Shown: piece by piece, positions 1-43,088 of the stretch
Layout: the number at the start of each line of letters is the position of its first letter
How positions within the stretch are numbered: position 1 is the stretch's first letter
DNA from: Chloroflexota bacterium
Lineage (GTDB): Bacteria > Chloroflexota > Limnocylindria > Limnocylindrales > CSP1-4
Assembly (NCBI GenBank): GCA_016200665.1
Contig: JACQEG010000035.1
Span: 1 to 43,088 of the forward strand
DNA length: 43,088 nucleotides
Direction: 5' to 3'
The notes under the pieces: generated by a model
Told to the model about the DNA's origin: nothing
Database searches by the model: none
The model's input: only the letters and a program-made list of their open reading frames with translations
Translations under genes and position numbers: made by a program

Positions 1-902
1 ACCCCGGCATCGGCCAGGGCGCGGAGCTTCTCGACGACCGCCGGGGCCTCGCCGAGGACGCAGAACCGATCGGTGACCTCGTCGCCGACGAAGCCGGCGT
101 TGGACGAGCCGACCTCGGCGTGGTGGCGGTAGTCGTAGCCGGTCCGATCCTGGATGTAGCCGGTCAGCGCGTCCGGCAGCTGCTCCCGCGGGTACTTGTT
201 CACGAGGTCCACGACGTGGTTCGAGACGAGTGCCGGGAACCACCGGGTCCGCTCGCGGCCCTCGTCCCGCGGACCGACGTGGAGCGGCGCCGCGGCCTGG
301 ATCTTGACGGCGCCCGGATCGCGGCCGGCGGCGACCGCTGCCTCGCGGATCAGGCCGGCGAACCAGCGGATGAGATCCGGGTCCGCGAGCTGGAGAATGG
401 CGCCGTCGGCGATCCGCCCGGTCATCGCCAGGGCCATGGGCCCGTACCCGGCGACCCAGACGGGGAGCTTCCAGCGGCCGGTCCATGGCAGCTGCAGCTC
501 CGTGCCCTCGTAGACGACGGACCGGCCCTCGACGAGCTCGCGGATGACCCGCACCGCCTCCTCGGTGTTGGCGAGCGTGATCGGCGACTTGCCGAGGACC
601 CGTCGCGCCGAGTCGCCCCGGCCGATGCCGAGGTCCATCCGGCCGCCGCTCAGCTCGTTGAGCGTCGCGAGGGCGGACGCCGTGACCGTGGGCTCGCGCG
701 TCCCCGGGTTCGTGACGCAGGTGCCGAGCCGGAGCCGCGTCGAGTGCTCCGCCATGAGTGTCAGCAGCGGATACGGCTCCCGCCACAGGACGTGCGAGTC
801 GAACAGCCAGCCGTACTCGAAGCCGGCATCCTCGGCCGCCCTCGTCAGCTCGAGGGTCTCGGCGATCGAGTGATCCGGCTTGAGGGTGAACCCGAACTGC
901 AC
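1..902 (-). CDS. Luciferase-like (LLM class) flavin/F420-dependent oxidoreductase, partial
   Basis: About 300 codons read leftward and run off the window at position 1, so the C-terminus is missing and the ORF track does not list it. The GTG start (MQFGFTLKP) has GGAG 8 nt upstream. The protein has the TIM-barrel style of bacterial luciferase relatives: an N-terminal FGFTLKP strand, EDAGFEYGWLFDSH, LRLGTCVTNPGTREP, and the GGRMDLGIGRGDS turn that binds the flavin phosphate in this family. Such proteins oxidise small substrates with FMN or F420; the LGIGRGD region favours the F420-type subgroup, but the substrate is unknown. A TACAAT hexamer about 33 nt upstream of the start is a possible -10. 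Family assignment is firm; cofactor and substrate are inferred. Confidence 0.85.
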   Translation of the reverse strand, partial: MQFGFTLKPDHSIAETLELTRAAEDAGFEYGWLFDSHVLWREPYPLLTLMAEHSTRLRLGTCVTNPGTREPTVTASALATLNELSGGRMDLGIGRGDSARRVLGKSPITLANTEEAVRVIRELVEGRSVVYEGTELQLPWTGRWKLPVWVAGYGPMALAMTGRIADGAILQLADPDLIRWFAGLIREAAVAAGRDPGAVKIQAAAPLHVGPRDEGRERTRWFPALVSNHVVDLVNKYPREQLPDALTGYIQDRTGYDYRHHAEVGSSNAGFVGDEVTDRFCVLGEAPAVVEKLRALADAG

Positions 903-1055
903 GTCGTCGCTCCAGGGCGGGCCGAGACGGCGGCGATTGTAGGCGCGCCACGCTCCGGTCGCGCTTGCTCGCGAAGAGTGAGTCGGATCCGGCTCCCGGG
1001 CGATCTTGCTTCATGAGGCTGCGGTCTCGTGGCCTGGCATGGGGAGGTACGACCG

Positions 1056-1787
1056 ATGCGAGCAGGGCTGGCGGGATTGGCCGCGGCAACGATGGTGGTC
1101 GTGATCGCCGTCGCGGGGCCGGTGCGGGCGGCATCGACGCCGTTCGTCGGGACGTGGTACGCGATCGACGTGGACGGCAGCCAGCAGCGGCTGTCCTTCT
1201 CGGGCGCGGAGTCCTCGGCCTTCGTATATGTCGACAGCCGGGCGACCTATTGCGGCGGCGCGCCCATCCGGGCCGAGGGGACCGCCGCGGTCACCGCGAC
1301 ACAGGCAGAGCTGACGGGTCTCATGGGCTGCGCGGGCGAGCCTCTCGCTGATTCGTTCAGCGCCACGCTGACCTACGACGCGACGGCCGGCACGTTGTCC
1401 GATGGGCTGCTGACCTGGTCCCGAGGCCGGATGCCCGAGGCGTTCCTCGGCCTGTGGCGAGCGACGGACGTCGACGGCAGCGCCATGACCCTGTCATTCG
1501 GCGGCACCGGCCTGACCCGGGACGTGGCCTACTTCGACGCCATCGCGACGTCGTGCGATCCCGACTCCTCGTTTGCCGCGACGGGCACCGGACTGATCGG
1601 CTCCGTGCCGGGTGATGGGCGGTTCATCCATGTCTGGCTGACCGGCCAATGCGAGGCCTCAGGTGCGACGATCGCGACGAACGACAAGTATGAGTACGAG
1701 GTCGCGACCAACACCCTTCGCGGCCCATTGGTTCCGGAGCCCATCGGCGGCTCGGATGGACCGGGAACGGTCATCTGGCATCGCTGA
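1056..1787 (+). CDS. Secreted protein with two tandem DVDGS repeats
   Basis: The protein has 243 residues. I chose ATG 1056 over the GTG at 1029 because GGGGAGG lies 7-8 nt upstream and the signal peptide then starts naturally (MRAGLAGL, hydrophobic VVVIAVAG, cleavage near VRAAS). The mature part is two copies of a domain of about 105 residues. Copy 1 has FVGTW, AIDVDGSQ, YVDSRATYCGG and TYDATAGTLS; copy 2 has FLGLW, ATDVDGSA, TRDVAYFD, YEYEVATNTL and TVIWHR. Each copy holds Cys residues that could pair after export. The same two-domain unit forms the extracellular half of the anti-sigma-like protein encoded at 2526, with a sigma factor gene between them. I do not recognise the domain; function unknown, possibly a ligand or decoy for that sensor. 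Confidence 0.8.
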   Translation: MRAGLAGLAAATMVVVIAVAGPVRAASTPFVGTWYAIDVDGSQQRLSFSGAESSAFVYVDSRATYCGGAPIRAEGTAAVTATQAELTGLMGCAGEPLADSFSATLTYDATAGTLSDGLLTWSRGRMPEAFLGLWRATDVDGSAMTLSFGGTGLTRDVAYFDAIATSCDPDSSFAATGTGLIGSVPGDGRFIHVWLTGQCEASGATIATNDKYEYEVATNTLRGPLVPEPIGGSDGPGTVIWHR

Positions 1788-1974
1788 TCCCAACCGATCG
1801 CGCGGCGGCCGAGGCTTCGGTCGTGCGCCGGCCCCGAGCGAGGCGAATGACATGACGGTCGTCGCCTCGCTCGTGGCTGCTCGGCATGTGACGTCCATAG
1901 CCATTGCGATTCGGCGCCAGGCCCGCGACGATGGCGGGGCGTCCCAACGGCCGACCGTCGAGGGCGGGGTGATC

Positions 1975-2529
1975 GTGTCGCCGATGGCGCTGGAGCTGGT
2001 CGATCGCGCGCGAGGTGGCGATGTCGAGGCGTTCTCGACCCTGGCCCGCGGGGTCGGCGACCGGCTGTTCGCGATCGCCTTCACGATCCTCGGCGATCGG
2101 GCGTCAGCCGAGGACGTGGTCCAGCAGGCGCTCCTCCACATCTGGCGCAATCTGCCGTCGTTGCGCGAGCCTGAGCGGTTCGATGGATGGTCGTACCGGA
2201 TCGTCGTGAACGCCGCCCACGCCGAGATTCGCCGGCTCCGCCACTGGACGATCGTCTCGAGCGAGGTCAGCCCGGTTGCCACCTCCCGCGACCATGCGTC
2301 TGGCATCGTGGCCCGGGACGAGGTCGAGCGGGCGATGCGACGGCTGTCGCCCGACCACCGCACGGTGCTGGTGCTCAAGCACGTCGCGGACCTCCCGAAC
2401 GATGAGATCGCCGCGCTGCTGGGCGTCCCGGAGGGGACCGTCAGGTCCCGGCTCCACCACGCCCAGGGACAGCTGCGCGCCGCGATTGCCGCCGACTCCC
2501 GTCCGAGCGTCCCCGGAGGCGTGCCATGA
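1975..2529 (+). CDS. ECF-type RNA polymerase sigma factor (first pair)
   Basis: About 184 residues. Region 2 is LVDRARGGDVEAF through AEDVVQQALLHIWRNL and FDGWSYRIVVNAAH; region 4 is LSPDHRTVLVLKHVADL, NDEIAALLGVPEGTVRSRLHHA. These are the two conserved domains of extracytoplasmic-function sigma factors, which redirect RNA polymerase when released by an anti-sigma factor. The ORF opens far upstream inside the previous gene, so the start is uncertain. GTG 1975 has GGGG 5 nt upstream; ATG 1984 is next; ATG 1852 has a GAGG but would add an unusual 41-residue N-terminus. The stop overlaps the next gene as ATGA, so the pair is translationally coupled. Confidence 0.9.
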   Translation: MSPMALELVDRARGGDVEAFSTLARGVGDRLFAIAFTILGDRASAEDVVQQALLHIWRNLPSLREPERFDGWSYRIVVNAAHAEIRRLRHWTIVSSEVSPVATSRDHASGIVARDEVERAMRRLSPDHRTVLVLKHVADLPNDEIAALLGVPEGTVRSRLHHAQGQLRAAIAADSRPSVPGGVP

Positions 2530-3539
2530 CCGGCGACCGCAACGACCCCGAGATTGCCGAGCTCCTCTCGGCCCGAGCCGGGCCGCTGTCAGGCGACGTC
2601 CTCACCGCGGTGGACGCGTCCGTGCGTCGAACGCCCCAGGCCGGGCCACCGGCCTTCGTCCGGCGCGGCGTCTTCAGCCAACCGAGGTGGCCGCTCGCCG
2701 CCGCGGCTGCACTCGTCGTCCTCGTCATCGGCCTGGCCGCGCTGGCCGAGCTCGCGCCTGGCCTGATCGGGCAGATCCCGCCCGGACCGGGTTCGACAGT
2801 CCCGTCGCCGACGCGACCAAGCCCGCCGATCACCGCAACGCCCGGGACGTCGCCGCTCGCCACCTCGATTGGGCCGGCCTCCCTGGCCGGCCTGTGGTCG
2901 ACCATCGACGTCGACGGCAGCCAGATGACGGTGACGCTCCTGGCCGTCGGGAATGGCTGGGACGTGACCTACGTCGACGCCCGGGCCACGGCCTGTGGGG
3001 GATCTCCGCTCACGAGCCACGGCACGGGCGTGACGGTCGAGAACGGGATCGAGGCCTCGACGGTCGGTGGCTGCGTCGGCCAGCCGTCGGCGGCGCCGGC
3101 CATGACCACGGTGTTCACCTACGATCCGGTCACCGACAGCCTGAGCTCTCCCACCGGAATCGCGGCGCCGGCCTCGTACACGTGGCGGCGCGGCCCGGGC
3201 GCGCCGGACGCGTTCGACCGTGACTGGACGTTCCAGTCAGGGGGCGAGACCCGTTCGCTCCTCCTGTCGGGCAGTGGCGTGACCCGCACCGTGAGCTATG
3301 CCGAGACCGGCTCTCCTCGATGCGGCGGCCTGACGTTCAGCGCCGACGGGAGCGGCCGGCTGGGGACCGAGGTCGGTGCGGGTCGCATCCTCAGCGTGGA
3401 GCTCAGCGGCGGCTGCGAGGGTGCACCCGCGCAGGCCCTGAGCTGGAGGTTCGAGTACCTCGTCGAGTCGGACTCCCTCGTCGGCCCGCTGGACGCGGCC
3501 GGCGGTTCGCTGCCGCAGACGGTCTCCTGGCGATTCTGA
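2526..3539 (+). CDS. Membrane anti-sigma-like protein with extracellular DVDGS repeats
   Basis: 337 residues, starting in the ATGA overlap with the sigma gene. Order: a cytoplasmic N-terminus of about 55 residues (DPEIAELLSARAGPLSGDVLTAVDASVRR), one transmembrane helix (PLAAAAALVVLVIGLAAL, about 57-75), a Pro/Thr/Ser linker, then two extracellular domains. Copy 1 shares AGLW, IDVDGSQ, YVDARATACGG and TYDPVTDSLS with the secreted protein encoded at 1056; copy 2 shares SGSGVTRTVSY, FEYLVESDSLVGPL and TVSWRF. No zinc-finger anti-sigma motif (HxxxCxxC) is visible, so the anti-sigma role rests on gene order, coupling and topology. It probably senses something outside the cell and holds or frees the upstream sigma factor. 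Confidence 0.78.
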   Translation: MTGDRNDPEIAELLSARAGPLSGDVLTAVDASVRRTPQAGPPAFVRRGVFSQPRWPLAAAAALVVLVIGLAALAELAPGLIGQIPPGPGSTVPSPTRPSPPITATPGTSPLATSIGPASLAGLWSTIDVDGSQMTVTLLAVGNGWDVTYVDARATACGGSPLTSHGTGVTVENGIEASTVGGCVGQPSAAPAMTTVFTYDPVTDSLSSPTGIAAPASYTWRRGPGAPDAFDRDWTFQSGGETRSLLLSGSGVTRTVSYAETGSPRCGGLTFSADGSGRLGTEVGAGRILSVELSGGCEGAPAQALSWRFEYLVESDSLVGPLDAAGGSLPQTVSWRF

Positions 3540-3569
3540 ACGGCCCGGGCGGCGGGGTGAGGGACGGGT

Positions 3570-4421
3570 CTACGGCCGCGTCAGGTCGTCGTACTGGTCG
3601 GGCCGTCGGTCGCGGTAGAACTGCCACGTCTGGCGGACCTTCTCGATCATGTCGAGGTCGAGGTCGCGGACGATGAGCTCCTCGTCGTGCGGGCTGCCCA
3701 CCGGGCCGATGAACTGGCCCAGCGGGTCGACGAAGTAGCTCTGGCCGTAGAAGTCGTCGTCGCCGATCTCCTTCTCGACCCCGACCCGGTTGATCGTGCC
3801 CACGAAGTAGCCGTTGGCGAGCGAGTGGCTGACCTGCTCGACCCGCCACAGGTATTCGCTCAGGCCGCGTGAGGTGGCACTCGGGATCAGCACGATCTCG
3901 GCGCCGTTGAGGCCGAGCGCGCGGGCGCCCTCGGGGAAGTGCCGGTCGTAGCAGATGTAGACGCCGATCTTGCCCACCGCGGTCTGGAAGACGGGATACC
4001 CGAGGTTCCCCGGCCGGAAGTAGAACTTCTCCCAGAAGCCCTTCACGTGCGGGATGTGCGTCTTCCGGTACTTCCCGAGATACGTCCCGTCCGAGTCGAT
4101 GACGGCCGCGGTGTTGTAGTAGATCCCGGCGGTCTGGCTGTCCTCCTCGTACATCGGCACGACGAGGACCATCCCGAGCTCCCGCGCCAGCGACTGCATC
4201 CGTTTCGTCGTCGGACCGTCCGGGATGAGCTCCGTGTACGAGTAGTACTTGGCGTCCTGGACCTGGCAGAAGTAGGGCCCGTAGAACAGCTCCTGGAAGA
4301 GCATGAACTGAGCGCCCTGCTCCCTCGCCTGGTGGGCGTACTGCTCGTGCTTCTGGATCATCGACTCCTTGTCGCCGGTCCAGGTCGCCTGCAGCAGCGC
4401 TCCTCGCACCTTCCGCGCCAT
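3570..4421 (-). CDS. Nitrilase-superfamily amidohydrolase, beta-ureidopropionase-like
   Basis: 283 residues from the ATG that has GGAGG 7 nt upstream; the longer ORF start lies in the intergenic region. The nitrilase triad is complete: Glu44 in LFQELFYGPY, Lys120 in KYRKTHIPH, and Cys157 in YICYDRHFPEG. The sequence style (FWEKFYFRPGN, SATSRGLSEYLW, NRVG) is that of N-carbamoyl-beta-alanine or N-carbamoylputrescine amidohydrolases, which release ammonia and CO2 from an N-carbamoyl amine in the cytosol. The divergent neighbour is a class-III omega-aminotransferase, which would use the beta-alanine formed; this favours the reductive pyrimidine pathway. No dihydropyrimidinase is present in the window, so the exact substrate is inferred. 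Confidence 0.85.
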   Translation of the reverse strand: MARKVRGALLQATWTGDKESMIQKHEQYAHQAREQGAQFMLFQELFYGPYFCQVQDAKYYSYTELIPDGPTTKRMQSLARELGMVLVVPMYEEDSQTAGIYYNTAAVIDSDGTYLGKYRKTHIPHVKGFWEKFYFRPGNLGYPVFQTAVGKIGVYICYDRHFPEGARALGLNGAEIVLIPSATSRGLSEYLWRVEQVSHSLANGYFVGTINRVGVEKEIGDDDFYGQSYFVDPLGQFIGPVGSPHDEELIVRDLDLDMIEKVRQTWQFYRDRRPDQYDDLTRP

Positions 4422-4606
4422 GTCCACGCCTCCGCTCAGACCGCTCCGATCGTTCGAAGGTGCCGAGGGTACACCGCGAGCCTGGCGATCCTGCCTCGGC
4501 CGTACGGCCGGCCTCGGGTCATGCCCAGATGGGCCGCACAGAACGGGCGGTCCGGCACGCTTGGCGGTCCTGCCGCTCGTGGTCCCATTCGGTCCGGACC
4601 GTCCGT

Positions 4607-4633
4607 GCGGGCCCGGGGTGTCTCCGGGCCCGC
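4607..4633. promoter_or_regulatory. 10-bp perfect inverted repeat, candidate operator
   Basis: GCGGGCCCGG and CCGGGCCCGC form a perfect inverted repeat around a 7-nt centre. It lies in the 250-bp divergent region between the amidohydrolase and the aminotransferase, just before TGTAAT (4640-4645), a possible -10 for the aminotransferase. A repressor bound here would cover the -35 position. AAGGAGG then lies 7 nt before ATG 4672. No regulator gene is adjacent, so the role is inferred. The rest of the divergent region shows no other clear element. Confidence 0.4.
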
Positions 4634-4671
4634 CTGTGGTGTAATGCCGCAACCAGCAAGGAGGCCGCCCG

Positions 4672-6009
4672 ATGGGCGTCGAGACCGCCGGCACGCGCAT
4701 GACGAGCGAGCAGATCGTCGCCGCCAATCGCGCCCACACGTTCTTCTCGTGGTCCGTCCAGGGCCAGCTCGACCCGGTCGCGATCGACCGGGCGGAGGGG
4801 GTCTACCTCTACACCCCCGAGGGCAAGCGGATCCTCGACTTCAACAGCCAGCTGATGTCGGTCAACATCGGCCACGGCGACATGCGGGTCGTCAACGCGA
4901 TCACCGAGCAGGCGACGAAGCTCCAGTACGTCCAGCCGGCCTTTGCGACCGAGATCCGCGGCCGGCTCGGCGCCAAGCTCGCCGAGATCCTGCCCGGCGA
5001 CATGGACAAGGTGTTCTTCACTCTCGGCGGCGCCGAGGCGGTCGAGAACGCCATCAAGTTCGCCCGCCACCTGACCGGGCGCCACAAGATCCTGAGCCGC
5101 TACCGGGCCTACCACGGCGCGACCTTCGGGGCGATGACCCTGACCGGCGACCCACGCCGCTGGGCCAACGAGCCCGGCCTGGTCGGCGTCGTCCGCTACC
5201 CCGACACCCACCGCTGGGGCGAGGCCGAACCGCGGCCTGTCGCCGAGAGCCTCCAGGGCCTCGAGGACGTCATCCGCTACGAGGGCGCGCACACGATCGC
5301 GGCGATCTTCCTCGAGACGATCGTCGGGACGAACGGCATCCTCATCCCACCGGACGGGTACATCAAGGGCGTCCGCGAGATCTGCGACCGGAACGGCATC
5401 CTCATGGTCTGCGACGAGGTCATGGCCGGCTTCGGCCGGACCGGCCGCTGGTTCGCGGTCGACCACTGGGACGTCGTGCCGGACCTCATGACGATGGCCA
5501 AGGGCCTCACGAGCTCGTACCTGCCGCTCGGCGCGGTGGCCATGCGCCACCACATTGCCGAGGCGTTCGAGACGCGGATGTTCTACGGCGGGCTGACGTA
5601 CAGCAGCCACCCGGTGAGCCTCGCCGCCGCCCTCGCGACGATCAGCGTCTACGAGGAGGACGACCTCATCGGCAACGCCGCCCGGCTCGGGCCGGTCATG
5701 ACCGCGCACCACGAGCGGCTGGCGGCCAGGCACCCGTCCGTCGGGGCGCATCGGAACCTCGGGCTGTTCGGCATCCTGGACCTCGTCCGGAGCCGCGACC
5801 CGTGGACGCCGATGACGTCGTTCAACGCGACCAGCGACGAGATGAAGGCGATCGGCAAGTTCTTCCGCGAGAACGGGCTGTACGCGTTCACGCCGAACAA
5901 CTCGATCCACACCAACCCGCCGCTGTGCATCACCGAGGCGCAGCTCGCGGACGGCTTCGAGATCATCGATCGGGCGCTCGACATCGCCGACCAGGCGGTG
6001 CTCGGGTAG
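4672..6009 (+). CDS. Class-III pyridoxal-phosphate aminotransferase (beta-alanine/taurine type)
   Basis: 445 residues, start supported by AAGGAGG 7 nt upstream. Fold-type I class-III features: FFTLGGAEAVENAIKFAR (phosphate-binding turn), YRAYHGAT, the MVCDEVMAGFGRTGRW block with the PLP-pairing Asp, and TMAKGLTSSYLPLGA with the Schiff-base Lys. The opening HTFFSWSVQG and the SIHTNPPLCIT end resemble taurine:2-oxoglutarate and beta-alanine transaminases. It would move the amino group of an omega-amino acid to a 2-oxo acid in the cytosol. Placed head-to-head with the ureidopropionase-like enzyme, it most plausibly consumes beta-alanine to give malonate semialdehyde. Taurine or another omega-amine cannot be excluded. 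Confidence 0.88.
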   Translation: MGVETAGTRMTSEQIVAANRAHTFFSWSVQGQLDPVAIDRAEGVYLYTPEGKRILDFNSQLMSVNIGHGDMRVVNAITEQATKLQYVQPAFATEIRGRLGAKLAEILPGDMDKVFFTLGGAEAVENAIKFARHLTGRHKILSRYRAYHGATFGAMTLTGDPRRWANEPGLVGVVRYPDTHRWGEAEPRPVAESLQGLEDVIRYEGAHTIAAIFLETIVGTNGILIPPDGYIKGVREICDRNGILMVCDEVMAGFGRTGRWFAVDHWDVVPDLMTMAKGLTSSYLPLGAVAMRHHIAEAFETRMFYGGLTYSSHPVSLAAALATISVYEEDDLIGNAARLGPVMTAHHERLAARHPSVGAHRNLGLFGILDLVRSRDPWTPMTSFNATSDEMKAIGKFFRENGLYAFTPNNSIHTNPPLCITEAQLADGFEIIDRALDIADQAVLG

Positions 6010-6085
6010 ATGGCGTCGGCCGTCGTCGGTGGCGACGGCCAGACTCCTCGCCCACCGCGTCCGTGACCGAGGAGTGCAACGAGGG

Positions 6086-7288
6086 ATGATTCGCCGACCG
6101 TACTTCACGCTGGTCGCCATCGCGGCCATCGCGGCCATTGCCGTCAGCGCCTGCTCGCCGTCCGAATCGCCGGCCCCGTCCGGCAGCCCGGCGGCGTCCG
6201 CCGGTGCCTCGCCCGGCAGCTCGCCCGGCGCGACGGGAGCCCTGACGACGATCCGGGTCCAGCTGCCGGGTCCGATCGACGGCGAATTCGCGGGTCTCAT
6301 CGCGGCGCAGAAGCTCGGCTACTTCACCGACGAGAACATCTCGGTGACGCTGCTGCCCGGCGACCCGAACCTCGCGACGCGGACCTCGGCGTTCTACCGC
6401 CCCGGCGCGACCGGCCCGGAGATCACGATCTCCGACGTCACCTCGGTCCTCGCCGCCCGCGAGCATTCGGCCTCTGACCTCGTCCATATCGCCCAGCTCT
6501 TCCAGCGCTCCGGGACCGTCCTCCTGACCTGGGCGAAGGACGACGTCAAGGACACCTGCGGCCTCATCGGCAAGAAGATCGGGATCTGGGCGGCGCCGGC
6601 CGACGTCGAGGTCGATGCCACCCTGGCCACGCTGTCGAGCTGCCCGCTCGCCGGTGCCAGCAACTACACCCGGGTCGACATCCCGCCGGTCGCGACCGCG
6701 ACCCAGGGCGCGACGACCGCGTTCCTGGCCCACACCGTGGACGCGATGCAGGCCTTCACCTACGAGCAGCTCGCCCAGGTGCTCGAGGCGACGAACCCGG
6801 CGACGAAGCAGCAGTACACCCCCGACGACGTCGTGGCGATGCCGCTCGCCGATCGGACCGCGACTCTCCAGGACGCGATCTTCGCGAGCGCGGCGTGGCT
6901 CCAGGGCACCGGCCATCGCGATCAGGCCGTGAACTTCGTCCGGGCCGTCGTGCGCGGTTGGGTCTACTGCCGCGACCACGAGGAGGACTGCGTCCAGTTC
7001 ACCCTCGCGGCGACGACCGGCCTCGGGACCAGCCACACCCGCTGGATGATCAACGAGGTCAATGCCCTGATCTGGCCCAGCCCGGATGACATCGGCACGC
7101 TCGATCCGATCCAGTGGCAGCAGACGGTGAACCTCGCCAAGGCGGCGGGTGTCATCACGAAGCTCCCCTCGATCGATGCCTACGACGACACGATCGTCCC
7201 GGAGGCGATCGCGATCCTGACCGGCAAGGACCTCGCGGCGGTCGACTACAAGAAGGTGCCCGTGGCCGTGGCGCCGGGCGGGAAGTAG
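6086..7288 (+). CDS. NMT1/THI5-like ABC transporter substrate-binding lipoprotein
   Basis: 400 residues from ATG 6086, with GAGGAG 11 nt upstream. The signal peptide ends in a lipobox (AVSAC), followed by a Ser/Pro/Gly-rich tether and a periplasmic-binding-protein fold: TTIRVQLPGPIDGEFAGLIAAQKLGYFTDENI is the family entry strand, and LIGKKIGIWAA and ATQGATTAFLAHTVDAM line the ligand cleft. NMT1/THI5-like proteins bind pyrimidines, sulfonates or nitrate analogues. It follows the aminotransferase by 76 nt on the same strand, so a pyrimidine, carbamoyl-amine or taurine-like ligand fits. No permease or ATPase gene is nearby, so it must borrow them or they lie elsewhere. Confidence 0.85.
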   Translation: MIRRPYFTLVAIAAIAAIAVSACSPSESPAPSGSPAASAGASPGSSPGATGALTTIRVQLPGPIDGEFAGLIAAQKLGYFTDENISVTLLPGDPNLATRTSAFYRPGATGPEITISDVTSVLAAREHSASDLVHIAQLFQRSGTVLLTWAKDDVKDTCGLIGKKIGIWAAPADVEVDATLATLSSCPLAGASNYTRVDIPPVATATQGATTAFLAHTVDAMQAFTYEQLAQVLEATNPATKQQYTPDDVVAMPLADRTATLQDAIFASAAWLQGTGHRDQAVNFVRAVVRGWVYCRDHEEDCVQFTLAATTGLGTSHTRWMINEVNALIWPSPDDIGTLDPIQWQQTVNLAKAAGVITKLPSIDAYDDTIVPEAIAILTGKDLAAVDYKKVPVAVAPGGK

Positions 7289-7323
7289 CCGGGCGCCGAC
7301 ACGCAGCCGTCACGGGGAGGCAC

Positions 7324-7329
7324 TACGCT
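7324..7329 (+). promoter_or_regulatory. -10 hexamer TACGCT of a leaderless promoter
   Basis: TACGCT is followed by six bases and the GTG of the cyclase gene. No -35 match is clear. The same spacing recurs at several other genes in the window. Confidence 0.4.
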
Positions 7330-7335
7330 GCCGCC

Positions 7336-8142
7336 GTGGCGGACCAGGATCCGGTCGCGAACACCAACGAGTGGCGTGCCCTGCTGACGGGCGAGGCCCC
7401 GCAGCTCCGGAACGTCCGTCGGTTCTGGCAGCGCGTGCCGGCCGCGCCGCGCTGCAAGGTCTGCGCCTCGCCGACGCACGGGATCGGCGGTGCGCTGGCG
7501 CGGCTCATGTGGCACGGGCCGATGCGCGACAACCCGCTGCTCTGCAAGGCCTGCTTCGGGCAGCTGTCGAAGTTCCCGGGCGGTGCCGAGGTCGAGCTCA
7601 GCGTCCTGTTCGCCGACGTCCGCGGCTCGACCGGGCTCGCGGAGCGCGTCTCGGCCTCGGAGTTCCGGACCCTGATCCAGGCCTACTACCGGTCGGCGGC
7701 GGTCGCGATCGACGAGAACGGCGGGATCGTCGACAAGTTCCTCGGTGACGGGGTCATGGCCCTGTTCATCCCGGTCATCACCGGCGAGAACCATGCCAGT
7801 CGCGCGATCGATGCCGGCCACGCGGTCCTGCAGGCCATCGAGCACGACGGGCTCGCCCGCCGGGGCTTGCGCGTCGGGGCGGGCATCCACACCGGCGAGG
7901 CGTTCGTCGGGGTCGTCGGCGGCGGCGAGAAGATCGATTTCACGGCGCTCGGTGACACGGTCAACATCGCGGCGCGGCTCGGCAGCCTGGCCGGGCCGGG
8001 CGAGCTGATCGTGAGCGAAGCCACGCTGGCGCGGGCCGGGCGGAACCTGCCGGGCGATCGGCGCGAGGTCGACATCGCCGGCCGGGCCGGCGCCTTGCGG
8101 GTCGTCGCCCAGGTCGAGCAGGCGGAGCGGCTCAGCGCCTGA
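7336..8142 (+). CDS. Class III adenylate/guanylate cyclase with N-terminal zinc-ribbon-like Cys pairs
   Basis: 268 residues from GTG 7336. The first 80 residues carry two CxxC pairs (RCKVC at about 40, LCKAC at about 70) that probably bind zinc. The cyclase domain follows: SVLFADVRGST holds the first metal Asp, IVDKFLGDGVMALF the second, and LGDTVNIAARL the transition-state Asn and Arg. It makes cAMP or cGMP in the cytosol; no membrane segment is seen. Neither the ORF nor the upstream sequence shows a well-spaced ribosome site; TACGCT ends exactly 6 nt before GTG, suggesting a leaderless transcript. The longer ORF start at 7114 overlaps the lipoprotein gene and is a shadow. Confidence 0.88.
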   Translation: MADQDPVANTNEWRALLTGEAPQLRNVRRFWQRVPAAPRCKVCASPTHGIGGALARLMWHGPMRDNPLLCKACFGQLSKFPGGAEVELSVLFADVRGSTGLAERVSASEFRTLIQAYYRSAAVAIDENGGIVDKFLGDGVMALFIPVITGENHASRAIDAGHAVLQAIEHDGLARRGLRVGAGIHTGEAFVGVVGGGEKIDFTALGDTVNIAARLGSLAGPGELIVSEATLARAGRNLPGDRREVDIAGRAGALRVVAQVEQAERLSA

Positions 8143-8251
8143 CCACGGTGGAGGAGTCGCCGGCTCCGCGTGACGGGATGGCGCTGCGGCGTGATCCACG
8201 GTCACGCATCGGGCGTATCACGGAGGAGAAGGGCACAACAGGGAGCAGCCA

Positions 8252-8368
8252 ATGACCCGACTCATGGCGCTCGCTCGACTGGCGCGCCAGCGCTCGGTCG
8301 GTCTTGCCCTCGTCACCCTCCCGGTCCTGATCGCCGCATGCAATGGCAAGGGCGGGAGCGGCTACTGA
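8252..8368 (+). CDS. 38-residue lipoprotein
   Basis: Too short for the ORF track. ATG 8252 has GGGAG 6 nt upstream, and the frame stops at 8368. The product starts MTRLMALARLARQR (positively charged), then SVGLALVTLPVLIAAC, a full lipoprotein signal peptide with lipobox LIAAC. After cleavage and lipidation only nine residues (CNGKGGSGY) would remain. It sits between the cyclase and the convergent ClC gene. Small lipopeptides of this kind can be toxins, lysis peptides or membrane modulators; here the function is unknown. The signal peptide and ribosome site together make a real gene more likely than chance. Confidence 0.6.
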   Translation: MTRLMALARLARQRSVGLALVTLPVLIAACNGKGGSGY

Positions 8369-8378
8369 GCGCTGCCGC

Positions 8379-10409
8379 TCATCCCTCGGCGCCCGCCACC
8401 CTGACCTCGGCGGCCAGCAACGATTCGAGGTCGGCTCGGGCCGCCGGCGCCGTGAACACCGTCAGCCGGTCGCCGGCCTCGAGCCGGACGTCGCCCCGAG
8501 GCACGATCACTCGGTCGCCTCGGGCGATCGAGACGACGACCGTGTCGCGCGGCCACGCGGTGGCCGAGATCGCCTGACCCGCGAGGGCCGACGACGGCCC
8601 GACCTCGGCTTCGACGAGGGCGCCGGTGGAGCCCACGGCTCGCACCTGCCGGACGTTCGCGGCCAGGGCGCGTCGATAGGCCGCCACGACGTCACGAGCG
8701 GAGAGGACCCCGGCCAGGCGGTCGTTGGCCTGAACCGGAGCCCATGCCCGATGGGCGTCGGTGAGGGCTGCAAGGGCGTCGTCGAGGGGATCGTCGGCAT
8801 TGATCACGGGACCGTCCACGTGCAGGTCTCCGATGGTCATGGCCGGGTCCGCCGATGTGAGCTCGGCCAGATCGATGCTGCCGCGGACCGAGCCATCGGG
8901 GGCGAGGACCGGCGCTCCGGGCACGTTCGCGGCCTCCATGCGGTCGCGCGCGACGGCCACCGTATCGCCCGTGTGCAGAACGGCCCGGGCGGCGCGGACC
9001 GCGTCGCCGGCAGGGATCGAGGCCATGAGGGGCAGGGCGAACCGGAACCGGTGGGCCGGTGAGTCGGCGCGGCTGCGGAGCTGGGAGGCGTACATCGAGC
9101 GGTCGCCCACCACCAGCGTGGCAATGCCGATAGCGAGCATCGCGGGCCCGAGCATCGCCAGGCTGTCGGTCATCTCCGCCACCATGAGCATCACCGCCAG
9201 AGGCGCATGGGCGACGCTCCCGAAGAGCGCCATCATCGCGACGATCACGAACGGCGAAGGGTCCGCCGGGACACCCGGTGCGATGGGCTCGAGGAGGCGC
9301 CAGATGCCGGCGCCGAGCAGGCCGCCGATGACCATGCCCGGCCCGAACACCCCGCCCGAGCCGCCCGAGCCGATCGACAGGGATGTAGCGAGAATCTTCG
9401 CGAACGGCAGGGCGAGCACGACCCACAGCGGCAGTCCCAGCAGCGTCGTCCGGTCGAGGCCTGCCTGGACCCAGCCGTATCCGGTGCCGAGGACGCCAGG
9501 CAGGACGAGGCCGAGGGTGCCGACGGCCAGGCCGGCGACGGCCGGCCGGAGCGCCCGCGGGATCGACCATCCTCGAAACCAGCGCGTGAGCCCGTAGAAG
9601 CTCCCGACATACAGGCGCCCCACGAGGCCAGCTGCGATCCCGATCACGGAGTAGTAGATCAGCTGGCGCGGATCCGTGAACCCAGCCCCGGACACGCGCC
9701 CGAAGATCGGGGAGAAGCCGACGAGCGCCCCGAAGATCGAGAATGCCACGATCGATCCCACGAAGGCCGGGACCAGGGCGTCGGACTCGACGTCCTCGCG
9801 ATAGGGGATCTCGACCGCCAGCACCGCGCCACCGAGCGGCGCGCGGAAGATCGCGCCGATCCCGGCCCCCATGCCGGTGCTGACCGCGATCCGGGCGTCG
9901 CGGGCGTCGAGATCGAGGAACCGGGCGAGGAACGAGCCGAAGCCGGCGCCGATCTGGGCCGTCGGGCCCTCCCGCCCGCCGGAACCGCCGGAGCCGATGG
10001 TGACGGCCGATGCCACGAGCTTGATGAGCGGGATCCGGGCCCGGATCCGCCGCGCGCCGTGATGGAATGCCGCGATCGCCGCGTCCGTGCCATGGCCCTC
10101 GGCCTCGGGCGCGAAGCGGAACACGATGAGCCCGGAGATGAGCCCGCCGAGCCCGACGACGAGGGGGATGGCCCAGGGCCGCGCTGCGTCGGTGATCGGT
10201 CGAGCGCCTTCGCCGAGCGGCGATGCCGGCGAGAAGCCGGCGATCGCGCCGAGGAACACGTTCGAAGCCAGCTCGAGGGCCCAGAAGAACACCGCCGCCC
10301 CGACGCCGCTGATGACCCCGATGACCGCTCCCAGCACGACCCACTTGCGGAGATAGGCGGCGTCTCGAACCCGGGCGCGCAGCGTTCGAAGGACAAACGC
10401 CGGACTCAC
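8379..10409 (-). CDS. ClC-family chloride channel/transporter with CBS pair and RCK-C-like tail
   Basis: 676 residues. Residues 1-430 hold the ClC membrane core: GSGGSGGREGP (gating Glu at about 147), and GSGGSGGVFGP. The usual GSGIP chloride motif is replaced by GHGTD, so the central Ser ligand is missing, as in some bacterial ClC branches. Then come two CBS units (HTGDTVAVARDRMEAANVPGAPV; INADDPLDDALAALTDAHRAWAPV) and a TrkA-C/RCK-C-like end (ISATAWPRDTVVVSIARGDRVIVPRGD, LEAGDRLTVFT). It likely moves chloride or another anion across the inner membrane, gated by nucleotides or other ligands. The GTG start overlaps the marR stop as GTGA, so they are coupled. Confidence 0.9.
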   Translation of the reverse strand: MSPAFVLRTLRARVRDAAYLRKWVVLGAVIGVISGVGAAVFFWALELASNVFLGAIAGFSPASPLGEGARPITDAARPWAIPLVVGLGGLISGLIVFRFAPEAEGHGTDAAIAAFHHGARRIRARIPLIKLVASAVTIGSGGSGGREGPTAQIGAGFGSFLARFLDLDARDARIAVSTGMGAGIGAIFRAPLGGAVLAVEIPYREDVESDALVPAFVGSIVAFSIFGALVGFSPIFGRVSGAGFTDPRQLIYYSVIGIAAGLVGRLYVGSFYGLTRWFRGWSIPRALRPAVAGLAVGTLGLVLPGVLGTGYGWVQAGLDRTTLLGLPLWVVLALPFAKILATSLSIGSGGSGGVFGPGMVIGGLLGAGIWRLLEPIAPGVPADPSPFVIVAMMALFGSVAHAPLAVMLMVAEMTDSLAMLGPAMLAIGIATLVVGDRSMYASQLRSRADSPAHRFRFALPLMASIPAGDAVRAARAVLHTGDTVAVARDRMEAANVPGAPVLAPDGSVRGSIDLAELTSADPAMTIGDLHVDGPVINADDPLDDALAALTDAHRAWAPVQANDRLAGVLSARDVVAAYRRALAANVRQVRAVGSTGALVEAEVGPSSALAGQAISATAWPRDTVVVSIARGDRVIVPRGDVRLEAGDRLTVFTAPAARADLESLLAAEVRVAGAEG

Positions 10410-10828
10410 GCGTACGTCTCGAGGGCCCGGGCGATCAGCTCGATGCCGCGCAGCGCGACCGGCGACAGCCGAAGGATCGAGGCGATGTCGTCGAACGCCT
10501 CGCGCCGGAGGCCGAGGACACGGCGTCGGAGCTCGAGCCCGCTCTCGGTCAGGCGAACCCGCGTGATCCGCGCATCGCCCGGATCCTTGGTCGTCTCGAC
10601 GACGCCGCGCGTCCGGAGGCGCCCGATGAGCCGGCTGGCCGGTGATGATCGGGCTCCGATCCGCTCGGCGATCTCGCCGACCGTGGCGCCGCCGTCACGC
10701 TCGCCGACGATCATCAGCACCCGCCACTGGACGAAGGTGAGGTCTGTGCCCGCCGCGGCGATCGCGCGCTCGGTCAGCGCCACGCTTCCGATGACCAGTC
10801 GATCCAATGCCGTCACGAGTGGGTCCAT
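10406..10828 (-). CDS. MarR-family regulator upstream of the ClC gene
   Basis: 140 residues from ATG 10828 (MDPLVTALDRLV). The winged helix-turn-helix is clear: LTFVQWRVLMIVGERDGGATVGEIAERIGARSSPASRLIGRLRTRGVV, then DARITRVRLTESG in the wing. MarR proteins are dimeric repressors released by small ligands or oxidants. It is co-transcribed with the ClC gene through a 4-base overlap, so it probably controls that channel and itself. TACGAT stands 6 nt before the ATG and no ribosome site is seen. The longer ORF start at 10882 would place the promoter inside the gene and is less likely. Confidence 0.87.
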   Translation of the reverse strand: MDPLVTALDRLVIGSVALTERAIAAAGTDLTFVQWRVLMIVGERDGGATVGEIAERIGARSSPASRLIGRLRTRGVVETTKDPGDARITRVRLTESGLELRRRVLGLRREAFDDIASILRLSPVALRGIELIARALETYA

Positions 10829-10834
10829 CGACCG

Positions 10835-10863
10835 ATCGTACCCGATGTATGTTCCATTCGGAA
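10835..10863 (-). promoter_or_regulatory. marR-ClC promoter with candidate operator
   Basis: On the minus strand TTCCGA, 17 bases, and TACGAT precede the ATG by 6 nt. TTCCattcGGAA (10852-10863) is an inverted repeat over the -35 and is a plausible autorepressor site. -35 agreement is weak (3 of 6). Confidence 0.45.
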
Positions 10864-10909
10864 GGTAACTCTCAACCGGCACCCGCCGACGCCTGGCTGG
10901 CCATGACCG

Positions 10910-11236
10910 TCAGGTCGCGGGATCGCGAACCACCCGCCAGTGCGCGACGTGCTGCAAGGCCTCGTCGACGGAGCGCTGATCGAGGACTCGCGCGCTCGAA
11001 TAGCCGGCGGCGCGGAGACACGCCTGGGCCCGTGCCGCGCCAGCTGGGGATGACGGCTCGACGTCCGGGCTGCCGCTGAGCTCGGTCCAGCAGTCCTCGA
11101 CGGCCGCCACGAATGCGCAATCAGTCCATGGCCAGATCGCCATCCGCACCCGAGCCTCGCCGACGATCTCGCGAGCGGGCGTCCGTAGCTGGCCCGGCAC
11201 CGTGACGAGCCCCAGAACGCGACGCAGGCCGGTCAC
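10910..11236 (-). CDS. Conserved-looking 108-aa protein coupled to a MarR gene, function unknown
   Basis: The track shows it only as the tail of a spurious 216-aa ORF. The likely start is GTG 11236, inside the GTGA overlap with the stop of the MarR gene at 11233. The product starts MTGLRRVLGLVTVPGQLRTP, then REIVGEARVRMAIWPWTDCAF, EDCWTELSG, AQACLRAAGYSS and a VDEALQHVAHW end. It has four Cys and several Trp but no signal peptide or membrane helix. I recognise no family. Translation coupling to the regulator suggests a shared role, for example a partner or ligand-responsive subunit. Reality is supported by the overlap pattern common in this window and by non-repetitive protein composition. 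Confidence 0.6.
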   Translation of the reverse strand: MTGLRRVLGLVTVPGQLRTPAREIVGEARVRMAIWPWTDCAFVAAVEDCWTELSGSPDVEPSSPAGAARAQACLRAAGYSSARVLDQRSVDEALQHVAHWRVVRDPAT

Positions 11237-11676
11237 TCGTATCGTCGCAGCGCCTCCCCGATCTGGGACAGGCCCTCGAGGAGATCGCTCGACAGCCGCT
11301 CTGCCAGGCCGTCGATCGCCTCTCGAACCATCTGCCGACGGCCATCGACCAGTGCCTGTCGAAGCACGCGACCGGCCGGTGTCAGGCGGACGAGCGTTGC
11401 TCGCCGGTCGGTCTCGTCGCGGACGGCGGCCACGAGGCCGCGGCGCTCGAGCCGCCTGATCAGACGACTCGTGGTCGGCACGGCGGACCCGACCCGTCGG
11501 GCGATGGCGCCGACGCGAAGGCCAACCTCGCTCGTCCCCACCACGACGAGTGCTCTCCACTGCGGAAAGGACAGCTCGACGGTCGGGCTCGCCTGGGCCA
11601 GGGCCACGGTCGTGACACCGACGGACTCGACCATCAGCCGCTCGATCGCTCGGATGACACGTTCATCGTGGGCCAT
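11233..11676 (-). CDS. MarR-family regulator divergent from the Rieske operon
   Basis: 147 residues from ATG 11676 (MAHDERVIRAIERLM), with GGAGG 7-8 nt upstream. HTH: LSFPQWRALVVVGTSEVGLRVGAIARRVGSAVPTTSRLIRRLERRGLV; wing: DETDRRATLVRLTPAG. It resembles the MarR protein encoded at 10406 in length and layout (LVIGSVALTERAI versus LMVESVGVTTVAL), so the two may be paralogues. It is transcribed away from a Rieske-cupredoxin operon across a 63-bp AT-rich region, the usual arrangement for a regulator of its divergent neighbour and itself. The signal it senses is unknown; oxidants or quinones would fit a redox operon. Confidence 0.87.
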   Translation of the reverse strand: MAHDERVIRAIERLMVESVGVTTVALAQASPTVELSFPQWRALVVVGTSEVGLRVGAIARRVGSAVPTTSRLIRRLERRGLVAAVRDETDRRATLVRLTPAGRVLRQALVDGRRQMVREAIDGLAERLSSDLLEGLSQIGEALRRYE

Positions 11677-11708
11677 TATATGCCCTCCGGTATTAGATGC
11701 CATATACT
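11677..11708. promoter_or_regulatory. AT-rich divergent promoter/operator between marR and Rieske genes
   Basis: TATATG (11677-11682) and CATATA (11701-11706) are inverted copies 18 bp apart in a sharply AT-rich patch. TATACT (11703-11708) is a strong -10 for the Rieske gene, with AAAGG 5 nt before its ATG. TAATAC and TAGTAT on the minus strand could serve marR. The inverted arms overlap both starts of transcription, fitting MarR control of both directions. Confidence 0.55.
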
Positions 11709-11739
11709 ACCGACATCCGGCAACCCAACAAAGGCGCCA

Positions 11740-12423
11740 ATGAGCAACTGGCATCTTGAGCCCGCGGATCGACCCCGGGCGCTGACCGGGCCCGCGCTCC
11801 GGGCGCTCCGCGCGGGCACCCCGAGCGGCGGGATCTCCCGCCGGCAGCTCCTCCGGCGATCGATCGGCGGCGCGATCGCGCTGTGGCTGATCGAGCTTGG
11901 CGCGGGGACGCTCGGCTTCCTGTGGCCGAACCTCAGCGGCGGCTTCGGCGGCAAGGTCAAGATCGGTGACATCAACGACGTGAACAGCCAGATGGACGTC
12001 GAGGGAACGAGTCTGCGAGATGGGGCTCCAGCCCACTTCCTGGTCGCGCGGGCGTTCGTGATGCTGGTCGATCCCGGCCGATATCAGTTCATCCCCGGCG
12101 ATGACCCGCACGGCGACGGGGCAACCACGAACGTCCGAACCCTGTACCAGCGCTGCACCCACCTCGGTTGCACGCCCAACTTCTGCCCGAAGAACTTCTG
12201 GTTCGAGTGCCCATGCCACGGCTCCCGGTACGACCGGCTCGGGATCAAGGTCGGCGGTGCCGCGTACGGGCCCGCGCCGCGGAGTCTCGACCGATTCGCC
12301 TCGACCGTCGACGCCAATGGCGTGCTGACGCTCGATACCGGCAAGATCACCCTCGGGCCGCTGCCGGTCGCCCTCGGCCAGCCGGGCGTCATCCCGCCAC
12401 GCTCGCCGGTCGGCTGCCTGTGA
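11740..12423 (+). CDS. Rieske iron-sulfur protein with twin-arginine signal
   Basis: 227 residues from ATG 11740, AAAGG 5 nt upstream. A twin-arginine block (ISRRQLLRRS, about 32-41) precedes a hydrophobic anchor (GAIALWLIELGAGTLGFLW). The [2Fe-2S] site is complete: CTHLGC and CPCHGSRYD give two Cys and two His ligands plus the disulfide Cys pair. Between them lies TPNFCPKNFWFE, and GPAPRSLDRF is the Pro loop. It resembles the iron-sulfur subunit of cytochrome bc/b6f complexes and related quinol oxidising modules, exported folded and anchored. No cytochrome b or c gene is adjacent; instead a cupredoxin follows with a GTGA overlap, which suggests electron transfer from the Rieske centre to copper. 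Confidence 0.92.
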   Translation: MSNWHLEPADRPRALTGPALRALRAGTPSGGISRRQLLRRSIGGAIALWLIELGAGTLGFLWPNLSGGFGGKVKIGDINDVNSQMDVEGTSLRDGAPAHFLVARAFVMLVDPGRYQFIPGDDPHGDGATTNVRTLYQRCTHLGCTPNFCPKNFWFECPCHGSRYDRLGIKVGGAAYGPAPRSLDRFASTVDANGVLTLDTGKITLGPLPVALGQPGVIPPRSPVGCL

Positions 12424-12920
12424 ACGCTGGCGGCCCCGTGCGCCGGAGTCGGGCTTCGTTCCTCGCCGCGATCTGGGCGATCGCCATCGTGGCCGGCGGA
12501 TGCGCTGCGCAGGCAAACCCGGGCTGGACGTACGCCCCGGTTGTCGTGCCATCGGGCTCGGCCGGTACCTCGTCCGCACCGCCGGGCCCGGCGTCGACGC
12601 CTGCGGCCAGCTCGCCCCAGCCGCCAGGCGGCGCGACCGTCATTGACATCACGGCCAGGAACGTGGCGTTCGAGCAGACCCGGCTCACGGCCCCGGCCAA
12701 CGTGCCGCTCACGATCCACTTCGACAACGAGGACTCCGGGGTCCCGCACGACGTGGCGATCTACCGGGGCTCAGCCGAAGGCCAGCAGGTCTTCCAGGGC
12801 GCCATCGTCACCGGCGTCGCGTCGACGGACTATCACGTACCAGCGCTGCCCGCCGGGACCTACACCGTCATCTGCACCGTGCACCCGACGCTGATGACCG
12901 CGATCCTGACCATCCAGTAA
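12420..12920 (+). CDS. Cupredoxin-domain lipoprotein
   Basis: 166 residues. It is started by a GTG overlapping the Rieske stop, so the two are coupled; the long ORF start at 12168 lies inside the Rieske gene. Signal peptide with lipobox VAGGC, a Ser/Pro/Ala tether (PSGSAGTSSAPP...), then a small beta-sandwich. Type-1 copper ligands are visible: His in SGVPHDVAIY, and the cluster TVICTVHPTLM giving Cys, His and Met. It would carry single electrons at the outer face of the membrane, probably taking them from the Rieske protein. Terminal acceptor unknown. No other oxidase gene is in the window. Confidence 0.88.
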   Translation: MNAGGPVRRSRASFLAAIWAIAIVAGGCAAQANPGWTYAPVVVPSGSAGTSSAPPGPASTPAASSPQPPGGATVIDITARNVAFEQTRLTAPANVPLTIHFDNEDSGVPHDVAIYRGSAEGQQVFQGAIVTGVASTDYHVPALPAGTYTVICTVHPTLMTAILTIQ

Positions 12921-12981
12921 GCGGTCCGGCAGCGGCAGCTCGGTGCCTCGCGTTGGGTCGAGGTCGCCATCGAAGGCCGAG

Positions 12982-13449
12982 TCACGACGTCGTCCCGGGA
13001 TCAGCGACGCAGCAGGGACAGGACGCTTCCGCCAGCACGCTCGCCGCAGCCGCGCAGCACGCCGTGCCGTCGGTCGCGAGCACGTCCAGGTGTCGGGCCG
13101 TCACCGTGAGATGACGCTCCAGCCGAGCGAGATGATCGTCGAGCGCCTGGAGCGTGCTGATCCGCTCGGCGACCTCGGCCCGCCGTTCGCGGAGCAAGGC
13201 GGGCAACGTCGCGCTCGTCGCGTCGCAGTGGCCGGTATGGCACCAGCCGGCGACCTGTGCCGCGTCGGCGAGCGGGAGGCCGAGGCGGCGAAGCTCGATG
13301 AGCAAGCGAAGGTGGTCGGCCTCGTCCTCGCCATAGTCGCGATATGCGTTCCGGCGCCGGGCGGCGCGCGGCAACCAGCCAGACTTCTCGTAGAAGCGGA
13401 CCGTGTCGGTCGAGGTCCCGACCCGTCGTGCCAGCTCGCCGATCTGCAT
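12982..13449 (-). CDS. MerR-family metal-type regulator
   Basis: 155 residues from ATG 13449, GGGAG 9 nt upstream. N-terminal HTH: MQIGELARRVGTSTDTVRFYEKSGWLP, RRRNAYRDY, EADHLRLLIELRRLGLPL, then the long dimer helix (RAEVAERISTLQALDDHLARLERHL). Cys residues lie in AGWCHTGHC at the start of that helix and in a tail GTACCAAAASVLAEASCPCC. That layout matches zinc/cadmium/lead/mercury-type MerR proteins (ZntR, CadR) better than SoxR or CueR. It is the second gene behind a 19-bp-spacer promoter, 13 nt after the SRPBCC gene, so it probably activates its own operon when it binds metal. Which metal is not decidable here. Confidence 0.87.
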   Translation of the reverse strand: MQIGELARRVGTSTDTVRFYEKSGWLPRAARRRNAYRDYGEDEADHLRLLIELRRLGLPLADAAQVAGWCHTGHCDATSATLPALLRERRAEVAERISTLQALDDHLARLERHLTVTARHLDVLATDGTACCAAAASVLAEASCPCCVADPGTTS

Positions 13450-13462
13450 CCCTGGGATCTCC

Positions 13463-13918
13463 CTACCCGCCGGCCGTCGCCGGCGCCGGCTCGGATTCAA
13501 CCAGGGCCTTGAAGCGTTCGGCTTCCTTGGCTTCGCCAGCCGCGGCCTCTCGCGCCATCAGCGGCTCCATGACCTTCCGCCAACCGCCAAGTGAGATCTC
13601 GCCGGCATAGGTCATCCGCGTTCCGCTGCCTTCGGGCTCCAGCGTGACGCGTGAGATCCAGGTCAGGCCCGAGCCCTCGATCCGGATGATGAGCTGGCGC
13701 TCCGGCCGCAGCGTCATGATCTCCATCGAGTAGGTGCCCTTCAGGGGCCCGCCCGGGAGCCCGAACGACCCGCGGGTCCCGACGCTCGGCGAGCCCGCGC
13801 CTTCGAACCGGGTGTCGACCATCTCGGTCCACTTCGGGTACGTCGCAGGGTCGAGCAGGGCGGCCATCACGTCTGCCGGCCGGCGGGCGATCGAAACGAC
13901 GGTCGAGTATCGGATCAT
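13463..13918 (-). CDS. SRPBCC-fold protein (START/polyketide-cyclase-like)
   Basis: 151 residues from ATG 13918 with GGGAG 8 nt upstream. Typical SRPBCC opening and pattern: IRYSTVVSIARRPADVMAALLDPATYPKWTEMV, then FGLPGGPLKGTYSMEIMTLRPERQLIIRI, SRVTLEPEGSGTRMTYAGEI, and a last amphipathic helix (MEPLMAREAAAGEAKEAERFKALVE). These proteins form a helix-grip cavity for hydrophobic ligands. A longer form starting at ATG 14050 is possible because that ATG stands exactly 6 nt after the -10; it would add 44 residues without family similarity. Being the first gene of a MerR-controlled operon is unusual for this fold. Confidence 0.82.
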   Translation of the reverse strand: MIRYSTVVSIARRPADVMAALLDPATYPKWTEMVDTRFEGAGSPSVGTRGSFGLPGGPLKGTYSMEIMTLRPERQLIIRIEGSGLTWISRVTLEPEGSGTRMTYAGEISLGGWRKVMEPLMAREAAAGEAKEAERFKALVESEPAPATAGG

Positions 13919-14056
13919 CGAAGTCTCCCTCAGGACGGCCGGGCGACCACCGCCGCCCGGTTTGTTGCCGACATCAGCCGGGCGCACCGCGGTCGCCATG
14001 GCAGCTCCCAGGCGGGCGAGCGCTTCGCGCCGAGCGGGGATGGCGACCATGGGCGA

Positions 14057-14087
14057 GGTATAGACCCTGGAGTGACTCCAATGTCAA
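14057..14087 (-). promoter_or_regulatory. MerR-type promoter with 19-bp spacer and central dyad
   Basis: On the minus strand TTGACA and TATACC are separated by 19 bp, too long for normal sigma-70 use and diagnostic of MerR activation by DNA twisting. The spacer holds the perfect dyad TGGAGT-C-ACTCCA (14068-14080). It reads toward the SRPBCC-merR operon. ZntR/MerR sites have the same CTCC/GGAG dyad. Confidence 0.85.
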
Positions 14088-14146
14088 GCCCGAGTCTTCG
14101 TCCTCGCCCTTGGATTGGAGCTCCGATGGGCGGCAAGCTTGGGCGG

Positions 14147-15463
14147 TTACGGCGCCGCCCGCCACCAGACGGCGCCGGGCAGCCCGTGACCGCCCGACTC
14201 GTCCCAGCCGACCGATGTCAGCCCCACGGCGACCTCGATCGTCGGCGAGCCGGCCGCGGCATACGGGCCGAAGCCGGCAAAGGCCGGGTCCGTGGCTTCG
14301 CACGCCCAGCGTGCGCCGTCGCCCGACGACCAGATCCCGCCGAGGCAGCTGTCCACGCCGCTCGGACCGGTCGCCAGGAACCGTCCGGTCGTCGCGGCGA
14401 CGCTGAAGACCTGTCCCGTTTCGGCACCCTCGACCGGCCCGGCCGTCCAGGCCAGGCCATCGTCCGATCGCCAGGCGACAACGATCGGCGCGCCGCCGGC
14501 TCCCGCGTCGAACGCCATGCCGACCGCGACGACGGAGCCGTGACCCGCGGCAACGCCGTTCGCCACGACGATCGCCTGCGTACCGGCGCCGCTGGGCGGC
14601 CCGAACATCGGGTCGTCCGTGATGCGCGACCACGCGGTGCCGTCCAACGACCTCCAGATCGCCGCGTGGCCGCGCGCCAGGCCAACCGCGATGAACGCGT
14701 TGCCGGTTGCGGCCACCGCCTCGATCCCGCCACCCTCGAAGGCGCTCTGCCCGGAGACTCGAGTCCAGGCGAGGCCGTCGATCGAGGTCCAGGCCATGGC
14801 GCGAACCGGGTTCGTGCCACACGCGACGTTGCACGCGGGATTCTCTCGACCCACCGCGAGCCAACCGGTCGACGTTGCCACCACGTCGGTGACCGAGAGG
14901 ACGTCACCGCCGCTCAGGGTGGCCGGGAAGTTCGAGCTGTGCCAGGTCCAGTGGGAGCCGTCGGTCGAGGACCAGCTCGCCGGCTTGCCGCCGACGGTCC
15001 CGATCACGACGAGGCGGCCCGGCCCGGCCGCGATCCTCGACGGCAGACCGTCGATCGCGCCGGTCGCGTGCGCGTGCCATGTACGGCCGTCCGTCGAGTC
15101 GAGGAAGGCTCCGCCGGTGTCATTGACCGCGACGGCCTCGAAGCGCGAGCCCGTCCACGCGACGTCCTGGAGCTGCGACGTGGTCAGCGACGGCTGTGCC
15201 GGCGCCGCCCGCCAGGCGCCGTTCGGAATCGGCAGGCTCGCGGTCGGGACCGGCGTCTCGATGGGCGTCAGCGTCGGGGAAGGCACCTCGGAGGGTGCGG
15301 GTGTCTCGGTGCCAACGGTCGCGATCGGGCTCGGCGCCACGGTCACCGCGATCGTCGGCACCGCGAGGCTCGGCGTCGATTCGGTCGTGCCCGTGCAGCC
15401 GGCGACGGCAAGCGCGGCCGCCAGGGTCAGGAGCCGCTTCATCGGCAGGCCGTGGGCGTTCAT
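14147..15463 (-). CDS. Secreted lipoprotein with BNR/Asp-box-like propeller repeats
   Basis: 438 residues from ATG 15463, which has GGGAG 5 nt upstream; a second Met (MKRLLTL) is seven residues in. Signal peptide ends in AVAGC, followed by a Thr/Pro/Val-rich tether of about 60 residues. The rest is a run of about six blades marked by S-x-DG-x-x-W: DSTDGRTWH, SSTDGSHWTW, TSIDGLAWTR, RSLDGTAWSR, RSDDGLAWTA, SSGDGARWAC. This is the Asp-box pattern of sialidase-like beta-propellers, but no sialidase active-site Arg set is evident. It likely binds a ligand or scaffold at the cell surface. Adjacent upp (89 nt upstream, same strand) is functionally unrelated as far as I can tell. Confidence 0.8.
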   Translation of the reverse strand: MNAHGLPMKRLLTLAAALAVAGCTGTTESTPSLAVPTIAVTVAPSPIATVGTETPAPSEVPSPTLTPIETPVPTASLPIPNGAWRAAPAQPSLTTSQLQDVAWTGSRFEAVAVNDTGGAFLDSTDGRTWHAHATGAIDGLPSRIAAGPGRLVVIGTVGGKPASWSSTDGSHWTWHSSNFPATLSGGDVLSVTDVVATSTGWLAVGRENPACNVACGTNPVRAMAWTSIDGLAWTRVSGQSAFEGGGIEAVAATGNAFIAVGLARGHAAIWRSLDGTAWSRITDDPMFGPPSGAGTQAIVVANGVAAGHGSVVAVGMAFDAGAGGAPIVVAWRSDDGLAWTAGPVEGAETGQVFSVAATTGRFLATGPSGVDSCLGGIWSSGDGARWACEATDPAFAGFGPYAAAGSPTIEVAVGLTSVGWDESGGHGLPGAVWWRAAP

Positions 15464-15464
15464 C

Positions 15465-15520
15465 GAGTCTCCCAGCGGGACGCTCGCGAGTGGGGGCGGT
15501 ACCTCCGCCGGGAGAGACTC
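15465..15520 (-). promoter_or_regulatory. Leader stem that pairs with the lipoprotein ribosome site
   Basis: In the transcript GAGTCTC pairs with GAGACTC, which belongs to the GGGAGACTC stretch just before ATG 15463; inside the loop GGCGG and CCGCC form a second stem. This would hide the ribosome site. It is 7 + 5 bp, so a chance origin is possible. Confidence 0.35.
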
Positions 15521-15552
15521 CCAACGGCCGTCGCTGGTGACGACCTGGGGGA

Positions 15553-16203
15553 TCAGCCCTCGCTGCCCGTCCCGAACTGGCGATCGCCGGCATCACCCAG
15601 GCCCGGCATGATGTAGCCCTTGTCGTTGAGCTGGCGGTCGAGCGCTGCGGTATAGATCTCGACGTCCGGGTGCGCCTTCGAGACCGCGGCGACGCCCTCC
15701 GGGGCGGCGATCAGGTTGACGAGCTTGATCCGCACCGGCTGGACGGCGCCCCAGCGCTTGAGGACCTCGATGGCGGCCGTGGCCGAGCCGCCGGTCGCGA
15801 GCATCGGGTCGAGGATCAGGCACAGGTCGACCGAGGCCGACGTCGGGAGCTTGTTGTAGTACTCGACCGGGCGCAGGGTCCGCTCGTCCCGGAACAGGCC
15901 CAGGTGCCAGACCTGGGCGGTCGGCATGAGCTCGAGCATCGCGTCGACCATGCCGAGGCCGGCGCGCAGGATCGGGACGAGCCCGATGCGGTCGCCGAGC
16001 TCGTGGCCGTCCATCGTCTCGAGCGGGGTGCGGACCTTGATCGGCCGCAGCCGGGCATCGGCGAGGGCCTCGTAGCCGAGGAGCCACGACAGCTCCCGGA
16101 CGACCTCGCGGAACTTCTTTGGCTCGGTCGTCTCGTCCCGCAGGATGCCGAGCTTGTGCGCGACCGCGGGGTGCGTCGAGACGTGGAGCGTCGGGGTCTC
16201 CAT
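15553..16203 (-). CDS. upp: Uracil phosphoribosyltransferase
   Basis: 216 residues from ATG 16203 ([12 protein letters not shown]), GAGGAGG about 10 nt upstream. It converts uracil and PRPP to UMP in pyrimidine salvage. Family marks: [13 protein letters not shown] at the N-terminus, [31 protein letters not shown], the PRPP loop [17 protein letters not shown], and the C-terminal [12 protein letters not shown](Q)FGT that binds uracil. Length is normal for the family. It is divergent from the asparaginase gene across 86 bp, where GCATCGCGATGC (16230-16241) is a 12-bp palindrome and TAGCAT on the minus strand is a possible -10. Confidence 0.96.
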
Positions 16204-16252
16204 GGCGCCATGGCCTCCTCGTTGGGATCGCATCGCGATGCTACATCCCGGT

Positions 16253-16281
16253 TTGACGCGCCGTTCGGCCGTCCGTACCGT
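16253..16281 (+). promoter_or_regulatory. Promoter of the asparaginase gene
   Basis: TTGACG, 17 bp, TACCGT, then 8 nt to the GTG start. A good -35/-10 pair with almost no leader and no ribosome site, so translation is probably leaderless. Confidence 0.6.
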
Positions 16282-16289
16282 TTCCGTTC

Positions 16290-17453
16290 GTGCCCAGCCC
16301 CGACGCTTCCGCAGCCCGTCGTTCGGCGCGCCCGCGAGCGACCCGGGAGCGCGTCCCCGCGGCCCGCCCGCGGCGGGTCGCGACGCCCGTCCTCGTGCGC
16401 GAGATGCGGGGCGACGTCGAGGAGAGCGCCCACCGCGGCGAGGTCGTCGAGGTCGATCTCACGGGCCGGGTCATCCGGGCGATCGGCGATCCCGAGCGCC
16501 TGACGAACCTCCGCTCCGCCGTCAAGCCGTTCGGCCTGATCGCTCTGCTCGAGGCGGGGGGCGATCGGGAGTTCGGGCTCGAGCCGCAGGAGCTGGCGAT
16601 CATGGCCGGCAGCCACTCCGGCGAGGACCTCCACGTCAGGACGCTGCTCGCGCTCTTCCGACGGACGGGCATCAGCCAGGCTGATCTCGGCTGCGGGACG
16701 ATGGTGCCGATGGACGCGCTCACGGCCGCGCGCCTGGCGCGCGACGGCGAGCGCCCCGGCGTGGTCCGCCACATGTGCTCCGGCCAGCACTCCGTGTTCC
16801 TGCTCATGTCCAAGATGGGCGGCTGGTCGCCGAAGGAGTACTGGGCCGACGACCACCCGACCCAGGTGGCTCTCCGCGAGGCCGTCGCGAAGGCCTTCCG
16901 GACGAGCCCGACGCGGCTCGTCACGAGCATCGACGGCTGCGGCATCGCGACCTACGCGTTCGCGCTGCGCGAGATCGCGTGGGCGTTCGCCTGCCTGGCC
17001 GACCCGGATGCGATCCCGACGGGCGATCCGCGCTCGAAGCTCGCCGGCCACTACCGCACGATTCGGGCCGCGATGCTCGCCCACCCGGAGATGGTCGCGG
17101 GCACGCACGACCGCCTCGACACCTCGCTCATGAAGGCGCTCCCCGGCCGCTTCGTCGCGAAGGGCGGCGCCGAGGCCCTCCGCGCCGTCGGGATCCTGCC
17201 GGGCCCGCGCGGCGCCGGCGTCTCGAGCGCCGCGACCGGCCTCGCGCTCAAGATCGAGGATGGCGACGGCTGGGACCGCGCCGCGCCCGCGGCCTTCGTC
17301 GAGGCGCTCCGTCAGGCGGGCGTGCTCGAGGGCCTGCCGCTTCGGGCGCTCGCCCGCTATCACCGACCGCCGACGATGGATTCCCACGGCCGGGTCGCGG
17401 CGGAGGCCATCGCGGACTTCGAGCTGGCCCCGATCGGCGAGCTCGTCAGCTAG
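16290..17453 (+). CDS. L-asparaginase II family (AnsA/thermolabile type)
   Basis: 387 residues, GTG start. It belongs to the Asparaginase_II family, unrelated to the classic E. coli enzymes: [47 protein letters not shown], the [13 protein letters not shown] block (usually CSGKHA), [12 protein letters not shown], and [10 protein letters not shown]. It hydrolyses asparagine to aspartate and ammonia, probably in the cytosol since no signal peptide is seen. The first 25 residues are Arg/Ala/Pro-rich and may be partly untranslated if a later start is used. It has no obvious operon partners. Confidence 0.85.
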
Positions 17454-17543
17454 CGGCTCCGGCCTTCCGAGCCGCGCTGGGCCTCCCATGCGCGCTGGGT
17501 CGCCGATGCGCGCCGAACCGCGACCGGCGACACTCTCCGTGGC

Positions 17544-18863
17544 ATGACCGCGGCGATGGATCCCCACAGCGTCCTCGGGCTTCAGCCGGGCGCGAGCCAG
17601 GCCGAGATCAAGCGCGCCTACCGCCGCCTGGCCAAGGCCCTCCATCCCGACTCGGCCGGGGAGCGATCGCTGCCCGCCTTCCTCGCGGTCCAGGACGCGT
17701 ATGAGCGCCTCACGGGCACGAAGGTGCGGACGGTTCGACCGACCGGCCCGCCCGCGGCCCCGGCCGCGAGCGGCGGCCCGTTTCGGGAGCCCTGGCGGGC
17801 GGACCCGGCGCGAGCGCGGGCAGCTCGCGAGCAGGCGCGCACGCGCAGTCGCGGCACCCCGGGAACGGGACCGGGCACCGGCGGCACCACCACGGGCTCG
17901 GGACCGAGCGACTGGTCCCGGGCCGAGCAGCGCGCTCGTCCGACATCGGGCCCCGAACGGCGGGCGGGGGCGACCGGACGAGCACCCGGCGGGCGGGCCG
18001 CCCGCGAATCCGCCACGACCGATGCACCCGGCACCCCCGCCGGTGGCCAGGCCGGCCGACGGCGTCGACCGGCCCGCAAGGCCACGATGGGCTCGACGAG
18101 CTACGACGAGGCCCGCGAGGCGACCGATCCCCGATGGGGCGGCGCGTCCTGGTACGGCCCGACCACCGGCGAGTACTGGATCGTGAATCCCCGCGAGTAC
18201 GCAGATCCGAGGAAGCACGGACCGGGCTACTCCAGCCGGCAGCAGACGGGGCCCGGCGACGCCGCGGAGCCAGGACTCGACGAACCGGCTCCCGACGAGG
18301 CACCGCCTCACGCACCCGACCGACCGATCGCGGGCCCGATGAACGAGGACACGTCGGCGAGGTCGGCGGAGGCCGCGACGCCGCCAGGGCAGCCCGCGGT
18401 CGAGCCGTTCATCGACTCGATCATCCGACCGGGACCCTCCGATCCGCTGCGCCGGCTCGGCCTCGTCCTTCTCGCCTGGGCGCCCGTCGGGATCGCGGCG
18501 GCGGCCGTCCTCGGCCAGCTGACCGGCTGCGCGTCGTTCTCGGCCGCCTGCGACGGGACCGACCCCTTCCTGCCGTGGGTCGCCCAGGCGATCCTCGTCG
18601 GCCTGTTGCTGGTCGCGCCAGCGCTCGCACGGATCTTCGCCGCGGGGACGTTCGGCTTGATCGTCGGGCTCGTGCCGGCCACGGCGCTCGTCCTTGCCCT
18701 CGGCGGGGGCGGCTCCTCGGCGGCGCCGGCGGTCCTTGCCGCGGTGCTGGCGATCGCATGGGTCCTCGGTGCCGGGTGGGGCCTCAGGCGGCTCTTGCCG
18801 GCCCTCGCCGCGGACCACCGCCCCACCGGCGCCGGAACTCCGCAGGGGCGAGGGACGCCGTGA
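17544..18863 (+). CDS. Membrane-anchored J-domain protein
   Basis: 439 residues. The N-terminal J domain (DPHSVLGLQPGASQAEIKRAYRRLAKALHPD, HPD loop present) recruits and stimulates DnaK. A long Pro/Ala/Arg/Gly-rich disordered linker follows, then a conserved-looking block DPRWGGASWYGPTTGEYWIVNPREYADPRKHG (about 195-225), a second acidic linker, and four predicted membrane helices (LGLVLLAWAPVGIAAAAVLG; WVAQAILVGLLLVAPALA; GTFGLIVGLVPATALVLAL; AAPAVLAAVLAIAWVLGAG). It lacks the DnaJ Cys-rich zinc domain. It may bring DnaK to the membrane. Its stop overlaps the next gene as GTGA. Start could also be ATG 17556. Confidence 0.85.
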   Translation: MTAAMDPHSVLGLQPGASQAEIKRAYRRLAKALHPDSAGERSLPAFLAVQDAYERLTGTKVRTVRPTGPPAAPAASGGPFREPWRADPARARAAREQARTRSRGTPGTGPGTGGTTTGSGPSDWSRAEQRARPTSGPERRAGATGRAPGGRAARESATTDAPGTPAGGQAGRRRRPARKATMGSTSYDEAREATDPRWGGASWYGPTTGEYWIVNPREYADPRKHGPGYSSRQQTGPGDAAEPGLDEPAPDEAPPHAPDRPIAGPMNEDTSARSAEAATPPGQPAVEPFIDSIIRPGPSDPLRRLGLVLLAWAPVGIAAAAVLGQLTGCASFSAACDGTDPFLPWVAQAILVGLLLVAPALARIFAAGTFGLIVGLVPATALVLALGGGGSSAAPAVLAAVLAIAWVLGAGWGLRRLLPALAADHRPTGAGTPQGRGTP

Positions 18864-19657
18864 CCGCGGGCGAGAGCCGACATCGCGCCGGTGACCTCTC
18901 CCGCGCGGCGCAGGAGTACCTCATGGTCCTCCGGACGCTGTCGGGCAACGACGCCCGCATCACCGCGGCCGTCGTGGCCCGGCGCCTCGGGGTGAGCACC
19001 CAGGCCGCGAGCGAGATGCTCCGCCGGCTGGCCCACGACGGTCTCGTGGCCGGCCCGCCGCCGAGCACCGCCCCGCCAGCGACCGGCAAGACGTCACGAA
19101 GCGCCTCCGGCCGCGAGCTCCACCTCACCAGCGCGGGCCGGGCCGCCGCCGACGCCATCTTCCGGCGCCACGCCCTCTGCGAGTGGCTGCTGAGCGAGAT
19201 CGTCGGGCTCGGCTGGGCCGAGTCGGACAGGGAGGCGGAGCGCCTCCAGGCAGCGATCTCGCCGCAGGTGGAGGCCCGCCTCGACGACCTGCTCGGCCAT
19301 CCCGAGACCTGCCCGCACGGCAACCCGATCGATCTGGAGACCGCGCGCCGCCGTCCCGCCGGCGTGCCCCTCTCGACGATCCCGGCGGGGGAGCGCGCCA
19401 CGATCTACCGGGTCACCGAGGAGGCCGAGGAAGACTCCGGGCTCCTGGGCTACCTCGAGGCCCGCGGCCTGCGACCCGGCGCCGCCGTGGCGATCCTTGC
19501 CCGCTCCGAGTCGCTCGACTCCCTGACGCTCGACGGCCCCCTCGGGCGGGCGACGCTCGGCCTGCGACCGGCATCGCTCATCCGGGTCCTCCGGGGCGAC
19601 GTCGACGCCGCTCTCTTCCACCGGGTGAACGTTTCCGGCCGCGCCGTCGTCGGATAG
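18860..19657 (+). CDS. DtxR/MntR-family metal-dependent regulator, ligand set altered
   Basis: 265 residues from the GTG that overlaps the J-protein stop; the 507-aa ORF start upstream is a shadow. Order: winged HTH (SRAAQEYLMVLRTL, ITAAVVARRLGVSTQAASEMLRRLAHDGLV), a linker insertion of about 20 residues (PPSTAPPATGK), dimerisation helix (RRHALCEWLLSEIVGLGW, EAERLQAAISPQVEARLDDLLGHPETCPHGNPI), and a C-terminal FeoA/SH3-like domain (IPAGERATIYRV, LLGYLEARGLRPGA). The family senses Fe or Mn. The normal helix end E-H is Q-A here (LQAAIS), and the DtxR His98 position is Asp, so metal binding may be changed. Function is likely regulatory, metal uncertain. Confidence 0.83.
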   Translation: MTAGESRHRAGDLSRAAQEYLMVLRTLSGNDARITAAVVARRLGVSTQAASEMLRRLAHDGLVAGPPPSTAPPATGKTSRSASGRELHLTSAGRAAADAIFRRHALCEWLLSEIVGLGWAESDREAERLQAAISPQVEARLDDLLGHPETCPHGNPIDLETARRRPAGVPLSTIPAGERATIYRVTEEAEEDSGLLGYLEARGLRPGAAVAILARSESLDSLTLDGPLGRATLGLRPASLIRVLRGDVDAALFHRVNVSGRAVVG

Positions 19658-19714
19658 CACGACCGGGCTCCAACCCGGCATGCTCGCGAGGATGGCAGGG
19701 TGGAGGTCGCGATC

Positions 19715-20221
19715 GTGACCCAGCGGGCCGTCGACGTCGGCGACCTCGTCATGGCCCGGGTCGGCGACGCGTATCGGCTCGCCCGAGCGATCCTCCTGGA
19801 CGATGGGGAGGCCGAGGACGCGGTCCAGGAAGCGTCCCTGACCGCCTGGCGGAAGCAGGGCTCGCTCCGAGACCCATCTGCCTTCGACGCCTGGTTCGAT
19901 CGGATCCTCGTCAACCAGTGCCGCGACCAGCTCCGACGCCGCAAGCGCTCGGTCCGGATCGCAACCCCGATCGTCGCGCTCGATCCGCCCGACACGGGCA
20001 GTGACCCGGCCCGCGGCGATGCCGACCCGGACCTCGACCTGGCGCTCGCCGCGCTCGACCTCGATCACCGGGTCGTCGTCGTCATGCGCTACTGGCAGGA
20101 CCGCGCGGTTGAGGACATCGCCACTCGGCTGGGGATTCCCGCCGGCACCGTGAAGTCGCGCCTGCATCACGCCATGCGCTCGCTGCGCGCGAGCCTGGAG
20201 GCCAGCCATGGACGATCGTGA
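19715..20221 (+). CDS. ECF-type sigma factor (second pair)
   Basis: 168 residues from GTG 19715, with GGTGGAGG about 7 nt upstream; GTG 19700 is the longer option. Region 2: VMARVGDAYRLARAILLDDGEAEDAVQEASLTAWRK, FDAWFDRILVNQCRDQLRRRKR. Region 4: ALDLDHRVVVVMRYWQDRAVEDIATRLGIPAGTVKSRLHHAMRSLRASL. It would direct RNA polymerase to a small regulon when freed from its partner. The next gene begins inside its last 14 bases and encodes a single-pass membrane protein with an unusual exterior, making this a sigma/anti-sigma pair like the one at 1975-3539. The two sigma factors are not close copies. Confidence 0.9.
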   Translation: MTQRAVDVGDLVMARVGDAYRLARAILLDDGEAEDAVQEASLTAWRKQGSLRDPSAFDAWFDRILVNQCRDQLRRRKRSVRIATPIVALDPPDTGSDPARGDADPDLDLALAALDLDHRVVVVMRYWQDRAVEDIATRLGIPAGTVKSRLHHAMRSLRASLEASHGRS

Positions 20222-21368
20222 CCTCGAGGCGCGCCTCAGCGCGCACCTCCACCGCCGCCTCGATGACGCCCAGCCGCCGGCCGAGCTCGCGGCCAGTGTC
20301 GCCCAGGGCTTCGCGACCCAGCCGCGCCGGATCGGCCTCCCGGGCCTCGGCGTCCACAGCCCGATGCGGATCGGTTTCTCGCTGACCGCCGTCGCGGTTG
20401 CGGTGGCCGTGCTCGCCGTCGCGGCCTCGAGCCTCGGGTTTCACCTGGGCCCGAACGTCGGGAACGGGCCATCACCGAGCCCGACTGCAGCTCCGGTCGA
20501 ACGCACCTTCATCGTGCTCCCGCCGACTCCGCAAGTGCCGGCGAAGCCGGAGGCGATCGTCGCGGGCGACGTGTTGGCTGCCCGCCTGCGGGCCCTCGGC
20601 ATCGGCACATTCACCATGAGCGGCGGCTACGGCATGACCTTCACGTTCTTCGACGCGCCGGGCGGCCCCGGACCCACGGATGACACCGTCCGCGCGGTCC
20701 TGGCTGCCCCGGGCGTCGCCCAGTTCATCCCGATCCCCACCGGTGATCCGACCGTCTCGGCCGGCCAGACGCTGCCGCACCCGTACCCGGTGCTGTTCGG
20801 GAACGAGGGCATTGCGAGCGTTCGCGAGGGCACCGACCAGAACGGGAACGCGGCGCTGAACATCAACCTCGTGCCGGCGGCGACGCGGCTCTTCGCCGAC
20901 TACACGACGAACCACATCGGCGACCAGCTCGCGATCGTCATCGACGGGCGGGTGGCCTCCGCCCCGATCATCCAGAGTGCGATCGCCGGTGGGGACGTCC
21001 AGGTCTCGAACGACTCGTCAACCATCGGGATCGCGCTCGCTGCCCAGCTCCGCGCCATCCTGATCGGCGGCTCGTTGCCCGAAGCGTGGCGCGGCGCGCC
21101 GGTCCCGAAGATCATCACCCGGGAGGCTGCGGCTGCACTGGCGCTGGCCGAGCCGGGCGCGACCGACCTCCTGTACGCCCAGGCCGATGCCGAGCTGGTG
21201 AGCGGCCAATGGCGGGCGGTCTGGAGCATCGGGGTCGGGGGGTCGTTTCCAGACTTCCCCTGCACGGAGTCGCCCTCGCCATGCCCGATCGCCGGAGTCG
21301 AGGTCGTGAAGATCGATGCGGTCGACGGCGTCGTGATCGGGCACGAACCGGGCGGCCCGACGCCCTAG
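20208..21368 (+). CDS. Membrane anti-sigma-like protein with SecD P1-like ectodomain
   Basis: 386 residues, start overlaps the sigma gene by 14 nt. Cytoplasmic N-terminus (DRDLEARLSAHLHRRLDDAQPPAELAASVAQGF), a membrane helix (GFSLTAVAVAVAVLAVAASSLGF, about 55-77), a Ser/Pro linker, then a domain of about 200 residues resembling the periplasmic P1 region of SecD: VLAARLRALGIGTFTMSGG matches the 'Rv.alG' base part, and ALNINLVPAATRLFADYTTNHIGDQLAIVIDGRVASAPIIQ and the AQLRAILIGGSLPEA end match the P1 head. A shorter unrelated tail with two Cys follows (FPCTESPSPCP). Anti-sigma role is inferred from order and topology; no zinc motif is seen. Confidence 0.78.
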   Translation: MDDRDLEARLSAHLHRRLDDAQPPAELAASVAQGFATQPRRIGLPGLGVHSPMRIGFSLTAVAVAVAVLAVAASSLGFHLGPNVGNGPSPSPTAAPVERTFIVLPPTPQVPAKPEAIVAGDVLAARLRALGIGTFTMSGGYGMTFTFFDAPGGPGPTDDTVRAVLAAPGVAQFIPIPTGDPTVSAGQTLPHPYPVLFGNEGIASVREGTDQNGNAALNINLVPAATRLFADYTTNHIGDQLAIVIDGRVASAPIIQSAIAGGDVQVSNDSSTIGIALAAQLRAILIGGSLPEAWRGAPVPKIITREAAAALALAEPGATDLLYAQADAELVSGQWRAVWSIGVGGSFPDFPCTESPSPCPIAGVEVVKIDAVDGVVIGHEPGGPTP

Positions 21369-21397
21369 CTCGGGAAGGTGGTCCGGTCCGGGGCCGG

Positions 21398-21403
21398 TAG
21401 ACT
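21398..21403 (+). promoter_or_regulatory. -10 hexamer TAGACT of a leaderless gltX promoter
   Basis: TAGACT is followed by exactly six bases and the GTG start of gltX. No ribosome site and no clear -35. Confidence 0.4.
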
Positions 21404-21409
21404 CGGCCT

Positions 21410-22909
21410 GTGACCGAGACTCGCGTTCGCATCGCGCCGAGCCCGACCGGGCCGCTCCACATCGGGACGGCGCGGACGGCGCTGTTCAACTACCTCTTCG
21501 CGCGCCGGACGGGCGGGACCTTCATCCTGCGGCTGGAGGACACCGACGTCGCCCGGAGCACCGTGGCGTTCGAGGAGGACATCCTCACGGGTCTCCACTG
21601 GCTCGGGATCCAGTGGGACGAGGGGCCCGACAGCGCCGGCGGCGAGGACCGCGGGCCATACGGTCCGTATCGCCAGATGCAGCGCCGCGAGCGCTACGAC
21701 GAGGCGGCTCGCGACCTCCTGGCCCGCGACCTCGCCTACCCCTGCTATTGCACGGCCGAGGAGCTCGAGGCCGATCGGAAGGCCCACGAGGCAGCTCACG
21801 AGCCGCCGCGATACGTCGGTCGATGCGCGAATCTCACCGCCGAGACGCGTGCCGCGAAGGAGGCGAGCGGCCTCCGCGGCGCCCTGCGCTTCCGCGTCCC
21901 GCCCGGCGTCGTGGCGTTCGACGATCTCGTCCGGGGCCACGTCGAGATCGATGCCTTCAACCTCGGCGGCGACTTCGTCATCGTCCGCAGCGACGGCACG
22001 CCGCTGTATCACTTCGTCGTGGTCGTCGACGACGCGGCGATGGACATCAGCCACGTCATCCGCGGCGAGGACCATCTGTCGAACACGCCGAAGCACATCC
22101 TGCTGTTCCGGGCGCTCGGCCACGACGTGCCGGCGTTTGCCCACCTGCCGCTGATCCTCAACCCGGACCGGACCAAGATGTCGAAGCGGAAGAGCCAGAC
22201 CGCGATCAGCGACTACCTCGCCCAGGGCTTCATCCGCGAGGCCCTCGTCAACTACCTCGCGCTGCTGGGCTGGTCGACTGGCACCGAGGAGGAGATCCTC
22301 TCGCTCGACGAGCTCTCCGCGCGCTTCGACCTCGAGCACGTCCAGAAGGGCGGCGCGGTCTTCGATCGCGAGCGCCTCGAGTGGCTGAACGGCCAGTGGA
22401 TCCGGAAGCTCGAGCCGGACGACCTCATCGAGCGACTCGAGCCGTTCCTCCAGCGCGAGCTCGACGCCGGGCGGATCGACCGGCTGCCCGATCCCGAGGA
22501 GCTGCGCGGTCTCCTGCCGATCGTCCAGGAGCGGCTGCCGCGACTCGACGCGGTCGGCGACCTCGTCGGCTTCCTGTGGGTCGACGACCTGCGGCCGGAT
22601 CCCGCGCTGCTCGTCCCGAAGCGCTGGGACGCGGCGACGACCCGCGACGGCCTCGCCACTGCTCGCGAGACGATCGCCGCGACGGTCGGCGCGGTGACCT
22701 TCGAGGCCGACGAGCTGGAACCGCCTTTGCGCGCCCTCGCCGAGGCTCGCGGCTGGAAGGTCGGCGACCTGTTCATGGCGATCCGTGTCGCCGTCACCGG
22801 ACGGACCGCGACGCCGCCCTTGTTCGACACGCTCGTCGCGCTCGGTCGCGACCGCACGCTCGCCCGGCTCGATCGCGCGATCGAGCTCCTGACCGACGTG
22901 CCCGGGTAG
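21410..22909 (+). CDS. gltX: Glutamyl-tRNA synthetase
   Basis: 499 residues, GTG start (MTETRVRIAPSPTGPLHIG). Class I aminoacyl-tRNA synthetase: the HIGH-type motif is PLHIGTARTALFNYLFAR and the KMSKS loop is TKMSKRKSQTA. Between them are FILRLEDTD, YCTAEELE, LRFRVP and HVIRGEDHLSNTPKHI, typical of bacterial GluRS; the C-terminal helical anticodon domain ends near LDRAIELLTDVPG. It charges tRNA-Glu with glutamate. It is non-discriminating or discriminating - not decidable from sequence alone. Length is normal. Confidence 0.97.
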   Translation: MTETRVRIAPSPTGPLHIGTARTALFNYLFARRTGGTFILRLEDTDVARSTVAFEEDILTGLHWLGIQWDEGPDSAGGEDRGPYGPYRQMQRRERYDEAARDLLARDLAYPCYCTAEELEADRKAHEAAHEPPRYVGRCANLTAETRAAKEASGLRGALRFRVPPGVVAFDDLVRGHVEIDAFNLGGDFVIVRSDGTPLYHFVVVVDDAAMDISHVIRGEDHLSNTPKHILLFRALGHDVPAFAHLPLILNPDRTKMSKRKSQTAISDYLAQGFIREALVNYLALLGWSTGTEEEILSLDELSARFDLEHVQKGGAVFDRERLEWLNGQWIRKLEPDDLIERLEPFLQRELDAGRIDRLPDPEELRGLLPIVQERLPRLDAVGDLVGFLWVDDLRPDPALLVPKRWDAATTRDGLATARETIAATVGAVTFEADELEPPLRALAEARGWKVGDLFMAIRVAVTGRTATPPLFDTLVALGRDRTLARLDRAIELLTDVPG

Positions 22910-22930
22910 TCACGCCAGGAGGCATCCGCC

Positions 22931-23344
22931 ATGTCGATCACCCACGCCGAGGTCCGGGCCTGGCTCGACCGCTACGTCGAGGCCTGGCAGAGCTACGACC
23001 GAGCCGCCGTGGAGGCCCTGTTCGCCGAGGACGCCGAGTACCGCTACCACCCCTGGGACGAGCCGGTCCGTGGCCGCGACGCGATCGTCCACGACTGGCT
23101 CAACCCCGGCGGGAGTGCCGACGGGCGCGACAAGCCCGGCACGTGGAGCGCCTACTACGAGCCCTATGTCGGCAATGGCAACCGGGCGGTCGCCATCGGC
23201 GAGTCGATCTACTACGCCGACGCATCGCAATCGAACGAGCTGCGCCACTACTGGAACATCTGGACGATCGAGTTCGACGAGGCCGGCCGCTGCACGAGCT
23301 TCGTCGAGTACTTCATGCAGCGGAAGAAGCCGGCGGCTTCGTAG
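22931..23344 (+). CDS. SnoaL-like/NTF2-fold protein
   Basis: 137 residues from ATG 22931, AGGAGG 9 nt upstream. NTF2-fold pattern of the SnoaL group: EVRAWLDRYVEAWQSYDRAAVEALFAEDAEYRYHPW, VRGRDAIVHDWL, NRAVAIGESIYYAD, YWNIWTIEFDEAGRCTSFVEYFMQ. Such proteins bind or convert small hydrophobic molecules, or are orphan cone-fold domains. It begins 21 nt after gltX on the same strand and precedes a VOC protein. Substrate unknown. Confidence 0.82.
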   Translation: MSITHAEVRAWLDRYVEAWQSYDRAAVEALFAEDAEYRYHPWDEPVRGRDAIVHDWLNPGGSADGRDKPGTWSAYYEPYVGNGNRAVAIGESIYYADASQSNELRHYWNIWTIEFDEAGRCTSFVEYFMQRKKPAAS

Positions 23345-23354
23345 GATTCGCGTG

Positions 23355-23735
23355 ATGCTCGGAGACCAGCCGGTGTACCCGATCCTGCTCTCGACCGACA
23401 TGGCGGCGAGTCGGGCGTTCTACCACGATCGCCTCGGGCTCCAGGTCCTTGGCGAGACCGAGGAGCGGATCGTCCTGAAGTGCGGCGACGGCACGCGCCT
23501 CCTGATCTCGCGGAGCACCGTCGGCACGAGCGACACCCAGACCCAGGTCGCGTGGCGCGTGCCGGACATCCGCGCGGCGATCGCCGACCTCCGGGCGCGC
23601 GGCGTCACGATCCAGGAGTACCGCCCGCCCGATCCCGTGACGGACGACGGCGTTGCGGATATGGGCCACTCCTGGGCAGCCTGGTTCGTCGACCCGGACG
23701 GCAACGTCCTGTCCGTGATCCAGCCGAAGCCGTGA
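23355..23735 (+). CDS. VOC-superfamily (glyoxalase/dioxygenase-like) protein
   Basis: 126 residues. Start taken at ATG 23355 (MLGDQPVYPILLSTD), with GTG 23352 in the same frame directly before it; the 221-aa ORF is a read-through of the previous gene in another frame. Paired beta-alpha-beta-beta-beta modules: DMAASRAFYHDRLGLQVL, DGTRLLISRS, QVAWRVPDIRAAIADLRARGVTIQEY, AAWFVDPDGNVLSVIQ. The C-terminal Asp-x-Asp-Gly-Asn turn is typical. Metal ligands are not certain. It may act in small-molecule detoxification; substrate unknown. Confidence 0.83.
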   Translation: MLGDQPVYPILLSTDMAASRAFYHDRLGLQVLGETEERIVLKCGDGTRLLISRSTVGTSDTQTQVAWRVPDIRAAIADLRARGVTIQEYRPPDPVTDDGVADMGHSWAAWFVDPDGNVLSVIQPKP

Positions 23736-23812
23736 TCCCGGCGGCGGACGTTCGCGGAGCCCCAGGGGATCGGCCAATTCGGCGTTAACAATCGTGGCTA
23801 TGCTCAGCGGAG

Positions 23813-24505
23813 ATGGCCCGAACGATCCTCGTCGTCGAGGACGAACCGACCCTCCGCGAGACCCTGGCGGAGGCCTTGGAGACGGATGGCTTCGCCGTTC
23901 GCACTGCCGCCGACGGACCGGCCGCGGTCGCCTCGTTTCGTGAGCAGGAGCCCGATCTCGTCCTCCTGGACCTGATGCTGCCCGGCATGTCCGGGATCGA
24001 CGTGACTCGCGTCCTGCGCTCGGCATCCGCGGTGCCGATCGTCATGCTCACCGCACGGGATTCGGAGGTCGACAAGGTCGTCGGGCTGGAGCTCGGCGCC
24101 GACGACTACGTCACGAAGCCCTTCAGCCTCCGCGAGCTCTCGGCTCGGATCCGGGCGATCTTCCGGCGAACGGACCAGCTCGGCTCGACGCAGCTGCCAC
24201 CGCTCGTCGACCTCGGCCCCGTCCGGGTGGACCTCGCCGGCCACCGGCTCCTCCGGGACGGCCACGAGGTGCCGATCAAGCCGAAGGTCTTCGAGCTCCT
24301 GTCGTTCCTGCTGCGCCACCCGGGCCAGGTCATGACCCGCGACCAGCTGCTCGAGCACGTCTGGGGCTATGACTACCCGGGCGAGACGCGCACGGTCGAC
24401 GTCCACGTCCACTGGCTCCGTTCGGCGATCGAGCCGGATCCCGGGGTCCCGACGATCGTCCAGACCGTCCGCGGCGTCGGCTACGTCCTGCGGCGGCCCG
24501 CCTGA
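23813..24505 (+). CDS. OmpR/PhoB-family response regulator (RegX3-like)
   Basis: 230 residues. Receiver domain: ILVVEDEP, phosphoacceptor Asp53 in DLVLLDLMLPG, VPIVMLTARDSEVDK, Lys in DDYVTKPFS. Effector domain: GHRLLRDGHEVPIKPKVFELLSFLLRHPGQVMTRDQLLEHVWGYDYPGETRTVDVHVHWLR, a winged helix of the OmpR type. The GYDYPGETRTVDVHVHWLR stretch resembles RegX3, the phosphate-related regulator of actinobacteria. No kinase is adjacent; the single PAS-HisKA kinase at 33672 is the best partner, and pstSCAB-phoU and pit are likely targets. Upstream: GTTAACA (23784-23790), also present before pstS, and TATGCT 8 nt before the ATG. Confidence 0.9.
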   Translation: MARTILVVEDEPTLRETLAEALETDGFAVRTAADGPAAVASFREQEPDLVLLDLMLPGMSGIDVTRVLRSASAVPIVMLTARDSEVDKVVGLELGADDYVTKPFSLRELSARIRAIFRRTDQLGSTQLPPLVDLGPVRVDLAGHRLLRDGHEVPIKPKVFELLSFLLRHPGQVMTRDQLLEHVWGYDYPGETRTVDVHVHWLRSAIEPDPGVPTIVQTVRGVGYVLRRPA

Positions 24506-24518
24506 CGGACGCGTATTG

Positions 24519-24538
24519 ACGCGCCGAACACGGCGCGT
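24519..24538. terminator. Hairpin after the response regulator gene
   Basis: ACGCGCCG-aaca-CGGCGCGT is a perfect 8-bp stem with a 4-nt loop, 13 nt after the stop. No T tract follows, as at other gene ends here, so it may be a factor-dependent or pause-type terminator. Confidence 0.5.
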
Positions 24539-24565
24539 TCACCGCGCCGCCCGAATGTCGGCGCC

Positions 24566-24841
24566 ATGACGAACCCACCATTCAGGACCGAGGTCCAGCG
24601 ACTCCGCCAGTGGTGCGGGGACCCCACGATCGAGGTCGAGGCGGTCGTCGCCCACCTCGAGCCGATCCGCTCGCGATCCAGCCTGCTGTCCTCGTTTGCC
24701 CGCGAAGCCAGTCCATCCGAGCCGGTCCGGACCGCCTATGCGATCCGCTGGCTCGAGCTCGGCTCCGGCATCGCGGCGGCCGGCGTCTCGCGGTCCAGGC
24801 GCCGCCGCGTCATGCGGCCCGTCCTCCGGGGCCGCTCCTAG
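24566..24841 (+). CDS. 91-aa protein, function unknown
   Basis: ATG 24566 begins 60 nt after the response regulator. The product reads like real protein rather than a shadow: RTEVQRLRQWCGDPTIEVEAVVAHLEPIRSRSSLLSSFAREA, then EPVRTAYAIRWLELGSGIAAAG, and a basic tail (SRSRRRRVMRPVL). It is soluble, with no signal peptide or membrane helix and one Cys. No ribosome site is visible, and overlapping frames are also open, so support is moderate. I do not recognise a family. Confidence 0.5.
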   Translation: MTNPPFRTEVQRLRQWCGDPTIEVEAVVAHLEPIRSRSSLLSSFAREASPSEPVRTAYAIRWLELGSGIAAAGVSRSRRRRVMRPVLRGRS

Positions 24842-25140
24842 GGTCGCGGCCGTCCGAAGGGGTGCCGGCCGGCCGAAGGGGGACCGGTCGGTCGCGGCTC
24901 CTGGCTCGAGCCGGCTGACGTCGCAGTTCGGCACGGTCGACCATATGCACGGGGCGGGTTGGATTGCAGGCGACCGTGCTTGTCACGCAGCCCAGGGCGC
25001 GTGATCGAGCGTTGTGCCAAGCACGGTCGGTGCGGATCCGACCCAGGTGGCGCATAACGGTCGCTCGGCGCTCAGGGTCGGTGCTCAGGGTTCGGCATTC
25101 GGGGGGGGGTCGCCCGGTCAACGCGAGCGGCAGGGTCGGC
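24842..25140. other. Noncoding spacer with nested inverted repeats and a G9 tract
   Basis: No convincing gene lies between the 91-aa ORF and the convergent pit gene. GACCGTGCTTG (24972-24982) and CAAGCACGGTC (25018-25028) form a perfect 11-bp inverted repeat; directly inside, TCACGC (24983-24988) and GCGTGA (24999-25004) continue the stem. GCACGGTC occurs once more at 24931. A run of nine G lies at 25101-25109. It could be a small structured RNA, a terminator, or a repeat relic. Confidence 0.5.
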
Positions 25141-26148
25141 CTAGAGGACCCGGCTGAGGATCTCCCAGGCGATCCACGCCACGGCGGCCGAGGCCGGCAG
25201 CGTCAGCACCCAGGCGATGACGATGTTCCAGGCCAGGCCCCACCGCACCGCTGAGAACCGGTCGCTCGCCCCGACGCCCATGATGGCGGACGAGATGACG
25301 TGGGTCGTCGAGACGGGCATCCCGAACGTCGATGCCCCGAGGATGATCGTGGCCGCGGTGGTCTCCGCCGCGAAGCCGTGGACCGGGTCGAGCTTGACCA
25401 CGCGCTGGCCCATCGTCCGGATGATCCGCCAGCCCCCGCCCGCGGTCCCGAGCGAGATGGCCGTCGCGGCCAGGATGATCACCCACAGGGGCACGACGGG
25501 CTCGGCCAGGACGCCGCCGGCGACGAGCGCCAGGGTGATGATGCCCATGGTCTTCTGGGCGTCGTTCGAGCCATGGCTGAACGCCATGTAGGCCGCCGAC
25601 AGGACCTGGAGCCGCCGGAAGCGCTCGTTGAGCCGGCGCGGATGGGCCCGCCGGAAGACATTGAGCAGCAGGACCATCATCAGGAAGCCGATGCCGATGC
25701 CGAGGATCGGCGAGAGGACCAGCGGCAGGAGGACCTTCTCGGCGATCCCGTCGGGCTTGAGCGCATTGACGCCGCCCGCGGCGACCGCGGCGCCGATGAG
25801 GCCGCCGATCAGGGCATGGCTGGACGACGAGGGGATCCCGAGCCGCCACGTGATGAGGTCCCAGGTGATGCCGCCGACGAGTGCCGCGGCGACGACGATC
25901 TGGCCGGCGTCGGCACCGGGTGGCGCCGTCGCGATCCCCGACGCGATCGTCTTTGCGACCGCCGTCCCCGTGAGCGCGCCGATGAAGTTGGCCGCCGCCG
26001 ACATGAGGATCGCGTAGTGCGGTCGCAGGGCCCGCGTCGAGACCGACGTCGCGATCGCGTTGGCCGTGTCGTGGAAGCCGTTGACATAGTCGAAGGCAAC
26101 CGCGAGCACGAGCACGAGGAGCAGGAGGAGGGTGAACCCGGAGGGCAC
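25141..26148 (-). CDS. pit: PiT-family inorganic phosphate transporter
   Basis: 335 residues, GTG start (MPSGFTLLLLLVLVLAVAFDYVNG). Both PiT signature repeats are present: FDYVNGFHDTANAIATSVSTRALRP at the N-half and FSHGSNDAQKTMGIITLAL at the C-half, each with its Asn-Asp/His-Asp pair. About ten membrane helices. It imports phosphate, usually as a metal-phosphate complex, driven by protons. In most bacteria pit is next to its DUF47 partner; here DUF47 lies about 7 kb away (32975). It is divergent from proS. TAGCCT stands exactly 6 nt before the GTG on the minus strand. Confidence 0.93.
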   Translation of the reverse strand: MPSGFTLLLLLVLVLAVAFDYVNGFHDTANAIATSVSTRALRPHYAILMSAAANFIGALTGTAVAKTIASGIATAPPGADAGQIVVAAALVGGITWDLITWRLGIPSSSSHALIGGLIGAAVAAGGVNALKPDGIAEKVLLPLVLSPILGIGIGFLMMVLLLNVFRRAHPRRLNERFRRLQVLSAAYMAFSHGSNDAQKTMGIITLALVAGGVLAEPVVPLWVIILAATAISLGTAGGGWRIIRTMGQRVVKLDPVHGFAAETTAATIILGASTFGMPVSTTHVISSAIMGVGASDRFSAVRWGLAWNIVIAWVLTLPASAAVAWIAWEILSRVL

Positions 26149-26154
26149 GCCTAA

Positions 26155-26160
26155 AGGCTA
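26155..26160 (-). promoter_or_regulatory. -10 hexamer TAGCCT of a leaderless pit promoter
   Basis: On the minus strand TAGCCT is followed by six bases and the GTG start of pit. No ribosome site is visible. Opposite-strand TATCCT (26213-26218) may serve proS, 10 nt before its ATG. Confidence 0.4.
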
Positions 26161-26228
26161 GCAGCGCGCCGCCCGGGTCGGCTGACCGTGCGTTGGGCGC
26201 CGGCGAGTGCTCTATCCTTCGATCTCCC

Positions 26229-27938
26229 ATGCGCCTGAGCGAGCTGTTCTTCACGTCCCTGCGCGACGACCCGGCCGAGGCCGAGATGCCGTCGCACAAG
26301 CTGCTGCTTCGGGCCGGGTACGTCCGCCAACTGGGCAGCGGCATCTACTCCCTCCTGCCGCTCGGCTTCCGGGTCTCGAAGCGCGTCGAGCAGGTCATCC
26401 GCGAGGAGATGAACGCGATCGGCTGCCAGGAGCTGGAGATGCCGGTCGTCCATCCCGCGGAGGTCTGGAAGGACAGCGGGCGCTACTTCAAGATCGGGCC
26501 GGAGCTCGTCCGGTTCAAGGATCGAGGCGAGCGGGACATGGTCCTCGCGATGACCCACGAGGAGGTCATCGCCCTCCTCCTGCGTGACCTCGTCCAGAGC
26601 TATCGCCAGCTGCCCGTCCAGCTCTATCACTTCCAGACGAAGTTCCGCGACGAGCCGCGCTCCCGTGGCGGCCTCATCCGCGTCCGCGAGTTCGTCATGA
26701 AGGACGCCTACAGCTGCGACCGCGACGAGGCGGGCCTCGACGAGAGCTATCGCAAGTACTACGGCGCCTACGAGAAGATCTTCAAGCGCATCGGGCTCGA
26801 CGCGATCGCGGTCGGGGCCGACGTCGGGATCATGGGCGGCTCGGGTGCGCACGAGTTCATGGTCCTCAACGAGTTCGGCGAGGACACGCTCGTCCTGTGC
26901 GACGCCTGCGGCTACGCCGAGAACCAGCAGATCGCCGAGGTGGCGAAGCCCTCGCCGGAGGCGGAGCCGGCCCTCCCGATGGAGGACGTCGAGACGCCCG
27001 ACGCGACGACGATCGACGCCCTCGCCACGTTCCTCGGCATGCCCCGCAGCAAGACCGCCAAGGCAGCGTTCTTCGTCACGGGTGACGGCCGCTTCGTCGT
27101 GGCGATCGTGCGCGGCGACTTCGACGTCAACGAGACGAAGCTCACCAACGCGATCAAGGCTGTCGGCGGCCTGCGACCGGCCCAGGTCGACGAGATCAAG
27201 GCCCGTGGCATGGAGGCCGGCTACGGCTCGCCCCTCGGCGCCCGCGATGCCGTCGTGGTCGTCGACGAGCTCGTCCTCCGGTCACCGAACCTCGTCGCTG
27301 GCGCGAACCGCGTCGGCTGGCACGTGAAGAACGTCAACGTCCCGCGCGACTACCTGCCCGATGTCGTGGCCGAGATCACGAGCGCCCGCGAGGGCGATGC
27401 CTGCGTCCGCTGCGGCTCGCCGGTGAAGCTCCGCAAGGGGATCGAGGTCGGCAACATCTTCAAGCTCGGGACCGACTTCACGGTCGCGGCCGGCGCGACC
27501 TACCTCGACGACGACGGCGAGCGCCACCCGATCGTCATGGGCTCGTACGGCATCGGCCTGGGGCGCAACGTCGCCTGCGTCGTCGAGGCCCACCACGACG
27601 AGAAGGGCATCATCTGGCCGGACGAGGTGGCCCCCTACGCCGCGCATCTGGTGGCCATCGGTGCCGCCCGCGATCCCGCGGTGCGCGAGACCGCCGAGCG
27701 CCTCCACGCCCTCGCCGGCGATGCCGGCCGCGAGATCCTGTACGACGATCGCGACGAATCGCCGGGGGTGAAGTTCACCGACGCCGAGCTCCTCGGCATG
27801 CCCTGGATCCTGACCGTCAGCCCGCGCTCCCTCGCCGCCGGAGGCATCGAGGTCACCCGGCGCGAGACTGGTGAGCGATCGACCCGGCCCATCGCCGAGG
27901 TCGAGGCGTTCCTCGGCTCCGGGGCGTTCCCGGCCTGA
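26229..27938 (+). CDS. proS: Prolyl-tRNA synthetase (bacterial type)
   Basis: 569 residues from ATG 26229 (MRLSELFFTSLRDDPAEAEMPSHKLLLRAGYVRQLGSGIYSLLPLG), the standard N-terminus of the long bacterial ProRS. Class II motifs: FRDEPRSRGGLIRVREFVMKDAYS (motif 2) and MGSYGIGLGRNVACVVE (motif 3). The insertion (editing) domain lies between them, about residues 225-390 (FLGMPRSKTAKAAFF, VAIVRGDFDVNETKL), and removes alanine from tRNA-Pro. The C-terminal anticodon domain has VVAIGAARDP-like strands and ILYDDRDESPGVKF. Start chosen over GTG 26193 by family alignment. Confidence 0.97.
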   Translation: MRLSELFFTSLRDDPAEAEMPSHKLLLRAGYVRQLGSGIYSLLPLGFRVSKRVEQVIREEMNAIGCQELEMPVVHPAEVWKDSGRYFKIGPELVRFKDRGERDMVLAMTHEEVIALLLRDLVQSYRQLPVQLYHFQTKFRDEPRSRGGLIRVREFVMKDAYSCDRDEAGLDESYRKYYGAYEKIFKRIGLDAIAVGADVGIMGGSGAHEFMVLNEFGEDTLVLCDACGYAENQQIAEVAKPSPEAEPALPMEDVETPDATTIDALATFLGMPRSKTAKAAFFVTGDGRFVVAIVRGDFDVNETKLTNAIKAVGGLRPAQVDEIKARGMEAGYGSPLGARDAVVVVDELVLRSPNLVAGANRVGWHVKNVNVPRDYLPDVVAEITSAREGDACVRCGSPVKLRKGIEVGNIFKLGTDFTVAAGATYLDDDGERHPIVMGSYGIGLGRNVACVVEAHHDEKGIIWPDEVAPYAAHLVAIGAARDPAVRETAERLHALAGDAGREILYDDRDESPGVKFTDAELLGMPWILTVSPRSLAAGGIEVTRRETGERSTRPIAEVEAFLGSGAFPA

Positions 27939-27945
27939 ACGTGCC

Positions 27946-27974
27946 GATCGGGCCGGCGGCGGGCCGACCCGATC
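27946..27974. terminator. Hairpin between convergent proS and lipoprotein genes
   Basis: GATCGGG-c-CGGC-ggcgg-GCCG-a-CCCGATC: 7 bp, one mismatch, 4 bp and a 5-nt loop. It starts 7 nt after the proS stop and can serve both strands. No T tract. Confidence 0.6.
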
Positions 27975-27998
27975 GAGGTCGCGGAGCGCCGCCGGCGC

Positions 27999-28805
27999 TC
28001 AGCTGGGCGGGGTCAGCTTGTTGGCCGGGTCGTTCACGTTGGTGATGTCGACGGAGATCGAGAAGCTGCCCGCGGACGTCGCGGTCGCGGCCGCGGCCGA
28101 AACGTTGGACGACACCAGGTAGCCGCCGTCGGCGGCGAGCCACACGTCGGACTGCCACGATCCGCTCGTCCCGGAGAGGGCCGAGAAGAACGTCCCGATC
28201 GACTCGTCGCCCGAGAAGTGCTGGCAGTTGACGCCGTTCTTCGTCTCGGTCCCGACGAGGTGATAGTCGGAGCCGAGCGTCCCGAACGCGGTCCCGAACA
28301 GCTGCTCGGGCCGGAAGGCCGCGAAGGCCGCGGTCATGGGCGTGACGGCCGCTGCGGGCACCGCCGTGTAGGCGCCGCTGGCGGTCTCCTTGGTCCAGGC
28401 ATTCGCGCCGATGATCACGAAGTGGAGCTCGCTCGTGACGGTGCCGGTCGCGTCCGTGACGACCTCGTCGAACTGCTGCTCCTCGTCGGGCTTGTGGACG
28501 ACGGTGCCCGTGAACGCGGTCGTCCCTTCGGATCCGAACGTGCCGTTCGACGAGCTCGTGATCCGAACGTTGAACCTGTAGGAGTCGAGGGCGTTCAGGG
28601 CGTTGGCAGCGGTGCTGAACGCGCTGCCGGCGGTCACGTCCTGGCTGCTGCCCGGCCCGCCGCCGGTCTGCGTGGCGCCCGGTCCCGCCGTCGCGCCGGG
28701 CCCGCCCCCGGTCGAGGAGCCCGGGGCGGTGGTCGCCGGGCTGCTGCAGGCCGCGACAAACACGCCGACCGCGAGCGTCGTGAGCAGGGAACGCGACTGA
28801 GTCAT
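27999..28805 (-). CDS. LppX/LprAFG-like lipoprotein
   Basis: 268 residues from ATG 28805, GGAGGG 6 nt upstream. Signal peptide with lipobox VAAC, a Gly/Thr/Ser-rich tether, then a beta-rich half-barrel: ALNALDSYRFNVRITSSSNG, FTGTVVHKPDEEQQFDEVV, SELHFVIIGANAWTKE, YHLVGTETKNGVNCQHFSG, and SWQSDVWLAADGGYLVSSNVSAA. This is the fold of mycobacterial lipid-carrier lipoproteins LprG/LppX. Probable role: binding a lipid or hydrophobic ligand at the membrane outer face. It is the last gene of a minus-strand run after the methyltransferase gene (55 nt downstream of it). Confidence 0.75.
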   Translation of the reverse strand: MTQSRSLLTTLAVGVFVAACSSPATTAPGSSTGGGPGATAGPGATQTGGGPGSSQDVTAGSAFSTAANALNALDSYRFNVRITSSSNGTFGSEGTTAFTGTVVHKPDEEQQFDEVVTDATGTVTSELHFVIIGANAWTKETASGAYTAVPAAAVTPMTAAFAAFRPEQLFGTAFGTLGSDYHLVGTETKNGVNCQHFSGDESIGTFFSALSGTSGSWQSDVWLAADGGYLVSSNVSAAAATATSAGSFSISVDITNVNDPANKLTPPS

Positions 28806-28860
28806 ACCGCCCTCCGATGCGAGAGGCCCCCGTACGGTGCCGAGCGCGACTGTACGCGAC

Positions 28861-29859
28861 TCACAGGCGGCCGGCGATGGCCTCCAGGTGGGCCGGCGTC
28901 GTGCCGCAGCAGCCACCGACGACCGAGGCACCGGCCCGGCGCATCGCCATGACGATGTCCGCATAGTCGGCCGGGTCCGACTGGTAGACCGCCTGCATTC
29001 CAACGAGCCGGGGCATGCCGGCATTCGACTTCGCGACGAGGAGCGCGTCCGGCACCGCGGCGTGCATCCGCTCGACGACCCGGAGCAGCTCGTCGGGGCC
29101 GTTGCCGCAGTTGCCCCCGATCGCGTCGGCGCCCCACGACCACAGGGCCGCGGCCGCCCGCTCCGGGGAGACGCCCATCATCGTGTGGCCCCGGGTGTCG
29201 AACGTCATCGTCGTGACGATCGGGATGTCGGCCGACACCCGCCGGACGCCGTCGAAGGCGGCCCGGATCTCGGCGAGATCGGACATCGTCTCGATCCAGA
29301 TCAGGTCGACGCCGCCTGCGATGAGCGCGCCGGCCTGCTCGGCGAAGACATCGACGGCCTCGCCCTCGTCGAGCGTTCCGACCGGCGCCATGATCTCGCC
29401 GCTCGGCCCGATGTCGCCGGCCACGAGCGCATGCCCGCCGGCGGCGTCGACCTCGGCGCGCAGCAGGATCGCGGCCGTCCGGTTCAGCTCCTCGACCCGT
29501 CCCTCGTGGCCCGTCAGGGCGAGCCGGAGGCGATTGCCGCCGAACGTGTTCGTCATGACGATCCGGGAACCTGCGTCGAGATAGCCGCGGTGGATCCGCC
29601 GCACGACGTCGGGGTGGGCCAGGTTCCAGATCTCGGGCGGGTCGCCGAACTGGAGGCCCTCGGCGAAGAGCATCGTGCCCATGGCACCGTCGGCGAGGAT
29701 CGGCTCGCCGGAGCGGAGGAGCGCCCGCCAGCGGGCATTCGCGGGACCGTCGGGTGGGGGAGCGGGCCGCGCCGCAGCCGCTGCCTCAGTCGACGGCTCC
29801 GGCGTTGCGCCACCAGGCGAGGCCGGCCGTCCCCGTCCGCGGTGCTGCCGGCGCTCCAT
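28861..29859 (-). CDS. Homocysteine S-methyltransferase (betaine/MetH-N type)
   Basis: 332 residues from ATG 29859, two bases after the stop of the 165-aa gene; the 516-aa track ORF is a fusion of frames. A 45-residue Pro/Ala-rich lead precedes the barrel: LADGAMGTMLFAEGLQFGDPPEIWNLAHPDVVRRIHRGYLDAGS, TNTFGGNRLRLAL, then the zinc ligands GGNCGNGPDE and GGCCGTTPAHL. It transfers a methyl group to homocysteine to make methionine, as in BHMT or the first MetH module; donor (betaine, methylated amine or a corrinoid protein) is unknown. No MetH cobalamin or folate domains follow. Confidence 0.88.
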   Translation of the reverse strand: MERRQHRGRGRPASPGGATPEPSTEAAAAARPAPPPDGPANARWRALLRSGEPILADGAMGTMLFAEGLQFGDPPEIWNLAHPDVVRRIHRGYLDAGSRIVMTNTFGGNRLRLALTGHEGRVEELNRTAAILLRAEVDAAGGHALVAGDIGPSGEIMAPVGTLDEGEAVDVFAEQAGALIAGGVDLIWIETMSDLAEIRAAFDGVRRVSADIPIVTTMTFDTRGHTMMGVSPERAAAALWSWGADAIGGNCGNGPDELLRVVERMHAAVPDALLVAKSNAGMPRLVGMQAVYQSDPADYADIVMAMRRAGASVVGGCCGTTPAHLEAIAGRL

Positions 29860-29861
29860 CG

Positions 29862-30359
29862 TCAGCTCTCGTCCGCGAGCGCGGCGAGGTCGTCCGCACC
29901 GAGCTCGGTCCCGTCGAGCGTCGTGATCGTCTCGGCTGCGCGGGCAGCCACCGGGGCCGGGACGGCGGCGACGTGATCCGCCGGGTCGTCGGCTGCATCG
30001 TCCAGCCGGCCGATCGAGAACGTGATGCTCGGCGGGATGGCGGCACCGATGGCGATCTCGCTGATCCGGTAGGGCGAGCCCTTGGCCCGCAGGGCGGCGT
30101 TGGCTCGTTCCTGGAGGGAGGTGGCCTTGATGATCACGTCGGCGAGCACGGCCGGGTCGATCCGCTCGACCGCGGTGGCGATGCCCTTCCTGGCGAGCCG
30201 GATCGACTCCCTGGCCTTCGCCTGCGTCGCCGGGTCGCGGATCGTCGCCTGCGCCCGCCCGCTCGTCTCGATCGCCACGTGCTTCGCCGACCCGGCCGCG
30301 TCCGCCGCCGCCTGGCGGGCCTGCTCGGCCGCCTGCTTCGCCCGTTCCAGGAAGCTCAT
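29862..30359 (-). CDS. Ala-rich amphipathic 165-aa protein, function unknown
   Basis: Start ATG 30359 with GGGAGGGG 6 nt upstream. Residues 1-75 form a charged, alanine-rich helix (MSFLERAKQAAEQARQAAADAAG, ATIRDPATQAKARESIRLARKG), probably a coiled coil. Then LQERANAALRAKGSPYRISEIAIGAAIPPSITFSIGRLD, and an acidic tail. No signal peptide. It is coupled (2-nt gap) to the homocysteine methyltransferase gene. Before the insertion at 30.4-33.0 kb it would have stood about 57 bp behind the DUF47 gene on the same strand. Role unknown. Confidence 0.72.
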   Translation of the reverse strand: MSFLERAKQAAEQARQAAADAAGSAKHVAIETSGRAQATIRDPATQAKARESIRLARKGIATAVERIDPAVLADVIIKATSLQERANAALRAKGSPYRISEIAIGAAIPPSITFSIGRLDDAADDPADHVAAVPAPVAARAAETITTLDGTELGADDLAALADES

Positions 30360-30415
30360 CTCGCCCCTCCCGTCGACGCGCCTCGCCCGCCAGGCGCCGA
30401 TGGGTCGCCACGCGG

Positions 30416-30458
30416 TCAGGCGTGCTTGATGGTGATCCGCTTGGTGATGGTAGCGACG
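30416..30458. repeat. Left copy of the DUF47 3' end (candidate att-like repeat)
   Basis: GTGCTTGATGGTGATCCG and flanking bases are identical over 22 bp to the true 3' end of the DUF47 gene at 32979-33000, and similarity continues for about 17 bp (13 matches). Read on the minus strand it still encodes ...ITIKHA and a stop (TGA here, TAG there). It lies exactly where DUF47 would have ended beside the 165-aa gene, so it marks the left edge of an insertion. Confidence 0.7.
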
Positions 30459-31030
30459 ACCGTATCCCCGGAAGGACCGCCGCGACCTGGGCCGGTATCC
30501 CTCGCCTTTGCGGTCAAGTGCGAACGGGGTAGTAGATAGGTCGGGCTGAAGTTGCCGCCGCGACCTCGGTCCCAGCCACCTCGACTCGTATGAGGGCCTG
30601 GACGGGCGCATGGAGGCGCTGCGGCGAGGGTGAGCGTCTGCGACATCGACCACATGTCGTCGGGTGGGCATGCGCGTGGTGCGGCGGGGCCCACCGAGGG
30701 CGGCAGGGGAGCGACAGCGCCAGGAGTACGAGTGGGCAACTCACAAACGTCAGCGGGCTCGCTGCAGTGCCTGGCCAGGTCGTGCCGGATGGGTCCCAGG
30801 ATCGCCGAGCCCGCTCGGAGCCATCCTGCGAGGCAGGACCTGGTGCAGGATGCCGAGGCGACGGCCATCGGGAGGGTCGATGCGTTCTGATTGACTCGCG
30901 CATCGAGAAGGTTTACTTCTTGCTTTCGCGGTTGGCCGCGCGCATGATGCCCCGGCCGAGCCACGCGAACTGACCCAATCATCGGCGGGAAGGTTCAGGG
31001 AGGCGACGAGCGGCAGGGGAGCTTGATGGG
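30459..31030. other. 572-bp noncoding stretch inside the insertion
   Basis: Several short ORFs exist but none has protein-like composition or a known motif; no integrase or transposase remnant is recognisable. CGGCAGGGGAGC occurs at 30701-30712 and 31011-31022. TTGACT-17 bp-TACTTC (30891-30919) is the best promoter candidate for the protease gene, about 110 nt upstream of it. Confidence 0.45.
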
Positions 31031-32356
31031 ATGGATACCCCGCGCCGCGGTCGAGTTGTTCTCGCGATTGTCGTGGCTGCGGCTCTCATGGTCCCCCTCG
31101 GGTCGGTGTCAGCCGCTCGCTCGTCATTCGCGACTGTTGCCACCTCGTCTCTCGCGGCGAGTTTCGACTCAGCGGGTATACCGCTTGTTACGAACATCAT
31201 GCAGCCGCGCCCGAAGTCCGAGTCGCAGGCGCAGGCGGTAAGTGACGCGCAAGTCTTTGCGGAAGAGCACCCAGACTCAGTCGGCTATCCATGGCTCGAC
31301 CGGGAAACGGGAACCGTAGAGCTTTCAGCGACGAATGAACAGGCGCGCGCTCTTCTCGACGGGGAAGCGGTCGCCCTGAAGGCCGCCGGCGGGGCTGGTG
31401 TCAACTTTACCGTTCGTAACGCGGAGTCCTCCGTCGCGCAGTTGATGGCTATCTCTGACGACATCACCGCGCTCCAACAGCAGGGCGTACCAGACGCCGA
31501 CTTCATCTACCTCACAGCCCCGGACTTCCAGACCAATCGCATCGTGATTCGGGTCAGCGCCGCGAGCACGGAGTTGTTCGCCACGCTGGCGCGACGATAC
31601 GGCACTGCAGCCATCGCCGTCTGGATCGATCCCAGCCCGCATGATGCCTCGACGCTCAGTCGGGACAACGACGTGCCCGATTTCTATGGTGGCGCCAAGA
31701 TCGGGACTCCAGGCAATTCCTGTTCAGACGCGTTTTCATGGACAACCGCCTCTACCAAAGGGAATGCGCTGTTAACCGCCGCTCACTGCATACCCTCGGG
31801 GGGCAACGTAACGATTGGAACCAGCAGTACCGTGAGAGGCACCGTGACTGCCAGCTCGGAGGAGAACTGGGACGCGACCTACGGGACGCGGTACTACAGC
31901 GGACAAGCGACGTACCGCGGCGACGTAGCGCTGATCCGGCTGAGCAGCGCATACAGGTCCGTCTCGGAGATCTACCGTGGCGGACCAACCTCGTCAACCC
32001 ATTCAAACGTTGCCACGAGACTACTACGCTTCAGCTATCCCGACGAGAATGTCTACGTCGGAGGCGCGAGAACTGGTGAGACTGGCCCATATCACATCAA
32101 CTTCGTCAACGTAAACGTTTGGTACAATCTGGACGGACCAAACGTGATCGCGAGGAACGTTACGACCGCGTACCTTCTAAACTCAGGCACGGTCGTCGAT
32201 CACGGCGACTCGGGTGGATCGGTGTTCCGAGTTGACGGCTCCGGGGGCATCATCGCGGTTGGTGTTCATAGCGGGAAGATTGGTGACAGCACGGCGGCCT
32301 TTACAGACATCTACCACTCGTTTCTCGCGCTTCCAGGCGACGTGAATCTGAACTGA
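31031..32356 (+). CDS. Secreted trypsin-like (S1) serine protease with propeptide
   Basis: 441 residues from ATG 31031, GGGGAG 9 nt upstream. Signal peptide MDTPRRGRVVLAIVVAAALMVPLGSVSA, a pro-region of about 185 residues (EHPDSVGYPWLDRETGTVELSATNEQARALL, DADFIYLTAPDFQTNRIVIRVSAAS), then a chymotrypsin-fold domain. Triad: His in LLTAAHCIP, Asp in YRGDVALIRL, Ser in HGDSGGSVF. Cys around SCSD and AHC could form the usual disulfide. Resembles streptogrisin/alpha-lytic secreted proteases that need their pro-region to fold. Codon use is unlike the neighbours: many A/T third positions and a TTA codon; one 60-nt line counted (32101) is 50% GC. Likely acquired. Confidence 0.88.
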   Translation: MDTPRRGRVVLAIVVAAALMVPLGSVSAARSSFATVATSSLAASFDSAGIPLVTNIMQPRPKSESQAQAVSDAQVFAEEHPDSVGYPWLDRETGTVELSATNEQARALLDGEAVALKAAGGAGVNFTVRNAESSVAQLMAISDDITALQQQGVPDADFIYLTAPDFQTNRIVIRVSAASTELFATLARRYGTAAIAVWIDPSPHDASTLSRDNDVPDFYGGAKIGTPGNSCSDAFSWTTASTKGNALLTAAHCIPSGGNVTIGTSSTVRGTVTASSEENWDATYGTRYYSGQATYRGDVALIRLSSAYRSVSEIYRGGPTSSTHSNVATRLLRFSYPDENVYVGGARTGETGPYHINFVNVNVWYNLDGPNVIARNVTTAYLLNSGTVVDHGDSGGSVFRVDGSGGIIAVGVHSGKIGDSTAAFTDIYHSFLALPGDVNLN

Positions 32357-32392
32357 ACGAGCAAGACATTGGATGAGAACCGGTACGCCCGG

Positions 32393-32887
32393 ATGTCATT
32401 CGTCCTCGCCAGCGGCATCCAGGTGCACGACCGCGACGGCAGCCACGGAGGAGGATGGCGGATCCTCCTTCGTGCTGTCGTACCGAGCCTGTTGGTTGCG
32501 GTTCTCCTCGTAGCCTGCCAATCGACAGGTCGAACCTTCCGGGTGACGCTACAGACGACGTTCAATGAGGCGCTGCCAGTCGCCTTGACCGACCAGACGG
32601 GGCTTGTTACCGGAGTCACGCCGGCGGCTGTCGACTCCACGATCGGCTTCGAGCCGGCCGTTCGAGGCGACCCCGAGTCCGGCGCCCTGATCCTGACGTG
32701 GACAGGCGGCGCGTGCGACTCCGAGGCCGCCGTGACCTTCCTCATGCAAGAGGGACGTTACGTGCTGACCCTGGCAACTCACGAGAAAGCCGGGGGTGGG
32801 TGCCCCTCATCAGGCGTGCCCCGCGGCATTCGGATTGCGACCTCAACGCCAGTCCCCATCGACGCTGTCATCGTCACTGGTCGCTGA
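32393..32887 (+). CDS. Small lipoprotein beside the protease, function unknown
   Basis: 164 residues if started at ATG 32393; TTG 32369 and GTG 32423 are alternatives and none has a good ribosome site. It has a hydrophobic signal LLRAVVPSLLVAVLLVAC with lipobox LVAC, then a beta-rich domain (TFRVTLQTTFNEALPVALTDQTGLV, GALILTWTGGACDSEAAVTFLMQEGRYVLTLATHEKAGGGC) with two Cys. It is 36 nt after the protease gene in the insertion, so it may be an inhibitor, anchor or immunity-type partner. No family recognised. Confidence 0.68.
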   Translation: MSFVLASGIQVHDRDGSHGGGWRILLRAVVPSLLVAVLLVACQSTGRTFRVTLQTTFNEALPVALTDQTGLVTGVTPAAVDSTIGFEPAVRGDPESGALILTWTGGACDSEAAVTFLMQEGRYVLTLATHEKAGGGCPSSGVPRGIRIATSTPVPIDAVIVTGR

Positions 32888-32911
32888 CGGTCCGATCGTG
32901 AGGCCGGATGA

Positions 32912-32945
32912 CACAAGCGCGCACCCGGCGGCGGGTGCTCTTGTG
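32912..32945. terminator. Strong hairpin at the right edge of the insertion
   Basis: CACAAG-cgc-GCACCCG-gcgg-CGGGTGC-t-CTTGTG: inner 7-bp and outer 6-bp stems around a 4-nt loop. It lies 24 nt after the lipoprotein stop and 30 nt before the DUF47 stop on the other strand, so it can stop both. Confidence 0.65.
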
Positions 32946-32974
32946 CTCGATCCCGTGCGAGCGTCCGTTGCCGA

Positions 32975-33592
32975 CTACGCGTGCTTGATGGTGATCCGCT
33001 CGATGATGTTGGCGACGTCCTCGCATTTGTCGATCGTCGACTCGAGGAGCGCGTAGACGTCCTTCCACCTGATGACCTCGAGCGGATCGGCGCCACCCGA
33101 GAACAGGTCGGCGATGGCCTTTCGGGCGAGCACGTCGCCCTCGTTCTCGAGGCGGTGGACCTCGATCCAGTACTTCTCGAGGCCCTTGAACCCGCGCAGG
33201 TGGCTGAGCGCGTCGTGGAGCTGCTCGCATTGCTTGACGATGATCGATGCCTGCTGGACCGCGACGGCGGTTGGCGCCTCGATCCGGTACAGGACGAAGG
33301 TGTCGGCGCACTCCTCGATGTAGTCGAGGACGTCGTCGAGCCCGCTGATGAGCGCGTAGATCTCCTCGCGGTCGAACGGCGTCACGAACGTCGCCTCGAG
33401 CCGGTGGCCGATGTCGTGGCTGATCTCGTCGCCGCGATGCTCCGCGTCGCGGATCTCGCGGGCCCGCGCCTCCGGCGCGTCGTACGTCCGGACCATCGCC
33501 TCGAAGAGGCGGGCGGCCCCGAGGAGGTTGGCCGCATCGTCGATGAACAGGTCGAAGAAGCGCGTCTCGCGCGGGATGAGTCTGAGCTTCAC
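32975..33592 (-). CDS. DUF47 family PhoU-like phosphate transport regulator
   Basis: 205 residues, GTG start (MKLRLIPRETRFFDLFIDDAANLL). Helical DUF47 marks: EIRDAEHRGDEISHDIGHRLEATFVTPFDREEIYALISGLDDVLDYIEECAD, and DALSHLRGFKGLEKYWIEVHRLENEGDVLARKAIADLFSGGADPLEVIRWKDVYALLE, with repeated metal-binding E/D-H patterns as in PhoU. It normally regulates or partners Pit; pit is 7 kb away. TACCCT is 7 nt before the GTG, with no ribosome site. Its last 14 codons are duplicated at 30416 on the far side of the insertion. The ORF ends ITIKHA. Confidence 0.9.
   Translation of the reverse strand: MKLRLIPRETRFFDLFIDDAANLLGAARLFEAMVRTYDAPEARAREIRDAEHRGDEISHDIGHRLEATFVTPFDREEIYALISGLDDVLDYIEECADTFVLYRIEAPTAVAVQQASIIVKQCEQLHDALSHLRGFKGLEKYWIEVHRLENEGDVLARKAIADLFSGGADPLEVIRWKDVYALLESTIDKCEDVANIIERITIKHA
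32979..33017. repeat. Right copy of the DUF47 3' end repeat
   Basis: This copy is the intact end of the DUF47 gene. It shares 22 identical bp with 30420-30441 and about 13 of the next 17 bp. Distance between copies is 2,559 bp. Differences fall mostly at synonymous or conservative codon positions, as expected if an element carried its own version of the gene end. Confidence 0.7.
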
Positions 33593-33671
33593 GCCGGCAA
33601 GGGTAGCGCCTCGGCGCGCGGCGGCCGCGCCACCCGCGCCGGCGGGGCGGCGGTGTGCGATCCTCGCGCTC

Positions 33672-34922
33672 GTGGACCCGGTCGCCCTCGTCGCCCTGGC
33701 GATCATGACGGTCGCCCTCGCGATCGCGGTCGGCGTCGCGATCTCGCGGGGGCGGACCCTGGACGGGGCTCGCGATGTGGTGGCAGCCGCCCTGCCGGCG
33801 GACGCCTCGCGCCCGGCCGGCGACGACCTCTCGGACGACATCGGTCGACTGCGACGGCGAGCGGACACGGCCGAGTTCGCCCTGGCGCAGCGCCTCCGGG
33901 ACCTGGCCTACCTTGCGGACCTCGTCGGCGTCGGCATCGTCCGCCTGACCGATGACCTGCGGGTTGAGGTCGCGAACACCGCGGCCCACGTCTTCCTCGG
34001 CCGGGCGCCCGGCTCGATGGTCGGTCGGACCGCCATCGAGGCGCTCGGTGACCATCGGATCGAGGCGGTCGCGATCGCGGCCCGCGAGGCGGGCTCGGCC
34101 ACCGACGAGGTCGCGCCGCAGGGCCCTGACGGTCCCACGCTCGTCGTTCGCGCCCGGCGCTCGCCGATCCTCGGCATCTGGCTGGTCCTCCAGGACGTCG
34201 CCGAGCTGCGCCGCCTCCAGCGGATCCGGGCCGAGTTCGTCGACAACCTGAGCCACGAGCTGCGAACGCCGATCACGACGATCGGCCTGCTCACCGAGAC
34301 GCTGGCCCGCGACGCCGAGCAGGCCGGCGAGGCCGTCCCGGCCCGGATGCGCGACCGGATCGGCAAGCTCGAGGTCGAGACCGGCAACATCGCCCAGATG
34401 GTCAGCGAGCTCCTGGACCTGGCGCGGATCGAGTCCGGCGGGCCGCAGCTGCTGCTCGACGACGTCGATCTCGGGCGGGTGGTGGCCGAGTCGGTGGAGC
34501 GGCTCCGGCCGTTTGCCGAGCGGCAGGGGATCGAGCTGCGGACGACGATCGAGCCTGGCCTGCCGCGGGTTCGTGGCGAGGCCGGCCGTCTCGGCCAGGT
34601 CATCACGAACCTCGTCCACAACGCCGTGAAGTTCAGCCAGTCCGGCGGCGAGGTCGAGGCCGGCGTTCGAGCCGACGGCGGGAGCGTCGTGGCGTGGGTC
34701 ACCGACCATGGCATCGGCATCGAGCCGGCCGATCAGCCCCGGATCTTCGAGCGCTTCTACAAGGCGGACCGGACTCGCACCGGTGGTGGCGGGACCGGCC
34801 TCGGGCTGGCGATCGTCCGGCATATCGTCGAGTGCCACGGCGGCGCGATCGGCGTCGCCTCGGAGCCGGGTGCCGGCTCCACGTTCACGGTCACGCTCCT
34901 CGCGGAGGGACCCACCCCATGA
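33672..34922 (+). CDS. PAS-containing sensor histidine kinase (SenX3/PhoR-like)
   Basis: 416 residues from GTG 33672 (LVDPVALVALAIMTVALAIAV... start at Val); the 503-aa ORF begins inside DUF47 antisense. One N-terminal membrane helix, a linker helix, a PAS domain (LADLVGVGIVRLTDDLRVEVANTAAHVFLGR), HisKA with His195 in FVDNLSHELRTPITTIGLLTETLA, and HATPase: NLVHNAVKFSQ, TDHGIGIEPADQPRIFERFYKADRTR, GGTGLGLAIVRHIVECHGGAIG. The compact layout is that of SenX3/PhoR phosphate kinases. It is divergent from the DUF47 gene over 79 bp. The likely partner response regulator is encoded at 23813. Confidence 0.9.
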   Translation: MDPVALVALAIMTVALAIAVGVAISRGRTLDGARDVVAAALPADASRPAGDDLSDDIGRLRRRADTAEFALAQRLRDLAYLADLVGVGIVRLTDDLRVEVANTAAHVFLGRAPGSMVGRTAIEALGDHRIEAVAIAAREAGSATDEVAPQGPDGPTLVVRARRSPILGIWLVLQDVAELRRLQRIRAEFVDNLSHELRTPITTIGLLTETLARDAEQAGEAVPARMRDRIGKLEVETGNIAQMVSELLDLARIESGGPQLLLDDVDLGRVVAESVERLRPFAERQGIELRTTIEPGLPRVRGEAGRLGQVITNLVHNAVKFSQSGGEVEAGVRADGGSVVAWVTDHGIGIEPADQPRIFERFYKADRTRTGGGGTGLGLAIVRHIVECHGGAIGVASEPGAGSTFTVTLLAEGPTP

Positions 34923-34950
34923 GATCGACCCAAGCCGGACCGAGGAGGCC

Positions 34951-35700
34951 ATGACGACCGTCGACGTCGCGACGCTGAACATCCGCAACATCGCCGACCG
35001 CTGGCCGGAGCGCCTGCCGCTGCTGCTGGCCGACATGGCTGCGCTCCAGCCCGATGTCATGGGCCTCCAGGAGGTCGTGTTCGCGGTCCAGCAGGATCGC
35101 CTGCTCGGCGCCGCAGGTGCCGCGCGCTACGAGGCCCACCGGGCGTGGGCCGGCCGGCCCGAGTACGGCAACGCGATCCTCGTCAAGGAGGGCTTCTCAA
35201 CCGGAGAGCCGGAGCGGCTGGACCTCGGGCTGAAGCGCTCGGCGCTGTGGCTGCCGGTCACCTGCCCCGACGGGACGAGGTTCGCGTTCGTCGCCACCCA
35301 CCTCCATCACGAGGTCCCGGACGAGGCCGCTCGTGAGCAGCAGGTCGAGGCGTTGCTCGGCTGGCTCGAGGAGCGGCCCGAGCCTGGTCCGCTGATCGTG
35401 GTCGGCGACTTCAACGCCGAGCCGGCCGAGCCTGCCTACGCCCGGATGATGGCGGCCGGGTTCCGATCGGCATTCGCGGCGGCGAATGGCGCCGAGCCGG
35501 CGGTCACGTGGCCGTCCGGGATCCAGGCGCCGGGCATGGACACCGACGGCGAGCCCGGCTGCCTCGACTACGTCTGGGTCCGTGGCGCGATCGAGGTGGA
35601 GTCGTGCCGGGTCACGTTCGACCGGCCGGCAGTGGGCGACTCGACCCTGCTCCCCTCGGACCACTTCGGCCTCGCGGCGAGCCTCCGAATCGGCACCTGA
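34951..35700 (+). CDS. Endonuclease/exonuclease/phosphatase (EEP) family hydrolase
   Basis: 249 residues from ATG 34951, AGGAGG very close upstream. EEP motifs: VATLNIRN, DVMGLQEV (catalytic Glu), RPEYGNAILVK, FAFVATHLHHE, VVGDFNAEP (Asp/Asn), LDYVWVRG, LPSDHFGLAASL (Asp-His pair). Metal-dependent phosphodiester or phosphomonoester hydrolase; could act on nucleic acids, phospholipid headgroups or inositol phosphates. No signal peptide. It overlaps the next gene (GDPD) by one base (TGATG), so both may form a phosphodiester-scavenging pair behind the kinase gene (28 nt gap). Confidence 0.87.
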   Translation: MTTVDVATLNIRNIADRWPERLPLLLADMAALQPDVMGLQEVVFAVQQDRLLGAAGAARYEAHRAWAGRPEYGNAILVKEGFSTGEPERLDLGLKRSALWLPVTCPDGTRFAFVATHLHHEVPDEAAREQQVEALLGWLEERPEPGPLIVVGDFNAEPAEPAYARMMAAGFRSAFAAANGAEPAVTWPSGIQAPGMDTDGEPGCLDYVWVRGAIEVESCRVTFDRPAVGDSTLLPSDHFGLAASLRIGT

Positions 35701-36392
35701 TGCCCGACGCCTTGCCTCGTGAACGCTCGTGGCGACGCCCGCTTCGCCTCGCCCACCGGGGCGACTGGCGGGCCGCCCCGGAGAACTCGCTCGCCGCGAT
35801 GACCGCCGCGCTCCGGATCCCGGCCTGCGACGGCCTCGAGTTCGACGTCCGGAGCTCCGCCGACGGCGTGCCGGTCCTGCTCCACGACGCGACCCTCGCC
35901 CGCGTCCAGGGCCTCGATGCGGGCGTCCGCGACCTGACCTCCGACGAGCTCGGCCGGCACGGCGTCCCGACCCTCGCCGAGGTCCTCGCCGCCGTCGGAC
36001 CGGCGCCATTTCTCGACGTCGAGCTCAAGGGCGAGCCGGTACCCGCCGTCGTGGCGGTGCTCGAGGCCGCTCGCGGGTCGCACCTGGAGCACGCCGTTGT
36101 GTCGTCGTTCGAGGCGGGCACCCTGGCGTGGCTCGGCGAGCTGCGACCGTCGTGGCCGCGATGGCTCAACGCGATGAGCCTGGCCAGCCCGTGGGTCGCG
36201 ACCGCGCGGGAGCTCGGCTGCGCCGGGATCTCGGTGGAGTGGACGGCGATCGACGAGCCCAGCCTGGAGCGCGCCGAGGCCGCCGGCCTCGAGGTCGCGG
36301 CGTGGACGGTCCGCGACCGTGCGGCCTATCGCCGGCTCGCGGAGCTCGGGGTGATCGCGATCTGCGCCGAGGCGGAAGCCCTCGACGGCTGA
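35700..36392 (+). CDS. Glycerophosphodiester phosphodiesterase
   Basis: 230 residues; the start overlaps the EEP gene stop as TGATG. GDPD motifs: LRLAHRGDWRAAPENSLAAM (HRG...PEN), GLEFDVRSSADGVPVLLHDATLARV (ExD and HD), FLDVELKGEPV (second metal Glu), and the C-terminal strand AAWTVRDRAAYRRLAELGVIAICAE. It releases glycerol-3-phosphate from glycerophosphodiesters, a phosphate-scavenging step consistent with the kinase next to it. No signal peptide, so the substrate is probably imported or cytosolic. Convergent with arsM, 18 bp apart. Confidence 0.9.
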   Translation: MPDALPRERSWRRPLRLAHRGDWRAAPENSLAAMTAALRIPACDGLEFDVRSSADGVPVLLHDATLARVQGLDAGVRDLTSDELGRHGVPTLAEVLAAVGPAPFLDVELKGEPVPAVVAVLEAARGSHLEHAVVSSFEAGTLAWLGELRPSWPRWLNAMSLASPWVATARELGCAGISVEWTAIDEPSLERAEAAGLEVAAWTVRDRAAYRRLAELGVIAICAEAEALDG

Positions 36393-36410
36393 AGCCTCGA
36401 CGGCCGGGGC

Positions 36411-37244
36411 TCAGGCGAGGGCTGGTTTCGTGGCGCGAATGATCGCGGAGTGCATGCCCTCCGCCACGGCGTGGGTCGGGCGGATGTCGATCTCGGAGAG
36501 GCCTGCCGCGGCGAGCCCGGCGCGGAACTCGCGGAATGAGAGCGCGCCGGCGATGCAGCCGACGTAGGTCCCGCGCTCGGCTCGCTGATCGGCGGTCAGG
36601 AGGTCGTCGGCGACGACGTCGCTGACACCCACCCGGCCACCGGGCCGCAGGACCCGCGCGATCTCGCGGAAGACGGCGGTCTTGTCGACGGCGAGGTTGA
36701 TGACGCAGTTGCTGATGACGACGTCGACCGAGGCATCGGAAAGCGGCAGCGCCTCGATCGTGCCCTTGACGAACTCCACGTTCGTGGCGCCGGCATCGGC
36801 GGCGTTGCGCCGCGCCAGCTCGAGCATCTCGTCGGTCATGTCGACGCCGATGGCGCGGCCCGTCGGTCCGACGCGCTTGGCCGAGAGGAGGACGTCGATC
36901 CCGCCGCCCGAGCCCAGGTCGAGGACGGTCTCGCCCTCGTGCAGGTCGGCCACCGCGATGGGATTGCCGCAGCCGAGCGAGGCGAGCACGGCCGCTTCCG
37001 GCAGCCCCTCCGTCTCACCTGGGCGGTAGAGCTCGTAGCCGTACGTCGCCTGGCTCGCATCGGCGCAGCAGTCCGACCCGCAGCAGTCGGCGTTGGCAGC
37101 GGCGGCCTTGGAGCTCTCCCAGGCGTCTTCCGCGGTCTTGGCGTTCGCGACCGCGAGGGCGGCCTCCGCATAGCGGGCCCGAACGGCCTCGCGGGTCGCG
37201 GCCTGATCGGGGAGCAGGGGAGCGGGCTGGGTCGTGGTGGTCAC
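36411..37244 (-). CDS. arsM: Arsenite S-adenosylmethionine methyltransferase
   Basis: 277 residues from GTG 37244, GGAGG 7 nt upstream. SAM-binding: [40 protein letters not shown]. Arsenic cysteines: CCGSDCC near residues 54-60, ISNCVINL, and YVGCIAGA; these three Cys regions match the thiols that hold As(III) in ArsM. It methylates arsenite in the cytosol to volatile or less reactive forms. It is the second gene after a 71-aa protein, in an operon opposite arsR with a shared promoter region. Length is normal for bacterial ArsM. Confidence 0.93.
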
Positions 37245-37281
37245 CGGAGGTCCTCCGTCAGGGACGCGCTCGAATGATGAC

Positions 37282-37497
37282 TCAGCAGGTGGCGCAGGCG
37301 ATGGTCTCCCGCGCGCCCGGCGCGAGGCCGATGGCCGCCCGCATGCGATCGATGAGGCCACGGCGGTTCGCCGCGCTGCGATGCGGCTCCTGCTCGGCGG
37401 CGATGCGAGCCTCGTGCAGGGCGATGAGGTGGTAGCGATCGCGGGCCTCGGTCGGGTCGTTGATCGCGGACGGCCAGGTTCCGACGTTGAAGAGCAT
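37282..37497 (-). CDS. 71-aa Cys-tailed protein in the arsenic operon
   Basis: ATG 37497 has AAGGAG 9 nt upstream; the track shows only a longer out-of-place ORF. The product begins MLFNVGTWPSAINDPTEARDRYHLIALHEARIAAE, is helical and basic in the middle (RSAANRRGLIDRMRAAIG), and ends ARETIACATC, a C-x-x-C tail. It is the first gene behind the minus-strand ars promoter, 37 nt before arsM. The CxxC end could bind As(III) or another thiophilic metal, but this is inference. I do not recognise a named family. Confidence 0.68.
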   Translation of the reverse strand: MLFNVGTWPSAINDPTEARDRYHLIALHEARIAAEQEPHRSAANRRGLIDRMRAAIGLAPGARETIACATC

Positions 37498-37538
37498 CTC
37501 GTTGCACTCCTTCGCGGGTCTCGTTTCGGCCCGCCTGT

Positions 37539-37602
37539 ATCGATGGACATCAATATGACAGCAATATCGAGGCTTGTCAATATCGATATTCGTCGATAAC
37601 AT
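37539..37602. promoter_or_regulatory. Divergent ars promoters with ArsR-type operators
   Basis: Plus strand: TTGTCA (37574)-17 bp-TAACAT, exactly 6 nt before the arsR ATG (leaderless). Minus strand: TTGACA (37580-37575)-17 bp-CATATT toward the 71-aa gene. The two -35 boxes overlap. AATATCGATATT (37579-37590) is a perfect 12-bp palindrome in the arsR spacer, and ATCGATGgaCATCAAT (37539-37554) is a 7-2-7 inverted repeat with one mismatch over the other -10. Both fit ArsR binding. Confidence 0.8.
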
Positions 37603-37608
37603 GCGCCC

Positions 37609-37980
37609 ATGGCCCAGTCCACCGATCCAGACATCCGCCTGCTCGCCGCCCTCGCCGACCCCGTCCGGCTCGACATCGTCCGGGAGCTCGCGGGCTCCAA
37701 CGAGGTGTGTGCCTGCGATCTCACGAGCTGCTGCACCGTCCGCCAGCCGACGGTCTCGCACCACCTGCGCGTCCTGCGCGAAGCCGGCGCCGTCGTCTCC
37801 GAGCGCCGCGGCAGCAACATCTACTACCGGGTCGCGCCCAACCTCATCGAGCGCATCGGCGGGATCGCGCGGACCCTGGTTCCCGGCGGCCTCGTGACGG
37901 TCGCGCCGGCGGGCTCCAAGGGGACCCGTCCGGGCGCCGGTCCGGGCGCCGGTCCGGCCGCCGCAACTCCCGCGAGCTGA
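37609..37980 (+). CDS. arsR: ArsR-family arsenite-responsive repressor
   Basis: 123 residues. Winged HTH: IRLLAALADPVRLDIVRELA, then SNEVCACDLTSCCTVRQPTVSHHLRVLREAGAVVSERRGSNIYYRVAP. The C-x-C in EVCACDL matches the ELCVCDL arsenite site, with an extra CC just after it, which supports As(III)/Sb(III) sensing by a three-Cys set. A Gly/Pro/Ala-rich tail (residues 105-123) is not part of the fold. It stands opposite arsM with ArsR-type operators between, so it represses both directions until arsenite binds. The start is supported by a promoter 6 nt upstream. Confidence 0.92.
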   Translation: MAQSTDPDIRLLAALADPVRLDIVRELAGSNEVCACDLTSCCTVRQPTVSHHLRVLREAGAVVSERRGSNIYYRVAPNLIERIGGIARTLVPGGLVTVAPAGSKGTRPGAGPGAGPAAATPAS

Positions 37981-38011
37981 CCGCCCCGAGGCAGGGTTGC
38001 CTCGGCGGTCA
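37978..38011. terminator. Bidirectional hairpin between arsR and phoU
   Basis: TGACCG-cc-CCGAGGCA-gggt-TGCCTCGG-CGGTCA: 8 bp plus 6 bp with a 2-nt bulge, starting at the arsR stop and ending 9 nt before the phoU stop. Serves convergent genes; no T tract. Confidence 0.65.
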
Positions 38012-38019
38012 CGGGACGG

Positions 38020-38724
38020 TCACGGATTGAGGTCCTCGATCCGGCCGGTGGCGAGATAGACGACGTCCTCGGCGACGTTCGTGACCCGATCGCCGATCCG
38101 CTCGATCCAGTGCGCGGCCAGGATGAGGCGAGTGCCCCGCTCGACCGTCGCCGGCTCCTCCCGCATCCGCTCGACGACGTCGGCGAAGACGGTCCGGTAC
38201 AGGTGATCGATCTCGTCGTCGCGGGCGGCGACCTCGCGCGCCAGCCGATCGTCGACGTCGATGAGCGCCGTCACGATCCCGCGCACCAGGTCGGCGGCGA
38301 GGTTGCCCATCCGGGCCAGGGTCGCGACCTCCCCGAGCTGCGCCTCCTCGGCGAGCCGGCGGGTCTGCTTGGCGATGCTCGAGGCGTGATCGCCGATCCG
38401 CTCGAGCTCGAAGGCGACGTGGTCGAGGGCCATGAGGAAGCGCAGGTCGCGCGCAACCGGGGATTGGGTCGCGATCGTCATGACGATGATGTCGCCGGCC
38501 TCGCGCTGGGCCTCGTTGATCCGGCCGTCGCCCTCGATGACCGCCGCCGCCAGGCCGGCGTCGCGGTCGACAATCGACTTCACGGCGTCGCGGATCTGGG
38601 CCTCGACGAGCGAGCCCATCCGGAGGATGCCGTCCTTGACGAGGCGCTCGTCCCGATCGAGGCCGCCGCGGGACCTGAGGTGATCGCCCCGCGCCGCCAC
38701 GCCGCCGTCCGTCTCGATGTCCAT
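38020..38724 (-). CDS. phoU: Phosphate transport system regulator PhoU
   Basis: 234 residues from ATG 38724, overlapping the pstB stop by one base. Two three-helix PhoU repeats: RLVKDGILRMGSLVEAQIRDAVKSIVDRDAGLAAAVIEGDGRINE, DLRFLMALDHVAFELERIGDHASSIAKQTRRLA, then RDDEIDHLYRTVFADVVERM, LILAAHWIERIGDRVTNVAEDVVYLATG. The E-x-x-x-D-H metal patterns are intact. It relays Pst transporter state to the PhoR-like kinase, probably that encoded at 33672. A 25-residue N-terminal lead (ETDGGVAARGDHLRSR) precedes the domain. Last gene of the pst operon. Confidence 0.94.
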   Translation of the reverse strand: MDIETDGGVAARGDHLRSRGGLDRDERLVKDGILRMGSLVEAQIRDAVKSIVDRDAGLAAAVIEGDGRINEAQREAGDIIVMTIATQSPVARDLRFLMALDHVAFELERIGDHASSIAKQTRRLAEEAQLGEVATLARMGNLAADLVRGIVTALIDVDDRLAREVAARDDEIDHLYRTVFADVVERMREEPATVERGTRLILAAHWIERIGDRVTNVAEDVVYLATGRIEDLNP

Positions 38725-39593
38725 CAGCCGAACCGTCCCGAGATGTAGTCCTCGGTCAGCTGCTCGCGGGGGTTCGTGAAGACCTTCACGGTGTCGTCCA
38801 CCTCGACAAGGTAGCCAGCGCGGTCGGTCCCCATGGTGAAGAACGCCGTTCGGTCGCTGACCCGGGAGGCCTGCTGCATGTTGTGGGTCACGATCACGAT
38901 CGTGTAGCGCTCCCTGAGCCGCAGCATCAGCTCCTCCACCTGCTGGGTCGCCACAGGGTCGAGCGCCGAGCAGGGCTCGTCCATGAGGAGGACGTCCGGC
39001 TCCATGGCCAGCGCCCGGGCGATGCACAGGCGCTGCTGCTGGCCGCCTGACAGCGACGACCCGGAGTGATGCAGCTTGTCCTTGACCTCGTCCCACAGCG
39101 CGGCCTGGCGGAGGCAGTGCTCGACGAGGGCGTCCTCGGCCGAGCGACCCTTGACGAGGCCGTTGAACCGGGCGGCCGCGATGACGTTCGTCGCGATCGA
39201 CATCGTCGGGAAGGGGTTTGGCTGCTGGAAGACCATCCCGATCGTGCGGCGAACCGCGGCCGGGTCGACGCCCGGGTCGTAGATGTCGATGCCGCGATAC
39301 GTGATCGATCCCTCGACATGGGCGCCGGGGATGATCTCGTGCATCCGGTCGATGCACCGGAGCAGCGTCGACTTCCCGCTCCCGGACGGCCCGATGATCG
39401 CGGTGATCGAGTTCGGCGGGATGTCGAGGTCCACGTCGCGAATGACGCGTCGCGGCCCGTAGTAGGCGCTCACGGCCCCGATCCGAACAACCGGCGCAGC
39501 GCCGGGCGCCACGACCGGTGCGGCGGCGATGGCGACCGGCCTCGGAGGCGGCACGACCGGTGCTGGCGACGGAGGCAGGTCTTCGATGATCAT
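38724..39593 (-). CDS. pstB: Phosphate ABC transporter ATP-binding protein
   Basis: 289 residues from ATG 39593, chosen because AAGGAG is about 4-5 nt upstream; ATG 39635 overlaps the pstA stop as ATGA and is the alternative. Walker [21 protein letters not shown]-loop VFQQPNPFP, signature [18 protein letters not shown], Walker [15 protein letters not shown]-loop VTHNMQQA. The PNPFP and DEPCSALDP variants are specific to PstB. An unusual Pro/Val/Ala-rich N-terminal lead of about 35 residues precedes the ATPase. It powers phosphate import through PstAC. Confidence 0.96.
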
Positions 39594-39631
39594 CGGTCTC
39601 CTTGCGTCGTGCTCCTCCCGACCGGCCGAGC

Positions 39632-40522
39632 TCATCGGCGGGCGAGATTGCGCCGAGCCACCAGCCAGCGGCCGACGAGGTTGAAGATCAGGACGATCGC
39701 GATGAGGACGAGCGCCGCGCCCATCGCCCGGTCGCGAGCGGCCGGAAACGCCGAGTTCAGCGCGTTGCGATAGATCAGCAGCGGAAGGCCCTGCATCGGC
39801 TCGGACAGGCTGACGCTGAAGAAGTTGTTGCCGAGGGCTGTGAACAGCAGCGGCGCGGTCTCGCCGATGGCGCGCGAGATCGCGAGCAGGACACCCGTGA
39901 AGATCCCCGACAGCGCCGTCGGCAGGAGGACCGCCAGGTACGACCGCCAGCGGCTCATCCCCAGTGCCCGGACACCCTCGGCCACCGGTCGTGGCGTGAG
40001 GCGGAGCATCTCCTCGGTCGAGACGACGATGAGCGGCAGCATGATGACGGCGAGGGCGATCGACCCGGCAAGGGCGCTGAAGTGGCCCTGGCCGACGACG
40101 ACGAGCTCGTAGACGAAGATCCCCACGACGATCGACGGCAGGGCGGCCAGGATGTCGATCACGAACCGGATGGCGGTCGCGAGACGGCCGCCGACCTCGG
40201 CGTTGAAGACCGCGATGAGCAGCCCTACCGGAACGGCGATCGCCGTCGCGATGCCCGTCATCTCGAGGGTCCCGACGATGGCGTTCCGGATGCCACCACC
40301 CAGGGCGCTGAGGTCGCCCGGCGGATCCTGAAGGAAGAAGTCCGGCCGGATCACGCCGATGCCCTGGCTCACGATGAACGATCCCACGGCCAGCAGTGGC
40401 ACGAGGGCGACGAGGAGGGCGACGAATGTCAGCGTCCGCGCCACGGCCGCACGGGTCCGGCGCCCGCCGCTCGTGGGCCGGAGCTGGGCGGGTGCACGGG
40501 CGAGCGTCAGCTCAGCTGCCAC
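39632..40522 (-). CDS. pstA: Phosphate ABC transporter permease PstA
   Basis: 296 residues, GTG start, overlapping the pstC end by 11 bases. Six membrane helices of the PstA type; EAA loop in [25 protein letters not shown], plus [18 protein letters not shown] and [16 protein letters not shown], both PstA signatures. Forms the membrane channel with PstC for high-affinity phosphate import. Confidence 0.95.
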
Positions 40523-41498
40523 GGCCGGCCACCTGCGTCACCCGTCGGCGGATCAGGAGCCCGGCTCCGTTGATGAGCACCGCGATGACGAGCAGAACGA
40601 CGCCGAGGGTGATGAGGGACTCGGCGTGGAGCGGCTCGGTCGCCTCGTTGAACTCGTTGGCGATGACGCTCGCGAGCGTGAAGCCCGGCGAGAAGATCGA
40701 CGAGCCGATCCGCGGGGCGTTCCCGATCACGAGCGTGACGGCGATGGTCTCGCCGATCGCCCGCCCAAGCCCGAGCACGATGGCGGCGAGGAAGCCGGCT
40801 CGCCCGATCGGCAGGACGACTCGCCGGACGACGTCCCATGACGTGCCGCCGAGCGCCAGGACGGCCTCGCGCTGGAGGCGGGGCGTCGCAGCGAACACCT
40901 CGCGGGTCACCGCCGCCACGATCGGGATGATCATGAACGCGACGATCACCCCGGCAGCGAAGTAGCTCGGCCCGGGTGTCGGGGGCCCCAGGAACGGGAC
41001 CACCGAGCCGGCGCTGGCGGCGATCGCGTGCTCGATCGGGCGCAGGAACGGCACGAGCACCAGGAGCCCCCACAGGCCCCAGACGACCGAAGGGATCGCC
41101 GCCAGGAGATCGACCGTCACCGCGACGGGCCCGGCGATCCGCGGTGGGAGGTACTCGGTGACGAGGAGCGCAATGCCGAGCGCCACCGGCACGGCGATGA
41201 GCAGCGCGATGACGCTCGTCAGGAGCGTCCCGAAGATGAACGGCAGCGCGCCGTAGATCGTGAACGAGGGGGCCCACCGGAGGCCGGTGACGAAGTCCCA
41301 GATCCCGAACGTCGAGATGACCGGCGCGGTCGTGATGACGCTGTCGTAGACCATCAGGCCGACGGTCGCGAGTGCCACGACGGTGCCGGCCGCGGCGATG
41401 ACCCGGAAGACCACGTCGCCGCTGAGACGACGACGCCGGGGCAGGGCCCTCTCGGGCGCCTGCCCCGGTGGTTGCCGGGCGCTGATCCGGATGGTCAC
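40512..41498 (-). CDS. pstC: Phosphate ABC transporter permease PstC
   Basis: 328 residues, GTG start (MTIRISARQ). Six helices after a basic lead; AAIPSVVWGLWGLLVLVPFLRP, AVLALGGTSWDVVRRVVLPIGRAGFLAAIVLGLGRAIGETIAVTLVIGNAPRI are typical PstC blocks. The start codon lies in the 3' arm of an 11-bp hairpin between pstS and pstC. The first 11 bases of the gene (GTGACCATCCG) repeat those of pstS. Channel partner of PstA. Confidence 0.95.
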   Translation of the reverse strand: MTIRISARQPPGQAPERALPRRRRLSGDVVFRVIAAAGTVVALATVGLMVYDSVITTAPVISTFGIWDFVTGLRWAPSFTIYGALPFIFGTLLTSVIALLIAVPVALGIALLVTEYLPPRIAGPVAVTVDLLAAIPSVVWGLWGLLVLVPFLRPIEHAIAASAGSVVPFLGPPTPGPSYFAAGVIVAFMIIPIVAAVTREVFAATPRLQREAVLALGGTSWDVVRRVVLPIGRAGFLAAIVLGLGRAIGETIAVTLVIGNAPRIGSSIFSPGFTLASVIANEFNEATEPLHAESLITLGVVLLVIAVLINGAGLLIRRRVTQVAGRGS

Positions 41499-41524
41499 GA
41501 GCCGGCGATGGCGGGCTCGTGACC
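41493..41524 (-). promoter_or_regulatory. 11-bp hairpin enclosing the pstC start codon
   Basis: In the transcript GGTCACGAGCC pairs perfectly with GGCTCGTGACC across a 10-nt loop, and the pstC GTG is inside the second arm. It lies 17 nt after the pstS stop. Such a hairpin would protect the pstS end and lower pstC translation, giving more binding protein than permease. Confidence 0.7.
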
Positions 41525-41541
41525 GTGACGGTCGCTCCGCG

Positions 41542-42729
41542 TCATGGCAGGAGCGGCTGGCCGTTCCAGTTGATCGACTCGACGGCGGCCTCGTCCTGCG
41601 CGAGCAGCGAGGCCGGGATCGTGCCGTAGAACAGCGGGGCGCTGTCCTGCTGGCCCTCGTGGATGGCCCACCACAGGAAGTCGACGAGCGCCTTGGCCCG
41701 ATCCTGGTTCGTGAGGACCTTCGACAGGTCCTTGTAGACGATGAGCCATGTCGTCCCGGTGATCGGGTAGCCGTTCGCCGACGCGGTGTTCACGAGGTTG
41801 AACCGGAGGTCCGCGGGATAGCTCGGCAGGTTGGCGGCCTCCTTGACCGCGTCCAGGGACGGGGTGATGAAGTTGCCCGACTTGTTCTGGACATCGGCGA
41901 ACGGGATGCTGTTCTTGAGCGCGTAGGCGAGCTCGATGTAGCCGACACCACCGTCGGTCTGGTTGATCCCCTGCGTCACGCCCTCGTTGCCGCTCGCCCC
42001 GAGGCCCACGGGCCACTCGACCGTCTTGCCCGCGGACTTCGCCGGATCGCCACCACCGACGGTCGTCACCCAGTCCGGGCTGACCGCGGTGAGGTAGGTC
42101 GTGAAGATGCTCGTCGTGCCGGAGCCATCCGAGCGGTGGACGACGCTGACCTCGGTGTCCGGAAGGGTCACGCCCGCGTTGGCGGCGGCGATCAGGGGAT
42201 CGTTCCACTTCGTGATCCTGCCGTCGAAGATGCCGGCGATGACGTCCGGTGTCATCTTCAGCGGGGCGCTCAGGCCGCTCAGCTTGTAGGCGACGACGAC
42301 GGCGCCGAACGTCACGGGGACCTCGACCGGCTCGCCCTTGGTGGCGGCGGCGATGTCCGAGTCCTTCAGGAAGGCATCCGAGGCGCCGAAGTCGACCGTG
42401 TTGTCGGTCCAGGCCTTGATGCCGCCGCCCGACCCGATCGACTGGTAGTTGAGCTTCACGCCGCACTTGGCGTTGTAGTCGTCGCCCATCTTCGAGAGCA
42501 GCGGGAAGATGAACGTCGACCCCGCGCCGTTGAGCTGGCCGTCGCCCTTCGTGCAGCGGTAGGTGATCGTCTGGGCTGGCGTTCCGACCGGGGCGGCGCT
42601 CTGGTTTGCCGGGGTCGATGCCTGGGCTGCGGGCGTCTGCGACGCGAGCGTGCCGCCTCCGCAGGCCCCGACGACGACCACAGCCGCGAGCGCGAGGCCG
42701 CTGAGCTTCCAGGTGGGTCGGATGGTCAC
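41542..42729 (-). CDS. pstS: Phosphate ABC transporter substrate-binding lipoprotein
   Basis: 395 residues from GTG 42729, GGAGG about 9 nt upstream. Signal peptide with lipobox VVGAC, Ala/Thr/Pro tether, then PstS fold: LNGAGSTFIFPLLSKMGDDYNAK (phosphate-binding GAGST), NYQSIGSGGGIKAW, TVDFGASDAFLKD, IFDGRITKWNDPLIA, VSVVHRSDGSGTTSIFTTYL (RSDGSGTT ligand loop), GGVGYIELAYAL. Binds phosphate outside the membrane and delivers it to PstCA. First gene of pstSCAB-phoU; upstream DNA carries candidate PHO-type repeats. Confidence 0.95.
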   Translation of the reverse strand: MTIRPTWKLSGLALAAVVVVGACGGGTLASQTPAAQASTPANQSAAPVGTPAQTITYRCTKGDGQLNGAGSTFIFPLLSKMGDDYNAKCGVKLNYQSIGSGGGIKAWTDNTVDFGASDAFLKDSDIAAATKGEPVEVPVTFGAVVVAYKLSGLSAPLKMTPDVIAGIFDGRITKWNDPLIAAANAGVTLPDTEVSVVHRSDGSGTTSIFTTYLTAVSPDWVTTVGGGDPAKSAGKTVEWPVGLGASGNEGVTQGINQTDGGVGYIELAYALKNSIPFADVQNKSGNFITPSLDAVKEAANLPSYPADLRFNLVNTASANGYPITGTTWLIVYKDLSKVLTNQDRAKALVDFLWWAIHEGQQDSAPLFYGTIPASLLAQDEAAVESINWNGQPLLP

Positions 42730-42791
42730 GCGATCGTTCCTCCAGTGACCGTCCTCTCCGGGCAGGCAGCGCACGCTGCGGCGGCGGTCGG

Positions 42792-42840
42792 GTCAAAGCC
42801 TCGACCGGCCCCGTCAACGGGCCGTCGCTCGCGTGTTAAC
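42792..42840 (-). promoter_or_regulatory. Candidate PHO-type direct repeats upstream of pstS
   Basis: On the minus strand GTTAAC (42840-42835), GTTGAC (42818-42813) and TTTGAC (42797-42792) recur at 22 and 21 bp, two turns of the 11-bp period used by PhoB/RegX3-type regulators; the in-between 11-mers match only in part (AGCGAC). TTGACC-17-TGCGCT is a weak promoter guess. GTTAACA also occurs before the response regulator gene. Confidence 0.5.
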
Positions 42841-42909
42841 AGGCGGTTCGCCGCCGCGCCGGGTGCCGAGCTCGTGGCCACGCCCACCGTTCGCGGCGGC
42901 GGCGGCTCG

Positions 42910-43088
42910 TCAGCGAGGGTGGCGCCGCGTTCCCGACGCTCCCGCCAACCCGCCGCGGGCGGCGCGCGCGAACTCGAGCTTCGAGCCCTCCGGATCGCGC
43001 ACGCCCGGCAGCCCGCGAACCACGGTCGCGAGGTCGGTGAGGGCCTCCCGGTCGCCGCCGAGCAGCTCCAGCTCCACCTCGAGGCGGC
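42910..43088 (-). CDS. C-terminal end of an unidentified gene, partial
   Basis: The frame enters from the right edge and stops at TGA 42910-42912. About 58 residues are visible: RLEVELELLGGDREALTDLATVVRGLPGV, then DPEGSKLEFARAARGG and a basic tail. Protein-like composition and a sensible distance to the pst promoter region support a real gene. The GLPGV strand recalls C-terminal domains of some ABC ATPases or regulators, but identification is not possible from this piece. Confidence 0.5.
   Translation of the reverse strand, partial: RLEVELELLGGDREALTDLATVVRGLPGVRDPEGSKLEFARAARGGLAGASGTRRHPR

Follow-up and report, generated by a model that had tools for sequence, protein, structure and literature searches.

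Gene organization of the locus

The window analyzed here is the entire contig G000:C71 (43,088 nucleotides), which belongs to a 2.37-Mb genome with 82% completeness. CSP1-4 and Limnocylindraceae are paired families in the class Limnocylindria of Chloroflexota (PMC13212565). The genomes of the family of the window, probably CSP1-4, were mostly 1.4–4.1 Mb in size, with approximately 70–74% GC at the loci, and those of the sister family were about 1.1 Mb, with 60–64% GC. The genes and sites found in the window are listed in Table 1.

The identity of pstS was supported by its TIGR00975 score of 323 bits, which exceeds the cut-off of 205. The response regulator encoded at 23813 consists of a receiver domain and a winged-helix domain, and MtrA (225 bits) was its second-best PDB match after RegX3. 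Its scores for the PhoB equivalog TIGR02154 and the MtrA equivalog NF040689 were 241.4 and 257.6 bits, below the cut-offs of 296.2 and 300, respectively, and it is therefore called a PhoB/RegX3-type regulator and not PhoB. In the phylogenetic tree, it clustered with its orthologues, and a separate paralogue of the same genome joined MtrA. The sensor histidine kinase likewise missed the cut-offs of its two best NCBIfam models, PnpS (244.1, cut-off 400) and PhoR (214.7, cut-off 334.2).

The gene order regulator, Pit, proS, DUF47, kinase, GDPD, ArsM, PhoU, and pst was conserved in many relatives. The regulator gene adjoins that of PhoU in G019, and in G037, a member of the sister family, it is located between PhoU and a divergent kinase gene. 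This conserved arrangement of regulator, kinase, PhoU, and pst suggests that the PhoR/PnpS-like kinase is the likely partner of the regulator. An arsenite methyltransferase-like gene (36411–37820, minus strand; NF008823 above cut-off) lies between phoU and the GDPD gene and occupies the same place in many relatives. The kinase gene is possibly leaderless, with GATCCT placed 7 nt ahead of GTG 33672 (33659–33674, plus strand), and has no 11-bp units upstream.

Table 1. Genes and promoter elements identified in the window
Feature	Position	Strand	Description
Half-sites of the response regulator promoter, GCCAAT (23773–23778) and GTTAAC (23784–23789)	23773–23789	+	AA at −8/−7 in 19–20/20
−10 of the response regulator promoter, TATGCT	23799–23804	+	8 nt before ATG; predicted leaderless
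OmpR/PhoB-type response regulator	23813–24505	+	PF00072 and PF00486; PDB RegX3, 248 bits; tree
PHO-type promoter of the small ORF	24515–24558	+	Scored 21.5 bits, second among the window sites
91-aa ORF	24566–24841	+	7 nt past −10; predicted leaderless
Pit-type phosphate transporter	25141–26148	−	PF01384
DUF47/PhoU_div protein	32975–33868	−	Domain match
PhoR/PnpS-like sensor histidine kinase	33672–34922	+	HisKA and HATPase_c; start predicted from sequence
pstC, pstA, pstB, and PhoU domain of the phoU ORF	38020–41498	−	NCBIfam above cut-off
pstS	41542–42729	−	GTG start at 42729; TIGR00975; orthologues 80% and 71% identical
TTTGAC, third box of the original prediction	42792–42797	−	Present, not conserved; one-base overlap with −10
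Putative −10, GAGGCT	42797–42802	−	10 bp past unit 4; A2 and T6 invariant, 21/21
Unit 4, GTTGAC	42813–42818	−	Promoter-proximal; TT and A invariant, 21/21
Unit 3, AGCGAC	42824–42829	−	Degenerate middle unit nnnnAY; fifth-position A in 20/21
Unit 2, GTTAAC	42835–42840	−	GTTAAC, or a variant differing at one base, in nearly all of the 21
Unit 1, GCGAAC	42846–42851	−	Degenerate here; resembles GTTNAC in about half of relatives; register of 21 promoters

Conserved 11-bp repeat array upstream of pstS

The original prediction described GTTAAC, GTTGAC, and TTTGAC upstream of pstS as candidate PHO boxes with two-turn spacing, separated by 22 and 21 bp. These steps were exact on the minus strand (42840–42835, 42818–42813, and 42797–42792, respectively), and a relaxed pattern of the trio had one match in the window and none in 200 shuffles. 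GTTAAC occurred three times in the 43 kb at 70.9% GC (23784, 31771, and 42835), compared to an expectation of about 0.5. GTTAACA, said to be rare and to recur ahead of the response regulator gene, was found on the plus strand at 23784 and 42835, two occurrences where about 0.06 were expected; the one at 23784 is 29 bp ahead of the ATG of that gene. The third GTTAAC (31771) is within a trypsin-like ORF (31031–32356) and outside any array.

Fourteen pstS promoters were collected by protein homology alone, by gathering orthologues in relatives through protein search and then reading their upstream DNA, and the other 7 of the 21 were found through the pattern GTTAACN16GTTNAC itself. The register was aligned for 19 promoters and then for 21, with G021, G030, G032, and G035 placed by eye. 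The 21 promoter sequences are related, and the counts given for them do not represent independent events. The alignment revealed a conserved array of 11-bp direct-repeat units, GTTNAC, GTTAAC, nnnnAY, and GTTSAY, followed by exactly 10 bp and SAnnCT. The fifth-position A of units 1–4, 11 bp apart, was present in 19–21 of the 21 promoters, and the invariant bases of unit 4 and of the −10 were found in all 14 promoters collected by homology.

The proposed fit to 11-bp direct repeats was supported, with the units retained in 21 pstS promoters, but the two-turn boxes are in fact three to four 11-bp units. Since the degenerate middle unit is in the 11-bp register, the 22-bp step merely skips over unit 3. 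TTTGAC was rejected as a third conserved box, since the relatives show no conservation at its position and it begins on the final base of the −10. The original prediction had been staked on relatives keeping the repeats ahead of pstS, and this was observed in 14/14 promoters collected by homology, which fit the array, the 10-bp step, and the −10; two of them, G021 and G030, fit weakly (leave-one-out score of G030, −12.8).

GTTAACN16GTTNAC was found in 13 of 37 genomes, with one match each, and was located before pst wherever the gene was readable; the reversed pattern had 4 matches. At the class level, the pstS promoter of G056 contains GTTCAC, GCTCAC, CCTCAC, and GCGCAC at 11 bp, followed by N10 and GACGCT (assigned by eye), and that of G058 showed no clear fit to the array. 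In the pst region of G015 (L204, 1303–2250), there are two PHO-type sites, the first upstream of the gene of a 248-aa regulator-like protein and the second upstream of a PstS-like gene.

Promoter of the response regulator gene

A related promoter, nCAAY-N5-GTTAAC-N9-TATSCT-N6–9-start, was kept upstream of the regulator gene in 20 genomes. G015, G028, and G036 have tandem 11-bp units with N10 before the regulator gene instead. The regulator orthologue was present and the promoter site absent in G016, G024, G026, G029, G032, and G035, and G030 has a variant. The start codon located 6–9 nt past the −10 implies leaderless messages. The tie originally drawn between the regulator at 23.8 kb and the pst operon at 42.7 kb gains support from this related conserved promoter, together with the conserved synteny with pst.

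Search for similar sites

A scoring matrix was trained on the pstS promoters of other genomes, with the genome of the window left out. The pst site scored 45.1, the next site in the window, at 24504 on the plus strand, scored 21.5, and the remainder scored 4.4 or less. The shuffled regions of 19 relatives gave one match of at least 13 in 702,754 positions. The scores of the pstS promoters outside the training set were 42.3, 34.3, and 43.0 for G017, G018, and G025, respectively. Genome-wide scans were by pattern, and that of three units plus −10 gave 33 matches versus 2 for the reversed controls in 37 genomes, and 125 matches versus 8, counted as rows, in the 177 genomes of the class.

A motif search had been proposed upstream of pit, the DUF47/kinase genes, GDPD, and phoU; in this window, nothing above 4.4 bits was found there. 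G015 has GTTGAC-N5-GTTAAC before pit, but the distance to the nearest TATCCT is 23 bp. A pattern match at G000:C111 was discarded as probably due to chance, being inside an open frame. Homologous two-unit sites with a −10 were also found before a small membrane-protein gene at G003:C10:77865–77904 (L248) and G009:C25:26286–26325 (L249), and in G009 another OmpR regulator is encoded about 590 bp from the site. These two sites are possibly targets of a different regulator that recognizes a similar sequence.

Small-protein family with a PHO-type promoter

The second-best site, absent from the original prediction and found by the matrix, precedes a 91-aa ORF directly past the regulator stop. It consists of ATTGAC (24515–24520), GAACAC (24526–24531), and GTTCAC (24537–24542), followed by N10 and the −10 GAATGT (24553–24558). 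The 91-aa ORF had no match in Pfam or NCBIfam. Within the family, 41 of 107 genomes encode homologues of it with the core LxPIxS...SxxRE...AYAxxW, and the remaining 70 genomes of the class yielded none. All 29 small-protein genes with readable upstream DNA have the three-unit site, N10, and −10, the last usually 6–7 nt ahead of the start. Most of these promoters are predicted to be leaderless. The scores of these 29 promoters, none of which was among the matrix training sequences, were 7.8–33.4, compared to a 99th percentile of 6.1 and a maximum of 12.5 for 290 shuffles. In G016 and some others, the small-protein gene is away from the regulator gene. The predicted fold is helical (pLDDT 76), with no PDB match at E ≤ 0.001.

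The matrix singles out this undescribed small-protein family, which probably belongs to the regulon. We propose tentatively, as a possible though on balance doubtful reading, that this protein family, which among the 177 genomes of the class was confined to this one bacterial family, belongs to the core of the PHO regulon, is translated from a leaderless message, and assists the phosphate regulator or its kinase as an accessory factor.

Regulatory model and alternative explanations

The comparison of these sequences suggests with high probability that the element before pstS is a PHO-type operator-promoter, through which the PhoB/RegX3-type regulator is predicted to bind and to activate pst in a class-II manner in response to phosphate, with autoregulation of its own gene. 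Under low phosphate, the PhoR-like kinase (33672–34922) would phosphorylate the response regulator (23813–24505), and dimers of the latter would occupy the 11-bp units before pstS in a head-to-tail arrangement. The promoter-proximal unit is 10 bp before a poor −10, which suggests that the regulator occupies the place where a −35 would be. From there, it would recruit RNA polymerase via sigma and switch on pstSCAB-phoU. The two-unit site, which is followed at 9 bp by a good −10 (TATGCT), may provide basal regulator expression and autoregulation, and the three-unit site would drive the adjacent, putatively leaderless small-protein gene.

TTGAC resembles the consensus −35 hexamer. GTTGAC contains this sequence, and the repeats might be read as an ordinary sigma-70 promoter with its flanks, retained by chance or through promoter constraint. 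This is extremely improbable: the conserved −10 is 10 bp past GTTGAC, not approximately 17 bp, a spacing for which GTTGAC was rejected as a sigma-70 −35, and three to four units are kept in the 11-bp register, with matches to reversed-pattern controls being rare. A role of the regulator as a repressor at these sites, or as a repressor of its own gene and an activator of pst, is unlikely. Boxes of Synechocystis SphR near the −10 repress urtA (PMC13226834), and the regulator promoter here combines a good −10 with a spacing of 9 bp in place of 10. However, the promoters of pst and the small-protein genes have no −35, and their −10 lacks the consensus first T, as expected of activator-dependent promoters.

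We consider it quite improbable that the array is a genuine 11-bp direct-repeat operator read by an OmpR-family regulator of this genome other than that at 23813. The genome holds 12 Trans_reg_C matches, similar sites occur before the small membrane-protein gene in G003 and G009, and the DevR-like PolR of Microlunatus was reported to bind GTTCACnnnnnGTTCaC (PMC6754071), which indicates that other regulators can recognize sequences of this kind. On the other hand, only the regulator of the window was found with related sites in its own promoter and synteny with pst, the MtrA-like paralogue is a separate protein, and the loci of the other regulators of the genome had no comparable site (best score 12.3, shuffle maximum 12.5). 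For an uncultivated, little-studied soil lineage, these results outline a putative phosphate regulon, and its operator, regulator, kinase, and targets can now guide searches across many genomes.

Comparison with known PHO systems

Among the titles listed in a literature search, none was recognized as dealing with PHO boxes in Chloroflexota. PHO boxes are composed of 11-nt units in direct repeat (PMC4415409). The pst element contains more than two units of this length with a conserved core, and such units lie upstream of phosphate-acquisition genes in the family pstS loci examined. The −35 is replaced, and the distance to the −10 (xAnnnT) is fixed at 10 bp in 21/21 pstS promoters and likewise in the small-protein genes, with transcription starts being predicted. 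By these sequence features, the pst element is probably a PHO operator of a known kind.

The PHO box of Streptomyces PhoP (GTTCACC) shares with it the near-identical half-site GTTSAC, 11-nt units, and a variable number of units (PMC4415409, PMC6754071); GTTCACnnnnnGTTCaC of Microlunatus PolR was compared with Streptomyces PhoP in the same paper (PMC6754071). In contrast to the Streptomyces box, the second unit here is GTTAAC, the degeneracy of the third follows a fixed pattern, and the step to the −10 is fixed at 10 bp; in the tree, the regulator of the window also falls in a separate clade. Among solved structures, Mycobacterium RegX3 is the nearest to the regulator (248 bits), and phosphate-dependent genes of M. 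smegmatis are reportedly under SenX3-RegX3 control (PMC4415409); however, RegX3 clusters with actinobacterial regulators, whereas the regulator of the window clusters with its own orthologues.

The cyanobacterial SphR boxes are YTTAAYYW repeats with a 3-nt spacer and overlap the −35 in activated promoters (PMC13226834). The TTAAY core, the 11-bp period, and the −35 overlap in activated promoters are common to SphR boxes and the pst element, whereas the first base here is G and not Y, GTTSAC units are mixed in, and the host is GC-rich. For E. coli PhoB, contact with sigma-70 and a strictly fixed distance to the core promoter have been reported (PMC4415409, PMC10294691). The E. coli pho box also consists of two or more 11-nt units, but its half-site is CTGTCAT, and the regulator of the window is under the PhoB equivalog cut-off. 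The operator logic, in which 11-bp units are strictly spaced from a weak −10, appears to be common to distant phyla.
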